A stretch of 64,000 nt of DNA from NCBI RefSeq assembly GCF_007750395.1, contig NZ_CP036281.1, positions 3,929,001 through 3,993,000 on the forward strand. Reading direction: 5' to 3'. Shown here one piece after another: positions 1 through 64,000 of the stretch; within the stretch, counting starts at the first letter, position 1, and the number at the start of each line of letters is the position of its first letter. The position numbers and the translations under genes were made by a program. Under the pieces are notes generated by a model that was not told the origin of the DNA, ran no database searches, and worked only from the letters and a program-made list of their open reading frames with translations. This DNA is from Polystyrenella longa. GTDB taxonomy: Bacteria > Planctomycetota > Planctomycetia > Planctomycetales > Planctomycetaceae.

Positions 1-68
1 CCATCTTAGCGATGACTATTTGGAGAAATTAAACGCGTCTAATCCCTTTGTAATGACAGGTGCCTCTG

Positions 69-818
69 ATGGCCGGCGACAAAGCTTATATTTCGCTGGG
101 GGGGAATCAGGGAAACCCCATCGAAACGATGCAGCAGAGCCTCCAACAGCTTGCTGCTCTCGACGGTATAGAGATCGACCGTGTTTCTTCGTTTTATCAA
201 ACGGCTCCCGTAGGAACCTATGCGGGCGATTCCTTTTATAACGCCGTCGCTGAGCTGGAGACCACCCTCCCCCCAATCGACTTGCTGAACCACCTGCTCC
301 AGATTGAACAAGAGCTTGGTCGGATACGCACCCTCCACTGGGGACCGCGAGTGATCGATCTCGATTTGCTGTTTTATGACGAACAGATCATCCATCTACC
401 CCAGCTCGTGCTCCCGCATCCGGCCGCCTGGTATCGCCGATTTGTTCTGGTCCCGCTGGTAGAAATCGCCCCAGAGCTACTGCATCCGGTGAAACTGGCT
501 ACCATCGCCGAATTGCTCAGATTAACGGAAGTAGTTCCTTACCAGGTCCACCTGATCGGTTCAGACACAGACTTGGACATTGCCCGCCGGGCGAGTTCAG
601 CATTTCCGCAAATCAATGTGAAGCAAATTGATTCGGTCGCCGATTTAGCCGCACCGCATTCGATGTTGCTGTTTGTTCAACCGACGGAGACGATCACTTG
701 GGAAGACAGCCCGCTCCTTACACGGATTGATCTGCAAACGGTCCTGGAATCTCAACTGCAGGAGACGATGGTCAACCTGTTTACATCTGCCCTGGGAGAG
801 GTGAATCGGTCTGTATAA
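69..818 (+). CDS. folK: 2-amino-4-hydroxy-6-hydroxymethyldihydropteridine pyrophosphokinase (HPPK) with C-terminal extension
   Basis: HPPK transfers pyrophosphate from ATP to 6-hydroxymethyl-7,8-dihydropterin in cytoplasmic folate synthesis. The N-terminal half carries the family pattern: a start strand followed by SLGGNQGNP (about residues 9-17) and the signature WGPRVIDLDLLFYDE near residues 92-106, whose two Asp residues bind magnesium-ATP. The ATG at 69 is preferred; an in-frame GTG at 60 would add three residues. A typical HPPK is about 160 residues. This protein is 249, so the last 85 or so residues are an extension with no motif I recognise. It converges on the UbiB gene with only 13 bp between the stop codons. 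The HPPK call is secure; the role of the tail is unknown. Confidence 0.93.
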   Translation: MAGDKAYISLGGNQGNPIETMQQSLQQLAALDGIEIDRVSSFYQTAPVGTYAGDSFYNAVAELETTLPPIDLLNHLLQIEQELGRIRTLHWGPRVIDLDLLFYDEQIIHLPQLVLPHPAAWYRRFVLVPLVEIAPELLHPVKLATIAELLRLTEVVPYQVHLIGSDTDLDIARRASSAFPQINVKQIDSVADLAAPHSMLLFVQPTETITWEDSPLLTRIDLQTVLESQLQETMVNLFTSALGEVNRSV

Positions 819-831
819 AAGCGAGTGACTA

Positions 832-2616
832 TCAGAGGCTACCACTACGCAAAACACCATAGATGAGCCACAGCCCCAGCAGACTGGACATAATGAATAC
901 GATTCCACTGACCCACGCCAACTCTCCTCCGCCCCGAATCAACAGGGCTGATGCGAGGATGAGCGATGACATCACCATCCCGATTGCGAGTCGGTTACTG
1001 GAGCGATCAACTTCCTGAATCAGGTGATTCACTTCTCCATGATCGAGTTTGATTCGAAGTTCATCTTCGCTCAGCTTTCGCAGGATCGTAGTAACATGAT
1101 AGGGAGTCTTGTGGGCCAATGTGAGCAGACGGCGAGACTCGCCCATCAGCATTCGCCCTACTCGAACCGGGTTGTATCGTTCCTTGATAATATCGGAAAC
1201 GAACGGTGCCAGCGCCCCTGCCATATTGAATTCGGGATTCAACCAGCGTCCCATTCCTTCCAGAGTGACAAAGGCGCGAATCAGTAGCATCAGGTTACTG
1301 GGACAATTCAGATTGTGAGTTGACATTAAGAGGACAAAATCGTTGAGCATAGGCCCAACGTTCAGCTTCTCTAACGGAACGCCGTAATAGGAATCGACGA
1401 GATCTCGAACATCGATTTTCAAAAGATTTTTATCGATCTCCCCGCGGCACTCTCCTACTTCCTGAATTAGAATTACAACCGAATTGTAATCTTTTTTCGA
1501 AACAGCATGGAAGAGATCCGCCAGCCGATCTCGAAGCTCCTCATCTAGGTAACCCACCATTCCGTAGTCAAGCAGGCAGATGGTGCCATCGTCCAGGATG
1601 CGGAGGTTTCCGGGATGAGGATCACCATGAAACACACCCAACTCGAACGCCATTTTCATGTAAATGTGCGCACCGTTGTCTGCGACTTGCTCATTCGTAA
1701 CGAATCCGGGACCGTTTTCTCCCATTGGGTCGTCGGTAGCTGAATTACAATCGGGAGTCACTGAATTCGCGGGTGCTGAAGTAGATTGCTTTCCTGGTTC
1801 TCGGTGGATGAAGTCGCGTAAAGTCGACCCCTGAATAAACTCCATCGTCAGCAGGCATTCCGTACACAGATCGGGATAGACTTCCGGAACATAGAGCGAC
1901 GCATCGTTACGAAACAGTCGCGAGAATTCCATCATCGTCTTGGCTTCGCGCTGAAAGTTCATTTCGCGTCGGATTGTGCGTGCGAAATGAGAGACCAAAC
2001 CACAGGGATCGAACATTCTGGCTTCGGGTATGTGTTTTTCGATTAAGATTGCCAGTTGCCCCATCAACGCAATGTCACTTTCGACTTCCTGAACAACATT
2101 GGGGCGTCGAACTTTTACAGCGACATCAATTCCTGTTTTAGTTCGAGCCTGATAAACCTGCCCTAATGATCCAGCCGCCAGCGGTTCATCCGGGAAGTAC
2201 TCGAACATCTCATCTACGGAGCCGCCGAGTTCTTTCTGGATGAGGCTTTGAGCCTCGCTGGTAGGAAACATGGGAAGCGATTCCTGGAGTTTCGTCAGCT
2301 CCTCAATGACATCGGGAGGTACAAGATCCGGTCGCGTACTGACAACTTGCCCGAACTTTACGAAACTTGGGCCCAGTTCCTCAAGCACCATGCGGATGCG
2401 TTCGGCGCGAGTCAGGGCAGGCGGAATCGAATTCTTTTTTTTCCGCCAGTCCAGCATACGGCGTCCCAGGCGGATAAATCTCCCAAGGCCAACCTGCTCT
2501 ACCAAATCTCCGAATCCGTACTTCAACAACACCGACACAATCTGGCGGCTGCGATTCAGATTCTTGAGGAATAGTAAAGGATGAGTCTCCAAACGGTCAC
2601 TCCATTTTTCCCGCAC
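832..2616 (-). CDS. ubiB: UbiB/ABC1 (ADCK) family atypical kinase
   Basis: Members of this atypical protein-kinase-like family support quinone biosynthesis and lipid homeostasis at the membrane. The 594-residue protein has the diagnostic KxGQ motif (KFGQ, residues 87-90), an Ala/Gly-rich loop AAGSLGQVYQ near 148 replacing a normal P-loop, the VAVKV lysine strand, then HGDPHPGN and LLDYG near 340-360 (catalytic and metal-binding). Two hydrophobic helices close the C-terminus, as is usual for membrane-anchored UbiB. Residues of about 280-315 form a polar, low-complexity insertion (Ser/Thr/Asn/Pro-rich) between the kinase lobes that I do not know from the family. No ubiquinone or menaquinone genes are adjacent, so the ubiB symbol is by family only. 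Confidence 0.9.
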   Translation of the reverse strand: MREKWSDRLETHPLLFLKNLNRSRQIVSVLLKYGFGDLVEQVGLGRFIRLGRRMLDWRKKKNSIPPALTRAERIRMVLEELGPSFVKFGQVVSTRPDLVPPDVIEELTKLQESLPMFPTSEAQSLIQKELGGSVDEMFEYFPDEPLAAGSLGQVYQARTKTGIDVAVKVRRPNVVQEVESDIALMGQLAILIEKHIPEARMFDPCGLVSHFARTIRREMNFQREAKTMMEFSRLFRNDASLYVPEVYPDLCTECLLTMEFIQGSTLRDFIHREPGKQSTSAPANSVTPDCNSATDDPMGENGPGFVTNEQVADNGAHIYMKMAFELGVFHGDPHPGNLRILDDGTICLLDYGMVGYLDEELRDRLADLFHAVSKKDYNSVVILIQEVGECRGEIDKNLLKIDVRDLVDSYYGVPLEKLNVGPMLNDFVLLMSTHNLNCPSNLMLLIRAFVTLEGMGRWLNPEFNMAGALAPFVSDIIKERYNPVRVGRMLMGESRRLLTLAHKTPYHVTTILRKLSEDELRIKLDHGEVNHLIQEVDRSSNRLAIGMVMSSLILASALLIRGGGELAWVSGIVFIMSSLLGLWLIYGVLRSGSL

Positions 2617-2782
2617 GCGGGTTTCTGGTGAATTAATTGACCACCCTGATTAACAGAAATTGGCATCCTGAGAGAGCCAATTTGATTGGGCAGTGCTTGT
2701 GATACGGAACAATTTATTGTTCATCGTAACCAGTTGTCGGAGGGAAGACAGCCTGCAATTCTGTTTTAACGACTTCTACGGA

Positions 2783-4390
2783 TCACATTACTGAGAAGTA
2801 GTTCGACACGGCAAAATCGAAACCATAATTACTCAGTTTTTTCGGCCGTTTATGATAGACACAATGATTCTTGACTTGCAGTAACAGGTCGCGCGGCTGG
2901 CAGGCTCGGAAGGGACGATCCACCGCCTTGTAATGAGTCTCGATCAGGTAGTCGACCGCTTTTCTCGCTTCGGAATCATATGCAAAGCCCATCATGGGAG
3001 CCATCAATTCCAGCAATTCCCGGAACTGCGCTTCCGTGGGATCCGGAGCTTCAATTTTATAAGGAATACGCCGTAAAAAAGCACCGTCGACCAGGTCTTT
3101 GGGTTCCAGGTTTGTCGAGAAGATGATCAGTTGATCAAAAGGAACTTGAATTTTCTTACCACTGGGAAGGTTTAAAAAGTCATACCTTTTTTCCAGCGGC
3201 ACAATCCAGCGGTTAAGTAGTTCATCAACGGGCATCTGCTGACGACCAAAGTCATCGATGACCAACGTACCGCAGTTACTTTTCAGTTGTAAAGGAGCCT
3301 CACAAATTTTGGTCAGAGGATTTTGCGAGACCTCCAGTTCATTCATCGTCAATTCACCACCGGCGATCACCGTGGGGCGTACTACTTGCACCCAACGTTG
3401 ATCGACACCTGACAAATCCAGCAGGCCGTTTTCTTTATCTTCAGTGACCAACTCATGGACACCGGGATCGTACAAGCGAATGATGTCGCCATCGATTCCC
3501 AATGCCTTGGGGATCCAGATGGTCGAACCGAAACAGGCAGTCACTCGTTCGGCAATACTGGTTTTTCCGTTACCCGGTTCCCCAAACAGGAACATACCTC
3601 GCCCGGAGTTAATCGCCGGGCCTAACCGCTCAAACATATCTTCGCTAATGATTAAATCGGAAAAGGCGCGTTTCAGGTCTTCCTCGCAGACTTCCTGACG
3701 CGCGATACTCTGCGCTTCCATCGCTTTAAGATAGTCCCCTAAGGTGACCGGCGCTGAACCAAAGTAGGAGCATTCCTCGGCGTATCGTTTGGCACGATCT
3801 CGCCCGAAGTCGGTTATCACAAACTCGTAGTCACCCATCTCTGCCGACCCTTTGTAGGCCAGCAATTGATCCTGCTTACACTGCTGTAAAATGGGATCCA
3901 CAATTTGAAATGAGAGACAGACCTGTCGACTGATCGTACGTCCGGAAGCGGAACCTTTCGACAATAGGAATTTCAGGACAAGCCGTTCGATCTCTTCAAA
4001 TGAGAGACCAGTTTTAGCCAAATTCTCTGGAATTGTGGGACGAAAAGGACCTTTTTTCTCCTCTTGACCACCTAACAGATGATTCACCCGATGAAAAAGT
4101 TCACCGAGGGGGGAATCGGATTCAACGCATTCGGGCTCGGTATAGAGTCCTTCTTTCGAAAGAACCGCTTCCTGCTGACCTTCAGCGGTAGCCACAGGCG
4201 AATTCAATCGTGCGGAATTTAAGGAAGTCTCTTCGCTCTGCTCGGAGCCATCTGGTAACTCGTCAAAATCGATATTCAAGTCATCCAGGTTGTCGATGTT
4301 CCCATCAAGATCGCCTTGAGGAGCGCGCAGGTCCCCCTTGATGTGCTGAAGATATTCCGTCGGGGACATTTTTGAGGATGCATCGGACAT
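2783..4390 (-). CDS. AAA-family ATPase with N-terminal winged-helix-like region
   Basis: A 535-residue cytoplasmic ATPase, starting at the ATG at 4390 (an upstream in-frame ATG at 4399 is possible). The first 110 residues are acidic and probably disordered. Residues of about 120-200 look like a helix-turn-helix/winged-helix module. The AAA core follows: Walker [10 protein letters not shown], Walker B LVIDDFG, sensor-1 IIFSTN and an arginine-finger-like FLRRI. The C-terminal helical part is typical of AAA+ proteins. The core is not that of MoxR, FtsH or Lon, and no partner gene identifies the substrate. It might be a planctomycetal regulatory ATPase; that is inference. The ATPase call is firm, the function is not known. 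Confidence 0.85.
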
Positions 4391-4977
4391 AGTACACAAC
4401 TCTAGCCCATGAGGCTCGGCAAAGTATCTGTTTTATTTTGAGGGAATGGCTCTCGTCTTTGGAGAAACAACAGAGCAGTTGCCGCTCATTGTTGTTCTCA
4501 ATTTTTGTCAGTCAAATACCTCTATCTAAATCATAATACGTCACGAAATCGTTCCATGAGGGCAACCGGACCGAAACACGTGGTAATTATACCTCATCTT
4601 CCCCGAACTCCCGATGTGGCGCAGATAGTCTGAACTAAGGGGTTTCAACGATTACGAGACCTGAACGGCCTTTTGCCTTCCGGTATCAACGAATAAATCG
4701 GTTGTCCCTGTATTCACTGCCCGGATCCCTCTGATGAAGTACAAATTTTTCTTCGAGATCTGGGTTAGTTCCGGCTTCGAGATCATTCGCAACTGAGGGT
4801 GGAATTGTTTATCCTGCATAAACTTAGGCACGCAACTACGACGTACATCAACCATATAAAGGGTGCCTTTCCTCTCTGATACCGCCGGATCGACGACTAT
4901 AAAGCGATTCGCGCCCTTTCTCTCACTCGATTCATCATTCATTTTTCGCTGGAATATTCCCCGGGAGTCCTAATTTC
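4391..4977. other. Intergenic region between divergent AAA ATPase and ribulokinase genes
   Basis: About 590 bp separate the divergent start codons. It should hold promoters for both directions, but I found no convincing -35/-10 pair, operator palindrome or riboswitch. It contains one minus-strand reading frame (4652-4942), listed separately as doubtful. The half next to the ATPase (4430-4650) is AT-rich and has no open frame of note. Confidence 0.5.
4652..4942 (-). CDS. Doubtful small hypothetical protein (96 aa)
   Basis: A minus-strand frame opening with ATG 35 bp upstream of the divergent ribulokinase start. It encodes a basic, soluble 96-residue product with no signal peptide, membrane segment or motif I recognise. 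It does not overlap another gene and has ordinary codon use, which keeps it alive as a candidate. There is no strong Shine-Dalgarno sequence in front of it. It may equally be a chance frame in a regulatory spacer. Confidence 0.3.
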   Translation of the reverse strand: MNDESSERKGANRFIVVDPAVSERKGTLYMVDVRRSCVPKFMQDKQFHPQLRMISKPELTQISKKNLYFIRGIRAVNTGTTDLFVDTGRQKAVQVS

Positions 4978-6597
4978 ATGACGAACCCCATCGCCCTCGG
5001 TCTCGATTTCGGAACCGAATCTGTCCGTGCTCTGTTCGTCGACCTGATTGGAAACGAAGTCGCTTCCGCCGTCGTTCCTTATACTCATGGTCAGATCACA
5101 AAAACCTTGCCCGGTACTGGAGAAGAGATCCCGGCCAGTTACGCTTTCCAACACCCGCTGGACTGGGTCGAATGTTCTGCCAAGGCGGTGCAGGAAGGGT
5201 TGAAATCGGGAGGACTTCAGGGCGAGCAGATCATTGGGATTGGAGTCGACTTCACCAGTTGTACTATGCTTCCCAGCCTGAAAGACGGTACGCCACTCTG
5301 TATGGTTGACGAGTTCAAATCAGAGATGTTCAGCTGGCCGAAGTTGTGGAAACATCACGGGGCCCAGACACAAACAGATCGAATCAATGAACTTGCCGAG
5401 TCCCGCAATGAATCTTTTCTGAGTCGCTACGGGGGAATCATCGGACTGGAATGGTTCTTCCCTAAAGTATTAGAAACACTCGAGAAAGCACCGGAAGTCT
5501 ATCGGGCAACAGAAGTCTGGCTCGAAGGAGGCGACTGGTATGTATGGCAACTTGTCGGCGGAACTGCAGAGACTCTTCCCCGATCGACGTGCCAAGCTGG
5601 TTACAAAGCGATGTGGCACGCTCAAGATGGTTATCCCAGCAGCGAGTTTTTTGCTGCACTACATCCCGAGCTGGAAAACGTCGTCGCAGAAAAGATGCCC
5701 GGCCGAATGCTGGCTCCAGGAACTTCGGCAGGTGGATTGACTGCGGACATGGCTAAGAAGTTCGGCCTCCCTGCTGGAACGCCCGTCAGCGCCTCCATCA
5801 TTGATGCCCACGCCGGTGTCCCCGGTGCAGGTGCGGCGGAAGCGGGGGCGATGGTACTCGTGATGGGAACGTCCAGTTGCCATATGTTGAACGCCACTTC
5901 CGAGCAATCCGTTCCAGGCGTCGCCGGGATCGTCGAAGGAGGAATTCTGCCTGACTTTTTCGGATACGAAACTGGACAGGCTGCCGTTGGCGATGCATTC
6001 GACTGGCTGCGAAAAACCCTCAACCAGGACAACTTCGACGAATTGACTGCCGGTGCTGCCGCCCTGCCCGCTGGTGCGGAAGGAGTTCTCTGTGTCGACT
6101 GGATGAACGGTTGCCGCACTCCGTTAATGGACGGCGCGGTCAAAGGGGCTTTTCTCGGCCTGACTTTAAACCATGGACCGCAGCATCTATATCGAGCCTT
6201 GATGGAAGGCTCCGCGTTTGGTGTTCGCTGGATCGCAGATATTCTCATTGAGAACAATGTGCCTGTTACATTATTTATTGCCACAGGAGGATTGCCGCAC
6301 CATAACCCTCTGCTCGTTCAGATTTATGCCGACGTCCTGGGTAAGCCAATTCTGGTTCATCCCTCCAAACAAGGCCCTGCCCTGGGCGCGGCCATCTTAG
6401 GGGTACTGGCGGCAGATACTGAGCATCAATATTTCAAATCGACAACTGAGGCGATCAATACCATGGCGGGTGTGCAGAAGGGAGTGCCGGGGCGCGAAGG
6501 TATTCTTGTGCAACCGAACGCAGACACACACGCTCAGTACAATGAAATTTATTCCCAATACCGGAATGCCGCCGACTGGATCAGCCAGAAAAAATGA
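4978..6597 (+). CDS. araB: Ribulokinase-type FGGY carbohydrate kinase
   Basis: FGGY kinases phosphorylate ketoses and polyols with ATP in the cytoplasm. This 539-residue protein starts with the sugar-kinase phosphate-1 motif LGLDFGTESVRALFVDL, the FGTESVR form being the one I associate with ribulokinases. It has an Asp in the IIDAHAGVPGAG segment (likely the catalytic base region) and the ATGGLPHHNPLLVQIYADVLG adenosine-binding signature in the C-terminal lobe. Length matches ribulokinase (about 540-560). The next gene, about 120 bp downstream, encodes a ketol-isomerase of the fucose/arabinose isomerase type, so the two probably convert an aldose to a ketose-phosphate. The actual sugar (L-arabinose, L-fucose or similar) cannot be read from the sequence. 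Confidence 0.85.
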   Translation: MTNPIALGLDFGTESVRALFVDLIGNEVASAVVPYTHGQITKTLPGTGEEIPASYAFQHPLDWVECSAKAVQEGLKSGGLQGEQIIGIGVDFTSCTMLPSLKDGTPLCMVDEFKSEMFSWPKLWKHHGAQTQTDRINELAESRNESFLSRYGGIIGLEWFFPKVLETLEKAPEVYRATEVWLEGGDWYVWQLVGGTAETLPRSTCQAGYKAMWHAQDGYPSSEFFAALHPELENVVAEKMPGRMLAPGTSAGGLTADMAKKFGLPAGTPVSASIIDAHAGVPGAGAAEAGAMVLVMGTSSCHMLNATSEQSVPGVAGIVEGGILPDFFGYETGQAAVGDAFDWLRKTLNQDNFDELTAGAAALPAGAEGVLCVDWMNGCRTPLMDGAVKGAFLGLTLNHGPQHLYRALMEGSAFGVRWIADILIENNVPVTLFIATGGLPHHNPLLVQIYADVLGKPILVHPSKQGPALGAAILGVLAADTEHQYFKSTTEAINTMAGVQKGVPGREGILVQPNADTHAQYNEIYSQYRNAADWISQKK

Positions 6598-6718
6598 GCT
6601 GCTTTGTAGTCGTGCCCGGCATGTTTGACAACTGGGCCTGCCTGACGAGACAATTCACCGACAGTTGATCTGCCGGAATACTCTACCTTCATCCAAACTC
6701 TCTACTCTGAGTAAAACC

Positions 6719-8392
6719 ATGTCTAAATATGAACTGCCCACATTAAAGAAACGTCCCAAACTCAAAAAGAAGGAAGTTTACCTGCTCGCCAGTGGTGACC
6801 TTCGCATTTCTGCCAACCAGATGTGTTGGGACGCCCAGGCAGAGATGGAAAAAGATCTCACCGCGGCTATCGAGGCTGCTGGTTATTCCGTCGTTCGCGC
6901 GCATTCTTATAAAGCGGATGAAAAACATGGTTTCATTGCTTCACAAACTGAGGGAATGCAGATCTTCGCGGAGCTGGATCCCAAAGCACCGATTATTGTC
7001 GCGGAAGCCGTTTGGCAATATTCGCACCATGTTCTGTCTGGATTGATCACTCACGAAGGCCCCATCCTGACCGCCGCAAACTGGTCCGGAACCTGGCCCG
7101 GCCTGGTCGGAATGCTCAACTTGAACGGATCACTGACCAAAGCAGGCGTGAAATATTCGACATTGTGGTCGGAAGATTTCACCGACGACTACTTTACCAG
7201 TCGCCTCAAAAAATGGTTGGAAACTGGCAAGTGCAAACACAGCGTAAAACATGCTGTTCCACTTTCCAAACTGAAAGTCGACAACTCCGTTCGTAAGCTG
7301 GCGCAGGCACTGGCAAATCAGTTGCAGTCGGAAAAGGCGATCATGGGCGTCTTTGATGAAGGTTGCATGGGCATGTTCAATGCGATCATCCCTGACCATC
7401 TGTTAAATCCAACGGGCGTTTACAAAGAACGGCTGAGCCAGTCCGCTTTGTATGCTGAAATGCGAAATGTTTCTGACGACGAAGCCACAGCAGTTTATCA
7501 ATGGTACCTGAAGAAAGGAATGAAATTCCATACAGGCTCTACCCATGAAACCGACCTGACTGAAGAGCAGATTTTGCTTCAATGCAAAATGTATATCGCC
7601 GCTGTACGCATCGCGGATGACTTTGGTTGTCACACCATCGGGATTCAGTATCAGCAGGGGTTGAAAGATATCGCTCCCGCATCGGACCTGGTGGAAGGAA
7701 CACTCAACAATGAAGACCGCCCTCCAGTGAAAAGCCGCGATGGTAAACGCGAACTTTACAAAGGGGAAGCGATTCCTCACTTCAATGAAGTCGATGAGTG
7801 TGCCGGATTGGACGGACTCCTGACCTACCGAGTACACAAAGCAATGGGGCAACCGGTCGAGAACACCTTGCATGATATCCGCTGGGGTGACAAAGACGCC
7901 TCAGGAACTGTTGACGACTACGTCTGGGTCCTGCTGATCAGTGGCGCCGCTCCGCCCGCCCACTTTATTGACGGTTGGAAAGGGGCAGAAGGCCTGCGTC
8001 AGGTCCCGATGTTCTTCCCTGCTGGTGGTTCAACACTCCGTGGGATTTCTAAACCAGGTGAACTCGTCTGGTCGCGTGTTTATATCGAAGGTGGCAAGCT
8101 CAAAATGGACCTGGGACGTGCAGGTGTCGTGGAACTGCCACGGGAGGAGACTGATCGTCGCTGGAAAGAGACGACGGAACAGTGGCCGATCATGCATGCC
8201 GTTACGTATGGAGTTTCTCGCGACCAGATGATGGCTAAACATCAGTCAAATCATATTCAAGTTGCCTACGCCAACAGTGCTGCCGAAGCGGATAAAGCAA
8301 TGTTTGCTAAAGCGACCCTCGCCGCCGAACTTGGGATGGAAGTCAAGATCTGCGGAACGCGTAAAAACGGAAAATCCTGGCCAGAAGCCTGA
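6719..8392 (+). CDS. L-fucose/L-arabinose isomerase family protein
   Basis: A 557-residue cytoplasmic sugar isomerase, starting at the ATG at 6719 ([11 protein letters not shown]); an in-frame ATG at 6665 would add 18 residues without clear homology. The [19 protein letters not shown] stretch matches the L-fucose isomerase active-site region, where Glu and Asp bind manganese. The N-terminal domain (about 1-170) has the alternating Rossmann-like pattern of the family. Length is slightly below FucI (about 590). It follows the ribulokinase-type gene in the same direction and is closed by a hairpin at 8440-8474, so the pair probably forms a two-gene operon. Substrate preference is uncertain; family assignment is good. 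Confidence 0.82.
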
Positions 8393-8439
8393 TTGACTCT
8401 CGATGTCAACATGCCAAGGCAAACTTTGATCACTACAGA

Positions 8440-8474
8440 AACGAACACACCGGAAAATGCCTGGTGTGTTCGTT
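8440..8474 (+). terminator. Hairpin terminator after the sugar isomerase
   Basis: A perfect 12-bp inverted repeat (AACGAACACACC at 8440-8451, GGTGTGTTCGTT at 8463-8474) with an 11-base loop lies 48 bp after the isomerase stop. It is extended by ACAG/CTGT outside a one-base bulge. The downstream tract (CTGTTTAT) is only moderately T-rich, so it may be a weak intrinsic terminator or an mRNA 3-prime stabiliser. The next gene begins 110 bp later. Confidence 0.7.
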
Positions 8475-8583
8475 CTGTTTATCAAGGTCACGCGATAAAC
8501 TTGAACGACCTTCCCAGTTTCCAAATTGCTAATTTCTTAATCAAGACTTACACACTCAAATCAAAATCCACAGTAGGAGCGGC

Positions 8584-9909
8584 ATGAAAAACAGCCTGGC
8601 GGAAATTCCGGAACTGGCTAATTATCGATCGGGACGAGGTTTGATTCGTATTCCGATGGAACAGGATGTCCCCTTCACCCCCCGCGTTCGAGCAATCGTC
8701 GATACCGCCGAATTTCAACGACTGCGACAGGTCACCCAACTGGGGTTAGCATCCAAAATTTACCCCGGTGCAACTCACACTCGGTTTGAGCATGCTCTGG
8801 GAGTTTTTCTAAATGCGGTCCGCTACCTGATCCAACTGACTCACGACCCCCGGTTCAGTGCGGTTATTGATCGCCATCATGCTGAAGTCCTGATGGTGTC
8901 CGCGCTGCTACACGACTTGGGACACTGGCCCTACTGTCATCCGATTGAAGACCTCAATCTTCCTAATATGCCCCAGCATGAAGAGTTCGCCGGCTCCTTC
9001 TTGCAACCTGATTCTGAATTAACCCGAGTCCTGAAGTCGCATTGGGATATCAAACCGGAAGAAGTTCTCGACGTCCTGGTCGCACGCACAGATTCACCAC
9101 AACTTAGATTGATTCGCTCCATTCTTTCCGGTCCGATCGACATCGATAAGATGGATTACCTGGACCGGGACAGTCTGCACGCTGGTGTTCCTTATGGTCG
9201 TAACTTCGACCGGAACCGACTCATCCAATCATTGATGGTGAATGAAACGGGCGACGGGTTGGCTGTAAGCGAAAAAGGGAAAACGGCTACCGAGTTAATG
9301 GTCTTTGCACGCTATGTCATGTTCAGCGAAGTCTACTGGCACCACGCGGTACGCGCATCGACCTGTATGTTCGGCCGCGCTTTTCAGGAATTATATCAAC
9401 AGTGGGATTTGAACTGGTTGTTCCATCAGAGTGAATCAGACATGGTGCAGGAACTCCGTCGAGCGGCGGAGGGCAAACCGGTGGCCAAGTTGCTGGAAGG
9501 CATCTTTGGAAACAGGCGTTCGATCTACAAACGCGTAGGCGAGTACAGTCTTGTTCAATCTGCCGAACTATACCAACAACTTTCGGGAAAGCGACATGAC
9601 TATCTGGAGCAGGTTGTTCGCAAACTGGCGGAAGTTCTGACCTCCCGAGCGGGCGTCGAGTTTGATCCGTTCGATTTGTTGATTGATGCTCCACCCGCAG
9701 ATCGGGAAGTCGAATTCAAAGTTCAGATCTACTACGCTAAAGAAGACGTCTATCGCTACCTGCATGACGTCTCGCCCGTGATTGAGTCGCTTGCCCAACG
9801 GCAATTCGACGACTACGTCAAACGAGTTCGTATCTTTGTGAACCCACACAAACGGTCTCACGTGCCCGATCAGCCGGAATTGACGCAGATTTTACTCGAT
9901 ATTGTGTAA
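8584..9909 (+). CDS. HD-domain phosphohydrolase (SAMHD1/dGTPase-like superfamily)
   Basis: HD hydrolases use metal-bound His and Asp to cleave phosphate esters, often of nucleotides. The 441-residue protein has the order RFEHALGVF (first His), ALLHDLGHWPYCHP (HD pair) and SGPIDIDKMDYLDRDSLHAG (final Asp), which is the arrangement of the YdhJ/SAMHD1-type branch. The ATG is preceded by a good AGGAG ribosome-binding site at about 8575-8579. It stands alone between a terminator and the FGE-like gene. The substrate is unknown; a dNTPase is possible by family but not shown. No nuclease, methylase or toxin lies nearby to suggest a defence role. Confidence 0.85.
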   Translation: MKNSLAEIPELANYRSGRGLIRIPMEQDVPFTPRVRAIVDTAEFQRLRQVTQLGLASKIYPGATHTRFEHALGVFLNAVRYLIQLTHDPRFSAVIDRHHAEVLMVSALLHDLGHWPYCHPIEDLNLPNMPQHEEFAGSFLQPDSELTRVLKSHWDIKPEEVLDVLVARTDSPQLRLIRSILSGPIDIDKMDYLDRDSLHAGVPYGRNFDRNRLIQSLMVNETGDGLAVSEKGKTATELMVFARYVMFSEVYWHHAVRASTCMFGRAFQELYQQWDLNWLFHQSESDMVQELRRAAEGKPVAKLLEGIFGNRRSIYKRVGEYSLVQSAELYQQLSGKRHDYLEQVVRKLAEVLTSRAGVEFDPFDLLIDAPPADREVEFKVQIYYAKEDVYRYLHDVSPVIESLAQRQFDDYVKRVRIFVNPHKRSHVPDQPELTQILLDIV

Positions 9910-10056
9910 GCTCGCGTCTTCCTTGTTAAATTTTCGACTTTCCCTGCTCCTGTAGGCAATATCGGGGAATACAGGTCACTTTGAATTCCGTACTATAAAA
10001 GGAAGGGCCCACTCCGCCCGAACTTTGTTGCGCGTTCTCGAAGAAAGGCCAGGAAG

Positions 10057-11319
10057 TTGTTGGAATCCACGAGAAGAACTGACCGGACATACTTGCTACC
10101 ACAGAAGATCCTCACGCTGGGTACGATTTTCACATTGTCTACGATCTTCACGTTGGTATTGCCTGGCTGTCGACGGGAAGAAGAGGCCACACCCGAAGTC
10201 GAAGTTCAACCCGACTGGCGAAAGGAAAAAGCACAGCCCAGAGAATTGCGCAATCAGGGAGACGCTGACGAACCTGAAGTAAAGGCCGTCAAGAAAAAAA
10301 CGAAGCCGGTCTCGGTGGCTCCCAAGAAACCGCGTACCATCATTAGTCCAATCGATCAGTTCGAAATCGTGAACGTACCTTCTCACGCGGTGAGCCTGAT
10401 GAAAGAGGAGGGGCAACTTGCCAATCGGGACAGTTTCGTTGTCCTGTCGAAACCCGCAGAGGATGTTGATGCAAAATTCCATCGCATCCAACCGCCCAAG
10501 GCCACTCCCGGTCCTGACAAAGACCAAAGTTTAAAACTTCCCTCCGGTTTCGTTGAGATTGATGAGTCAGGCTACAGTCAAACGGGGTGGCCATTACGTA
10601 TTCGCTGTCTGGCGGACAATGCTGAAATGGCTTTTGAACCGGGAGGGGTCGCGACGATCGGAACAAACGATGGTCCCATAGAGGCGCAACCCCCGATTAA
10701 GGTATCCATCGATCCATTTTATATTGATGTCACCGAAGTCACTGTCGAACAGTATGATCGATTTCGAGAGTATCGTCAGAATGAAGGAGTCCGAATCAAG
10801 GAAGCCCCGAATGGTGCTGATGATCCTCAGCGGCCTGTACTCGGACTCAGCTATAACCAGGCACGGGTTTATTGTCTGTGGGCGGGTAAATTGCTTCCCA
10901 ATGAAGCCCAGTGGGAATACGCTGCCCGCGGAAATTCAGGATCACGATACCCATGGCGACAAGGAAATCCGATCTGGCAGCACTTACAGAAGGGATCTCG
11001 AATTCACATCGTTGCTACAGACAGATTCGACCGGACTCCCGAAGGAGTCTTTGACCTCGCGGGCAATGCATTGGAATGGTGTAATGACTGGTACTACCCC
11101 GACACTTACAAACTGGCTGCAGAGAAGTTGGGACAACCAATCAAAGATTTTGCCGGCCCGGGACGCCCCGGAGATGGAAATCAACGCGTAGTAAAAGGAA
11201 GAATTGAGAAAGTCCGAAGTGACTGGTCGGCTTGGAATCGCCAGGGGATCTCTCAAACAGATTCCAATGAGCGAATCGGATTTCGAGGCGTTCTCTCGCT
11301 CTCACCTACGGATCAATAA
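10057..11319 (+). CDS. FGE-sulfatase-fold (SUMF1-like) lipoprotein, probably non-catalytic
   Basis: A 420-residue exported protein: a basic N-terminus, a hydrophobic stretch and a lipobox-like LPGC near residue 36 predict a lipoprotein. A charged Lys/Glu-rich linker follows to about residue 95. The C-terminal half has the formylglycine-generating-enzyme fold: FYIDVTEVTVEQYDRF, YCLWAGKLLPNEAQWEYAARG and FDLAGNALEWCNDWY, ending in GFRGV. The usual RGGSW segment is replaced and no active-site cysteine pair is visible after EWC, so formylglycine synthesis is unlikely; a binding role is more plausible. The start is TTG with AGGAAG just before it, the only start that keeps the signal peptide intact. 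The start is moderately certain, the fold highly so. Confidence 0.82.
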   Translation: MLESTRRTDRTYLLPQKILTLGTIFTLSTIFTLVLPGCRREEEATPEVEVQPDWRKEKAQPRELRNQGDADEPEVKAVKKKTKPVSVAPKKPRTIISPIDQFEIVNVPSHAVSLMKEEGQLANRDSFVVLSKPAEDVDAKFHRIQPPKATPGPDKDQSLKLPSGFVEIDESGYSQTGWPLRIRCLADNAEMAFEPGGVATIGTNDGPIEAQPPIKVSIDPFYIDVTEVTVEQYDRFREYRQNEGVRIKEAPNGADDPQRPVLGLSYNQARVYCLWAGKLLPNEAQWEYAARGNSGSRYPWRQGNPIWQHLQKGSRIHIVATDRFDRTPEGVFDLAGNALEWCNDWYYPDTYKLAAEKLGQPIKDFAGPGRPGDGNQRVVKGRIEKVRSDWSAWNRQGISQTDSNERIGFRGVLSLSPTDQ

Positions 11320-11372
11320 TCCATCTATACGGTCGATCCCAACAACACACGAAGATGCACGTTGAAGACGCT

Positions 11373-12758
11373 TTACGTGTTGTTATCCCTCTGCCGAAAC
11401 GGGGCGTAAGAAACAGCGCCCGTTTGGGAGGGTATCGGCGGAACGGCAGGTTTGCGTTGAAAACTGTTCCGGCCCGTTTTGCGTTTTACCGTTTCTGAAT
11501 CCTGTTCATATCCCGGTGGATTCTGATGATGTAGGTGTGGTCGAAAGACGACCAACAGAAGCAGAGGAAGATACCACAAAACGTAAATTCCTCCCTGTTG
11601 CGGATACCAGAACTGAGTTCCCACGATCAAAGCTGTCGAATTGGCGATCAAGTGCTCCAATTTCTTCTCAAGCGGCCAGATCGTCAATGATGCGACAATC
11701 ACCAAGTAAACGGCTATTACTGGTATTCGATAAGCCGATTCGAAGGTCGACCAGAAACCGTCGCTATCTTGAGGATTGAACGACAAGCTACTCCAACTGA
11801 TGGCCGAAACGGTCTGCCTGAAGAACGAGGTCGAATCGGTGGAGACGAGCAGCAGACTCATCAATACCAAGGTTAATACGGTAATCCAACCTCCCAGGAA
11901 TTGCCGAGCTCCCTTGCGACCGTAAAAAGTGGCCCACAGCGGGACGAGGAAAATCGGAAAGAATACCATTCCACAAGCGAATCCGATCATTCCTCCCGAG
12001 ACAGCAGGACGGCGATATAAGGCAACTGCCCACAAAATCAACGCTGCTGGAATCACTTGGTTTATTTCACCCACATGGATTGCCGTGCAGGGTAACAGCA
12101 GATAAAGCACGGCCATTGCGATTCCAAGATGCAAATCGCAAAAGCGGCGATAGCCAATATAAATCAATCCCGCGATAATGGCCAAATGGGCACAGATCAC
12201 CAAAATTCGCGCTGTCAGTTCTATTTGTTCTTCAGGAGTTACAGGATGGTCTGCACCCGACTTGGCGACCGCTCCTGAAATGACTCCGACGGGAGCGGCG
12301 ATAATGGCTGTAGCGGGACCTGTGTCCACTTGCTGCTGTGAATCAGAGTTATCCGAGCGATGAAGCAACTGTTGTCCACGACGGACGGATTCTAATGTCG
12401 GTTCTGATGGAGAAAAAGTGACGACAATGGCCATCAGAAAAGTAAACGTCGCTGACCCCAGCCAGATCAAACCAGCGGTGTTCATGTTTTGTGGAAAAAG
12501 CGGGCGCCGTGTGAAATACTGGTCGGCGATCAATCTCAAAAAGATCAAACCGGTCGCCGTAAACAACCAGGGATAGGCTACAGCAGTTTCGTACCTTACC
12601 AGAAGCAAAGCAGGAGACAGGACCAGTAACAGCGAGAGGTCCAGATTGCGAAGCGACCACACCCGCGTGAAACGGAAATAGACCGCCACGATCAGAAGAA
12701 AAGAAAGATAGGACCAGGTTGTGGAGTCAACCGTATAGCCAGGTAATACTCCATCCAT
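11373..12758 (-). CDS. Polytopic membrane protein of unknown function
   Basis: 461 residues with about ten to twelve predicted membrane helices, for example YLSFLLIVAVYFRF near the start, then WLFTATGLIFLRLI and MAVLYLLLPCTAIHV. The last 40-50 residues are polar and proline-rich, presumably cytoplasmic. The spacing of helices and a long loop near residues 140-190 recall GT-C glycosyltransferase or DUF2029-type mannosyltransferase scaffolds, but I see no decisive acidic motif. It ends 53 bp from the convergent FGE-like gene. Membrane location is clear; function is not. Confidence 0.7.
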   Translation of the reverse strand: MDGVLPGYTVDSTTWSYLSFLLIVAVYFRFTRVWSLRNLDLSLLLVLSPALLLVRYETAVAYPWLFTATGLIFLRLIADQYFTRRPLFPQNMNTAGLIWLGSATFTFLMAIVVTFSPSEPTLESVRRGQQLLHRSDNSDSQQQVDTGPATAIIAAPVGVISGAVAKSGADHPVTPEEQIELTARILVICAHLAIIAGLIYIGYRRFCDLHLGIAMAVLYLLLPCTAIHVGEINQVIPAALILWAVALYRRPAVSGGMIGFACGMVFFPIFLVPLWATFYGRKGARQFLGGWITVLTLVLMSLLLVSTDSTSFFRQTVSAISWSSLSFNPQDSDGFWSTFESAYRIPVIAVYLVIVASLTIWPLEKKLEHLIANSTALIVGTQFWYPQQGGIYVLWYLPLLLLVVFRPHLHHQNPPGYEQDSETVKRKTGRNSFQRKPAVPPIPSQTGAVSYAPFRQRDNNT

Positions 12759-13222
12759 ATCAATGCATATCCCTTATCGGAACAGCGGAAATGATCCTGC
12801 GGTCAAATCGGCCATACGAAATTACGAATCAGATCGACAATCGTGACGAGACTCGTTCAGTTCGATTTCCGGAATAGCTTGCCCGCAACAGGTTCACGGT
12901 AGGTCACATCGTCTCAGGCTTTAGTTCAGTCGAAACATTCTTATGACCGCCCCCGAAGAGCCCTACCCTGGATAAGGGTACTGGCGTCGAAACTAACCGC
13001 AAAAATCCGTTCTCCTAAAGACCCCCTTTGGTCAAAACTGATTGTGACCAGTTTCATGGAAAACAACAAGGAACGTCGCCCTTGTTTGTATTTCATACGA
13101 TGGGGTTCTTCCCAACGGAACATTACTCATTTTGACGGCTCGAAAGACTCTTTCCCAATTCTTTTTCGGTAAAACAAATAGAAGCGAATTCAGCCTGGAT
13201 TTACTTCTTGCAATCCATCATT
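12759..13222. other. Intergenic, no gene recognised
   Basis: About 460 bp upstream of the polytopic membrane gene and downstream of the DUF4159 gene, both on the minus strand. It holds a small hairpin (TACCCT at 12964-12969, AGGGTA at 12975-12980) but no T-tract, and no convincing reading frame. It probably carries the promoter of the membrane-protein gene. Confidence 0.5.
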
Positions 13223-15649
13223 TTACTCCGCGTTCTCCTGGAAGGTGAATCCCTGCATCAGTGCGTACAGCAAAATGTTCACACCAATGCGGGCAGCATC
13301 TTCAGGAATATAACCGGAGCACGAGATGGAAGATTGTTTTTGAAGCGCGCAGCTAATGTCGTATTTACTGTAAATGATCGGAAAACGACCATTGAATTCC
13401 AGCGATTCCAGAAAGGGTTCTCCGATGACCACATCAGAAGTATCGATGCCCGCATTCTTTCCAGCGGGAGGTTGACGTCGACGAACTTGATCGAGGTCAT
13501 GCCCAACCTGAGAAGTAAAGAGTGGATGCGACGCGGGAATGCGCTGTAGCTCCTTCTCAGGATAGAGTTGCTTCACCAGTTTACGAAAGCTCTCATCGAA
13601 CTGCTTACTTCCGCAACAAGCGTCTGCGAATAAGCATCCTCCGTTATCGAGATACCTGCGTAAGCGGGTAATTTCGGAAGAAGAAAGTTCAAAAGGACTT
13701 CGACCATGCGTGTAGACGATTGGATAACGTTCGAGTTCCTCAGCCTGAGGAGAGAGGGCGGGTGATTCAGTTTTAGCCGTCAGTCCTGCCGCTTCATTCA
13801 ACGCTAAAAGGAGATTGTGGAGAGCCAAGGGGGCCGTATCCCAATTGCCTCCATGTTTCAACTGAGCGACTTGCAACAAACCACGTTCAATCTTCGTCTC
13901 GTTGGCGGCGGTATCAATTGCAATCGGATCAAGCTGCTTCTTAGGTGGTTCCCGGCCAGTTGCGTAAGCCGCGACATTTGCACCGATATAAGTCGCACGC
14001 GTCACCATGGTGGTCACTTTGGGAGTTCTACCTTTAGGTGGGTTACGAGCCCAAAGTTCCCACAGGCAACCGAGATCGTCCGGACAATAAAGAATAGTCG
14101 TCCGACAACCATAGTCGACCCCCTGTAAATCGACCGTTTCCGGATGGAGCAGAAACTCGCTGCGGTAGACCGGATGATCAGCGGCCAGAGGCTCTAACTT
14201 CAGACCTTCTTCCTCGTATATCTTCGCGATCAATTCCTTGAACGAGGTTTTAAAAGCATCCGAATCACAACTGGGAGTCGCAAAGATGATCCCCCCCTGA
14301 TCGAGGTACCTTCGAAGCAATTTGACATGCGTCTCAGGAAAGTTGAGCGGCTCGTCGCCACTGATATACAATATGGGAGCCTGTAACAAATCGTCGACGC
14401 TATTGTTTGATACAGCCTTATTGATATCGACAACCTGCCAGCTCATCAATTTGGGCCATTTTTCGAGCCCGGTAATCCAGTCGGTCAACCGGTGAATATC
14501 GCGATCATGTCGTTTCCAGGTGTCCGACATCATTTCATTCGGTTTAACAGGATCCGGCCTACCGTATTTGAGTTTGTTAAACAGGACAGGTGAGAGCCCC
14601 TTGGACAGAAAGAGCAGACAAAAGCTGGTATTCAGCACGGGATTGAGATAATCCTGTCTTGGAAACCAACTACCGTCCTGCTTTGACTGCCGCGCGACCA
14701 GAAAACGGGCTCCCTCACGATACCAGTCATGTTCTCCAAAGAAACGTATCCCACTCAGGCGGCCCGCGCGTTCAAGACCGTAGAGATAATAAAACAGGAA
14801 ATACCCAGAGTTCGCCGGGTTAGCCTCTACCGAGAAATGGCGAGCCATCCATTCGACACCCCGTTCCAGTGTGTCTTCCTCTTCTTCGTTTCCACAACAA
14901 TCCGGGGTTCCGTCTGGTTTAAGTTTGTCTTCGTCTGCAATCATCGATTTACTAATGACGTAAGAAGAAATTCCCGCAACCGTCATGCTGCCGTAGCCAG
15001 TTCGTCCACCTCCAAGACCATTCCGACCACGATACCCCCAGCTACCATCTCGAAACTGAGTCTCTCGAAAATGCGTCTTTGTTTTCTCCCACGTTTCCGG
15101 ATCTACGCGTGCGCCAGCATGCACAGCATCACGCAAAGCGAGCACGGCGAATTGAGTATTGCTGTTATCGGCGTAATTACCAGGACTAAGATCGTACCCC
15201 CACTCACCCGAGTTGGTCTGACCGGCTTCAATTTCCGAAGCCAGCAGTTGCATGCGAGTCAGGTCTTTTTCTGGCTGTTTGGCAGCGGCCAGGGCCATGA
15301 GTTTTAAAGAAACAGTATAGGTCGACCGTCCATTAGAGGCATTGCGGATCCACTCTAATCCTTTTTTCACATGGGGTTCACTCGGTTCTAACCCGCAGTT
15401 AAGCAATGCTAGTACAACGAGAGAAGATGTGCCGATGTTTGCATCATCATGAGAAACCGCCATTGCTGCGGAACCCCACGAACCGTCGCCGTTTTGTTTG
15501 CTGAACAGAAACTGTGTCCCCTGACGAATGGAACTGAGCACTTCCGCCTGGGTTAACTCTGCTGATAAAGGACCTGTCGCCAGAAAACAAATACTGATCG
15601 ACATCGCCAGCAGGATGGTCCGGCTTATTGAGATGTAAGTTTGGAACAT
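13223..15649 (-). CDS. Secreted terpenoid-cyclase-repeat protein with two DUF4159-like domains
   Basis: An 808-residue exported protein with a signal peptide ending near LSAELTQAE. Residues of about 35-360 are repeats of the prenyltransferase/squalene-cyclase alpha-toroid: KQNGDGSWGSAA, FRDGSWGYRG and KQDGSWFPRQ recur between helix pairs. The C-terminal half contains two DUF4159-like modules of similar layout: ILYISGDEPLNF / LRRYLDQGGIIFATPSCDSD, and IVYTHGRSPFEL / LRRYLDNGGCLFADACCGSK. The pairing looks like an internal duplication. In other planctomycetes such proteins sit near MoxR-DUF58-vWA loci; here the DUF58 gene is 9 kb away. No catalytic role is established; a periplasmic binding or scaffolding function is inference. 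Confidence 0.85.
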   Translation of the reverse strand: MFQTYISISRTILLAMSISICFLATGPLSAELTQAEVLSSIRQGTQFLFSKQNGDGSWGSAAMAVSHDDANIGTSSLVVLALLNCGLEPSEPHVKKGLEWIRNASNGRSTYTVSLKLMALAAAKQPEKDLTRMQLLASEIEAGQTNSGEWGYDLSPGNYADNSNTQFAVLALRDAVHAGARVDPETWEKTKTHFRETQFRDGSWGYRGRNGLGGGRTGYGSMTVAGISSYVISKSMIADEDKLKPDGTPDCCGNEEEEDTLERGVEWMARHFSVEANPANSGYFLFYYLYGLERAGRLSGIRFFGEHDWYREGARFLVARQSKQDGSWFPRQDYLNPVLNTSFCLLFLSKGLSPVLFNKLKYGRPDPVKPNEMMSDTWKRHDRDIHRLTDWITGLEKWPKLMSWQVVDINKAVSNNSVDDLLQAPILYISGDEPLNFPETHVKLLRRYLDQGGIIFATPSCDSDAFKTSFKELIAKIYEEEGLKLEPLAADHPVYRSEFLLHPETVDLQGVDYGCRTTILYCPDDLGCLWELWARNPPKGRTPKVTTMVTRATYIGANVAAYATGREPPKKQLDPIAIDTAANETKIERGLLQVAQLKHGGNWDTAPLALHNLLLALNEAAGLTAKTESPALSPQAEELERYPIVYTHGRSPFELSSSEITRLRRYLDNGGCLFADACCGSKQFDESFRKLVKQLYPEKELQRIPASHPLFTSQVGHDLDQVRRRQPPAGKNAGIDTSDVVIGEPFLESLEFNGRFPIIYSKYDISCALQKQSSISCSGYIPEDAARIGVNILLYALMQGFTFQENAE

Positions 15650-16004
15650 ACTGGTACCGCCTGATGAGGTCTAAATGAAAGACTAACGGGTGAAGTTTAC
15701 CAGAAGTCAAATTGACTTATTGAAAAGGCATCGACTCGAAGCTCGTGAAAGACAACTAATATTGCGACCATGGGATAGCGTGTTACCGGCCTCTTCTTAA
15801 ACAGAAATCTATAGTCGCGTCTGACTATTGTAGCACCATCTACATCCTGTTGGAATTTCAACATTCATTATCTGAGCGAATCTGAAAACCAGCAATCGAT
15901 CGAATCGATCAGGCGAAAGAGGGTGGTCGCAACCCGGAAAGGTCCTGGCTGAGAGACTGTTTAGGCAAGCGTACGTTAGCCACGACCAGATTTGAGGATC
16001 GTCA
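15650..16004. other. Intergenic, no gene recognised
   Basis: 355 bp between two minus-strand genes. It is AT-rich and presumably holds the promoter of the DUF4159 gene. A short dyad at 15901-15910 region (ATCGATCGAATCGAT-like, about 15893-15908) is the only structure noticed. No small gene is supported. Confidence 0.45.
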
Positions 16005-17129
16005 TTAGTCGATGAACACGTTTAGAAAGGTGATTTGGTCCGACATGGGAGTGACAGTTACTTCTTGACAACAGGCAGGAATCAGCCATGTCTGTCCAGG
16101 TTCGATCTTCTCTTTGAAATCAGTACTCTCGAGTGATCCCGTTCCGTTCAGAGCAACGAGTACACGGAATCGGTTGGACTGGGTAAACGCGACAGGGATT
16201 CGCGTCTGGTGCCGGTGAATCGCGTAGTGGGGACAATCGATAATGGTTTCTTCGGTATGCTCGCCGGATTGGACGACTATTGGATCCAGCGGCATTACTG
16301 GGCCCTGATCAAAGTTCGTACAGATCAGCCCCTCTTCGACATGCAGTTCCCGAGCTTCCTTCCCCTCTTCTTCACGATCCCAGTCATGAAAACGAAACGA
16401 AAGATCGCTGGACTGCTGGACTTCTGCGAGCAGAATAGAGCCTCGAACTGCGTGTACGGTTCCAGCAGGAAGATGAACGGCGTCACCCGCGTTGACCCGA
16501 AACGAATGGAGGCAATCGATAACATTGCCAGTCTCCAATGCGGCTTCAAACTCTTCGCGTTTTACACCCGCTTTTAATCCAGCATAAAGTAGACTATCAG
16601 GTTCACATTCCAGAACGACCCAAGTTTCGGTCTTTCCATTCCCGCCCGTCAGTAGAAGAGCAAGATGATCGTCCGGATGAACCTGTACGGAAAGTTTGTC
16701 GTGAATATCAAGAAACTTAATTAGCAGCGGGAAGGTGGCATACGGAGAGTTTGTCCCCAGTAGTTGTTCTTTATAGCTAGTCCGCAGGTCGGCAATCGTC
16801 CATCCAGCATGAGGTCCACAGGCGACTTCACTGCGAGCATCGGGAAGATCGGAGATCTCCCAGCTCTCTGCGTAGTCTGTATGCGAGTCGACCGGTTTGC
16901 CTAATCGCTCTCCGAGTCGCGTTCCGCCCCAGCAAATTCGCTTCAATAACGGATTGAACAGTAACGGCTGCAAAGGAGGATGTTTCTCCGTAAGCTGTAA
17001 CGGCGCAACTTGCTTGCTGTATTGAGAGTCAGACGAGTTTTGTTCGAAAAACGGCATTTGAGATATTTTCGTGTTCCGGCAGATTCGATCCCGGACTATC
17101 AAACCGGAGATGTTCAGACTATCCGGCAA
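16005..17129 (-). CDS. manA: Class I mannose-6-phosphate isomerase
   Basis: Interconverts mannose-6-phosphate and fructose-6-phosphate, feeding GDP-mannose for polysaccharides. The cupin core shows the zinc ligands of the type I family: VQVHPDDHLA (Gln and His) and HLPAGTVHAV (His), with LKRICWGGTRL at the substrate-entry strand. The protein is 374 residues; the first 55 or so precede the usual family start, so translation might begin at an internal ATG such as the one giving MPFFEQNSS. The gene is monocistronic on the minus strand. It may supply precursors to the polysaccharide locus 18 kb away; that link is inference. Confidence 0.9.
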   Translation of the reverse strand: MPDSLNISGLIVRDRICRNTKISQMPFFEQNSSDSQYSKQVAPLQLTEKHPPLQPLLFNPLLKRICWGGTRLGERLGKPVDSHTDYAESWEISDLPDARSEVACGPHAGWTIADLRTSYKEQLLGTNSPYATFPLLIKFLDIHDKLSVQVHPDDHLALLLTGGNGKTETWVVLECEPDSLLYAGLKAGVKREEFEAALETGNVIDCLHSFRVNAGDAVHLPAGTVHAVRGSILLAEVQQSSDLSFRFHDWDREEEGKEARELHVEEGLICTNFDQGPVMPLDPIVVQSGEHTEETIIDCPHYAIHRHQTRIPVAFTQSNRFRVLVALNGTGSLESTDFKEKIEPGQTWLIPACCQEVTVTPMSDQITFLNVFID

Positions 17130-17644
17130 TTGGTGATGACTTTATTGTTTCGATTGGGCAGGCATTAAAAATAAATGTTTAAACGAAAAACATAACCACT
17201 TCACTCATTTTTTACAAACCGCCTCTGTGTCAGAATCGCGGTTGTTACAGGGGAATGCCCGGTTATTTCCCCTGTTTTATTTTATGTGCCAATTGGGTCT
17301 CTCAGTAGAGGCCTTTTTCACGAACATCTGAGATCAATGCGAAGTCGTCAAAAACTCTCAGATTGTGCTTGCCATTTCTGATGCAGAATTTTATATTTCG
17401 TTCGCAATGAAAAATATTGGCTCTTCGAGCCGATCAGATCAAATCCCCTCAGGAAACACCCATATTTGACAACGTAACCTACGTTTCTTACTGATTCTTG
17501 GTGTCTCTCCTAAACTCTTGTGAAGGAGTGTTTACACACTCTTTCCGTGCTTCCAATTTCCAGTTTTCTCCTCTCGTAAACTATCTGGTTCAGGATTTTT
17601 CTGTTTTAACATGGAAAAGTCTTCCCTCTGCTGTGGAGCCATTC
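17130..17644. other. Intergenic, no gene recognised
   Basis: About 515 bp between the divergent manA and small CsrA-like genes. It is AT-rich (runs of A and T near 17160-17220), consistent with promoters in both directions. A frame open from 17498 leads into the small gene, but its codons before 17645 do not resemble any protein. Confidence 0.45.
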
Positions 17645-17836
17645 ATGACGAAAATGGAGTTCGAATTGACTGTTGGCGATGTCATCGAATGTGGTGATGT
17701 TGAGCTGATGGTTGTTGACGTCGATAACGACGGAGTTCACTTCAAAATCAAATCCGGTACAGAGTCTGATTACTTGCCTACAGGCTTCTCCGGTACTACT
17801 ACATTTTCCTCACACCTACAGGAAATCCCCCGCTAA
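17645..17836 (+). CDS. Small CsrA-like beta-strand protein (63 aa)
   Basis: The frame is open from 17498, but the ATG at 17645 is preceded by GTGGAG at the right distance and begins the part that looks protein-like: MTKMEFELTVGDVIECGDVE. The run GD-x-I-x-x-GD-V and the following alternating strand pattern (VELMVVDVDNDGVHFKIKSG) line up with CsrA (GESIVIADNVHISIIKVHGN, see 58608), with one gap. The arginines that CsrA uses for RNA contact are not conserved. It may be a divergent CsrA-fold protein or an unrelated small beta protein. Neighbours give no clue. Being coding is likely; the family is inference. Confidence 0.6.
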   Translation: MTKMEFELTVGDVIECGDVELMVVDVDNDGVHFKIKSGTESDYLPTGFSGTTTFSSHLQEIPR

Positions 17837-18394
17837 ACGAGAAATTGCTTCATTCTCCCAAGTTGCTGTTCCGACCAAATACGCTTGCATGGACACTCTT
17901 CCCGTCGATAGTGCCCTGTCGAGAATAGTACCCTGAGGAGTCCCCGTCCTGAAAACCTGACCCTCAATCCTGCCAACTGATCTCAAGTTGCTCACGGGCC
18001 AATTGAGGCGTTCAGCGGCAAGACAGCGAGAGACTCCGCAGAACTCCTGCCTGCTCCATCCGCCTCGCGTCAGTCTCCCTTCGCTCTGACGCACTCCGCA
18101 CTGGCCCGCTCATAACGAATTCGGCACGCTGGTTCACTTCTTCCTCATCCGTAGTTGGCAATCTAGAGCGCATTCCAGAAAACCGTAGCGTGTTCTGGCG
18201 GCGTAGCCTGCTGTATTTAAGGGTTTTTCGGGAACGATAGCCGCCACTCTTATCCTGGACAGGATCTAATTGGTTACAAAAGGCGAAAGCAGACTCAATG
18301 AGTAATCGTCCGATCTGGCGACGCCTCCGGCTTATTGTTTAAGCAAGTTATTCGATACACGGCTTGGTGCCAGCAAGATTCACAGCCACGAGAG
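17837..18394. other. Intergenic region with one MITE-like repeat copy
   Basis: 560 bp with no supported gene. It contains the first copy of the 106-bp repeat (18164-18269). The rest, 17840-18160, is C/T-rich with no long open frame and no structure I recognise. Confidence 0.6.
18164..18269 (+). repeat. 106-bp MITE-like dispersed repeat, copy 1
   Basis: Identical to the copy at 26480-26585 at 100 of 106 positions, same orientation. The ends form imperfect inverted repeats: TAGA...TCCAG...ATAA at the left and the complement of the same blocks at the right, and TA is present at each boundary. The centre carries a GGCGGC / GCCGCC stem about 50 bases apart. No coding capacity. It is consistent with a non-autonomous element moved by an IS630/Tc1-mariner-type transposase (TA target); no such transposase is in the window. 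Confidence 0.85.
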
Positions 18395-18781
18395 CTACTC
18401 AGTGTACTGTGATTGCAGATACTCGACGGCATCCAGGAGATCAGGAAACTGTTTCCACAGTTGGTCCAGGTTTGAGATCCGAATGACCTCTTCGCAATGC
18501 TCTTGCAGAGAACAGAGCACTAACTCGCCTTCCCTTTTACGCAACTGATGCCAGACCCGAAACAGGATCTCCAGAAAGGAAGAACCGAAATAGGTGACGC
18601 CGCTAAGATCGATCACCAGTAAGGGAGGTTCCATATTTCGGGCGAGATCAATCAACTGTGTACTCATCTCGTAAATATGGAGTTCGTCCAGAGAACGAAA
18701 TCGTTCTTTGACCGATAGAATGGTAATATCGTCCTGGTGGGAGACATTGAAAGCTGTAGCTTGTGGATCGTTCATTACCAT
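18395..18781 (-). CDS. STAS-domain protein (anti-sigma factor antagonist-like)
   Basis: STAS proteins bind switch kinases or anti-sigma factors and are toggled by phosphorylation of a conserved Ser or Thr. The 128-residue protein has the full fold: strand ITILSVKERF, then LLVIDLSGVTYFGSSFLEIL, where the SS pair marks the phosphorylation site at the start of helix 2. Planctomycetes frequently encode orphan STAS proteins; no kinase, phosphatase or sigma factor is adjacent here. The closest signalling genes in the window are 12 kb away. The family is secure; the partner is unknown. Confidence 0.88.
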   Translation of the reverse strand: MVMNDPQATAFNVSHQDDITILSVKERFRSLDELHIYEMSTQLIDLARNMEPPLLVIDLSGVTYFGSSFLEILFRVWHQLRKREGELVLCSLQEHCEEVIRISNLDQLWKQFPDLLDAVEYLQSQYTE

Positions 18782-19161
18782 TCACCTACCAACAAAGAAA
18801 TCCCCCATTGCCTCAGCAACAGTGAACTTCATCAAGATGGAGTCAGGAGGAATTATAAATCACCTGTTTGCAGGGAGCGATATACGTTCCAAAACAGACC
18901 GCAAGAGGGCCTGGCAAACTGGAATGGCTCCCGTGCCTCTTATGGAGAAGAGGATTGAATAGGAAAGATCCAGTTTATTATCTCAAATCCGCTGTGAAAA
19001 ATCAGCTTAAATTTGAGGACAACAAAGAGATGAGTGAAGCGAGATGTATTCCGTTCTTCTAACATACTTTAGATCGTCTGTCTATAATTTCCACTGCGCT
19101 ATGTGCGAATTTAGATTCGCTCCGACGATGCAGTAGTACGTTACCGAGTCTGGCAGCCAGA
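18782..19161. other. Intergenic, no gene recognised
   Basis: 380 bp between the STAS gene and the end of the protease gene, both on the minus strand. No supported reading frame, terminator or repeat was found. It should contain the STAS promoter. Confidence 0.45.
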
Positions 19162-20385
19162 TTAACGAGCCTGCTTCAATTCAATTTCTGTTTTCTGCTC
19201 CTCACCATTCCTCAGGTAAATCAGTTCGACGATATCTCCAACATCGTGCAACTTCATTACCTCCCGCAGTTCGGCGTTGTTTTTCACGTCCGTTCCGGCC
19301 ACGGAAATAATGAGGTCTCCCAGGATCAATTCCGTTTGAGTGGTGCGGGTAGGCTGCAAACCCACCTCGGCAGCGCCCATTCCTTCGAAAACTCTGTCAA
19401 AAAGAATTCCTCTTCGGGGTAAGAAACCTTCTCGAACCAGGGTGATGGTCCACGTTTCAGCGATAGGATGTATGCCCAAGTCTGGCGTGCTAAGTACTCC
19501 ATCTTCAATTAGATCCGGCACGACTTCATTAACAGTGTTCACAGGAATTGCAAAACCAATACCGGCTGAATTCCCCGTATCGCTGTAGATCGCCGAGTTG
19601 ACCCCGATCAAACGGCCAGCACTGTCGAGCAAGGGGCCACCAGAATTACCGGGGTTGATCGCTGCATCAGTTTGAATGGCTTGTTTGATGCTCGAATCTC
19701 GCGCCGCAGCACGAAACTCCCGGTTTAAGCCACTAATCACCCCCGTAGTCAGGGTATAGTCCAAACCGAATGGAAAGCCGATTGCGAAGGCTTTCTGTCC
19801 GACTAATAAATCGTCTGAGACACCAATTGCCAGCGGTTTCAGTTTTTCTGACGGAGCATCAATCTTCAATACAGCGAGATCGTATTCGGGCGCCACGCCC
19901 ACCAGCTGTGCGGGGTACTCTTGCTGATCCTGCAAAGTAATCTCGGCAGACGAAGCCCCCTGCAATACATGATAGTTTGTGACAATATGCCCATCCTGAT
20001 CCCAGATGAACCCGCTTCCGCTCCCCTTGGGAACATCTTCACGATAAATATTGTAATTCTTAAGCGACAGTCGACTGGTCTTCGTCGTGATAAAGACTAC
20101 TGAAGGCGAAGCTTCCTGAAAGAGTTCGATAGTCGACGTTTCGTCTGCCGCTAAATCGCCGCGGGCTGTAACAGCACGCGGTTCGACCGTCGGATTACGA
20201 AACAGGTCACGACCGCCATTGGTAAATCTAAGTACCAGGGCCGCAACCAGTATTAGCAGAATGGCCACCAGCCAGTTATTCACCGATGATGAATTTTGTC
20301 TGGCAGGTCGTGCATACCTGTACGGCTCTTGCTGACTGGGCGTCTGAGGTTCTCCTTCCGAAAAATCTAAGTTCGGTCTGTTCAC
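19162..20385 (-). CDS. HtrA/DegP-type S1C serine protease with one PDZ domain
   Basis: A membrane-anchored envelope protease and quality-control factor. Residues of about 35-52 (NWLVAILLILVAALVLRF) form an N-terminal anchor, with no signal-peptidase site evident. The trypsin-like domain has all three catalytic residues: His in TNYHVLQG, Asp in YDLAVLKID and Ser in NPGNSGGPL. A single PDZ domain follows from about residue 300 (GAAEVGLQPTRT, LGDLIISVAGTDV). Length (407) matches DegS-like single-PDZ members. Both neighbours are unrelated in function. The call is firm; substrates are unknown. Confidence 0.94.
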   Translation of the reverse strand: MNRPNLDFSEGEPQTPSQQEPYRYARPARQNSSSVNNWLVAILLILVAALVLRFTNGGRDLFRNPTVEPRAVTARGDLAADETSTIELFQEASPSVVFITTKTSRLSLKNYNIYREDVPKGSGSGFIWDQDGHIVTNYHVLQGASSAEITLQDQQEYPAQLVGVAPEYDLAVLKIDAPSEKLKPLAIGVSDDLLVGQKAFAIGFPFGLDYTLTTGVISGLNREFRAAARDSSIKQAIQTDAAINPGNSGGPLLDSAGRLIGVNSAIYSDTGNSAGIGFAIPVNTVNEVVPDLIEDGVLSTPDLGIHPIAETWTITLVREGFLPRRGILFDRVFEGMGAAEVGLQPTRTTQTELILGDLIISVAGTDVKNNAELREVMKLHDVGDIVELIYLRNGEEQKTEIELKQAR

Positions 20386-20514
20386 ATGATCTCCTTGGGA
20401 CTCAGACGACTTCCAGCCAGAAAGTGCTTATTGGGACAGGGCTAATTCCTGAAGAATCCTTCTCACAGTAGATGAAATATAAGATACAAGAAATTGATCC
20501 TGCCCTAATCGAAA

Positions 20515-21411
20515 CTATTCGTCTTTTTTCAAATCGGCGGCATTAAATTCGGGAGCTTCACCAAGGGGCCATAGTTCCCACCGACGAACAAACAGTTCCG
20601 CCATTTCGGTTTGAACCAACAACCGGCCTGCGGACGGGGAGACATCGAATAACTCATTTACGACAACACCATTCACTTTAATCAGAACATGATCGCCGTC
20701 ACAGATGACATCCATTCGCGTCCATTCGCCAACAGGACTGTCGACATCTTTGTCACCACGGAAATCGATTACATCTTCCCAGTCCGGGTCACGGCCATAC
20801 CAGTTAATTCGACCACTGTTGAACTCTTTGCGTTCTCCACCTTTAGTCCAGATACTCTCGCCATCGCGATCTTTTGAGACTTCAGCAATGACTGAAATCG
20901 GCATCGGTTTGCCATCGGCATCAGTACCACGAACGACGATCACGTCCCCGACCCCTCCTTCAATGATTTGTGATTCAATGGAGTTCGGCCAGGTATTGCT
21001 GTAGCTATTGTCCGGCCCAACGCAATGAAACAGTAAACCGGAGTCGCGAGTTCTCTCTTTACGACTGCCCCAGGTACGAGGCCCCCATTTGAATTCGAGG
21101 ACAACGTGATAATCTTTGTAATTATCATCTGTGAGCACAGCACCAAGGCCATCACCGGTAATGTGCAGCATTCCGTCGGTCACTCCGAAAACCTGTTTCG
21201 GGTCTTCGTGACCACTCTCTTTCAACCAGGTGTGCAAACCATCCAGGTTCTTCCCATTGAATAAATCAATTTTCTTGCCCTGCGGAGTGATTGCTTCTTC
21301 ACGAATCGACTCATAGGACAACGTTTCCTCAGCGGTCAGCGTCATCGGATTGAACGCAAATAGGCTGGAAGAAGTAATTAGAAGCGTGGAAAACAAGCGC
21401 CATGGATACAT
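20515..21411 (-). CDS. DUF1080 (3-keto-disaccharide hydrolase-like) secreted protein
   Basis: 298 residues with a signal peptide (LFSTLLITSSSLFAFNPMTLTA). The mature part is a single DUF1080 concanavalin-like beta-sandwich: IDLFNGKNLDGLHTW at its start, then FGVTDGMLHITG, HVVLEFKWG, SGLLFHC and INWYGRDPDWED. The family is greatly expanded in planctomycetes, and some members hydrolyse 3-keto-glycosides or related glycans. No linked dehydrogenase or sulfatase is present here, so the substrate cannot be predicted. It ends 130 bp before the divergent/co-directional protease gene and is probably transcribed alone. Confidence 0.88.
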   Translation of the reverse strand: MYPWRLFSTLLITSSSLFAFNPMTLTAEETLSYESIREEAITPQGKKIDLFNGKNLDGLHTWLKESGHEDPKQVFGVTDGMLHITGDGLGAVLTDDNYKDYHVVLEFKWGPRTWGSRKERTRDSGLLFHCVGPDNSYSNTWPNSIESQIIEGGVGDVIVVRGTDADGKPMPISVIAEVSKDRDGESIWTKGGERKEFNSGRINWYGRDPDWEDVIDFRGDKDVDSPVGEWTRMDVICDGDHVLIKVNGVVVNELFDVSPSAGRLLVQTEMAELFVRRWELWPLGEAPEFNAADLKKDE

Positions 21412-21611
21412 TTGTTAACAAACCTTGTCTATGATTAAAGTCACTGGAGTTTTATCCTGGGGACAGTCAATGTGTTTATCCAGTATGATGGCTGTTCTTA
21501 CCGTTTGCAATTTGAATAGCTAAGTCTATTGCTGACATCCTGAGAAACCTCAGTACGACATTTCAGATCGATTATTCCCCGAAAGAGTTTACTCCAGAGG
21601 CATTTTAAGCA

Positions 21612-22112
21612 ATGCACCCCGCCGAACTTTCGCCTGATCAACTGCTAAAAGAGTGTCGCGTCACCCGGACTCGACGCTCTGGACCGGGCGGGCAACATCG
21701 CAATAAGGTAGAAACAGCCATCGTCCTGGATCATCTCCCTACTGGCCTTCAAGCGGAAGCGAATGAAGAACGCAGCCAACCCGCTAATCAACGCAAAGCA
21801 TTAAAACGGCTGCGTTTGAAACTGGCAGTCGAGATCCGCCAACCGGAACGCCTTGATCAAATTCCCAGCCAATTCTGGAAAAATCGTTTTCCCACCGGGC
21901 GTTTGCAGATCAGTGCGAAACATGAAGAATTCCCCGTCGTTCTGGCTGAAGCGCTCGATGCTCTGCAAGGTAACGACTACGAAGTCAACCGCGCAGCAAT
22001 ACAACTTGGATGCTCGGGTTCCCAGCTGACGAAACTGCTGAAACAGGAACAAACGGCCTGGGTAGAGGTCAATCGCATTCGCTCAGAACTCGGTTACCAT
22101 AAACTGAAATAA
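21612..22112 (+). CDS. Release-factor-like peptidyl-tRNA hydrolase domain protein (GGQ)
   Basis: A 166-residue cytoplasmic protein with the catalytic GGQ motif in TRTRRSGPGGQHRNKVET (residues of about 17-35). It lacks the codon-recognition domains of RF1/RF2, so it belongs with the stand-alone class I release-factor-like proteins (ArfB/YaeJ, mitochondrial C12orf65), which free stalled ribosomes. Unlike ArfB it has an extra C-terminal helical region of about 70 residues (LAEALDALQGNDYEVNRAAI) that looks like a helix-turn-helix, and only a weakly basic tail. Ribosome rescue is inferred from family; the exact subfamily is uncertain. Confidence 0.82.
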   Translation: MHPAELSPDQLLKECRVTRTRRSGPGGQHRNKVETAIVLDHLPTGLQAEANEERSQPANQRKALKRLRLKLAVEIRQPERLDQIPSQFWKNRFPTGRLQISAKHEEFPVVLAEALDALQGNDYEVNRAAIQLGCSGSQLTKLLKQEQTAWVEVNRIRSELGYHKLK

Positions 22113-22548
22113 ATGCCTTTAGACGAAAGTAGTCCGATAGGGCGAACGATTTTGTCACGGTGGAATCTTCGAAATTGACCTGTTTTGTGAACTAGTGCAC
22201 AAACTGTGCGGTGACGAGCAGACCATAATTGAATTAACGATCCCTCCCAGCGCCGTAGGAGAGACCTTTGCAAGACAGCATGCCAAACTTTTTCCACATC
22301 TTCCCGGATTCAGCTGTCTATAATATCACATCGCTGCACCTCTCATTTTCATTTCTGACATGACTTAGTCCCTACACGAAATATAATTCGCAATCCGTTT
22401 CAGTATTGCTGGTTCGGTTCGGTTTTCACATGATGGGTTCGTGATAACGTGTTCCCGACAGTTCTTCGCCCTACTGGATACACTGGTTTGAAACACCCAT
22501 TTCCTTACATCTGTTTTTTCTCGCGATAACACGATAAAGAGGCTCCCT
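22113..22548. other. Intergenic, no gene recognised
   Basis: 436 bp before the DUF58/transglutaminase pair. It probably holds their promoter; an AGAGG ribosome-binding site lies at about 22537-22541. A short hairpin (GCACA AAC TGTGC, around 22197-22209) is the only dyad noticed. No small gene is supported. Confidence 0.45.
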
Positions 22549-23967
22549 ATGCGTTTCGGCCAGTATCGGGATCAACAGCAGAACCCGCGGCAACGAGTGT
22601 GGCATCTGACCATTGGATTCCTTCTGGTTCTAACGGGCAGCCTGCTGATATGGGCCAACCTCCAATTAAAATTGCTGGCAGCAGGGAACGGCTTATTAAC
22701 GCTGGTCTTCTCAACATTTGTCATGATTCTCTTGCTCGGCGGAGCGTACCTGTTTCTGCAGGCTTGGCAGGCTCAAAAAGCGACGCTGAAAAAAGTCCGT
22801 TTAAATCGACAACGCGTTCGCCTGACGCCTCAGGGGATGACGCTAACCGTCATGATGCTCGTCTTTCTGATCGCCTCCATGCTCAGTCATTCTAATATGA
22901 TGGTGCTCATGTTCTCGTTTATCGCTGGGGCGATTGTTGTAAATGGAACGCTTGGGATGACGATGGTTCGTAATGCGTCTGTGAAAAGACGTGTTCCCGC
23001 CGGAGTCATGGCGGGAGAGAAAATTGCCGTCAACATCGAATATACGAACAAGAGTCGGTTTCGTTCGGCATGGGTCATGGTAGTGCGCGACACAATTAAC
23101 CATCAAACCGAGTCGCTTCAGGCGGAAGTCTTAATTGCAAGGATCATGCCGCAAAAGACCGCATCGGCCTATTATGATTTTCGACCGATGCGCCGGGGAA
23201 TATACCGTTTCGGTCCTCTGGAGGTATTAACCAGTTCCCCTCTGGGGATGGTCGAACGGGGTCACATTTTCGACTTGGAGGATAAACTTGCTGTCTATCC
23301 ACGTACTGGAAAACTGACGAGCATTTGGAAAAAAGAACGGTCTCATGCTGCAGAACTGGTTCAACAGAAGCAAACACGCAAGGGTGTGTTCGATGATGAA
23401 TATCATTCCATGCGTGAGTACCGCCCGGGCGATAATCCCCGAGCGATTCACTGGAGAACTTCGGCACGCCGTAATGAAGTGATTGTCCGTGAATTTCACC
23501 AGAGTCGTGATGACGATGTGCTATTGATGGTCGATCTGTGGTTGCCCAAAAACCCGACGGAACATCATTTGGAGTTGACGGAAACAGCAGTCAGTTTCGC
23601 CGCCACAGTTAGCCTTGAACAAATGCAGAAGAGTCGAGACTTTCAATTCACCTTGTTGATTAATGGATCGACGATGAGTAGTTGGTCGGGGCGATCAAGT
23701 CCGATGGCAACGGAGGAAGCACTGAACGCGTTGGCATTGGCCGAGGGGGGCCGGGAATGTGAACTATCCGACTGGATGGAGGAAGCGTGTCAGTACCGTT
23801 CACCATCGACCAGCCTGATTCTCGCAACAAGTCGTCCCGAATCAGAGTTACAGACGTTGCATCTGTTGCTAGAAGCCGCCTTGGAAGAGCCTCTGTTAAA
23901 TGTGACCATAGTCAGCGTTGACTCGAAGAAGTTTAGTAATTTCTTTCTGCTCCCAGATTTCGATTAA
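22549..23967 (+). CDS. DUF58 domain membrane protein
   Basis: 472 residues. Three or four membrane helices lie in the first 135 residues (LTIGFLLVLTGSLLIW, LVFSTFVMILLLGGAYLFL, MTLTVMMLVFLIASML). The DUF58 signature YRPGDNPRAIHWRTSARR is at about residues 289-306, followed by a vWA-like fold (DDVLLMVDLWL). DUF58 proteins are partners of MoxR AAA ATPases and transglutaminase-like membrane proteins; here the transglutaminase gene follows after 55 bp but no MoxR gene is adjacent. The role in the family is poorly defined (envelope maturation or metal-centre assembly). The assignment is confident. Confidence 0.9.
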   Translation: MRFGQYRDQQQNPRQRVWHLTIGFLLVLTGSLLIWANLQLKLLAAGNGLLTLVFSTFVMILLLGGAYLFLQAWQAQKATLKKVRLNRQRVRLTPQGMTLTVMMLVFLIASMLSHSNMMVLMFSFIAGAIVVNGTLGMTMVRNASVKRRVPAGVMAGEKIAVNIEYTNKSRFRSAWVMVVRDTINHQTESLQAEVLIARIMPQKTASAYYDFRPMRRGIYRFGPLEVLTSSPLGMVERGHIFDLEDKLAVYPRTGKLTSIWKKERSHAAELVQQKQTRKGVFDDEYHSMREYRPGDNPRAIHWRTSARRNEVIVREFHQSRDDDVLLMVDLWLPKNPTEHHLELTETAVSFAATVSLEQMQKSRDFQFTLLINGSTMSSWSGRSSPMATEEALNALALAEGGRECELSDWMEEACQYRSPSTSLILATSRPESELQTLHLLLEAALEEPLLNVTIVSVDSKKFSNFFLLPDFD

Positions 23968-24022
23968 GCAACCAAGTTAGTCCGTCCTACAGACCATGGA
24001 ATCCAACTGAAAGAAAATCATC

Positions 24023-26482
24023 TTGAATTCAACGACTGTTTTCAAATTGAGTGTATATGGATTTCTCGCTTACAGTGCGTTCATGCTTTGCGTCGCACAG
24101 AATTCGATTTTTCCGCAAGGGATTCTGCTGGTATTAGTTCCACTCGCTTATTATCTCAGCGAACGTCGGAGGATCTTGATCCTACCAACCTGGGCCGCGA
24201 ACACACTCGGTGTCATCGCCTTCCTGTTTGCCTCTTTAGAGTTTCAGGGAATTGTTGTTCCATTCGGTGGGTTGGGACAACAGTATTTTGAAGACTTTCA
24301 AATCCGGGCAGGCACAAATCTCATTGTTTACCTGAGCTGCATCGTTTTGTTTATGGAAAAACGAACGAGTTACTACTGGGGAATTCTCATCTTCGGAGTG
24401 CTTCTAGTGGCGCTAGGCTGCATATTTACGAAGTCGACAGAATACAGCCTGCTCCTCCTAGTCTTCATGATATCAGGATTATGGACACTCTTCAATTTCA
24501 TGATCTACGAAGCTCAATTGCAACATTACGAATTGAGTTTTTCCGGCCTACATGGACTGACCCACCCTTCAACGACCGTAAAACCGGAATTGCCTGCATC
24601 TCGTTTCCAACAACCGAGCACGATCAAAGGAACGATTAAATTCGAAGAGGGTTCCAGCTGGTTCACCAGAAGTCTACTGTTTGGTTTTTTAATGATGTGC
24701 ATTCTGACATTTTTTGTGGCAATCTTTTTTTACATTTTCATCCCACGCACCTGGATTGGAGACTTTGCCAAGAATTTAAATACCCCGCAGAATCAACGGC
24801 TCAAAACTGGCTTCAACGATAATGTCAAACTTGGCCGAATGGGATCACTGCTCTCCAGCTCAGAATTGGTAATGGAATTCGACCTGGAAGATGAAAATGG
24901 AAAAGAAGTCGATCTTTACGAATATATTGGCCAGTTGGGATACGATGTACCCTATTTTCGGGGGAATGTATTGACGCTTTATGAAAATGAAACCTGGAAA
25001 GTCGCACGTCCGGATATGCTACGAGCCGACTTTAGGGCTTGGAATCTGACTAAGTACGTCAAACAGAACATCCGAATGGTAAGTGCACCTACCGGTCATT
25101 TATTTGCAATATATCCTGCATCTCAATTCGATACGATGTTAGAAATCAACCGCGTTCCGAATTTTAACTTTGAGTCCAATCTCTGGAGCCTCGATCAAGG
25201 GTTTTCAGATGAATTCAATCTCGAAGTGACACTGTTTCCGGTAAAAGAAATTCGAGAGTTTTTACATACTGACTTCGAACGGCCTTTCATTTGGCAGTTA
25301 AAGCCAAACATCAACGAACTTAAAGAGATAACCAGGCGAGAATCGCTTGCAGTCCCGCCGGGACTTGAAGAACTACAGAAAGTCGCTAGGGACATCAGCA
25401 TTAAAAGCCTGGAACGTCAGGGAATCGCCTCCCCCGCTGAAACATTACTATCCAATACTCACCCTGAAGTCAGACTTAAAGTCGTCGATGATCTTACGGA
25501 GTACCTTAAAAGTGAAAAGAATTTCACTTACTCCACGGAGTTGTCCATAACAGATCCAGCGGTTGATCCTGTTGTTGATTTCTTGATCAATACTAAACGG
25601 GGACATTGCGAATACTTTGCGTCAGCGTTGACATTGATGTGTCGTTCTGTAGGCATTCCAGCGAGACTCGTCACTGGTTTCAAAGGGGCTTCGAAGAACA
25701 ATTTCAACAATATGTACTCTGTCCAACAAAAAGACGCACATGCATGGGTCGAAGTCCATGTCCCCTCGGCTACAATGCAACGTTGGTACGTATTCGACCC
25801 GACACCTGGCGAAAGGGAGTTAAACCGAGACAGTTCCGATCGTTCAGGAACCACGTTTGCCGATATCAAAGATGCAATTTCTTCTTTCTGGCGAACTTAC
25901 GTCGTCAACTTTACGGCTCAGCAACAGTTCAACACCGTCATTAAACCAATCGCTGAAAAGGTGACGGAACTTTGGCAACTCCTGAAAGAACGTGGTATTT
26001 GGGAACTGATCAAAGAAGTTGCCAGTACACTATTGGACCCTTCCTACTGGTTCAGTCGATTCGGGCTGATGGTATTTGGGGTTATCACTATCGTGGTGAT
26101 TCTGGCAAGGCGGTATTTACGGCCAATACTGGAGCGAATACGACGACTTTGGAGTAAAGAAACTGAGAACGGTTTCCGTCGACGTCAAACCGTTTATTTT
26201 AATGAACGGTTCAAGCAGATTTGCAAGAAGCGGGGTCTGGTCAAATCAAATAACCAGACTGATCAGGAATTCGCCAAGCATGTTCAGGAATTCTGGAATG
26301 CGTACTTGGCCCCCCATGGACTGCAGAATTTCCCATCGCAGTTGACGAACTGGTATTACCAGATCCGCTTCGGCAATCGACAGCCTACGACGGCGGAACT
26401 GGAACCGCTGAACAGCATGCTGGAGCTTTTCGAGCAGGAGGTCAAAAAGATACCTCAACAATCCTTACGAGGGACAAGCTAG
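24023..26482 (+). CDS. TgpA-like membrane transglutaminase-fold protein (DUF3488/DUF4129 type)
   Basis: 819 residues. Five to six membrane helices occupy the first 170 residues, another lies at about 215-240, and a further one at about 680-700 before a cytoplasmic DUF4129-like tail. The external part holds a transglutaminase core with an intact triad: Cys in KRGHCEYFASAL (about 528), His in DAHAWVEVH (about 572) and Asp in YVFDPTPGE (about 592). The start is TTG at 24023; the first helix begins just after it. It is probably co-transcribed with the DUF58 gene. The stop codon (TAG, 26480-26482) is formed by the left end of the second repeat copy. Confidence 0.9.
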   Translation: MNSTTVFKLSVYGFLAYSAFMLCVAQNSIFPQGILLVLVPLAYYLSERRRILILPTWAANTLGVIAFLFASLEFQGIVVPFGGLGQQYFEDFQIRAGTNLIVYLSCIVLFMEKRTSYYWGILIFGVLLVALGCIFTKSTEYSLLLLVFMISGLWTLFNFMIYEAQLQHYELSFSGLHGLTHPSTTVKPELPASRFQQPSTIKGTIKFEEGSSWFTRSLLFGFLMMCILTFFVAIFFYIFIPRTWIGDFAKNLNTPQNQRLKTGFNDNVKLGRMGSLLSSSELVMEFDLEDENGKEVDLYEYIGQLGYDVPYFRGNVLTLYENETWKVARPDMLRADFRAWNLTKYVKQNIRMVSAPTGHLFAIYPASQFDTMLEINRVPNFNFESNLWSLDQGFSDEFNLEVTLFPVKEIREFLHTDFERPFIWQLKPNINELKEITRRESLAVPPGLEELQKVARDISIKSLERQGIASPAETLLSNTHPEVRLKVVDDLTEYLKSEKNFTYSTELSITDPAVDPVVDFLINTKRGHCEYFASALTLMCRSVGIPARLVTGFKGASKNNFNNMYSVQQKDAHAWVEVHVPSATMQRWYVFDPTPGERELNRDSSDRSGTTFADIKDAISSFWRTYVVNFTAQQQFNTVIKPIAEKVTELWQLLKERGIWELIKEVASTLLDPSYWFSRFGLMVFGVITIVVILARRYLRPILERIRRLWSKETENGFRRRQTVYFNERFKQICKKRGLVKSNNQTDQEFAKHVQEFWNAYLAPHGLQNFPSQLTNWYYQIRFGNRQPTTAELEPLNSMLELFEQEVKKIPQQSLRGTS

Positions 26483-26585
26483 AGTGCATTCCAGATAACC
26501 GTAGCGTGTTCTGGCGGCGTAGCCTGCTGTATTTAAGTGCTTTTCGGGACCGATAGCCGCCACACTTATCCTGGACAGGATCTAA
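26480..26585 (+). repeat. 106-bp MITE-like dispersed repeat, copy 2
   Basis: Second copy of the element at 18164-18269, with six substitutions. Its first TA lies inside the stop codon of the transglutaminase gene (TAG). Removing the element and one TA restores AGC-TAA at the same codon, so the insertion exchanged a TAA stop for TAG and left the protein unchanged. That is what a TA-duplicating insertion predicts. The element then separates this gene from the convergent lipoprotein gene. Confidence 0.85.
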
Positions 26586-26619
26586 CTTGCCATATCCACC
26601 GTTCATGGACAGCAGGGAT

Positions 26620-27069
26620 TTATTCGGCTGGTTCTTCAAGAATCATGATTTCTCCCGCTTCAGCACTATAGGCATAAAACTGTCCGGCGGGTAACACGGT
26701 GAAGGAACTGCCACTTTCCTTCATAATTCCTATAAATTCTTCGTAGTTAGGAAAGCGTTCGTGCTCTGCCTCGAAAGTTCGAATGACTTGCAGCATTCCA
26801 AACCGACTCGCCTCAGAACCTTTAACCAACATGGTGGATGAAAGAGTCTTGATGTAATTATCAGTATTCACCTTTTCGGAAACACGAACTAGATTTGGGT
26901 TATCTTTGATCAGTTGATCGTAATCGCCAACCTCCTGAGTTCGCTTACCGATGATTCCCCGGTTGTCTTTTTTCACCCCCGCTCCTTCATCCGCGGAATC
27001 TGAACTTGAACAGCCAGTTACGGTTAAACTCAGTAGCAGGAAAACCACGAGCGACCTGCGAATCATCAT
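26620..27069 (-). CDS. Small predicted lipoprotein, function unknown
   Basis: 149 residues. The N-terminus has a positive start, the hydrophobic run LVVFLLLSLTV and lipobox VTGC, giving a mature lipoprotein from Cys20 with a Ser/Asp/Gly-rich linker. The rest is soluble and weakly conserved in appearance (FPNYEEFIGIMKESG, GQFYAYSAEAGEIMIL), ending with an acidic tail. It is 126 bp downstream of surE on the same strand and could be co-transcribed. I do not recognise its domain. Confidence 0.75.
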   Translation of the reverse strand: MMIRRSLVVFLLLSLTVTGCSSSDSADEGAGVKKDNRGIIGKRTQEVGDYDQLIKDNPNLVRVSEKVNTDNYIKTLSSTMLVKGSEASRFGMLQVIRTFEAEHERFPNYEEFIGIMKESGSSFTVLPAGQFYAYSAEAGEIMILEEPAE

Positions 27070-27195
27070 TCCATCTCCAGTAACGTCATCGAGAAAGCAT
27101 AAAGTGAAGCTCTATTATTAGAGCTGAATCTAATTGAAAAGACGAGAGAAATAATAAGCAGAGGAACAGAACGTCACCGAAGCTTCAGATTTCAT

Positions 27196-27957
27196 TTAGA
27201 TTGCAAACGATTTCTGACGGTACTCTTCCAACCGTTTTGTTTCGGTCAAATCAAAATGGAGGGGCGATAATGTTGCGTATCCATCCTGAATTCCCTCTAT
27301 ATCGGACCCGGGGTCCTTACTGTGACCACTAATAGGCTCCAACCCGCACCAGTAATACGGTTTACCGCGTGGATCGGTCCGTTTTTCCAGACGTTCTTCC
27401 TGACGGTTGCAACCGATCGAAACTACCTTCAGGCCTTTGGGACCTTCCTCCGACTCGTGTGGAAAATTGAGATTCCAAAGTGAGCCTGTCTCAGGTTCAT
27501 GGTCAAGCAATTGCTGAATCACTTCCGCTGCCCGTTCTGCCGTTTTGTCATAATCAGGAGCGGTCATCATGGATTGAGAAACGGCAATCGAGGTAATACC
27601 GAAAAAAGCACCTTCAATCGCAGCCGCAACTGTTCCTGAATACAGAACATTAATTCCGATATTCGCCCCCGAATTGATTCCACTTACGATCAAATCAGGA
27701 CGTTCTCCGCAAAATTCCAGTACACCCATTTTCACACAGTCGGCCGGGCTGCCGTAGACGGCGTACCCAAACGATTCTCCATGGATATATTCCTCGCGAG
27801 CCATCAAGGGATGTCGATAAGTAATACTCAATCCGACACCGCTCTGTTCAGCAGCAGGTGCGACGACCGTCACTTTACCAAGCGGAGCCAGACTCTCCTT
27901 GAGAGCCGCCAGTCCGGGTGCATATATTCCATCATCATTCGTCAACAGGATGTGCAT
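27196..27957 (-). CDS. surE: 5'/3'-nucleotidase SurE
   Basis: SurE removes phosphate from nucleoside monophosphates in a divalent-metal-dependent reaction. The 253-residue protein has the metal-binding LLTNDDGIYAPG at residues 4-15 (Asp-Asp pair), SGINSGANIG with its Asn ligand, and the YSGTVAAAIEGAFFGI helix. It is of family length. In many bacteria surE sits with pcm or nlpD; here its neighbours are the small lipoprotein and, divergently, mutY. The call is secure. Confidence 0.96.
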   Translation of the reverse strand: MHILLTNDDGIYAPGLAALKESLAPLGKVTVVAPAAEQSGVGLSITYRHPLMAREEYIHGESFGYAVYGSPADCVKMGVLEFCGERPDLIVSGINSGANIGINVLYSGTVAAAIEGAFFGITSIAVSQSMMTAPDYDKTAERAAEVIQQLLDHEPETGSLWNLNFPHESEEGPKGLKVVSIGCNRQEERLEKRTDPRGKPYYWCGLEPISGHSKDPGSDIEGIQDGYATLSPLHFDLTETKRLEEYRQKSFAI

Positions 27958-28180
27958 TCGTGATCAGTTCTTCAATCAAGTAGGTTTTCAGAGAGCCAAC
28001 AAGTCGGGACAACATCTTCTCCAATTGTAGCAAGTCATTAAAAATTCGCGATACATCCCCGTAACATCCGCGAACTGCTCCATTTGCTGTGGCCACTTTA
28101 CAAAGAGATCACCTTCCCTCTAGGATCGGCACCGCGACATTTTTTCCGAACACCCTCGTTTCAGGTCATACTCTTCTTCC

Positions 28181-29338
28181 ATGGATGAATTTAACTGGCA
28201 ACGGATGCGACGAAGGACGCGGAGTTGGTTTCAAAAGCACCAACGGGCGACTTTGCCGTGGCGTGAATCTCAAAACCCCTACTATATATGGGTCAGCGAG
28301 ATCATGTTACAGCAGACGACAGTCGCAACCGTTCGCTCTTACTTTGAACGGTTCATCAAAGCCTTCCCCACTGTCCACGACCTGGCCAAAGCCGAGGAAG
28401 CCGCCGTTCTAAAACTGTGGGAAGGTCTCGGTTATTACAGTCGAGCCCGCAACTTACGTAAAGCGGCACAACAACTGGTGGAAGAATCAGATGGCGTATT
28501 CCCATCTGAGCCTCAGGACCTTCAGAAGCTTCCCGGTATAGGAAGATACACGGCGGGAGCGATCGCTTCGATCGCTTTTAACCTGCGGGCACCGATTGTG
28601 GAGGCAAACACGCTCCGGCTCTACAGTCGACTACTCGCTTATAAGGGAGATCCCCGCAGCAAAGCTGGTCAGGACTTGCTCTGGAAGTTCGCCGAAGATG
28701 TTTTGCCGAACAAAGATGTCGGCAACTTTAATCTCGCGATGATGGATATCGGTTCGCTGGTCTGCAAACCGGTTGCCCCAAATTGCCCGGGATGTCCACT
28801 GCAAATGGATTGTCGTGCCTTTGCCCGAAAGCAGCAGCATGAAATCCCTATGAAGCCGGTCAAGCCGGAAATCACATACACGATGGATGGTGCCGTCGTG
28901 CTCTGGAAAGAAGGTCGACTCGCGTTACGGCAATATGCTCCCGGCGAGCGGTGGGTTGGACTGTGGGATTTTCCAAGGTTCTCTTTAGATGAGGGGCTGA
29001 AGCAAGCTGGCATCGAACGGACCGATGGGCATATTGGCCATCTCGATGTGAGCCAGACACGCAAACTCCTCGACGTCGTGGAACAGGAATTCCTACAGAG
29101 ATTTGACCTGACGATACGCGCTGACGAACTATTAACGCGAATGAAGCATACAGTCACCCGATATCGCATTCAATTAATGTGCGTCGAAGCGCAGGTCGAC
29201 ACTCGCGATCTCGAAAAAGAGGACGATTTGACCTGGATTCTCCCCGAGCAACTGGAGCAATATCCATTTTCAACGACAGGCCGTAAACTGGCGAGCCTTA
29301 TCGAGAAACGGCAAGGGGACAAGTTTCTCTTCGATTAA
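28181..29338 (+). CDS. mutY: A/G-specific adenine glycosylase with altered catalytic position
   Basis: MutY excises adenine mispaired with 8-oxoguanine. The 385-residue protein has the catalytic Glu in WVSEIMLQQTTVATV, the helix-hairpin-helix LPGIGRYTAGAIASIAF, the four-cysteine iron-sulfur ligand set C-x6-C-x2-C-x5-C (CKPVAPNCPGCPLQMDC) and a C-terminal NUDIX-like 8-oxoG recognition domain (from about residue 235). The usual [LV]DGN motif with the second catalytic Asp reads VEAN here (IVEANTLRLYSR), so Asp is replaced by Glu and Gly by Ala. The enzyme may still work, since the acidic charge is kept. It diverges from surE, with about 220 bp between start codons. Confidence 0.93.
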   Translation: MDEFNWQRMRRRTRSWFQKHQRATLPWRESQNPYYIWVSEIMLQQTTVATVRSYFERFIKAFPTVHDLAKAEEAAVLKLWEGLGYYSRARNLRKAAQQLVEESDGVFPSEPQDLQKLPGIGRYTAGAIASIAFNLRAPIVEANTLRLYSRLLAYKGDPRSKAGQDLLWKFAEDVLPNKDVGNFNLAMMDIGSLVCKPVAPNCPGCPLQMDCRAFARKQQHEIPMKPVKPEITYTMDGAVVLWKEGRLALRQYAPGERWVGLWDFPRFSLDEGLKQAGIERTDGHIGHLDVSQTRKLLDVVEQEFLQRFDLTIRADELLTRMKHTVTRYRIQLMCVEAQVDTRDLEKEDDLTWILPEQLEQYPFSTTGRKLASLIEKRQGDKFLFD

Positions 29339-29541
29339 TCAATCCTCTTTCCGCAGTGATAAATTGCTAAATGAGTTGCCAAATGGAGCCGGAACGATAC
29401 GATAGAAGTATTCAGGTATGGGCTAAATATGTAGTTCTCTAATGATTCGTGGCCAAGAGCTGATACCTTAGGGCAAGATGCTGGATCTGCTGCAAATCAC
29501 TTCAGGACTGAAATTCTGGAACCCGGTCTCAGGATCACTTC

Positions 29542-30453
29542 ATGAATACGGCAGTATCGACTCCCAACCCAACCTTACAAAATCCTGCTCCACCCGCTTG
29601 GTTTGTGACGCAGCGAGAGAATCAGGGAAAAGCGGCTCCCCCTTCAAAACCTGGACGGCCAGAAACTGCTCGTTCAGTTCAACCGGGGGTATCAATCTCG
29701 ACGCCGCCTGTCTCCTCACGGTCTTCCCGAGAATTGACTTGGCTGGAAAAACTGAAGCTCTACGTACGAGGCCCCGAAGTAAAGGCGTATGGAATCTCTT
29801 TTCTTGCGCACGTTCTCATCTTATTCTGCCTTTCTCTGTTCGCAATCCACCACTATCAATCGCAACAGACCAATTCTCCGTTATTGGCGGGAGAATCAGA
29901 AGAACTCAGCTTCAATGAAGAAGTCATCGATACCCGGGCCGATTTTCTGAAGGGGGCAGAACAGGAACTCGACCTGATTCAGCCAGTGATGGAAACGGCA
30001 GAAGTTTCCGAAATCGTGTTGCCTGAACTACAAACCGACAGTTTCATTCAACCCGAAAGCAAAGGGGAGGGAGAGCAAATCTCACTTGAGGGTCTCCCCT
30101 TCAGTCAACCAATCGCCGGAAAGGTAATCACTAAAGGGAACTTTTCAGCTTGGACCGTTCCCGCTGATCCGGAACCTCTTCAAAGTTATCTGATTCTCAT
30201 TCAGGTCAAACTTCCGAAATCATTGAAAAAATACGAACGGGGCGACCTGTCCGGGGAAGTGTTTGGCACCGATGGTTACTGGCAAAGTATTACGGTGATG
30301 AGCCCAAGAGAAGGTTCCGAGTTGCTTCCCCTTGAGAAAGGGATCGCCCAACTCATAGTCGCTGTTCCCGGGGCGGTGGAATTGGTGGAAGATCGGATTA
30401 ATATCAAATCCAAACGCCTGAAAGAAAAACAGACTTTGAAAATCGAATTTTAA
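29542..30453 (+). CDS. Single-pass membrane protein with proline-rich N-terminus, function unknown
   Basis: 303 residues. The first 75 are rich in Pro, Ser and Thr and probably disordered in the cytoplasm. A single membrane helix (FLAHVLILFCLSLFAIHHY) lies near residue 95. The rest, about 185 residues, is outside and acidic, ending in a predicted beta-rich module. No catalytic motif or named family was recognised. It precedes the kinase gene by 225 bp on the same strand. TonB-like topology (short cytoplasmic part, one helix, extended outer part) is a resemblance only. Confidence 0.7.
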   Translation: MNTAVSTPNPTLQNPAPPAWFVTQRENQGKAAPPSKPGRPETARSVQPGVSISTPPVSSRSSRELTWLEKLKLYVRGPEVKAYGISFLAHVLILFCLSLFAIHHYQSQQTNSPLLAGESEELSFNEEVIDTRADFLKGAEQELDLIQPVMETAEVSEIVLPELQTDSFIQPESKGEGEQISLEGLPFSQPIAGKVITKGNFSAWTVPADPEPLQSYLILIQVKLPKSLKKYERGDLSGEVFGTDGYWQSITVMSPREGSELLPLEKGIAQLIVAVPGAVELVEDRINIKSKRLKEKQTLKIEF

Positions 30454-30677
30454 GCAGACTAGTTTAAGCAGACTAGAGAGGCGTCTGATAATTTATCTCG
30501 CTCAATGCCAATCACTCCGCCAGGCGCATTCGCATTCTCACATCCCGACTACTATTCTGGGGTTCCTGCTTTATTCCTGAAGTAAAATTGCGAATAATGC
30601 AGTAGATTTTGAGTTGACCGATTTTTCTTTCGAGTTCCACTCAACATTCCCTCTCCCAACCCATTAGAGTAGTCGGC

Positions 30678-32921
30678 ATGCCTAACCTTTCTTCCGACAA
30701 TTCAGATGACTCCCAGCACGGATTGATCCCTGTTGCTCAAGAGACTCCCTCGGCCCAGAATGGCGCTGCCACCGACGTCCCTTCCTCCGATACAGTTATT
30801 CAGGATGAACCCGCCCAGGATCGAGGTCGCCAGTTAAGCGTGCTTCAGCATCAAGTCCCGGCGGAGGTACCTGGCTATCAAATCATCCAATGTCTAGGAG
30901 AAGGCGCCTTTGGATCGGTCTGGCATGCGGTTGAACAGAATACGGGCAAACAAGTTGCAATCAAGTTTTACTCCCACAGGCGTTCGCTCGACTGGTCCCT
31001 GTTCAATCGAGAAGTTGAAAAGCTGGCGGCCCTGTATACATCACGGCGAATTGTTGGTTTGATTGGAGTTGGTTGGGATCATGACCCTCCTTACTACGTG
31101 ATGGAGTATTTGAAAAACGGATCTCTAGCCGCTTTTCTGTCTGATGGCCCCCTTCCGGTTAACGAGTCAGTCCGCATCATCACGGCGGTCGTCCATGGTT
31201 TGCTCCATGCTCATGGTAGTGGAATTCTGCATTGCGATTTAAAACCAGCGAATATTTTGCTGGATACCGACGAAGAACCCCGGTTATGCGACTTCGGTCA
31301 ATCGCGTCTGTCGGACGAACAGTTGCCAGCCTTGGGAACATTGTTTTATATGGCTCCTGAGCAGGCGGACCTGAAAGCGATTCCCGATGCACGTTGGGAC
31401 GTTTACGCCATTGGAGCCTTACTGTATCACATGCTGTGCGGTTCACCTCCTTATCAATCTGCCGAGGCTTTCAAACAGATCAACATGGCGGAGAATCTGG
31501 AAGAACGCCTGATGCGTTACCGGGAACTTCTGCGTTCATCCCCTCCTCCGCTGGCTCATCGAAAGATCAAAGGAATTGATCGACCTCTGATCGAAATCCT
31601 CGACCGTTGTCTCGAACTCAACCCCAAACGCCGTTACGCCAATGTGCAATCGGTACTCGACGCATTGCAGAGCCGCGAGAAATGGCGCGCCCGAAAACCG
31701 TTCATTCTTATGGGGGTGATCGCTCCTCTCTTGTTTCTCGCCGCGATGTGGCCCATTGCCACCAATGCTGTTCGAGAAGCGGTCGATTCTGCGCAGAGCA
31801 ATCTGATTGATCGAGCCGTTGAAAGTGATTTACTCACTGCCCGCGTGTTAGCGAACAGTCTTGCCGATGAACTTGAATTCCGAAAAAATGAATTTCAACG
31901 GATCTCCCGGGATCCCCAATTGCTGCAAGCTCTCGAAGAAGCTGCAGCAGAGAACTGGGAAGGCTTTGATGACCCTGATCCTGGCAAGCAGCCCAGGTTC
32001 ACAAATATCCTCAATGAATTTAAGGAACTGAATGATCTTGAACGAACGCAACAGGGAGTAAAAAAAGATACATCCTGGTTCATCACTGACGTTCGCGGCA
32101 AGCAGGTTTGGCGAAGTCCAGACGGGAAGTACATTGGACGAAATTACGCGTGGCGAGATTATTTCCACGGGCTGGGTCGAGACTTTATAGAAAACTCAGA
32201 CGAACATAATCCGGATAAGATTCAGCCGATCAGCGAACCTCACATTTCGATTCCTTTCAAGAGTACTGAAACTCAACGGTACATGCTGGCGATTACAGTC
32301 CCCGTAATTAATGCGGACAAAGAAACGATCGGCGTGCTTGCCAGAACAACTCAACTGGGCAATCTTCTGGAAAAATACGAAAAGCATCTGGATACACAAC
32401 ACGATCCTCAGTTGAATGTCGACCGCACAATCGCCTTGTATGAACGAACCAGCGGTGTTGTCCTGGACCATCCCGTATTGAGTTCACCGAACATACCGAA
32501 ATCGCTGTTAGCGACAGAATTTATAGTCGCTCCCGATGTTCAGTCGAAGTTTCAAGAACTCGGCACCGATAGCGACCTGTCTCGTCGAGAAGCAGAACGT
32601 GAAATGCACTTCCGAGACCCGATGGCTCCCAGTAAACCAGAACAGTTTGAAGGGGAGTGGCTGGCTGCTTTTGCACTGGTTCCGAATGCCAACTGGGTTG
32701 CGGTCGTTCAGGAACAACGAGAGGCCGCACTAGAGCCCGTCGACGATATGCGAAATGGATTAGTCAAAAGGGGGACCATTGCTCTTTTGGTGGCCGCTTC
32801 GTTAATTGGCATGTTCTGGTATTTCCTGAGACGGATGGTTCGGGATCGCCGGGAATCCAAACGGCAAAGTCGCAAAGATGGCCCTCATCCAGGTTCGCTC
32901 TCTTCAACTGGAACGAGTTAA
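30678..32921 (+). CDS. Transmembrane Ser/Thr protein kinase with extracytoplasmic Cache-like sensor
   Basis: 747 residues. The kinase domain (about 65-330) has a glycine loop GEGAFGSVWHA (74-84), lysine strand QVAIKFY, catalytic loop HCDLKPANILL (HRD reads HCD), DFG and the APE motif within YMAPEQADL. Two membrane helices, at about 342-361 (ILMGVIAPLLFLAAMWPIA) and about 700-720 (TIALLVAASLIGMFWYFL), bracket a 340-residue outer domain with the long N-terminal helix and strands expected of dCache sensors. So an outside ligand may control the inner kinase. The FHA-cyclase gene follows after 90 bp. Activity is expected from the motifs; ligand and substrates are unknown. Confidence 0.9.
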   Translation: MPNLSSDNSDDSQHGLIPVAQETPSAQNGAATDVPSSDTVIQDEPAQDRGRQLSVLQHQVPAEVPGYQIIQCLGEGAFGSVWHAVEQNTGKQVAIKFYSHRRSLDWSLFNREVEKLAALYTSRRIVGLIGVGWDHDPPYYVMEYLKNGSLAAFLSDGPLPVNESVRIITAVVHGLLHAHGSGILHCDLKPANILLDTDEEPRLCDFGQSRLSDEQLPALGTLFYMAPEQADLKAIPDARWDVYAIGALLYHMLCGSPPYQSAEAFKQINMAENLEERLMRYRELLRSSPPPLAHRKIKGIDRPLIEILDRCLELNPKRRYANVQSVLDALQSREKWRARKPFILMGVIAPLLFLAAMWPIATNAVREAVDSAQSNLIDRAVESDLLTARVLANSLADELEFRKNEFQRISRDPQLLQALEEAAAENWEGFDDPDPGKQPRFTNILNEFKELNDLERTQQGVKKDTSWFITDVRGKQVWRSPDGKYIGRNYAWRDYFHGLGRDFIENSDEHNPDKIQPISEPHISIPFKSTETQRYMLAITVPVINADKETIGVLARTTQLGNLLEKYEKHLDTQHDPQLNVDRTIALYERTSGVVLDHPVLSSPNIPKSLLATEFIVAPDVQSKFQELGTDSDLSRREAEREMHFRDPMAPSKPEQFEGEWLAAFALVPNANWVAVVQEQREAALEPVDDMRNGLVKRGTIALLVAASLIGMFWYFLRRMVRDRRESKRQSRKDGPHPGSLSSTGTS

Positions 32922-33011
32922 CCCATTACCCAGTATTCTTGATTATGTTGACAGATTACTCTCCCCCATTGATTCACCCAGTGATTTTTTTGAACCGCTA
33001 AGGACTTCGTC

Positions 33012-34799
33012 TTGTTTGAACTGATTACGGAAAGCCTGGAACCACATCAGAAGGATCACTTCACATTGATTCCTGGTGAGAGCTACGTTATCGGCAGGGA
33101 TATCGCGGCGGATATCGTGATTGACTGGGACCCGGCTATCTCGCGTCAGCACGTTTGCATTGATGTGTCAACCGATCATATTCAAATCGAGCGTCACACG
33201 TCGGCAACCAATCCGATTTATTATGAAGGTAGGGATACGGCTCATTGCCAATTAAGTTCGGGCGGCATTTTTGTGATCGGCTCAACCCGATTTTTGATTC
33301 TCCAGAAATCAGCAGAGACTGGTGAGACCGACGTCCCCCCCTTTCAGGAGATGGCATTCGATCAACAGGAATTGAAACAGATTCGCTTTCGAGATGCGGA
33401 TAAACGACTCGAAGTCTTGGCTAATCTTTCCGAAGTCATTCGAGCAAGTCGCACTGAGACCGACCTGAACAGTCGACTCGTCAACCTGATACTCGCAGGC
33501 GTTCCCTATGCGGAAGCAGTCGCGATTGTCGAACTATCTCCGCAGGGTGAAGTCAAAATCAATCATTGGATTCGCCGTCATGAAACAGAAGGGAGTTTTC
33601 GCCCAAGTACTCGATTGATCATCGATGCCCTCTCTCAGAAAAAACGATCCATTCTACATATGTGGGAAAAAAGGGGGGAACCGGATATTGGGTACACCAA
33701 TGTGGCCGAATTCGACTGGGCCTTCTGCACCCCCGTGGAATGGGAACAGGGACCGGTCTGGGGATTGTACCTGGCGGGTCAGAAAGAATATCAGCTTGCC
33801 ACCGGATTGCCACAAGGCCAGTTATCAATTGATGCATCTCAATTGAAAGCCGATGTTAAGTTCGTCGAAATCGTTTCCCAGATTCTGAATTCCGTCCAAC
33901 GAACAACCCGATTAGAACGCCAACAAGCTGGCTTCCGACAATTCTTCGCTCCGCCAATTCTGGCGGCCCTTGGGGATAACCCAAACACGGATCTGTTGGA
34001 ACCGCGTGAATGTGATGTCACTGTTTTATTCTGCGACTTGCGAGGTTTCAGCCAACGTGCAGAAGAATCGTCTGGCGACTTAATCGGCCTACTCGACCGG
34101 GTCAGCAAAGCCCTGGGAGTCATGACTTACCAGATTCTTGAACATGGTGGGGTCACGGGAGATTTCCAGGGAGACGCCGCCCTCGGGTTCTGGGGTTGGC
34201 CTTTCGCCTCACCAACATCCGTCAAGCAGGCCTGTCTGGCAGCACTCGCCATTCGCAATGAGTTCGATCGCATCCAGTCTCATAAGGATCATCCTCTCGC
34301 CCAGTTCCAAATGGGAATCGGGATTGCCCACGGTCGAGCAGTGGCTGGAAAGATTGGAACGACAGAGCAGGTGAAGGTGACCGTCTTTGGCCCAGTCGTC
34401 AACTTGGCAAGCCGACTGGAAGGGATGACGAAAATCATGCGAGTTCCGATTCTCGTGGATGAGACGATTGCCCGATTAGTGCGACTTCAAGTTCCTGCAA
34501 CTGAAGCCCGGGTTCGTAAACTGGGACGGGTTCTTCCCTACGGGTTCGAGAAACCGCTCGTTGTCAGTGAATTATTGCCCCCTACAACAGTCGAAGGAAC
34601 ATTGACTGACGAACAGCTCTCTGATTACGAAGCGGGTGTCGAAAAGTTCCAGGAAGGTGACTGGGAAACGGCCTATCAGCTTCTGCATGGTATGCCCGCG
34701 ACCGACCGCGCTCAAGACTTTCTCAATCTGATCATTGCTCAAAACAATCGAACCGCACCAAACAACTGGGAAGGTTTCATTCCGATGGAGCGAAAGTAG
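33012..34799 (+). CDS. FHA-GAF class III adenylate/guanylate cyclase
   Basis: 595 residues, starting at TTG 33012. An N-terminal FHA domain (about 25-90: YVIGRDIAADIVI, ISRQHVCID) binds phosphothreonine. A GAF-like region lies at about 125-300. The cyclase homology domain starts near residue 334: VTVLFCDLRGFS with the first metal Asp, GDFQGDAALGFWG with the second, and VFGPVVNLASRLE with the Asn and Arg that act in catalysis. The usual Gly-Asp before VNLA reads Gly-Pro. Nucleotide specificity (cAMP or cGMP) cannot be read with certainty. Together with the upstream kinase it forms a likely phospho-signal to cyclic-nucleotide relay. Confidence 0.9.
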   Translation: MFELITESLEPHQKDHFTLIPGESYVIGRDIAADIVIDWDPAISRQHVCIDVSTDHIQIERHTSATNPIYYEGRDTAHCQLSSGGIFVIGSTRFLILQKSAETGETDVPPFQEMAFDQQELKQIRFRDADKRLEVLANLSEVIRASRTETDLNSRLVNLILAGVPYAEAVAIVELSPQGEVKINHWIRRHETEGSFRPSTRLIIDALSQKKRSILHMWEKRGEPDIGYTNVAEFDWAFCTPVEWEQGPVWGLYLAGQKEYQLATGLPQGQLSIDASQLKADVKFVEIVSQILNSVQRTTRLERQQAGFRQFFAPPILAALGDNPNTDLLEPRECDVTVLFCDLRGFSQRAEESSGDLIGLLDRVSKALGVMTYQILEHGGVTGDFQGDAALGFWGWPFASPTSVKQACLAALAIRNEFDRIQSHKDHPLAQFQMGIGIAHGRAVAGKIGTTEQVKVTVFGPVVNLASRLEGMTKIMRVPILVDETIARLVRLQVPATEARVRKLGRVLPYGFEKPLVVSELLPPTTVEGTLTDEQLSDYEAGVEKFQEGDWETAYQLLHGMPATDRAQDFLNLIIAQNNRTAPNNWEGFIPMERK

Positions 34800-35369
34800 A
34801 CTCTGTTAAGACTTCGCCAGTGGTTCATTTCTCCCCTTCTCTGAATTCTTTCTTCCCCGTGTTGCCTCTCCTCGACACTGCATCCTGATCACCTGGTAAA
34901 ACTGTCTGTTTTATTTCGTGACAGTTATTCCGCTAATGCATGAAATAAGGCCGCCGGCATGCTATCCGCAGGCCACAGGGGATGCCGAAATGCTTCGAAT
35001 GCCATATTCGTGTTGCCGCTTCTCCCCACATTAGAGATCAATCTCTGTAGTGTGGCGACACCCAATCGTTGTAATCGTTAAAACCCGCGTGTGGTTTTTC
35101 GTAAGCACCAAGGCAACGACTGCATTTTGATCAAGTGGGCGAAAAGTGTCCTACATTTAGGATGGACAAGGCAGGCAAGTTAATGTCTGCATTTCCGTTT
35201 GTAACGATTCCCATTGAAGCTGAGAAGATCTCTGTATCCGTTAGACGTGTGATTGCATTTCACAACTGAAGGATCGAAATCAGCCATTCCAGACCTCAAC
35301 TGGTAGTCGCTACACGACTCAAAACATTCGCTACCCATCGTTGATGCCGATCTTGAAAGTTGTTCCAAA
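34800..35369. other. Leader region ahead of the polysaccharide locus
   Basis: 570 bp without a supported gene. It holds a stem-loop at 35026-35055 (listed separately) and should contain the promoter of the 13-kb polysaccharide cluster. A 12-base string at 34990-35001 also occurs near csrA at 58845-58856. The 34800-34920 part is pyrimidine-rich. No clear sigma-factor motif was identified. Confidence 0.5.
35026..35055 (+). promoter_or_regulatory. Stem-loop in the polysaccharide-locus leader
   Basis: CCACA ... TGTGG enclosing AGAGAT-CA-ATCTCT, with a small internal bulge (TT against GTAG). There is no T-tract after it, so it is not a standard terminator. It lies 315 bp before the first gene. 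It may be an RNA structure or a protein-binding dyad. Confidence 0.35.
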
Positions 35370-36833
35370 ATGGAAAACCAGGCAATGAACACAGAAGTAA
35401 CTCAATCCGAATCTCTGCCCATTCTGCAGTATCTGCTGATCGGTGGAAAAGCAGTTGTTTCTCATTGGCGAACCGTTCTAGTTGTCTTTATAGCAACCTT
35501 CGTTCTAGCCCAGGCGATCGCGATGACGTTGCCGCGTAAATATGCGTCAGACGCCAAGTTATTCGTCAAAGTCGGTAAAGAGAGTATTGGTCTCGATCCA
35601 ACCGCCACGACTGGTTCGACGATTTCCATGTATGAATCTCGCGAAGCCGAGATCCGTTCATTAATGGAAATCATTACCAGCCGCGCTGTTCTGGAGCGAG
35701 TGGTCGACAAGATCGGACCAGAAGCGGTACTGGGTTCGCTGCCTTCACAGAATGCTCACGAAAAAGCCATCACCCATCTCTCCGAAGCGATCTCCGTAGA
35801 ACGCGGAACCAAATCGAGCGTGATCTCGATGCACATCAAAGAGTCCTCTCCTGAGCAGGCTCAGAAACTCCTCACCGTCTTTCTGGAACAGTTCCGTGAA
35901 CTCCATATTCAAGCGAACAGCACAGAAGGGTCGTACGACTTTTTCGTCAAACAAAGTCAGTTGATCCAGGAGAAGTACGACGTTGCCAATAAAACACTGC
36001 AGAACGCCAAGAACTCATTAGGGATTACCTCTTTGCTCGAAAAAGGCAAGGTGCTGGAAGCTCAGGAAACAGAACTGCAAAAAGACCGCCAAGTCACTGA
36101 AGCGACGCTCGCTACAGCAGAAGCCGAGATTCGTGGATACAAGCAGGCGTTAACCGAAGTCCCCGAACGAATGAAAACTCTCCAGCGTGATCATCCAAAT
36201 ATCTCTATGGACCCTACGATCAAGTTGCGAGATGAATTACTGATTCAACGTCAGGAACTTCTGAATAAGTTCACGGAGAATCATCCTCGAATAAAGTCTC
36301 TGGATGACAAGATCGTCGAAGCGGACAAAGTTCTCAATGAATCGCAGGCTCAACGGCCGGAACTGAACGAAGACAATAACCCGACCTACTTGCGACTTAT
36401 GGAAAAATTAAAAACTAGTGAAGCCACCGCAATCGGACTACGAGCGCGACAGGCCCGTCTGGAGACACAGTTTGAAGAATTGGACGCCGAACAGAAAAAA
36501 CTGAACGCCCACGAAGGTGAAATTGCGAGCCTCACGAAATACACCGATGTCCTGTTGGAAAAATTGTATTCGTACAACAGCAAAAAAGAAGAAGCTCGAA
36601 TTAATCAGGAATTGGGCAACCAGGATATTTCCAACGTGAATGTTTTTCAGGCACCAACTTATGTCACTAAGCCTGTGAGTCCTCGGAAATCCTTAATACT
36701 GATCCTGAGCTTTCTACTCTCCCTGTTGAACGCCCTGATGATTCCATTGCTAATGGAATACACACAGTTCACAGGCTTTTTGCCAGAGATTTCTCTGAAA
36801 GACTACAGCAGTAGACTTGCTAAAACGACCTGA
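35370..36833 (+). CDS. Wzz/GumC-type polysaccharide chain-length / export protein
   Basis: A polysaccharide co-polymerase of the inner membrane. The 487-residue protein has a membrane helix at about 33-52 (WRTVLVVFIATFVLAQAIAM), the Wzz domain strand RKYASDAKLFVKVG, a long coiled-coil middle (about 180-420, with many Glu/Lys/Gln heptads) and a second helix at about 448-468 preceded by the proline motif KPVSPRKS typical of the family. No C-terminal tyrosine-kinase domain is fused, and none is present next door. It is the first gene of the polysaccharide cluster; the following gene encodes the initiating transferase. Confidence 0.9.
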   Translation: MENQAMNTEVTQSESLPILQYLLIGGKAVVSHWRTVLVVFIATFVLAQAIAMTLPRKYASDAKLFVKVGKESIGLDPTATTGSTISMYESREAEIRSLMEIITSRAVLERVVDKIGPEAVLGSLPSQNAHEKAITHLSEAISVERGTKSSVISMHIKESSPEQAQKLLTVFLEQFRELHIQANSTEGSYDFFVKQSQLIQEKYDVANKTLQNAKNSLGITSLLEKGKVLEAQETELQKDRQVTEATLATAEAEIRGYKQALTEVPERMKTLQRDHPNISMDPTIKLRDELLIQRQELLNKFTENHPRIKSLDDKIVEADKVLNESQAQRPELNEDNNPTYLRLMEKLKTSEATAIGLRARQARLETQFEELDAEQKKLNAHEGEIASLTKYTDVLLEKLYSYNSKKEEARINQELGNQDISNVNVFQAPTYVTKPVSPRKSLILILSFLLSLLNALMIPLLMEYTQFTGFLPEISLKDYSSRLAKTT

Positions 36834-36921
36834 ACCGACATTGAGATGACCTGAATCCATCATGGAAGGTCACATACCGTAACAGCAAACGTCATATCTG
36901 TTCCTGATAGAGCCTCGAATC

Positions 36922-38178
36922 ATGATACTCGGAAAAATAACTAACTGGTTATCGTCCTATCTCGCATCTAATTGCGACTTTTACCGGTACATCCAGCCTG
37001 CGGACCGTTTTCACGAAATCGTTGACCGGGAACGAAAACGAGCCGATCGGGGAAAATACAGCTTCGCATTGATCGTCTTCTGGGTCAAAGAACCTGAGAA
37101 TCGTCAGACCATCTTTCATCGACTCAATTTCGTTCTGGAAAAACGACTTCGCGCCACCGACGTCGCCGGTTTCGTAGGACGTAACCGGGTTGGCCTGTTA
37201 CTGAGCGACGCCTCCCTAAAAGTGGGACAACAAGTCGCAGAGCAGATCTTCGAGATGTGCGGTCAGGATGCCCCCAGTTGTTTCGACATTTACGAATACC
37301 CGATGAATTATCATGACCAGGTTTTCTCAGACAGAGATACTCCTGAAGACTCCCGTCCTGATCTTCTTGAGGATGAATCTGATCTGGAATATCCGGTAAA
37401 CGATCTTTACCAGCCCGACAAAGAAAAGGCAGATCGTCCCGAAAAAGAAAAGGCGCTCAGTGATAGCACCCAGTTTTATAAACAGGTTAATTTCGAAACA
37501 ACGCCTGCCATCGCCGAAAATCATAATCACGAATGCGACACTCAGAAACCCGAGTTAAAGAACCTGATGTTCCAGCGGGTGATGCCGCTTTGGAAACGAG
37601 CAATTGATGTCGTGGGTTCAGGATTGGGATTACTGCTTGTTTCTCCAATTCTGGTTGCGACCGCAATCGCGATGAAAGCAACTTCCAAAGGTCCTATCTT
37701 CTTCACGCAGATGCGGGCTGGTATCGCTGGTCGCCCTTTTAAGATGTACAAGTTTCGAACGATGGTCATCGACGCCGAAGAGCAAAAGGCAAAACTACGA
37801 CATCTTTCAGAACAAGATGGTCCTGCATTCAAACTGAAACATGATCCCCGCATCATCCCCATTGGACGATTCTTAAGAAAATCATGTATTGATGAACTTC
37901 CGCAGCTCTGGAACGTATTCAAAGGGGATATGTCCCTGGTCGGCCCTCGCCCGTTGCCCATCGAAGAAGCAGCTCAGATTGAAGGCTGGCAGAATCGACG
38001 ACTCGATGTCACCCCCGGCCTGACCTGCATCTGGCAAGTGGAAGGTAAGTCAGCCGTGACCTTTACTGAGTGGATGCGAATGGACATTCGATACATCCGT
38101 GCCCGCAACTTCGCACAGGATATTACTCTCGTTTTCAAAACAATTATTGCCGTCGTCCTGCACCGGGCGTCGCACTAA
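36922..38178 (+). CDS. Initiating sugar-phosphate transferase with GGDEF-like N-terminal domain
   Basis: The C-terminal half (from about residue 220) is a bacterial sugar transferase: it moves a sugar-1-phosphate to undecaprenyl phosphate to start a repeat unit. It shows a membrane hairpin (VVGSGLGLLLVSPILVATAIAM), the KFRTM motif, RKSCIDELPQLWNV and SLVGPRPLPIEE, ending in the GLTCIWQV segment. The N-terminal 130 residues (FHEIVDRERKRADRGKYSFA, LRATDVAGFVGRNRVGLLL) have the layout of a GGDEF fold, with the signature degenerate, so cyclic-di-GMP synthesis is not expected. An acidic linker joins the two. It lacks the four-helix N-terminus of WbaP-type enzymes. Confidence 0.9.
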   Translation: MILGKITNWLSSYLASNCDFYRYIQPADRFHEIVDRERKRADRGKYSFALIVFWVKEPENRQTIFHRLNFVLEKRLRATDVAGFVGRNRVGLLLSDASLKVGQQVAEQIFEMCGQDAPSCFDIYEYPMNYHDQVFSDRDTPEDSRPDLLEDESDLEYPVNDLYQPDKEKADRPEKEKALSDSTQFYKQVNFETTPAIAENHNHECDTQKPELKNLMFQRVMPLWKRAIDVVGSGLGLLLVSPILVATAIAMKATSKGPIFFTQMRAGIAGRPFKMYKFRTMVIDAEEQKAKLRHLSEQDGPAFKLKHDPRIIPIGRFLRKSCIDELPQLWNVFKGDMSLVGPRPLPIEEAAQIEGWQNRRLDVTPGLTCIWQVEGKSAVTFTEWMRMDIRYIRARNFAQDITLVFKTIIAVVLHRASH

Positions 38179-38246
38179 ACAGGGACTCTATTTCCATCCG
38201 GAATTCGAAGGACCAGTCAGAATCAATTCTGACATCACACTTATGT

Positions 38247-38295
38247 TTTCAGCAATACATTTCAGAAGTTCATTTCAGAAGTTCATTTCAGCAAT
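38247..38295 (+). repeat. Short tandem repeat before the deacetylase gene
   Basis: The 13-mer CATTTCAGAAGTT occurs twice in tandem (38258-38270, 38271-38283) and a partial third copy follows (CATTTCAGCAAT); the unit is preceded by a similar TTTTCAGCAAT. It fills much of the gap between the transferase stop and the deacetylase start. It may be slipped-strand duplication with no function. Confidence 0.7.
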
Positions 38296-38309
38296 GATCG
38301 GAACCCCAC

Positions 38310-39326
38310 ATGAGCTGGGCACCTACGAACCACCGCCAAAAAATACTCCCTGATTTAAATGCATCGAAGCTTGGGCTCGAATGTCTCGCATTCTCTGGAT
38401 ACGAAGACATCTGTGACCGGATCCATGATTACGTTGAGAACCATAACAATACCGGTTGGAAGCAACGCGTTAAGAAGGGACTCGATGAGTTCATTCTTCG
38501 TGGCTGCAAGCCGATCTCTCGATATTATAACTCTAATGATCCGGGCGCCTTTGGCATCCTAATGTACCATCGCGTCTCACCGAAGATAGCAGGGATTGAG
38601 GAACCGACTTGGAACGTGACTCCGGACCAAATGGAAAAGCAGTTGAAAGGATTAATACAACTCGGTTTTACTCCGGTCCCTCTTTCAGAAGCGGTTCAGC
38701 ATCATCAACTCGGCCTGGATTTGCCACACAACGCTTTCGTCGTTACGTTCGATGATGGTTACGCGAATAATTTCACCCAGGCCTTCCCTGTCCTGGAAAG
38801 ACTGGGGGTTCCCGCCACCATTTTTCTGGCTACCGCTTATCTCGGGGAAGACGTCCCTTTCCCAAGCGACGATTGGTCACAAACAGGAAAAGCCGATCCG
38901 GATACATGGCGTCCTCTCACTTTGGAAGAAGCTCATCAGCTGAACTCAAGTGACCTTATTGAACTGGGAAGCCATACCCATACCCACGACGACTTTCGGG
39001 GGCGTCCCCGGGAACTGCAACAGGACGTCGAACTTTCCCTCAGTTTTATGAAACGGGAATTCGACATCCTCCATCCTACATTTGCATTTCCATTCGGTGT
39101 TCGCCGATTCGGATTCTCCAGTGATGACTTGATTAAGGCCGTAAAACAAACGCGTGTTCGTTGCAGCCTGTCCACAGAAAGCCAATTGGCCCATCTGCAT
39201 CAATCCCCCTACTACTGGGGAAGGTTCACTGCCACGCAAGCTGACGATGCTGAGCGACTCGCTGTGAAATTGAGTGGCTGGTATTCACGAGTCAAAAACG
39301 GGATGCGCAGACTTGCTCGTCGCTAG
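38310..39326 (+). CDS. NodB-type polysaccharide deacetylase
   Basis: A 338-residue carbohydrate esterase family 4 protein. The NodB core has motif 1 VTFDDGYANNF (Asp pair for base and metal), motif 2 SHTHTHDDF (His-x3-His metal ligands) and motif 3 TFAFPFGVRRFGFS. The first 75 residues before the YHRVSP strand are an extension with no signal peptide, so it is probably cytoplasmic. It would remove N-acetyl (or O-acyl) groups from the polymer precursor or a lipid-linked intermediate. Deacetylases of this form are common in planctomycetal and exosortase-linked polysaccharide loci. The call is firm; the target is unknown. Confidence 0.9.
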   Translation: MSWAPTNHRQKILPDLNASKLGLECLAFSGYEDICDRIHDYVENHNNTGWKQRVKKGLDEFILRGCKPISRYYNSNDPGAFGILMYHRVSPKIAGIEEPTWNVTPDQMEKQLKGLIQLGFTPVPLSEAVQHHQLGLDLPHNAFVVTFDDGYANNFTQAFPVLERLGVPATIFLATAYLGEDVPFPSDDWSQTGKADPDTWRPLTLEEAHQLNSSDLIELGSHTHTHDDFRGRPRELQQDVELSLSFMKREFDILHPTFAFPFGVRRFGFSSDDLIKAVKQTRVRCSLSTESQLAHLHQSPYYWGRFTATQADDAERLAVKLSGWYSRVKNGMRRLARR

Positions 39327-39415
39327 AGGAATCGATCTAGACCCACTCACCGCATAGACACACTTGCCCTAACCAACTCTGAATGATCGACTTACTAGAA
39401 AAGTAACCTGGCAGA

Positions 39416-40807
39416 ATGGAACCTGTTAATACAACTGATCCTGTATTGGTTAGTCCCGCCCCGGACCGATCGTGGAGACGATACGCCCCTACGCAACTGC
39501 GGCAAATGGTGGCGAACCAAGACACTCTCAAAAGCCTGATGAGTCTGTTTGATCAGGGATTAGTCAGCGGAACCAATTTCCTGACCATGGTAATTATTGG
39601 TCGTAGTTGTCTCGCCGAAGAACTAGGTGTATTCCATCTGTTAATGACCGTCATTCTGATGTCATTCTTATTTCAGGATGCACTCACTTCGGCTCCTTAC
39701 CGAATTTACCTGCGTAAGAAGACACAACCTGAACAGGAAACCTATTCCGGTTCTCTCTTTGTACATCAACTGTTCGTCTGCGGAATCGTCATGGCGGTTC
39801 TGGTGGGTATCTACTTCGCCAGTCTTTCTGGAATACTTCTGCCAAGTATTCAGTCGCCTCTTCTGCCGCTGTTTCTGCTGGCTCCATTCATACTTGCACG
39901 GGAGTTTCTCCGTCGAGTTTCATTCGCTCATTTACAGTTCGAGATCGCGATATTGATCGACGTCCTGGTCACTGGCTTTCAGCTGGTCGCACTGGGAACA
40001 CTCGCGTATCTGGATCTCTTAACGATTCCTCTCGCCTATACCGTCATCGGTTGTGCCTGTCTGGTTTCGGTGATCGTCTGGTTTGTGATGAATCCCGTGA
40101 AACGAACCTACAAGCGGGAACGATTTTTGAAAGACTGGCAGGAAAACTGGAGTTTCGCCCGCTGGAGTGTTGGCAGCCTGATGGTGGCGAACATGCCTGG
40201 CGTGTTACTCCTCCCTTGGATGCTGGCACTCAAAGAAGGCGAACAATCCATTGGTATTCTGGCTGCCTGCTTCACGATTATTGGTGTCGCGAACGTCTTC
40301 CTGAATGGCGTCGAAAATTTACTCGGACCACGAAGTGCCCACGCATTGCACGAAGGTGGAAAAACCGAGCTAAGAAATGTGATTTATCGAGCCACAGTCT
40401 TGATGGGTGTCAGTATGTCGATTTTCACGCTGGCCCTCATGTTTGGTGGACAATGGATTGCATTGACCCTCTATGGTCGTGATTACGCCGAATTCGGTGA
40501 TCTGATGGGATGGATTATCTTTGCCCTCAGCCTGCATGTCCTCGCGGGAGCGATCGGAATGTCACCCGGAAATGGGTTATGGGCATTGGAGCGACCGAAC
40601 GAAAACTTCTTTGCCTCATTTATGGTGATGGTAGTTACCTTCGCCGTTTCTATATTTCTTGTTTACATCGTCGAACTTGGCCCACTCGGGATCGCCATCG
40701 GAACGGCTTGTGGCACTACTTCAGGGACAATCATGCGTTGGGTTTACTTTGTTCGTGCCTACGCAGAAGCCCCCTCCTCTATTGAATCGCCAGTACTGGC
40801 TACATAA
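39416..40807 (+). CDS. Wzx-like oligosaccharide flippase (MOP superfamily)
   Basis: A 463-residue polytopic membrane protein with about twelve to fourteen helices. It begins with a basic cytoplasmic stretch, then GTNFLTMVIIGRSCLAEELG, the typical first helix of the polysaccharide-transport family, and has several Phe/Leu/Val-rich helices such as LLPLFLLAPFILAREFL. It would flip lipid-linked repeat units to the outer leaflet. Its gene ends 12 bp before the ligase/polymerase gene, whose ribosome-binding site AAGGAGG overlaps its stop. Family is clear from topology and context. Confidence 0.85.
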   Translation: MEPVNTTDPVLVSPAPDRSWRRYAPTQLRQMVANQDTLKSLMSLFDQGLVSGTNFLTMVIIGRSCLAEELGVFHLLMTVILMSFLFQDALTSAPYRIYLRKKTQPEQETYSGSLFVHQLFVCGIVMAVLVGIYFASLSGILLPSIQSPLLPLFLLAPFILAREFLRRVSFAHLQFEIAILIDVLVTGFQLVALGTLAYLDLLTIPLAYTVIGCACLVSVIVWFVMNPVKRTYKRERFLKDWQENWSFARWSVGSLMVANMPGVLLLPWMLALKEGEQSIGILAACFTIIGVANVFLNGVENLLGPRSAHALHEGGKTELRNVIYRATVLMGVSMSIFTLALMFGGQWIALTLYGRDYAEFGDLMGWIIFALSLHVLAGAIGMSPGNGLWALERPNENFFASFMVMVVTFAVSIFLVYIVELGPLGIAIGTACGTTSGTIMRWVYFVRAYAEAPSSIESPVLAT

Positions 40808-40819
40808 AGGAGGCCTCAC

Positions 40820-42217
40820 ATGAACACAGCACAAAATACATTTATCCCGAATCCCAGCGAATCCACAAACCGCAATCGAGGCTTGGTGGTGTTTCTTACA
40901 TTCCTACTGGGAATCATCTTTTTCTACAAAGACCACAACCTGTTTCTCTCATTGAACGAGTTCTGGACAGGGTGGGAAGAGGGAGAGAACCTCGCTTCCG
41001 GTGGAAACATGCTGAAAGGCCTGGCCCTCAGCAGTTTCTGGTTCATCGGAATGTATCTCCTATTTCTACGACCAGGTGGCGCACGATTCCGATTTGACAA
41101 GTCGCTCGCGTTCCTGATGGTATTTTATGTCGGTTGGTGTTCACTCACCGTCCTCTGGTCAGAAGCACGCGGAATGACCATACGGCAATTGGCCGTGCTG
41201 TATTTTCTCGTAACCTTCGGTGTCGGCATGGCTCGACATTTAAGAATCCGAGATATCGCCCTCATCGCTTTCTGTATCTTTGGCAGCTATGCCCTGATTG
41301 GCCTGCTGGTAGAGCTTGGCCTTGGTACGTTTCGCCCCTGGCGAGATGGATACCGGTTCGCCGGAACAGCCCACCCTAACGCTCAAGGAGCCTGTCTCTG
41401 TGTGTTTGGACTGGCTGGAATCTGCTTACTAAAGAGTGGTATCCGACGCCGCAAACTCGTTTTGTTCTCCTTGATTTTTGGAATCGGATTATTGATCCTC
41501 ACCAAGTCCCGTACCTCCACCGGTGGGTTTCTCTTTGGTGTCTCGGCGCTATGGTTTGTCCAATCAAGCCGCAAGTTCAAACTCTGTTCTTTTCTAGGAA
41601 TCAGTTGGCTTCTTCTAGTTGGAATGTTGGGCCTATTGTTCGTTGATATTAATCCTGTGCAAGACCTCGAAGAAGTCGTGCTGATGGGACGAGGTGAAGA
41701 ATCCGAAGCTCTCACCGGTCGACTTCCGATCTGGATCGAGATGACGAACTACATTAACCAACGGTTCTGGACCGGTTATGGCTATCAGTCCTTCTGGCAC
41801 CCGGACAAGATTGAAGTTCTCTCAGACGAACTTAACTGGACATTTCGTGAATCGCACTCTTCTTTCGTCGATGGCATGTTGACGATTGGATTTATTGGAA
41901 CGGTCACTCTGTTTCTCATTGCGTTCAAAGGATTTCTGGATTCCCGACGACTCTACTCTGCGACACAGGATCCAGGGTATGCGTTTGTCATTTCACTTCT
42001 CGCTTTCGGCCTGATCAACGCGTTTATGGAATCCGGCATGATAGCCTCCTCACTTGACACACTTTTGCTGGGCAGCTGCCTGGCACGAATTGCGTTCTGG
42101 GAACGATCGGCCCCGGCAGCCCGATCACTGTTTTCAAACATGAATGTAAATACCATGCTCGACAACCTGATCCCTCCGGCAGAGCCTGAATTGGCTCAGA
42201 AAGGAGGACACTCATGA
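40820..42217 (+). CDS. O-antigen ligase / Wzy-like polymerase family membrane protein
   Basis: A 465-residue membrane protein with about eleven helices. A large outer loop between late helices (about residues 285-355) includes RLPIWIEMTNYINQRFWTGYGYQSFW and the HSSFVDGMLTIGFIGT segment, a pattern of the WaaL/Wzy family in which the loop His and Arg contribute to catalysis. It probably polymerises or ligates lipid-linked repeats. A strong AAGGAGG ribosome-binding site lies at 40807-40813, and its stop overlaps the next start by four bases (ATGA), so translation is coupled. Which of the two reactions is carried out is uncertain. Confidence 0.87.
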   Translation: MNTAQNTFIPNPSESTNRNRGLVVFLTFLLGIIFFYKDHNLFLSLNEFWTGWEEGENLASGGNMLKGLALSSFWFIGMYLLFLRPGGARFRFDKSLAFLMVFYVGWCSLTVLWSEARGMTIRQLAVLYFLVTFGVGMARHLRIRDIALIAFCIFGSYALIGLLVELGLGTFRPWRDGYRFAGTAHPNAQGACLCVFGLAGICLLKSGIRRRKLVLFSLIFGIGLLILTKSRTSTGGFLFGVSALWFVQSSRKFKLCSFLGISWLLLVGMLGLLFVDINPVQDLEEVVLMGRGEESEALTGRLPIWIEMTNYINQRFWTGYGYQSFWHPDKIEVLSDELNWTFRESHSSFVDGMLTIGFIGTVTLFLIAFKGFLDSRRLYSATQDPGYAFVISLLAFGLINAFMESGMIASSLDTLLLGSCLARIAFWERSAPAARSLFSNMNVNTMLDNLIPPAEPELAQKGGHS

Positions 42218-43416
42218 TCCGTACACCCGATACGCCTAATTCTGAAGTTTCCATCGGCGGACAAGATCTCAGAGAACTCGCCACGTTGCAGCACTACGCA
42301 GGCCGCGAAGAGTTATATCTGTATGACGATGAAATTGAATATCGCATTTGCGGCCCGGATGAACTGACGCCCACGGAAATGAAACGCTGGGGCGAAATCC
42401 AGGAACAGAACCCGGACCTCGACAGCCCATTCTTCCGGCCCGAATACACCAAACTCGTCTCTGCTGTTCGCAAAGACATGGATGTCGTCATCATCATAGT
42501 TCGAGGTAAATCCGTCGGTTTCTTCCCGTTCCATCGCGATCCTTACAACATCGGACGTCCCGTCGGATATCCACTCAATGACTTTCAGGGACTCGTGATC
42601 GAAAAAGGGGTTGAAATCAACGAGATGGAACTGCTCGAAGCGGCATCCCTGAAAACATGGAAATTCGATCACGGACTCGCCGTTCAGCAAGAACTACTTC
42701 GAAACAGCTATAGTCAATGCGGTTCAGCTTTCCTCGATCTCTCTGGAGGGTTTGAAGCTTATAAAGAGGAACGCAAAAAGAATGGTTCGTCGTTAATCAA
42801 GCAAGTCTCGCGGAAAGGAAGAAATCTGGCACGTGACTTTGGACCGCTCCGATTCGTTCCTCACACCGACGATCCAAACGTATTTAATACCTTGATCGAA
42901 TGGAAACAGGAACAATACCTGCGAACGAATAAAACAAACACGTTCAAGTTTAACTGGCCGAAGCAACTACTCGAACTCATTCTGCACCAGCAACAAGAGA
43001 CATTCCGTGGCCGGTTATCGGCTCTCTACGCCGGTGATGAACTGGTCGCGATTGATCTTGGCGTGCAGTCGTTCGGCGTTCTGAATTCCTGGTTCCCTGC
43101 TTACGATCGCAAATTCAATTCTTATTCCCCCGGTCATGTACTACTACTTGAAATGGCCATGTCTTGTGAGGAACTCGGTATTACCCGGATCGATCTCGGT
43201 AAGGGAGATGAAGCTTACAAATCCCGGTACGCTTCTGGCATGGTTCGATTGACGGAAGGAAGTTTTGAAACCAACCTCCTTTCGAGAGAATGGCAAAAAC
43301 AATGGTATCGCACGCGTGATTGGGCCCGGACCTCCGCATTTGGCGACCTGGTCCGATACCCAGTCCGATTTTTGAAACCAATACGAGAACGGCTTCATTA
43401 CGGACAGCAGGAGTAA
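42214..43416 (+). CDS. CelD/BcsL-like GNAT-fold acyltransferase, paralogue 1
   Basis: A 400-residue protein of the Acetyltransf_6 / FemAB-like group. It has the N-terminal DSPFFRPEYTKLV strand, a mid LKQVSRKGRNLARDFGPLRF segment, and the C-terminal fold with LRF...FRGRLSALYAGDELVAIDLG, then YSPGHVLLLEMAM and RIDLGKGDEAYK, the motifs shared with the two paralogues at 43514 and 45726. No membrane segment or signal peptide. Such proteins probably acylate or aminoacylate polysaccharide precursors in the cytoplasm. The start overlaps the ligase stop by four bases and has the strong site AAAGGAGG. The reaction it performs is not known. Confidence 0.82.
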   Translation: MIRTPDTPNSEVSIGGQDLRELATLQHYAGREELYLYDDEIEYRICGPDELTPTEMKRWGEIQEQNPDLDSPFFRPEYTKLVSAVRKDMDVVIIIVRGKSVGFFPFHRDPYNIGRPVGYPLNDFQGLVIEKGVEINEMELLEAASLKTWKFDHGLAVQQELLRNSYSQCGSAFLDLSGGFEAYKEERKKNGSSLIKQVSRKGRNLARDFGPLRFVPHTDDPNVFNTLIEWKQEQYLRTNKTNTFKFNWPKQLLELILHQQQETFRGRLSALYAGDELVAIDLGVQSFGVLNSWFPAYDRKFNSYSPGHVLLLEMAMSCEELGITRIDLGKGDEAYKSRYASGMVRLTEGSFETNLLSREWQKQWYRTRDWARTSAFGDLVRYPVRFLKPIRERLHYGQQE

Positions 43417-43513
43417 CAACCTCGATTTGAGTAGATCAGGCTCTTCTTTTCGTTCTGACTTATAAAACTCACTTTAATCTTTAAGATTCACTTTGCCTCT
43501 AAGGCTAACCAAC

Positions 43514-44584
43514 ATGCAATTCCAACTTGTGTCGATCGAAGAATTGACAGACTCACTGCGTCAGACCTGGCTCGAATGGGTCCGATCTGATCTTCAATAT
43601 ATGAGTCCGTACTTTCATCCCGACTTTGCATTCAATATGGCACAGGTCCGAGACGACGTTCGTTTGATTCTGTTTTGCGAAGAGGACGAAGTCGTCGGTA
43701 TCCTGCCAATTCATCTCAAAGAAGGAAACAGTGCAGCCCCCATCGGCGATACGATGTCGGATTATCACGGAGTCATCTCAGGGAAGCCATTGAAGTTTGA
43801 TCTGCGACAGTTGTTAAGAGAGACCTCAATCAACTCATTCTACTTCGATCACTTGCTCGCCGCTCAGACTTCGTTCGAACCCTACAGTTGGGAGCAGTCT
43901 ACTTCTCCTTACATGGATCTTTCCAACGGCTTTGAGGCGTATGAAAAGCAATGTAAACAGGGGGGAACCTCTTTCTACAAGAACCTGCTCCGCAACGAAC
44001 GAAAAATGCTCCGAGAAGTAGGCGAACCACGCATCGTAGAATTCAGCGATGACGAAACGGTGATGGATCGTTTGCTGGAATTAAAGTCACAGCAGTATGA
44101 GCGAACACGGCAACTCGATCTGACTCAGATTAAGTGGATGACTGACTCAATACGGCAGATTTGGAAATTTCGTAGCGACGACTTTTCCGGAATCCTTTCC
44201 GTCCTTTATGTCGATGACAAGCTACTCGCAATGCATTTTGGGATAAAGACTCGCGATGCACTCCACTGGTGGTTTCCCACCTATGAGCCAGAATATCGTC
44301 GATATTCTCCTGGCCTTTTACTGCTCTTGCATCTAGCACGTTCGCAGGATCTGGGACTCAAGTACATCGATCTTGGTAAAGGACCGGAGGAGTACAAAAC
44401 GAAGATGAACACCGGGGAAACCAAACTGTTCGAAGGTGGCATTGATCAACGGACGATTCGGCGCTGGCTTTATCAGAACATTCATCATACTCGGAAATGG
44501 GTGCATAATACGCCTGCCGCCCAAAGCCCATTAAAGGTCTACAAAGAAGTTCGGTCCGCTTTCCGTAAAATTAAAACGTGTTAA
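43514..44584 (+). CDS. CelD/BcsL-like GNAT-fold acyltransferase, paralogue 2
   Basis: 356 residues from the ATG at 43514 (an in-frame TTG at 43493 would add seven). It matches paralogue 1 closely in motif order: MSPYFHPDFAFNM, FYKNLLRNERKMLREVGEP, FSGILSVLYVDDKLLAMHFG, YSPGLLLLLHLARS and YIDLGKGPEEYK. It lies 97 bp after paralogue 1. Sequence between the motifs has diverged, suggesting an old duplication with distinct substrates. The first 60 residues differ most. Its chemistry is inferred from family only. Confidence 0.82.
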   Translation: MQFQLVSIEELTDSLRQTWLEWVRSDLQYMSPYFHPDFAFNMAQVRDDVRLILFCEEDEVVGILPIHLKEGNSAAPIGDTMSDYHGVISGKPLKFDLRQLLRETSINSFYFDHLLAAQTSFEPYSWEQSTSPYMDLSNGFEAYEKQCKQGGTSFYKNLLRNERKMLREVGEPRIVEFSDDETVMDRLLELKSQQYERTRQLDLTQIKWMTDSIRQIWKFRSDDFSGILSVLYVDDKLLAMHFGIKTRDALHWWFPTYEPEYRRYSPGLLLLLHLARSQDLGLKYIDLGKGPEEYKTKMNTGETKLFEGGIDQRTIRRWLYQNIHHTRKWVHNTPAAQSPLKVYKEVRSAFRKIKTC

Positions 44585-44656
44585 TCCCAAAGCATCACTG
44601 AACTTTTCAACCTATATTTTAATAGCGAACAATTCTCCCTGCACTTAGGCCAATCC

Positions 44657-45661
44657 ATGTACGAACCCAATCATCCCGTCATTCAAGGGCACAGCATTCT
44701 CGCCGATGCCGGTTGGCGCGAATTCAACGAGCGGTTATGGAACATTACTTCCGAGGAGTTGACCTACACCCCACGTGGAGAAAATGGCCCCTCTCTTGAA
44801 GTCATTGCTTATAAAGACAAGTCGGGGCGTTTTGTCCTCCCTTCGATGCATCCGAATTGGCATATGCAGTTTCAGCATACCAACACGACCTCTTCAGCTC
44901 GAATTTATCGTCAGTGGGACGAACTCTCCAAACTGATGGTCGACGACATGGTAGCTACTGGCACTCATGGGCGAATCGCTTTTCCGGCGGAGATCACCGA
45001 CGTCCGCAATTGGCTATGGACGGGCTTCCGGTCTCACCCACTTTACACCATCATGATCACTTTTCCTTATAGCGTTGAAGATGCCGAATCGACGACTCGC
45101 CGTCGCTATAAGAAATCAGTCAACGCGGGATTCCAGGTTCAACCGGCAAAAGATACAGCGGACGTCATTCCCTGCTTGATGGGCACTGAAAAGCGTAAGA
45201 AGTTCGATCACTGTCTTACTGCTGAATCACTTCAGATGGGACTCGATCTGATGGGACCGGATAAGTTCCGACTGTATGTTGCCTACGCACCCGATGGTGA
45301 ACCCGCCTCCGCCCGTCTTGTAATTATGGAAGAGGGTGGGATCTGTTACGACATCGCGGCAGGCACTCAGGAGAAATACCTGACTGTGGGTGCGACGCAG
45401 CATACGATCGGCCATGTCCTGATGGACGTCCAACAGGCAGGTGCTACTGCATTCAACTTCAGCTGTGCCAACATTGAGTCCGTCAGTCCGGCTAAACTCT
45501 GCTGGGGAGGTCAACTCGTACCGCTCCACGGTATCGAAGGGTTCGATTATCTCCCAGTTCGCCGCACAGTCGGTTCCTTCGTCCGCCTCATGCGGAATCG
45601 CTCTCGCAATAAACATAACTCTCCGGAATCTCATCAACCCGAAACAGTGACCAACTCCTGA
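44657..45661 (+). CDS. FemAB/GNAT-like protein, divergent member of the array
   Basis: 334 residues. It lacks the SPG...LLL and DLGKG motifs of its three neighbours but has a similar size and general organisation: a central SARIYRQWDELSKLMV helix, the RRYKKSVNAGFQVQ pseudo-repeat of FemAB-like proteins, and C-terminal strands LYVAYAPDGEPASARLVI and AFNFSCANIESV. It is 72 bp after paralogue 2 and 64 bp before paralogue 3. Probably a distant acetyl/aminoacyl transferase of the GNAT superfamily; I am not sure of the exact family. Confidence 0.65.
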   Translation: MYEPNHPVIQGHSILADAGWREFNERLWNITSEELTYTPRGENGPSLEVIAYKDKSGRFVLPSMHPNWHMQFQHTNTTSSARIYRQWDELSKLMVDDMVATGTHGRIAFPAEITDVRNWLWTGFRSHPLYTIMITFPYSVEDAESTTRRRYKKSVNAGFQVQPAKDTADVIPCLMGTEKRKKFDHCLTAESLQMGLDLMGPDKFRLYVAYAPDGEPASARLVIMEEGGICYDIAAGTQEKYLTVGATQHTIGHVLMDVQQAGATAFNFSCANIESVSPAKLCWGGQLVPLHGIEGFDYLPVRRTVGSFVRLMRNRSRNKHNSPESHQPETVTNS

Positions 45662-45725
45662 TTCTCGACTCAGATATTTCCACGCCCTGTTTTCTTACTT
45701 TTAAGTTCAACCAGGTAAAGTCTCC

Positions 45726-46844
45726 GTGATCATCAACCCGGACAATCCCAATTACAACAGGCAGCTTTTGTCAGGTTCGTCGATGCAAGTCGAACTGCTG
45801 GCGGCGAGTTTGTTGTCAGCTGCTCATCTGCGTGTCTGGGCTAATATTGTCGAACAGAATCCGGAGTTGCACAATCCATTCTTTCGTCCCGAATTTACAC
45901 AGTTCATAGCTGAACTTCGAAGTCGAATTGAAGTCGCAATCATTCGTGACGGACACCAGATCGTCGGTTTTTTCCCATTCCGTCGTGTCTCTCCACTGGT
46001 GGGCCAACCGGTAGGAGGACGGCTTTCGGGCGCGGAGGGATTGATCTGTCGACAGAACGTCGACGTCTCTCTGGAAGAATTACTTGAACGCGTTCATTTG
46101 ACATCATGGGATTTCGATCAAGTTCCAGAAGAACAAACCGACTTCGCTCCCCATACATTCTCTACGACCGAAGCGCATTACATCGACCTCACTGAGGGAT
46201 ACGACGCGTACTGCCAACTAAAAAAAGAGTCTGGTTCAAAACGGATTTGCAAGCTGAATTCGACCGGTCGAAAACTGGAACGCGAGCATGGAGAAGTTGA
46301 ATTTCGTCTTCATGATAATCGCCCCGAACTACTCGAAAAATTAATTGACTTCAAATCAAAACAATTTCAAGAGACTCATTACACGAACGTCTTCAACTTT
46401 GACTGGACTCAACAGCTTCTAAGAGAACTTTGTGAAACGGATCACCTGACCTTGCGAGGTCGACTTTCTTCCTTGTCTGTTGCTGGCAAACCGATTGCCA
46501 TTTCCTATGCATTACAGTCGAACAAAGTCTTACATGGCTGGTTTACGACATTCGATCCCGAGTTCAGCAAATACTCACCGGGTAGTCTGTTGATTCTGAG
46601 AATTGCTGAAGCGGCCGCAAAGTCCGGCATCACCTGTTTTGACCTTGGTCCCGGCGAACAGATTTTCAAACAAACTTTGAAATCGGGTTCCAAACTCGTC
46701 TGTTCAGGAACTCTCAGTAACGATCCGATGCGCCGCTGGCTCAAACGAGGTATTCGCGAAACCAAGGAATGGATCTCCCATTCACCCGCTCGTTTCACGT
46801 TAGATGTCTTACGCCCTCTCAAGGGCTGGTTTGACATGAAGTAG
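45726..46844 (+). CDS. CelD/BcsL-like GNAT-fold acyltransferase, paralogue 3
   Basis: 372 residues from a GTG start at 45726. It shares NPFFRPEFTQFIAEL, LRGRLSSLSVAGKPIAISYA, YSPGSLLILRIAEA and FDLGPGEQIFKQTLKSG with paralogues 1 and 2, so the glycine-rich DLG-x-G turn is kept. It is followed by a 290-bp gap before the GT2 gene. The series of closely spaced genes is likely co-transcribed. Chemistry is unknown. Confidence 0.8.
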   Translation: MIINPDNPNYNRQLLSGSSMQVELLAASLLSAAHLRVWANIVEQNPELHNPFFRPEFTQFIAELRSRIEVAIIRDGHQIVGFFPFRRVSPLVGQPVGGRLSGAEGLICRQNVDVSLEELLERVHLTSWDFDQVPEEQTDFAPHTFSTTEAHYIDLTEGYDAYCQLKKESGSKRICKLNSTGRKLEREHGEVEFRLHDNRPELLEKLIDFKSKQFQETHYTNVFNFDWTQQLLRELCETDHLTLRGRLSSLSVAGKPIAISYALQSNKVLHGWFTTFDPEFSKYSPGSLLILRIAEAAAKSGITCFDLGPGEQIFKQTLKSGSKLVCSGTLSNDPMRRWLKRGIRETKEWISHSPARFTLDVLRPLKGWFDMK

Positions 46845-47135
46845 GCCAGAATCCGCCCAGGGTCCTTTTCTTCAAGTGTTACTTGTCGAACCTCTCCAAC
46901 TTCCGAGTGATTTACCGCATGCTCCGTCTCGCAGTTCAGGTCGGGTCTATCTGATTATACGGACTGAAACGGGCACCTTTTCTCTCCCTCCCCCTCATTT
47001 AACAGCTTTTACAAGCAGGGGTTAGCCCTACGACCTACATTTTCACAGCGGGTCCCCCATGCCGGAGGTCCCTTTTCGACAAACTGCAAACAGGCACAAA
47101 TCATCGATATTTCTGCCACAGGAGAGAGCTCACTG

Positions 47136-48347
47136 ATGCTCATCTTACTCAATACAATTTTAATCGCCGGTACGGTTCTATTGCTTATCCCCTTTGTGGT
47201 GTTCTGCCTGGAGTGCTTGGCCGCTTTACTCCCTTGGCGTCCGCGTACTGTCTTGAATGATGCTGAAGAAGCATCGGTTGCAGTGCTCCTCCCTGCTCAT
47301 AATGAATCATCCGTCATCGCGCGCACTCTTGATGTTCTGATGCCGACGCTGGGTAAACATGACCGTGCTGTTGTCATTGCCGACAACTGTTCCGACGACA
47401 CGGCCGAAATTGCTCGCAGCAAAGGAGCGATCGCCGTTGAACGAACCAACCTGGAACAACGGGGCAAAGGTTACGCCCTCGACTTCGGTGTCAAACAACT
47501 GCACGAGAATCCTCCCGACGTCGTCATGATTCTGGATGCCGACTGCAATGTCGACCCGGCCACTGTCCGGACATTGGGGCAACTGGCTCATCAAACAGGC
47601 CGACCTGTCCAATCTCTCAACCTGGGAGAACTCGACGATCGTCCAGACTCCATGTTCGTCGCCTCTTCGCTCGGCAACTATTTCATCAATCTTGTTCGTC
47701 CTCTTGGACTGAAGAAGGTCGGCCTCTCCTATCGACTGCTGGGGACAGGCATGGCATTACCCTGGTCGATCATTAAAGACGCTCCGCTGGCGAGTGGACA
47801 CATTGTGGAAGACACTCGATTAGGTGTTGATCTGGCGATTGATGGACATCTTCCGATCTTCTGCCCAGACGTTCGCGTACTCAGTCGGTTACCACAACAA
47901 AAGGCTTCTTTCGTCAGTCAGCGAACTCGTTGGGAGCATGGACACATGCAAGCCGCGTTCAGTCAGGTCCCCCGGTTAATCCAAGCGGCGATCTGGAACC
48001 GCAGCTTGTCCCTGTTCTGGCTCGCGATGGACATCGCCGTTCCTCCCTTCTCACTCATGATTTTCCTGTGGATGCTGGCAACAGTTGCCACGGGTATCGC
48101 CGGCTTCTGCGGAGCATCGCTCCTGCCATTTTGGGCTTTATGCATCACCGGAGTCTGTCTCGTCACTTTGATTGGACTCAATTGGTTCGTCTACTGCCGC
48201 AAAATCATTCCTCTGAGTGTCTTAGTGGGTATCCCGAAATACGTCTTCAAAAAGTTACCGATCTACTTCTCATTTCTGTTTAAACGCCAACAGGAATGGG
48301 TCCGTACCGATCGCGAAGCAGAACAACAAAAACCATTGGCTCAATAG
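47136..48347 (+). CDS. Family 2 membrane glycosyltransferase (processive type)
   Basis: A 403-residue membrane GT2. After an N-terminal helix, the GT-A domain has LLPAHNESSVIARTLD, the nucleotide-sugar site VVIADNCSDDT, the DxD-type MILDADCNVDP, the ED acidic pair in VEDTRLGVDL, and QRTRWEHGH (the Q-x-x-R-W motif of processive synthases). Two to three C-terminal helices follow. It probably extends the glycan backbone at the inner membrane. An AGGAGAG ribosome-binding site lies at 47120-47126. The gene follows the acyltransferase array and precedes the WecG-type gene by 70 bp. Confidence 0.9.
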   Translation: MLILLNTILIAGTVLLLIPFVVFCLECLAALLPWRPRTVLNDAEEASVAVLLPAHNESSVIARTLDVLMPTLGKHDRAVVIADNCSDDTAEIARSKGAIAVERTNLEQRGKGYALDFGVKQLHENPPDVVMILDADCNVDPATVRTLGQLAHQTGRPVQSLNLGELDDRPDSMFVASSLGNYFINLVRPLGLKKVGLSYRLLGTGMALPWSIIKDAPLASGHIVEDTRLGVDLAIDGHLPIFCPDVRVLSRLPQQKASFVSQRTRWEHGHMQAAFSQVPRLIQAAIWNRSLSLFWLAMDIAVPPFSLMIFLWMLATVATGIAGFCGASLLPFWALCITGVCLVTLIGLNWFVYCRKIIPLSVLVGIPKYVFKKLPIYFSFLFKRQQEWVRTDREAEQQKPLAQ

Positions 48348-48417
48348 TGATTGCTAAATCACAAACACCGCTTAATCAAAGACCACACGAGAATGACACT
48401 GAGATCGAGATAGAATT

Positions 48418-49218
48418 ATGATTGCCACTCACGAAACAGACCGCAAAGTAAACATTTTGGGAGTCGACATCGACGACGTCACTGTCGCCCGTGGTATCCA
48501 GATTGTCGAAGAGATGATTCGCCAACCTGGCGACACCCCCAGCAGCATTTATTTCGTGAATGCGCACACATTGAACTTCGCCCATTCTGATCCAGAATTC
48601 GGAGCGTTGCTCAATCGAGGAGACCGTGTTTTCGGCGACGGAACCGGCGTTCGATGGGGAGCTCGCTTACAAGGCATTCAAATTCGCGACAACCTTGTCG
48701 GAACTGACTTCATCCCGTCCCTCTTTACACTCACCCCCAGCAAGAAATATTCGTATTTTCTGATGGGTTCCGATCCAGAGACCGTACAGAAGGCAGCCGA
48801 ATATGCCGAGCGTATGTTTCCTGGTTGGAAACAGGCCGGATATCACCACGGCTTCCTGAAGGAAGAAGAGACCCGACAAGCAGCTATCGATCAAATCAAC
48901 GCCTGCGAACCAGACATTGTTCTCGTCGGTATGGGAAACCCATTACAGGAAAAATGGATTGAACAGTACAAAGACCAACTGCACACAAAAGTCTGTCTGG
49001 GAATCGGTGGGTTGTACGACTACTGGGCCGACAATGTCAGCCGGGCCCCGCTCTGGGTTCGCCGCGCTGGGTACGAATGGGTCTGGCGGATCCTTCAACA
49101 ACCGGGCGACAAATTCAAGCGGTACTTGATTGGCAACCCGCTCTATCTAATGAATATCTACCGGGAACAGCGGCAACGTAAGCGCAGCCAGCCTCAGCAC
49201 GAAACCAGCCAGATTTAA
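48418..49218 (+). CDS. WecG/TagA/CpsF-family glycosyltransferase
   Basis: A 266-residue GT26 enzyme that adds a sugar (UDP-N-acetyl-mannosamine, its uronic acid or glucose in known cases) to a polyprenyl-pyrophosphate-linked acceptor. It has VNAHTLNFAHSDPEF, then RVFGDGTGVRWGARLQG with the active-site Asp, the VGMGNPLQEKW nucleotide-binding turn, and GIGGLYDYWADNVSRAP. A short basic C-terminal tail (QRQRKRSQ) fits membrane association. It is the last gene of the cluster; a convergent DUF255 gene ends 8 bp away. Confidence 0.93.
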   Translation: MIATHETDRKVNILGVDIDDVTVARGIQIVEEMIRQPGDTPSSIYFVNAHTLNFAHSDPEFGALLNRGDRVFGDGTGVRWGARLQGIQIRDNLVGTDFIPSLFTLTPSKKYSYFLMGSDPETVQKAAEYAERMFPGWKQAGYHHGFLKEEETRQAAIDQINACEPDIVLVGMGNPLQEKWIEQYKDQLHTKVCLGIGGLYDYWADNVSRAPLWVRRAGYEWVWRILQQPGDKFKRYLIGNPLYLMNIYREQRQRKRSQPQHETSQI

Positions 49219-49226
49219 AGAGCGTT

Positions 49227-51458
49227 TTACAATCCTTCGAGGACTGCTTTCACCCCGTCTGTCCCATGCACAGGCTTCTGACAACTTCCATGCTCACATT
49301 GATAGAGCGTTATCTCGCCGCCTGTCGCCTTTTTCCCTTGTAGAACATCCTGCAGCACTTTCGGTGTGTCCGCACCGTCCTGATGAGTCACGACGACCGT
49401 ATTAGGCGCGAATCGCTGATAAAAATCGGACAACATCGAATCAAGTTCTGTTGTGTCCTTGGGAGAGACCAGCACCAATTCGAATGTTGGCCCCAAATGG
49501 AAATCGAGGCCGATCAGCGACTGCCCGCTCGCCATTGTCGATTGTCTGAATTGACCAGACATACTTTCCAACGTCTTCCAGGCGATCTCTTCCAACTCAA
49601 TGTTCCCCGTGATTCGACTTAGCTTAAGCAGGCCGGTGACGGCCATCGAATTCCCTGAGGGAGTCGCATTGTCCTGGCTCTCTTTGGGACGCGCAATTAG
49701 CTGTTCGTGATCGTTCGAGGTGTAGAAGAATCCTCCTTCTTCCTTGTCGAGAAAATGTTCTCGCAACGATGTAGCCAATTCATTGGCCCGTTCCAGGTAG
49801 ATCACATCGCCAGTCGACTGATAAACTTCAGTGAAGGCATCAAGCACGTTGGTGTAGTCGTCGAGGAAACCATTTATCCGGGCATCCCCTTCTTTCCAGG
49901 AATGAAACAGGCGACCTTCCTCTGTTCGCATCTCGTTCCAGACAAAGTCAGCCCCGCGTTTCGCTGCTTCTGTATATTTCTCTTCACCGAGAGCTCGCCC
50001 CGCCTGCGCGAAGGTCGCAATCATGAGTCCGTTCCAGGCAGCCAGAATTTTTTCATCCCGACCCGGGTGAATTCGTTTTTCGCGAGCGATGTACAGTTTC
50101 TCTCGTGCAGAAGCCATTTGCTGCTCAAGCTCTTCGAGTGAAAAACCCTGCTCTTGGGCGACTTCATCCCATGCTTGAGGGCGATTGAGAATATTCTGGT
50201 GCTCCCAGTTACCCTGCTTACTGACGTCGTAACAGGCAGCAAACAATTTTGCATCCTCGGCCCCAAGTTCCGTTTCAATTTCAGCCAGAGACCAGACGAA
50301 AAACTTCCCTTCCACTCCTTCGCTGTCCGCATCTTGAGTCGAATAAAACCCACCGGAAGCATCGACCATTTCTCGCAAGACATAATCCAGCGTTTCCCGA
50401 ACGATTCGTTCGTACTCCGGATTCTGGGTGAGTTGCCACGCTTCCAGATAGGCACTGCCTAACAGCGCGTTGTCATACAGCATTTTCTCAAAATGCGGCG
50501 CCAACCAACGGGCGTCGGTTGAATAACGATGAAACCCACCCCCCAACTGATCGTACATGCCCCCATAAGCCATTTTATCAAATGTCAACAAGGCAATCTC
50601 TCTGGCCTCTGCCGACTCAAATCGTTCGCTCAGACGGAGCAATAAACGCAAATCCATCGCGTGAGGAAACTTGGGTGCGTTGCCAAACCCACCTTCCTGG
50701 CGATCGGCTGCTTGCAACAATGTCTCCATCGCTTTCTTCAACAGCTCCGTCTTTAACGGCACACCCAACCCCGAAGTTGGAACCGACATCTCTTGCACAG
50801 CACGAGTTAGTTCATCACCCGCTTTCACGATTTCATCCTGCCGGTTTTCCCACGCATTATGCACAAGATTCAGGATGTCCGTGAACCCCGGCATTCCGCG
50901 TGACGCCTGCGGCGGCCAGTACGTCCCCCCTAGAAACGGTTTTAGATCCGGTTTCAGAAAGACGGACATCGGCCATCCTCCATGGCCCGTCATAGCGACG
51001 ACAGCGTTCATATAAATCTGGTCTACATCCGGACGTTCTTCGCGGTCGACTTTGATACAGATGAAATGCTCGTTCATGTATTCCGCGATCTTTTCATTTT
51101 CAAAACTCTCATGCTCCATCACATGACACCAATGGCATGCGCTGTAACCGATCGAAAGGAAGATGGGTTTGTTTTCTTTCTTCGCCTTTTCGAACGCTTC
51201 CTTTCCCCAAGGGTACCAGTCCACGGGGTTATAAGCATGCTGTAGCAGGTACGGACTTGTTTCCTGAAGCAGGCGGTTTCCTTTTCGCTCGGATTCTTTT
51301 TTCACGGGTGTACTATCATTCATAGGTTCGGCCATCGGTTCAGCTTGTGCTTCCTGTTCCAAGTCTGTTTCGGAGCTGAACAAAACGAACCCGCCCAAAA
51401 TGGCGAATCCGATTAACAGGACTCCGGTACTAACAAGGCGTTTTCCAGACAGGTTCAT
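49227..51458 (-). CDS. DUF255 thioredoxin-fold protein (YyaL/SSP411 family), membrane-anchored
   Basis: 743 residues from the ATG at 51458, which has GGAAGG upstream; an ATG at 51482 would add eight. An N-terminal anchor ([15 protein letters not shown]) precedes a thioredoxin-like domain with [16 protein letters not shown] (CxxC redox pair), then [16 protein letters not shown] long alpha/alpha-barrel (six-hairpin glycosidase-like) fills the rest, with [16 protein letters not shown] and the [12 protein letters not shown] motif. The family is widespread, its substrate unknown; a thiol-based or glycan-related role is inferred. The anchor places it in the envelope, unlike many soluble relatives. 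Confidence 0.9.
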
Positions 51459-51709
51459 GGGATGCCTTCCGCCGAGTCGCAATGTGATTGAGCGAGCTCA
51501 GCTTGATTGGGTTTGTAAGTCCCTCAATCATAATCGATCCGAGAGGACTTTGCGAAGTGGTCGTGCTCCCACGTCGACATTGAATTGCCCTGAACACTCC
51601 GCTCAAAGAACCGCGCATAAAAAAGAGTGAACATAAAAGCTCACTCTAAGAGTCTGATTTCAGACTTCACGTAGTTTTTGATAACAGCTTACCGTTTCCC
51701 AAGTGGATT

Positions 51710-52090
51710 TCACCATTGAGATTCAGCAAACGGGCAGCGCGTAACCAGTCGATTGACCACCTGGTTGATACCTTCTACACGTTTAATCGAATCAACGATC
51801 TGCTGGCAGGGATCGGCGTGAGGTTCATCAACCTCAATGGTTCCTTCAACGCAGACACCATCGGGAATACGATGGACGACCAACGCTGAAATCTTCAATC
51901 CTGGCGTGGACAGCAACGCGTTCATCACCTGACGTTCAATTGAATGAGCCAGATGCGCATCTTGAAAGTGGTCAGAAGATTGGCAACATTCGCTATAAGG
52001 ATCCACTAAAGATCCATCAGCGAAACGGTTCATCTTGTTCCGAGCGGGTAACATCAGATGACTCCTTTCGTCCATCAGGACGTTTTCCAT
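51710..52090 (-). CDS. BON-domain-like small protein
   Basis: 126 residues. The C-terminal 70 form a BON-like alpha-beta module: helix ERQVMNALLSTPGL, strands ISALVVHRIPDGVCVEGTIE, helix CQQIVDSIKRVEGIN and strand QVVNRLVTR. BON domains bind membranes or polymers. The first 55 residues are polar with no signal peptide. Two Cys in SECCQSSD could bind metal, but that is unproven. It sits alone between the DUF255 gene and a 510-bp spacer. The fold is likely, the role unknown. Confidence 0.65.
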   Translation of the reverse strand: MENVLMDERSHLMLPARNKMNRFADGSLVDPYSECCQSSDHFQDAHLAHSIERQVMNALLSTPGLKISALVVHRIPDGVCVEGTIEVDEPHADPCQQIVDSIKRVEGINQVVNRLVTRCPFAESQW

Positions 52091-52606
52091 CTGTGCATGT
52101 ATTTAAAATCGACCTGCAAATCAACGATCATCCTTGGTGTCAGGTCTCATAACACCCAAAGTTAATGGGAGGGATATATCGAATATATCATTCCTCCCAC
52201 GAATTGCGACACCATTTCACCATTTCCCGCTCGGATTCCGACGATTCGGAATGCTCTTAATCAACGACACGGAAGCTATCATTCCTAATTATCAGATTCG
52301 GGAAATTGATCCGTCTGCGATTAGCAACAGGTGAGTTCATTTCAGCGATTTCATATTCAACTCTGAGCTCATTTGCGAAAGCCCTAACTGTCCAGTAAAT
52401 CTCAAACATAAAGACGCTTTCCCGCTGGGATAAGTGACCCAACAAGCTCTGAATTTATCGTTGCAAAAAGCAGTTTTGCAGAGTGCGAGAAGGCTGACTG
52501 AAGAAGAGGTTGGTGCTTACAAAACACACGTCAATCATACCACGTTAAACACGTACAATCCCTATCTTGAAATCAGGTGCGTAACTTACGTCTAACCCTG
52601 ATTGGA
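52091..52606. other. Intergenic, no gene recognised
   Basis: 516 bp between the BON-like and outer-membrane genes, both on the minus strand. No supported frame, repeat or hairpin terminator was found. It presumably contains the promoter of the BON-like gene. Confidence 0.45.
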
Positions 52607-54622
52607 TTAAAACTTCCAGCGTAGCTCCGTGCGGATACCGGAAACATCATCGGCATTGTCCCGTATTCCATGCATCGCGTCCGCACGGAAAATCCAGGCG
52701 TTGTTCAACGGTACCTGGTATCGAACCCCCAACGCATATTGGTCGCCCGCCGCATTTCGCTCCTGAGGACTTCCCATCGTTTGAACAGTCGCCAGCTCCA
52801 GGACCAATTGATAATCGAAATCTTTACCCAGCCAATTTACACCCACAGCTCCCCCGTAGGCATTCGTTCCCGTCGCATCAAGCGTGGGATACCCAGTCAA
52901 ACCGTCGGTCTCGAAGTTGATCCCCGTATTTCGCAATATTCCTCCCGCGCCGGCCGCCCGTGCCACGGACTGCGTCCTGTCAAATCCTACAAAAAAGTTG
53001 GCGTAAGGAATGAACGTCAGAGGCTGGCTGGTGATGAAGGCGTTCTCCCATAAGATCATCTGACCATCCGCCGTTTTGACTCCGCTGGTTGGGTCCTGCC
53101 CCGTATTGGCAATCACCCGCACTGCCGTAGAGACGAAGTCTTTAACGCGACGGGAATACCCAAGTGCCAGGTTATGATATCCCAGATTCGCAGAGGTCCG
53201 GTCATCCAGATAGGCATAGCCCGCTTCGATATAACCATCGTAAGCATCAATCATCGCAGTCGCTCCGTACATGTGCGTCTGTCCGTCGCCACTACCCACA
53301 AAAGCGGGGCTGGAAATATCATTAAAGCCTGCAAAGACGGTGACGTCGTAATTCACCCAGTCCAGCCATCGATTATTCTGCGCCGGAATCGTGACCGCTG
53401 CCCCCAGAAAGGCATCTTCCATCCAGATTCCGTTCTGATACAGCAGAGGCAGGAAACCGACAGCGACTGGCATATCGAACGGAGCATCCTCACCAATCAG
53501 TCCACCATACATGGAACCGATATCCCCTTCGAAGTAGAAGGTATCAAAGTTCTGATCTAACTCTTCATTATACACGAACTCATCACCATCGAATTCAACC
53601 CGGCTGAAGTTTGTATTCTGATCAAGCGGCCCCCAGAATGCATGCAACCGCTCGGTGTCGGTGAGTTTCAAATCGAAATCCAGATTCAACCGGTTAGCAA
53701 TGACCCCTTTATCATCCCCATTTTTGATGTAGCCCATACCCATCCGGTAATCACCATACAGCAGAAAACTGGGAGACAGCAGATTCGTTTCTCCGAGAAT
53801 CGTTGATGATTCCGGAATTGGACCATACCGATACAAACCTCGTCCGAATTCCAGCCAGGGCCGTTGTGTCGGGTTCAGATACTTGCTGGCATAGGGGCTC
53901 TGGTCGAGTTCGGGCATGAAGGGGACATGACTGTAATCAGGGTCGTCTACAAACGCGCGAGAATCGAACATGGTTGGACGTACTTGATCGTCATGCTGTG
54001 GCATGTGCGAAGCATGTTCGGTGAAAGTTCCCTCGGTGAGTTTCGTCGAGTACTCTGGTTCCTTTTCCTTCGGCTTAGGCGCTGGCTGTTGCTGACCGGA
54101 TGTCAGTTGAGCAGCAGTTTGCGGCCTCCGCGGAACTCCGGGTGGTTGAATCAATCCAACGGGCGTGGGAGTTGTGAGCAGTTGCGGAACAGATTCAACA
54201 TACCGCGGGTTGGGAGCGGCAGGACTTCGCGGTGTACCAAAAACATGTTGCTCTCTGGGAGAAGTCGACACGACATTCTTTCCAACTGACGAATGCCCAA
54301 ACCAGTTTTCCGGCTGTTGAAGAATGGGTTCTTGAACAGGAACCAGGTGACTCGCTTGTACGATGGGGGTTGAACTTGAAAATGAGTTATTAAAAGAAGA
54401 CTTAAACTGGAACTGATTTGGATAAGCAGGCAAATTTCCCTGGAACCGATTCGGGTTGTTCGATTCGTTAGTCTCTGTAGAGAAGACTGGCGGAGTATAA
54501 TGACTGACTGCAGATTGTCCAAAAACGACCGACGTACCGCTGCTCAAGATCAGAAGTATCGCCAGAGAGCGAATTCCAGATCGGAGTAAACAGAAGTTAA
54601 CAGATGCAGACGTTCGGTTCAT
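52607..54622 (-). CDS. Large outer-membrane beta-barrel protein with Pro/Gln-rich linker
   Basis: 671 residues with a signal peptide (LRSGIRSLAILLILSSG...VVFGQ). Residues of about 40-200 are a flexible Pro/Gln/Ser-rich region. From about 260 the sequence alternates polar and hydrophobic residues in strands typical of a barrel (DYRMGMGYI, ANRLNLDFDLKLTD, YDVTVFAGFNDI, LALGYSRRVKDFV), and it ends in LRWKF, the C-terminal Phe that outer-membrane barrels use for assembly. It resembles planctomycetal DUF6666-like porin-type proteins, an assignment from memory and not certain. A 15-bp direct repeat lies just upstream of its start (54661-54693). Confidence 0.8.
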   Translation of the reverse strand: MNRTSASVNFCLLRSGIRSLAILLILSSGTSVVFGQSAVSHYTPPVFSTETNESNNPNRFQGNLPAYPNQFQFKSSFNNSFSSSTPIVQASHLVPVQEPILQQPENWFGHSSVGKNVVSTSPREQHVFGTPRSPAAPNPRYVESVPQLLTTPTPVGLIQPPGVPRRPQTAAQLTSGQQQPAPKPKEKEPEYSTKLTEGTFTEHASHMPQHDDQVRPTMFDSRAFVDDPDYSHVPFMPELDQSPYASKYLNPTQRPWLEFGRGLYRYGPIPESSTILGETNLLSPSFLLYGDYRMGMGYIKNGDDKGVIANRLNLDFDLKLTDTERLHAFWGPLDQNTNFSRVEFDGDEFVYNEELDQNFDTFYFEGDIGSMYGGLIGEDAPFDMPVAVGFLPLLYQNGIWMEDAFLGAAVTIPAQNNRWLDWVNYDVTVFAGFNDISSPAFVGSGDGQTHMYGATAMIDAYDGYIEAGYAYLDDRTSANLGYHNLALGYSRRVKDFVSTAVRVIANTGQDPTSGVKTADGQMILWENAFITSQPLTFIPYANFFVGFDRTQSVARAAGAGGILRNTGINFETDGLTGYPTLDATGTNAYGGAVGVNWLGKDFDYQLVLELATVQTMGSPQERNAAGDQYALGVRYQVPLNNAWIFRADAMHGIRDNADDVSGIRTELRWKF

Positions 54623-54660
54623 TCGTGTTATGATTTAGTCAAGCTGAAAGTATTGTTAGA

Positions 54661-54693
54661 CGTTATCAGTTCATCACGCGTTATCAGTTCATC
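54661..54693. repeat. 15-bp direct repeat upstream of the outer-membrane gene
   Basis: CGTTATCAGTTCATC occurs at 54661-54675 and 54679-54693, start-to-start distance 18 bp. It lies 39-71 bp upstream of the minus-strand start codon. A 7-bp hairpin (ACGGTTT/AAACCGT at 54701-54718) follows. It may be a pair of regulator half-sites or a slippage product. Confidence 0.6.
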
Positions 54694-54778
54694 GCAAGGT
54701 ACGGTTTCGTTAAACCGTGAAACCTTTTTATTGCAATCGCTACATCAGAGTAATCGCTCCATTCAGTTTCCTGGCCGA

Positions 54779-57109
54779 CTACTTGATTTCGAAATCGACA
54801 GCGTATTCATGAAAGTCGATGATGCTTTCATTCATGGCCCGTTCCATCTCGGGTGTCGCATCACAGAATCGCATGAAGTAGATTGGCTCCGACCGACTCC
54901 GCATACGAACAGACAACCGATATCGCCCACGTTTCTTCAAGTACTTTCCGGGGACTTTATAGTTCGCTTTTCGCTCTCCCAGAGGGGGAATCGAATGCCC
55001 TTCCATCCGAATAAAGGGAGGGTGATTCATCGTGGTGACAGGGAATCCGCTGGGGCGAATAAACGGAAGCTGGTCGAAGTCAACGTTCACCGGCAGATAG
55101 AACTCCCGATCGGGCCCTTTCACATTGGTGATCAAAAACTTCGTTTGAAGATTGAATAACTGATCGTCATGAGGAATGCGGCCCGCGGCAACTTCCAGTG
55201 AATGCAGGTCTGCCAGGTCACCGTTTCCGTCTACGTATCCCGATTCCCAGATCGGAGTACCATCCGGTCCCGTAAGGGCGACGTTCATCCAGATTTGCGG
55301 CTGTGCTCCCAATGAACCACTCGGCATGTTGTGGCCATTGCTCTGATTCTTCACGACATAATGAAATTTGAGATCGGAACCGCAGGTGGTTTTCGATTCA
55401 AAGAAAGGGCCTGTTACTCGCGAAGCGTTTTCCATCAACGCATATCGTGTTTTGTTTTTGACTCCCAGCTTTCGCTGGTTTTCAGAGACGATATCGCGGG
55501 CGTCGTATCGGTCGTCGGCAAACTCCCATACCTTAGGAAAGACCACGTTGATTTTCCCATCGGCAACAGCGTCTTCAAATGGTTCAGTTCCCCACCCTCC
55601 TCGCCAGTCGAACTCGATCCACTCGCTCATCTTCCAGCGATCCGCCTTCGGATTCATGGGAAAAATTCCCGGGTGTGCAATCGAAGCTCCGGGACCGAAG
55701 AACATATGATTGGAATGTTTGCGATGGGGATTGATGGGATTATCATTCACAATCGCTGAGGGGGCTGTCTCGTATCCGCAGTGTTTACCGGCGACTTTAC
55801 CCATGTGGCAATCCTGGCAGCTGATCCCCTCTTTCGCAGCAGGTGAACCCCGATACTGTTCCCAAACGACTTCCAACTTGATACCGGGATATACAGCCAC
55901 CTGATGACAACTCACACAGAAGTGGCTCGATGAGATTTGTTCAAACTGAATAATGCGGTTGTGGATCGGTTGGCCCGGTGTTTTATCTCCCGAGATCGTT
56001 TTGACTTTGTATTTTTCCGGTTGCGAGATCACATTCTGTAACGTCTGGCCATTACCGGAACCATATACAGGGTCTGTCAGCGGGCCCGGTTCCATCCGAC
56101 GTTCGCCATTCACGCGACCGTAACGTTCTTTTACACGATGACAGGCAATACAGGTCACCCCTTCCTTTGCGGCCGGGCTCCCTTCCCAGATCGCCTGGTC
56201 ACGGCTCAGTTTCTGCGTTGTTCCCACAGGTGAATGACATCGCAAACAGAAATAACCGAGCGTTCCCTGAGCGAGTGTATTTATTTTCTGCTCGAACTTA
56301 TGAAACATGGGAGAAACGGCAGCATATGCGTGAGAGGAAACGGACCACTCTTCGTAAATCTTTTCGTGACAGGTCCGGCAATCTTTCGCGGAAGGAAACT
56401 CACAGTTGGCATAAATCGCCGCGTGAGGATCAACTTCGGTTCCATCGACGGTGGTGATCATTCCATTCGAACTAAGTGCACCACCAGCGGGTACAGCGCG
56501 ACCATGCGGTGCCCCGGGGATGTAACCAGGATTCCCGTGGGCCGCCGATTGTTGCTGTGCCTGCAGGACTCCTCGAAAAGCGTTCATATCGAGGTTCTGA
56601 GCGACTCCCGGTGGAAGTTGTCCTCCCGGGGCGGAAGCGGAGAAATGCGGATGCCCACCTTGAAAATGAGGCAACGCATGCTGTTGAGAGAAATGCCCCG
56701 GCATCGACATCGGATGCGGCTGACCCGGATGTGGTTGTTCGTGAGCAGCCTGTCCGTGATTTATTTGGCCCTGAGATACTTGGACTTGATTTTCGGATGC
56801 ATAAACCTGTTGCCCCGGCATGCACGGAATCAACGGCATGATCTGATTGGCTTGCGGTGAAGTTGCAACAGGGTTTTGTGGAGCGTGAGTTGCGTGCGGA
56901 TTCGCAGAATCAACTTTTGCAGGAGCTGAAGGCACGACAGACTGTTGATAGAACGGCGCAGCTGAGCCTGACTGGGCTTCTGTGGAATGAACTCCGGCAG
57001 TAGCTAGAAAAAGCAGACAAGCGATCCCAGCCACAATACATGATTGATATCGAACGCCGGAAGTTTTATGAAAGAAGCGAATGTCGCTCCAGCGAGCAGT
57101 CGTGAGCAT
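54779..57109 (-). CDS. Secreted five-heme multiheme cytochrome c with His/Pro-rich N-terminal region
   Basis: 776 residues with a signal-peptide-like segment (IVAGIACLLFLATAGVHST). Residues of about 45-230 are rich in His, Pro, Gln and Gly. Five covalent heme-binding CxxCH motifs follow in order: CRTCH, CLRCH, CIACH, CVSCH and CQDCH, spread over about 200 residues. The C-terminal 300 residues hold no heme motif and look like a beta-rich domain (NGHNMPSGSLGAQPQIW). It resembles cytochrome c554-type electron-transfer proteins of the periplasm. Redox partner unknown; no nitrogen- or sulfur-cycle genes are adjacent. Confidence 0.92.
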   Translation of the reverse strand: MLTTARWSDIRFFHKTSGVRYQSCIVAGIACLLFLATAGVHSTEAQSGSAAPFYQQSVVPSAPAKVDSANPHATHAPQNPVATSPQANQIMPLIPCMPGQQVYASENQVQVSQGQINHGQAAHEQPHPGQPHPMSMPGHFSQQHALPHFQGGHPHFSASAPGGQLPPGVAQNLDMNAFRGVLQAQQQSAAHGNPGYIPGAPHGRAVPAGGALSSNGMITTVDGTEVDPHAAIYANCEFPSAKDCRTCHEKIYEEWSVSSHAYAAVSPMFHKFEQKINTLAQGTLGYFCLRCHSPVGTTQKLSRDQAIWEGSPAAKEGVTCIACHRVKERYGRVNGERRMEPGPLTDPVYGSGNGQTLQNVISQPEKYKVKTISGDKTPGQPIHNRIIQFEQISSSHFCVSCHQVAVYPGIKLEVVWEQYRGSPAAKEGISCQDCHMGKVAGKHCGYETAPSAIVNDNPINPHRKHSNHMFFGPGASIAHPGIFPMNPKADRWKMSEWIEFDWRGGWGTEPFEDAVADGKINVVFPKVWEFADDRYDARDIVSENQRKLGVKNKTRYALMENASRVTGPFFESKTTCGSDLKFHYVVKNQSNGHNMPSGSLGAQPQIWMNVALTGPDGTPIWESGYVDGNGDLADLHSLEVAAGRIPHDDQLFNLQTKFLITNVKGPDREFYLPVNVDFDQLPFIRPSGFPVTTMNHPPFIRMEGHSIPPLGERKANYKVPGKYLKKRGRYRLSVRMRSRSEPIYFMRFCDATPEMERAMNESIIDFHEYAVDFEIK

Positions 57110-57291
57110 TCGGGCTGTTCCTGGTCGAGGTTCTTAACGAAAGTACCCGTAATTGAAACGAACAGCGATTTGCTGCCGTAATACGGATATTCCTTACCTT
57201 CGACACAACCGTTACAGTCGGTACAGTTTGAACAGCTGAACCGGTGAACTGACCCCAGTTTCTCCCGATCACATAATCCGAAAACCAGACG

Positions 57292-58278
57292 TCATCTCCC
57301 TGTCTCTCCCTGTTTACCCTTTCTCTCTTCCGCCAAATGCATCAACATTTCGAGGATCAACATATCAGCCCGGCTCATCACGTGGCGACTGCTGCGATTC
57401 CCTAACCCTCGCACTAATTCCTCAACCTGCTCCAAGTGCAGAGACATCGTTTCACGAATGGATAACCCGCAGACTTCTAACTGAAATACGACCTGTTTAA
57501 TCTCTTCCGTTAACGAGCCTGTCCCCATCACGACGTACGACCGCAGAAGTGTCGAGTAGAAGCGTTTCAAATCGCGTCTCAGCACCGTTTGTTCTTCTTT
57601 ACGCTGATCGGCAGACTGGAGATCAACAGTTTTAGAAGGGACAGAGAGCGACTGTAGAGGAGTCGATTCCAGTGCCTCGTTATCGTCCTGAAACTCGGAA
57701 GCAAGTGGATTCGTCAGCGATCTTAGATCGTCGAGCATCTTCCTCTGTTGTTCGAGTATTCGTTCTGATTCCTTCTGTTCCTGCATTAACCGCTGCTGAC
57801 GTTCGCGCCCCCAGGCAAGGTAATCTTCCCGCTGACGATGGAGCCGTCTGGCTCGTTCCAGGGCTGCAACAAGCGCGGGTGCATCCCAGAAGAGAGAGGA
57901 ATGCAGAAATTCGACATCGGCCTCAAAACAACGCGATAATTCACGAGGCTGAATCTGTTCGGACAGCAACAGAATCGGGTCATGATTGCCACTGGTGCGG
58001 ATCGTCTGTAGCAGATGGCCGATCTGTGAATCAAAATGATCCAACCGCTGACAAGCGAGAATGATCACGTCGAATTCATGCTCGTGAACGAGTTCGATCA
58101 ACTCCGATTCGGTGGACACCCACTCGAGACGGGGGGAATGGCATCCCCGGCTATCAAGCTGCAAAGTTAGATTCATCCAATGGGGACGGTCTAACGCATA
58201 ACACAACAAATGCGCCCCTTCAGTCCAAGAGCCAAGGTGCCCCGGCGAAACTTGGGTTATTTCGTTATTTGCACCCAT
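57292..58278 (-). CDS. Receiver-like protein with coiled coil (degenerate response regulator)
   Basis: 328 residues from the ATG at 58278; an ATG at 58329 would add 17 residues of poor quality. Residues of about 25-140 follow a receiver pattern (LESTEELIELVHEHEFDVIILACQRLD, then HDPILLLSEQ), but the phosphoacceptor Asp is not in the usual D-x-x-x-P context, so it may be a pseudo-receiver. A long helix (REDYLAWGRERQQRLMQEQKESER) forms a coiled coil, and a C-terminal helical bundle includes SYVVMGTGSLTEEIKQVVF. It diverges from csrA. Function unknown. Confidence 0.6.
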   Translation of the reverse strand: MGANNEITQVSPGHLGSWTEGAHLLCYALDRPHWMNLTLQLDSRGCHSPRLEWVSTESELIELVHEHEFDVIILACQRLDHFDSQIGHLLQTIRTSGNHDPILLLSEQIQPRELSRCFEADVEFLHSSLFWDAPALVAALERARRLHRQREDYLAWGRERQQRLMQEQKESERILEQQRKMLDDLRSLTNPLASEFQDDNEALESTPLQSLSVPSKTVDLQSADQRKEEQTVLRRDLKRFYSTLLRSYVVMGTGSLTEEIKQVVFQLEVCGLSIRETMSLHLEQVEELVRGLGNRSSRHVMSRADMLILEMLMHLAEERKGKQGETGR

Positions 58279-58596
58279 ATCTAAGTGTCCCAGTAAGAAG
58301 AGGCCCGTACAAAAATTAAACCGAAACAACTATTATCCGATTTAAGTCTGTTAGATATAGGAATTTAGACGTTCTAGGTCAATCTGAGTTTTAGTCGTAT
58401 TCAGATTGATAAAAACTTGAAATTTTTACAGAAAGTATCAAAATTGTGATCCAGCATACGGCGGGATACGTTGAAAAACGCAACACTACCGTCAACAGAG
58501 CCAATTTCAGTCAAGGAAGACGCTGCTCTTTCTACCGAACTGGCAATCATTCCATGGCGGAATTGATATATTGCTACTTTAGAGACTGCCTGAATC

Positions 58597-58604
58597 AGGA
58601 GGGA
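58597..58604 (+). promoter_or_regulatory. Strong ribosome-binding site of csrA
   Basis: AGGAGGG sits three bases before the ATG at 58608 and decides the start over the longer open frame from 58446. It also contains GGA, the core of CsrA-binding sites, so autoregulation is conceivable. Confidence 0.75.
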
Positions 58605-58607
58605 ACC

Positions 58608-58811
58608 ATGTTAGTACTCAGCAGGAAGCCGGGAGAATCCATTGTCATCGCTGACAATGTTCACATTTCGATCATCAAAGTTCATGGGAACCGCATTCAA
58701 ATCGGTATTCAAGCCCCTGACGACGTCGTCATTAGGCGTGCCGAATTGGAAGTTGCCCCTAAACGAAACCTTTCGGATTCGCATACCGACTTTGAAATGA
58801 TGCCGAGCTGA
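58608..58811 (+). CDS. csrA: Carbon storage regulator CsrA
   Basis: CsrA binds GGA-bearing loops in mRNA leaders and changes translation. The 67-residue frame starts at ATG 58608, preceded by the strong AGGAGGG at 58597-58604; the open frame upstream (from 58446) is not part of the gene. It opens with the invariant MLVLSRKPGESIVI and includes VHISIIKVHGNRIQIGIQAP and DDVVIRRAEL, so the RNA-contact residues (Leu4, Arg6, the VVIRR arginines) are kept. No flagellar operon is adjacent, the usual setting of csrA. A hairpin follows at 58836-58869. Confidence 0.97.
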   Translation: MLVLSRKPGESIVIADNVHISIIKVHGNRIQIGIQAPDDVVIRRAELEVAPKRNLSDSHTDFEMMPS

Positions 58812-59390
58812 TTTCGCACTTTGCAGGATCGTCCCGAGGCTGAGATGCTTCGAATGGCGCCACAGCCTCTCGGCCAATATCCGTACTTTTTCAGCGGACT
58901 TTCTACAAACTCTTCGTGACGCTTTCTCACGAAATGCTGTTCTTCTCTCATCGAACAACGGTTCGATTGCGATGTCTCTTCCTTCTCTGACCGACTCAGA
59001 TTGACAGGAAGGCACTTTCTATATTTGTCCAGCTTGCCTTTCTTATCGACTTATACTGTCCGCACCGCGTGTGCTTGACAGAATGCAGCCCGGGATGCTC
59101 TATTAATACATCCCGGTTCCGATGGTCCGGCCCGCTGCGAGCTGCAGTTTCATGGGGTCTCTCCCCACCGGAAACCTCTCACTTCCGTGCTGGAGAATGG
59201 AGTTGATACCCAATCAAGTCTCATTGTCCCTCCTTAGAGCCAGTATTCTAGAGCTAGTATTCAATAACTCTTCTCGTCCTGTGGTCTCCCACCCAATTCC
59301 TGGACAAGATCGATAATCGGCTTCCCTAAATCACAAATCACTTAATTCCATATTCCTAAATCAATGTGTATTCATACGAGGAACAATTAC
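58812..59390. other. Intergenic, with hairpin and 14-bp tandem repeat
   Basis: About 580 bp before the BNR gene. It holds a hairpin after csrA (GAGGCTG 58836-58842 / CAGCCTC 58863-58869, 20-base loop, no T-tract), a 14-bp tandem pair TAGAGCCAGTATTC / TAGAGCTAGTATTC (59235-59248, 59249-59262), and no supported gene. The BNR gene has a GAGGA ribosome-binding site at about 59378-59382. Confidence 0.55.
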
Positions 59391-60590
59391 ATGCTCCGCT
59401 CGGGTCTTTCGACACTTCTTCTTGTCCTGTTGCTGACAGGTTTTGCGAATGCTCAGGATCCTTATTTTCAGGCTGAATTCCTGTTTGAGCTGCGCGAGGA
59501 TCATAATCATGCTCCCGCAATCGTGGAGCTTCCCAGTGGCGACATGTATGCAACGTGGTATCGCGGTGCAGGCGAACGGACGGCTGATAACGTCGTCGTC
59601 CTTGGGGCACTGAAAAAGAAAGGGGAATCCGAGTGGGGCGAAGATTACCAAGTCGCCGACTTCCCCGGTTTCCCCGATTGCAATACCGCCATGATCGTCG
59701 ATCCTAAAGGTAATCTCTGGTTGTTCTGGCCGACGATCATCGCCAACACCTGGGAATCTGCTCTCACTAATTTCATGGTGACGAATCAATTTTCTGAAGA
59801 TGGCAAACCAGAATGGGGCCGTCATGGAGTTATGTTCCTGAAACCAGATGACTTCGAAAAAGAACTCATCGAGAAAACAGACGAACTCCTCCTCTCACGC
59901 GAAGAACCCCTCACCGAACGTCAGTCGAATTACTTCGCTGAAATTCGTGAACGGGCGGGCGACAAACTATATCAACGCCTCGGTTGGATGCCTCGCTGTA
60001 AACCCACAATCCTGCCCAGCGGACGAATGATTCTGCCTCTCTACACAGACACCTACTCCATCTCCTTAATGGCGATCAGCGATAATGGTGGTATCAGTTG
60101 GCGTGCCAGTAAACCACTCTTTGGTTTTGGTAACATCCAACCAACCGTGCTGCGTAAAAACGACGGGACTCTTGTCGCCTACCAGCGTGACAACGGCTTT
60201 GAAAAGAAAATCAAAGTCTCCGTCTCCGAAGATGATGGCGAAACCTGGTCCGATTCAGTCGCATCCGATATGCCTAACCCGAGCGCCGGGATCGATGCCG
60301 TGCGACTTTCAAACGGACACTGGGCGATGATTCATAACGATGTTGGTAAAGGACGGCATAAGCTCGCTGTTTCCATATCTGACGATGAAGGTCAAACCTG
60401 GAAGTGGACCCGCCGTCTCGAAGATCAGGAATCGGGAAGCTATCACTACCCGGCAATCATGCAATCAAACGACGGACGTCTGCATGCCATCTACAGCTAC
60501 TTCACCAAGAAAGAAGGTGGCAAAGAAGGCAAAACCATGAAGCACGCCGAGTTCGATGAAGAGTGGGTACTGGCTGGCGATAAGGAGTAA
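59391..60590 (+). CDS. Secreted BNR-repeat (sialidase-fold) protein
   Basis: 399 residues from ATG 59391; an in-frame ATG at 59364 precedes the ribosome-binding site and is rejected. A signal peptide (LSTLLLVLLLTGFANAQ) leads to a six-bladed propeller. Three Asp-box type repeats are visible: ISDNGGISW, VSEDDGETW and ISDDEGQTW. The HAPAIVELPSGDMYATWY stretch resembles the first sialidase blade. Planctomycetes have many such proteins, often exo-sialidase-like or fucosidase-related; substrate unknown. It is followed by a terminator at 60691. Confidence 0.88.
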   Translation: MLRSGLSTLLLVLLLTGFANAQDPYFQAEFLFELREDHNHAPAIVELPSGDMYATWYRGAGERTADNVVVLGALKKKGESEWGEDYQVADFPGFPDCNTAMIVDPKGNLWLFWPTIIANTWESALTNFMVTNQFSEDGKPEWGRHGVMFLKPDDFEKELIEKTDELLLSREEPLTERQSNYFAEIRERAGDKLYQRLGWMPRCKPTILPSGRMILPLYTDTYSISLMAISDNGGISWRASKPLFGFGNIQPTVLRKNDGTLVAYQRDNGFEKKIKVSVSEDDGETWSDSVASDMPNPSAGIDAVRLSNGHWAMIHNDVGKGRHKLAVSISDDEGQTWKWTRRLEDQESGSYHYPAIMQSNDGRLHAIYSYFTKKEGGKEGKTMKHAEFDEEWVLAGDKE

Positions 60591-60690
60591 TCTCTGTCCT
60601 GCTTAGGACAGCCTCACTTCAAGACGATCTGACAACGTGCTGTTGCGATCGCTGCACAGACACAGCGTAAAGGCAGAGCGCAAAAAACAA

Positions 60691-60736
60691 CCTGCGAATG
60701 CGGTTCCCCCCAGAATCTTCGCATTCGCAGGTTTTA
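60691..60736 (+). terminator. Intrinsic terminator after the BNR gene
   Basis: A perfect 12-bp stem (CCTGCGAATGCG at 60691-60702, CGCATTCGCAGG at 60720-60731) with a 17-base loop, followed by TTTTATTATTTT. An A-rich tract (CAAAAAACAA) precedes it, so it may also terminate the opposite strand. Confidence 0.9.
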
Positions 60737-60749
60737 TTATTTTCTGTCG

Positions 60750-60771
60750 CTCAGCTTGGTTCCAAGCTGAG
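60750..60771 (-). terminator. Second hairpin between the convergent genes
   Basis: CTCAGCTTGG at 60750-60759 and CCAAGCTGAG at 60762-60771 form a perfect 10-bp stem around a TT. No T-tract follows on either strand, but it lies just downstream of the minus-strand DUF11 gene and may aid its termination. Confidence 0.5.
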
Positions 60772-60898
60772 AATCATTCGTAGTTCTGTTAGCTGTTGTT
60801 TTAATTCAACCAGTTATCTGAGATTCAGTATCGGTCAGGTTTCTCTGATAAGTGCAGGTTTTTTGTTCCGTTTTTAGAACTCTAGTTTAATAAGTCTG

Positions 60899-62677
60899 TT
60901 ACCGAACCCGTGCCTGGAATGTTAGCACGCTACCTTCCGCACCTTTCAGCTCACCCACCATCTCGAACCGGAGGATGCTGTCTTCCGTACCGTTCGGGTA
61001 GAACTTAACGTCCCCTTCCCGCTCTGCCTTAAAGCTGCCTTCGATGTATTCCAACCGCGGAGTCAGGTGGTCTGTAATTCTTACGGCCCGAACCGCATGG
61101 TCGCCCATGTTGTCGTAACGAATTGTGAAGGTGATAATGTCACCTGAGCGAGCCTCGACCTTGTCGGCCATTTTAACGATTCGTAGTTTGCCCGGTTTTC
61201 CTTTGTCGATATCGATGCCCACAATCTCGGCTGCTTTGAAGGAGCTTTCGAGTTCGACGCCTGCCGAAGTGCTGGCAGCCATATGTGGAAAGGCAGACTG
61301 AGACCAGACAAAGGCTCCCTTTAATCCCTCTTTGATTTGGGCTGAGGTCATACGTTCGAACCGGCCCGCCTGAGTGTATTGCAAGTCCTGATAGACATTC
61401 TGCAATTTGGTGTGGCCGGTCGGATAGCTGTTCTGAATTAAACCAGAGAAGGCAGTGTCATGTTCCATCTCACTGCCACGACTTCGGGTTCGCATTCCAT
61501 CCAGTTGTGATTTCTGAATCTGGGCATCGATCAATGTCGACTGATCCATTCCTACGCCTGTGGACAAATCATGAACGCCGCCCAGTTTAGTTAATGCCGT
61601 CCGCGCGAATGGCTGTTGATGAACACTCATCGCTCGGAAGCGAGGTGAGTAGATCACGACCCGGTTGGAAACGGAGACTTCATTGCGCCCCCGCTGCGTC
61701 TGGTATTCCGCTACGGTGTCTTCCGATTCGAGACCCGCCAGTGCATGATTCTCATAGTGGATCGGATGACCACGGTCGCCCCCATCGACGATGTATTCGT
61801 CTGGGTAAAGTTCGTAATGATACAGACGTTCGGTCATTCCCCCGGGGCTATTTTTGAGTGAGACGCGTTTCGTGGCCGCTGTTCTGTAAATTTTATTGTG
61901 ATCGTCGATCGTTTCGACTTCTTCAGAGATCGCGCGAGCGATTCCCGTTTTAGCAGCCGTCTCGGACTGTTTCTGCGGCAGTTTGGTTACCCAGGAATCA
62001 GGTGTGTAGAAGGGACTCGCGGGATTATCCATTGCCGGTTGGCGACTTCCCATGCGGAACAACAACATCGGTCGTCCAACACGGTCCGCCTCTTTCAACA
62101 GGTTCAAGTGATTTCTAAGTAGATTCGTTGGCGAGGGTGTCTTCTGTAATTCAGGAATGGCCAATTGAGGCTGTTCCAGATAAATCACTTTAGAAACAAG
62201 ACCACCATCAAGGACATGTTCGATCTCTTCTGCACTCACTTCGATTTCCACCGGAAAATCCAGCTTCTCATCAGTGGGTGGATGCAATTGATCAATCATT
62301 TCGATCGTTGGATAAAGGCTGACTCCCGGGAATTCGGGCATGTCAGTCAATCCTAATCGGAAGACCTGTCCAACATTCAATCCTGCCATGGCCGGAGCCG
62401 CTTCCGATTGTGGATGAACTCCATAGAACGTCACTTCCCCAGCAGAGGGTAAGTGAATCCTAACCGGTTGAGCATATTGAGGACGAGGTTGTCCCAAAAC
62501 CGAGGCCCATTGTGCCGCTCGGCCAGTAGGAGCATATTGATTCAAAGGATAGTAACGATCGTCTTGAGCAACAGCCTTTGAAGGCAGAAGGCCAAGGAGC
62601 AGCATGCCCAGCAAAATGACGGAGAGACCGCGTGATTTTTTGATGGCATAACTGGAGTACGTTTCAAACCCACTCAT
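60899..62677 (-). CDS. DUF11-domain secreted surface protein
   Basis: 592 residues from ATG 62677 (MSGFETYSSYAIKKSRG), which precedes the signal peptide LSVILLGMLLLGLLPSKAVAQ; a longer frame from 62761 is less likely. The N-terminal part has the YPTIEMIDQLHPP, VSKVIYLEQP and KEADRVGRPMLLFRMGSRQ motifs shared with the next gene. The C-terminal 90 residues form a DUF11 Ig-like domain (MADKVEARSGDIITFTIRYDN, ITDHLTPRLEYIEGSF, VLTFQARVR). Probably a cell-surface or envelope-coat protein. Function unknown; DUF11 proteins are common in planctomycetes. Confidence 0.85.
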   Translation of the reverse strand: MSGFETYSSYAIKKSRGLSVILLGMLLLGLLPSKAVAQDDRYYPLNQYAPTGRAAQWASVLGQPRPQYAQPVRIHLPSAGEVTFYGVHPQSEAAPAMAGLNVGQVFRLGLTDMPEFPGVSLYPTIEMIDQLHPPTDEKLDFPVEIEVSAEEIEHVLDGGLVSKVIYLEQPQLAIPELQKTPSPTNLLRNHLNLLKEADRVGRPMLLFRMGSRQPAMDNPASPFYTPDSWVTKLPQKQSETAAKTGIARAISEEVETIDDHNKIYRTAATKRVSLKNSPGGMTERLYHYELYPDEYIVDGGDRGHPIHYENHALAGLESEDTVAEYQTQRGRNEVSVSNRVVIYSPRFRAMSVHQQPFARTALTKLGGVHDLSTGVGMDQSTLIDAQIQKSQLDGMRTRSRGSEMEHDTAFSGLIQNSYPTGHTKLQNVYQDLQYTQAGRFERMTSAQIKEGLKGAFVWSQSAFPHMAASTSAGVELESSFKAAEIVGIDIDKGKPGKLRIVKMADKVEARSGDIITFTIRYDNMGDHAVRAVRITDHLTPRLEYIEGSFKAEREGDVKFYPNGTEDSILRFEMVGELKGAEGSVLTFQARVR

Positions 62678-62842
62678 CGGACGTCCTGTCACTTTTCGTA
62701 CGTTACATAAAAATTTGGAGAGATTCTGATTGAAACCAGAGATCGACGCAGACCAGAACATTGGGAACAGGTCTGGCCGGCGTCGATTTGAATTCAGCTA
62801 TCCATTATCTGTAATTGCGACTTCTGAAAAGAAGTGAGACAA

Positions 62843-64000
62843 CTACGGGCAGAAGGCCGAGCCAGGTGCTGGTCCACCTGTGGCTCCCCCGGGCAACGCC
62901 CAGGCAGGATAAAGTTCTTGATCCGGACTATGAGTCGGATGCGTTTCGCTATATTCGATGTGCGATACAGGATGGGGCAATCTGTAGCCCGGTTTGTTTT
63001 GCACATCCATCAGCATGTGATCGACTGGTTTTCCGATATCCACATGGGTGAAGTTACGCATCGTGTGCGACTTCAGACTGGCAGGGCCACCCAGTGGAAT
63101 GTGGTTAGGTCCAGGCAGACCAATCGGTGTTCCGGTGATTGGCATTCCATAAGAAGGAATTGATCCCATACCGGCGATCATGCTCTGAGCAGGAACTCCG
63201 GCTCCCATAGCACCACCGCCCATGATCTGAGGACCAGGAACGCCGTGCATTCCGCTTCCCATCACTGCGATAGGAATTGGAGGTGCCATTTCCCCATTCA
63301 TACCGTTGTAGCTGGCCTGCTGAATGTTCCCGGAACCACCATTGGCGGATGCCTGTAGTTCACGGTCCATTTCGAGGTCCATGTTACCGACTCGGAAGAC
63401 GACAAGAATCGTTCCGCGTCGATCTGCTTCTGCAACCGGATCAACACCTGGTTCCAGACGAGTAGAAACCAGAGTTTCGACTCCGGCGATAGCCAGTTCC
63501 TGATACTTGGGTTCCGGTAGGTAAATTACTTTGGTGACAAAGTTGTTGCTCTCGATCTGAGCAAAGTCTTCGTCATTCAATTCGATTGGAATTGTGGTGT
63601 GCATCAGGTAAGCCTGCGTTGTGGGATGCACGGGGTAAACCTGCAACGTTGGGTACAACATCATCCCTTCCCGACCCGGGCCAGGAATGCTGGTGAACTT
63701 CAACCGGTAGGTTGCTGCTTGTGGAAAGTTGTAACGACCCGGAGACATCAACTGACTCTCCGCAAAGCCGTCGCCAACCATCCAACCGATATGCATACCG
63801 GCAGGTCCGGTAAAGCGAACTTGTGAAGTCAAGTTCTCAGGAACATTACCCATTCCCCCTTCCATTGGTTCGTTGTATGCGACCTGCATCAGTTCCGGCA
63901 TCATTACGCCGGGGCCAGGTCCATCCACCATCGGACCAGGTCGCATCATTTGAGCGGCAGGTGGAGCAACATAGTTATCATGCTGCTTCACCATGTGTTG
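62843..64000 (-). CDS. DUF11-gene-related envelope protein, 5' end beyond the window
   Basis: At least 383 residues; the frame is open to the window edge (the codons before the first ATG at 63994 are sense), so the true start and probably the signal peptide lie outside. It is rich in Gly, Met and Pro. It shares with the previous gene [32 protein letters not shown] and [16 protein letters not shown], so the two are paralogues in that 170-residue module, but no DUF11 domain is seen here. It ends with a Gly/Pro-rich tail. A co-transcribed pair is likely, as 165 bp separate them. Confidence 0.8.

Follow-up and report, generated by a model that had tools for sequence, protein, structure and literature searches.

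The window, the whole 64-kb stretch of DNA analysed here, covers C1:3929001-3993000 of a complete 6.13-Mb planctomycete genome (G000). Within it, a transglutaminase gene runs into one copy of a short repeat, here called MITE-A, and is followed by a convergent gene on the opposite strand. The start of the transglutaminase gene is possibly 24047 rather than 24023. A second copy of the repeat is present elsewhere in the window, and the two are 94% identical across 111 nt. No Rfam match was found anywhere in the 64-kb window. The features are as follows.

18164..18268, + strand: other copy of MITE-A in the window, intergenic, with target CTAA
24023..26482, + strand: transglutaminase gene with TgpA_N and Transglut_core domains; its stop is supplied by the element's left end
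26480..26584, + strand: MITE-A copy in the transglutaminase stop codon, 105 bp from TA to TA
26480..26481, + strand: left TA, the target dinucleotide, which with G26482 forms the TAG stop in current use
26490..26498, + strand: left subterminal sequence TCCAGATAA, an imperfect inverted repeat of TTATCCTGGA (26566-26575)
26513..26518, + strand: inner inverted repeat, left arm GGCGGC
26556..26561, + strand: inner inverted repeat, right arm GCCGCC
26568..26581, + strand: right-end palindrome ATCCTGGACAGGAT, preserved across the genus via compensatory changes
26583..26584, + strand: right TA, which with A26585 forms the original TAA stop of the empty site
26620..27069, - strand: convergent lipoprotein-like gene beyond the element; G001 has it in synteny, 38% identical, and lacks the element

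The insertion in the transglutaminase stop codon

Positions 26478-26586 of the window read GC-TAGAGTGC...GGATCTA-AC, and the repeat itself, TAGAGTGCATTCC...CAGGATCTA, is non-coding. A sequence-only reading of this locus had proposed that an element begins within the transglutaminase stop codon, and this is confirmed, as the open reading frame from 24023 terminates at the TAG at 26480-26482. Of the 106-bp element then proposed, the start stands, but the end does not: the element is one base shorter, and A26585 belongs to the flank as the last base of the pre-insertion TAA. Joining the flanks with a single TA does yield AGC-TAA-CTTGCC, as had been claimed.

The congener G001 (MAG HKST-UBA56) encodes a transglutaminase that is 58% identical over 456 aa and ends at the homologous residue without the element (KKIPFNPTPGQA with a TAG in G001 versus KKIPQQSLRGTS in the window). 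The genes downstream occur in the same order, with the lipoprotein-like gene followed by surE (82%). The suggestion that the insertion was tolerated through an unchanged protein therefore holds, and the longer protein reading through this stop that would have spoken against it does not occur in G001. The comparison with a relative supplies an empty site by position, although the predicted AGC-TAA-CTTGCC is not itself seen, because the non-coding flank in G001 is too diverged for base-by-base alignment. G001 is thus best described as a positional empty site for the window insertion, not base-alignable beyond the stop.

The MITE-A family

Copies were counted with a 29-nt right-end pattern allowing up to three mismatches, for which the reversed control gave none. 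There are 52 such right ends in G000, 24 in the congener G002 and 14 in G001, and G000 has about eight older, more diverged copies beyond the 52. The exact right-end pattern, compared with 84,980 bacterial and archaeal genomes (a scan in which records of the window's own genome were possibly excluded), matched only in the MAGs NAT128 and HKST-UBA56. Among about 100 genomes of the family, a similar right end was found outside the genus only in G069, on otherwise unrelated repeats, and there was no match to MITE-A in phage and plasmid records. By these comparisons, MITE-A appears as a MITE-like family restricted to the genus.

Each species has its own version of the element. The left end is TAGAGCG in G000 (TATAGCG in older copies), TATAGCAAA in G002 and TATTACGTG in G001, while conservation is highest at the right end, TTATCYTGGACARGATCTA. 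In present-day G000 copies, both ends start with TAG when read inwards (left TAGAGCG, right TAGATCC). Old copies resembling those of G001 are still present in G000, and the family therefore appears to have been inherited within the genus.

Like bacterial MITEs, MITE-A is short, non-coding and present in many dispersed copies with sharp, shared ends. It is also polymorphic for insertion: 16 of 18 orthologous stop-codon loci are empty in relatives, where the protein stops at the corresponding position or close to it, and nested insertions occur. These observations bear on whether the repeat might instead be an immobile, conserved 3' regulatory or terminator sequence duplicated along with genes. 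Many copies do lie near 3' ends, but the flanking genes are unrelated, orientation varies, relatives lack the copy at those same 16 loci, and copies occur inside one another (L012) or form nests with a second repeat (L024, L138), so that an immobile sequence is scarcely credible.

The inverted repeats consist of TAGA/TCTA at the termini, TCCAGATAA versus TTATCCTGGA, and GGCGGC/GCCGCC, with unequal spacing, and a consensus fold retains only the inner stem and the right-end palindrome. Pairing in that palindrome is kept by a C-G to T-A change in 8 of 17 sequences and by a T-A to C-G change in one.

Two fragments from other genera resemble parts of the element. In G069, unrelated repeats at three loci (L173, L177 and L181) end in GTTTTGATCCTGGACAGGATCTAA, or nearly so, which is the terminal palindrome of MITE-A. 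In G036, a 37-bp stretch (L034:1501-1537) is 86% like the MITE-A left end and has no recognisable right end. Both matches are too short to be placed as relatives of the family.

Target site and borders

Among 70 clean copies from G000 and G002, the left flank is C in 63 and the right flank is A or G in 67. The target logo is D-C-TA-R, in which position -2 avoids C, and no longer motif is present. The target of MITE-A may accordingly be written as CTA(A/G) as judged from these flanks. TTAA is barely used, though its non-coding frequency is about that of CTAA. The preferences for a left C and a right A or G are asymmetric (p ~2e-8), and the left end therefore prefers the C side. Most copies have TA at both borders, where a duplicated TA and an element-borne TA look identical in sequence.

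Several other border models were considered. A 4-bp duplication of the IS5-like YTAR type is excluded by the left CTAG/CTAT versus the right CTAR. A 6-bp NCTAGN duplication, as in IS481, is absent, and across the 52 copies no 4-6 bp duplication occurs as a rule. Assigning the left C to the element was also rejected, because the old stop would then need to be in the right flank, and it is not.

Three nested arrangements are exact to the base. In L012 the right TA of an older A-like end has received a MITE-A copy, in L024 MITE-A has entered the right TA of a second repeat, B, and in L138 it is repeat B that interrupts a MITE-A copy, at an internal TA. The boundaries and TA target first read from the copy at 26480-26584 are upheld by these junctions, together with the fixed ends of the 52 G000 copies and their conserved flanks.

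Repeat B is a TA-bounded family of 92 bp (TAGTAGTAGTTTCAAAACCC...GGGTTTTGAAATGGCCTCTA; L138:1558-1649 and L302-L331), with 21 matches in G000 and at least 40 in G001. Several of its copies supply TAG stops at their right end, and one is the copy nested in MITE-A at L138.

Stop codons supplied by the element

Empty sites were rebuilt by script, and genes were called with a simple home-made hexamer caller. By this caller, 19 of the 52 G000 copies lie in a stop codon, 11 through the left end and eight through the right; L030, an S-adenosylhomocysteinase ending in PYKPEYYRY followed by TAG, was added by hand to give 20 of 52. In these copies, about 40% of the total, the stop of the gene is the element's own terminal TAG, at either end. 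G002 has 11 of 24 copies in stop codons, all of them at the right end, and its left end reads TAT. In G001 the figure is two of 13, one of which (L099) has its stop one codon later. The affected genes include some that, judged from sequence, are probably tsaD-, gatB- and NAD(P)H-hydrate-dehydratase-like.

With a target of TA plus A or G, any gene whose frame runs up to that TA must already have terminated at this point when the element arrived. A pre-existing stop is thus required, and truncation cannot give the stop-codon pattern. Orthologues spanning the C-terminus are available for 18 of the 20 G000 genes, and 16 of these genes end within one residue of the same place; the exceptions are L026 (four residues) and L147 (six to eight). 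At one gene (L134 in one genome, L101/L242 and L241 in the others), MITE-A lies at or beside the stop in all three species, which could mean a hot spot or an old insertion that they have in common. At the 3' end of the gatB-like orthologues, the insertion at L250 in G001 is a few bases from that at L024 in G000, at a later position, and the two are apparently independent.

The best explanation is very probably that MITE-A is a non-autonomous, TA-targeting MITE whose TAG ends make insertion into stop codons silent. The element would insert at the TA of CTA(A/G) and leave TA at both borders, a step established as far as sequence can establish it. Entering a TAA or TAG stop, whichever of its ends meets the gene, it would rebuild TAG at the same codon and leave the protein unchanged. 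This outcome is observed for the window gene, whose protein is unchanged because the element's own end spells the stop, and, through orthologues, at most of the 18 loci. Being silent at the protein level, such insertions would presumably survive.

The left end provides a natural control. Copies whose left end reads TAG account for 12 stop insertions at the left (two with decayed ends) and six at the right, while copies with other left ends account for one and 14, respectively (p ~0.001, or 0.013 with the decayed copies counted against). With a left end that is not a stop codon, it is very rare for a gene to terminate at that end.

Null sites were taken from 424 kb of G000 and 317 kb of G002. 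Stops make up 43 of 540 non-coding CTAA/TTAG and CTAG sites in G000 (8%) and 23 of 179 in G002. With two G000 copies inside genes left out, 20 of 50 are in stops, against an expectation of roughly 8% under equal availability of every non-coding CTAR site (p ~5e-10); with intergenic sites halved, p is ~1e-5. Stops are still over-represented when the comparison is limited to CTAR sites lying 1-60 bp downstream of a stop, by 4.3-fold in G000 (p ~1e-4) and 3.1-fold in G002 (p 0.07), an excess not predicted by simple silence.

The excess is an argument for active targeting of stop codons or of the 3' ends of genes, for example via the translation- or transcription-termination machinery, or for positive selection of the element at these sites because it stabilises mRNA 3' ends. 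Stop-codon copies also show no greater age than other copies (p 0.17 and 0.77), an argument against mere retention. However, the logo is confined to D-C-TA-R, both orientations occur in G000, so that there is no fixed RNA signal after the stop, and the unrelated repeat B is also found in stops in the same genomes, pointing to tolerance. The null, moreover, comes from a home-made gene caller and modest numbers. Stop-seeking or selection at 3' ends is thus unlikely. There is a similarly low probability for a scheme in which transposition is directed to stop codons and the left end changed from TAT to TAG in the G000 lineage, so that TAG stood at both ends and stops became safe in both orientations. 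If that were true, MITE-A would be a selfish element adapted to a harmless niche in the genetic code.

It may also be asked whether survival bias alone is responsible. Inexact deletion of a stop-codon copy would remove the stop, and such copies would persist while intergenic ones were lost, which could in principle enrich stops over time without targeting. But the least diverged G000 copies, with three differences or fewer, are at least as enriched (8 of 13 in stops), and the age difference is absent; this explanation is even more doubtful than stop-seeking. Tolerance of silent insertions by the MITE accounts for the stop pattern qualitatively, though not for a residual excess.

Mobilisation

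Given the TA target, the small size and the imperfect inverted repeats, the mobilising enzyme may tentatively be taken as a Tc1/mariner-IS630-type transposase, either supplied in trans or since lost, a reading that falls just short of an even chance. Insertion at TA is as in IS630/Tc1-mariner elements, but no IS630 transposase gene that has ends in common with MITE-A was found. In the complete genome G000, there is no IS630 (DDE_3) gene above the cut-off. The DDE_3 matches there were rejected as partners, being mainly rve-type integrase IS with ends CCCGTACCGTAAA, and an IS630 copy in G002 has inverted repeats unlike those of MITE-A. Sought through either end, a longer autonomous copy was not found, only older copies and solo ends at about chance level. 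Also against this enzyme, the right-end palindrome and the one-sided C preference are atypical for a symmetric TA-target transposase. It may be that the compensated palindrome is read by an HUH enzyme or a dimeric protein.

The rve-type integrase IS form a cluster of copies of ~1.5 kb at about 5.48-5.69 Mb of C1 in G000 (L121, L124-L126, L128, L130-L132), with ends CCCGTACCGTAAAAAAACT / TTTACGATACG and mostly 75-86% alike.

A REPIN-like element mobilised by RAYT, a Y1 tyrosine transposase, is a different model. RAYT-like genes are present in all three genomes, the right end of MITE-A is a TAG plus a palindrome with compensatory changes, and the terminal TAG of GTAG REPs is often the stop of a flanking ORF (PMC3733652). 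However, GTAG REPs and REPINs have a GTAG (GTRG) head and 20-40 bp hairpins, whereas MITE-A is 105 bp with a CTAG/CTAT or YTAG head. The RAYT genes are bracketed by other repeats, none of them by MITE-A; the single MITE-A copy near a RAYT (L194) is within a repeat cluster, and solo ends in G000 are near chance level. The RAYT model is therefore largely refuted and must be considered very unlikely.

RAYT-like genes occur at L194 and L196 in G000, L193 and L190 in G002, and L191 in G001. Those at L191, L193, L194 and L196 are associated with inverted repeats having a GTGCCAC/GTGGCAC...GCAGTG-like core, with several copies in L194, and L190 with a different repeat.

Comparison with known repeats

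RUP of Streptococcus pneumoniae is a 107-bp repeat, linked to IS630-Spn1 and proposed to be a MITE of the IS630 kind (PMC2229807). Compared by description, it resembles MITE-A in size, TA at both ends, inverted repeats (imperfect in MITE-A) and lack of coding capacity, and has about 100 copies (PMC2229807), although for MITE-A an IS630 partner was not found. RUP is described as most frequent at 50-150 bp from genes (PMC3049150), while MITE-A reaches its highest density within the stop codon. Correia/NEMIS elements of Neisseria share a ~107-bp form, TA termini and possibly target duplication with MITE-A, but they are described as fused into ORFs and as carrying open frames (PMC2229807), whereas MITE-A ends ORFs with TAG. 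TnRErm46/ISRe46, of the IS481 family, likewise has a CTAG target whose TAG supplies stops, leaving some target genes uninterrupted (PMC6794481). It is, however, a 6.9-kb autonomous transposon with 6-bp NCTAGN duplications, while in MITE-A at most TA is duplicated and IS481-type direct repeats are not found. For pneumococcal BOX, 36 genes have their stop inside the repeat, with no strong evidence of truncation (PMC3049150). BOX differs in being modular and in that the stop is said to be encoded by the repeat; it is not known to restore a stop at a specific target.

The idea that repeats supply TAG stops is thus already known from GTAG REPs, BOX and TnRErm46. As far as the open-licence literature searched goes, the novelty lies in this element itself, in its having TAG at both ends, in how often copies occupy stop codons and in the species-to-species control at the left end. 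MITE-A is a clear example from nature of a mobile element that, through the sequence of its ends, makes insertions at gene ends silent, and the sister species with a non-stop left end has no stop-codon copies on the left side. It is also a countable test of whether small bacterial transposons come to lie at stops by tolerance or by targeting. For annotators, it is a warning that in such genomes the stop codons of some genes are part of a repeat.
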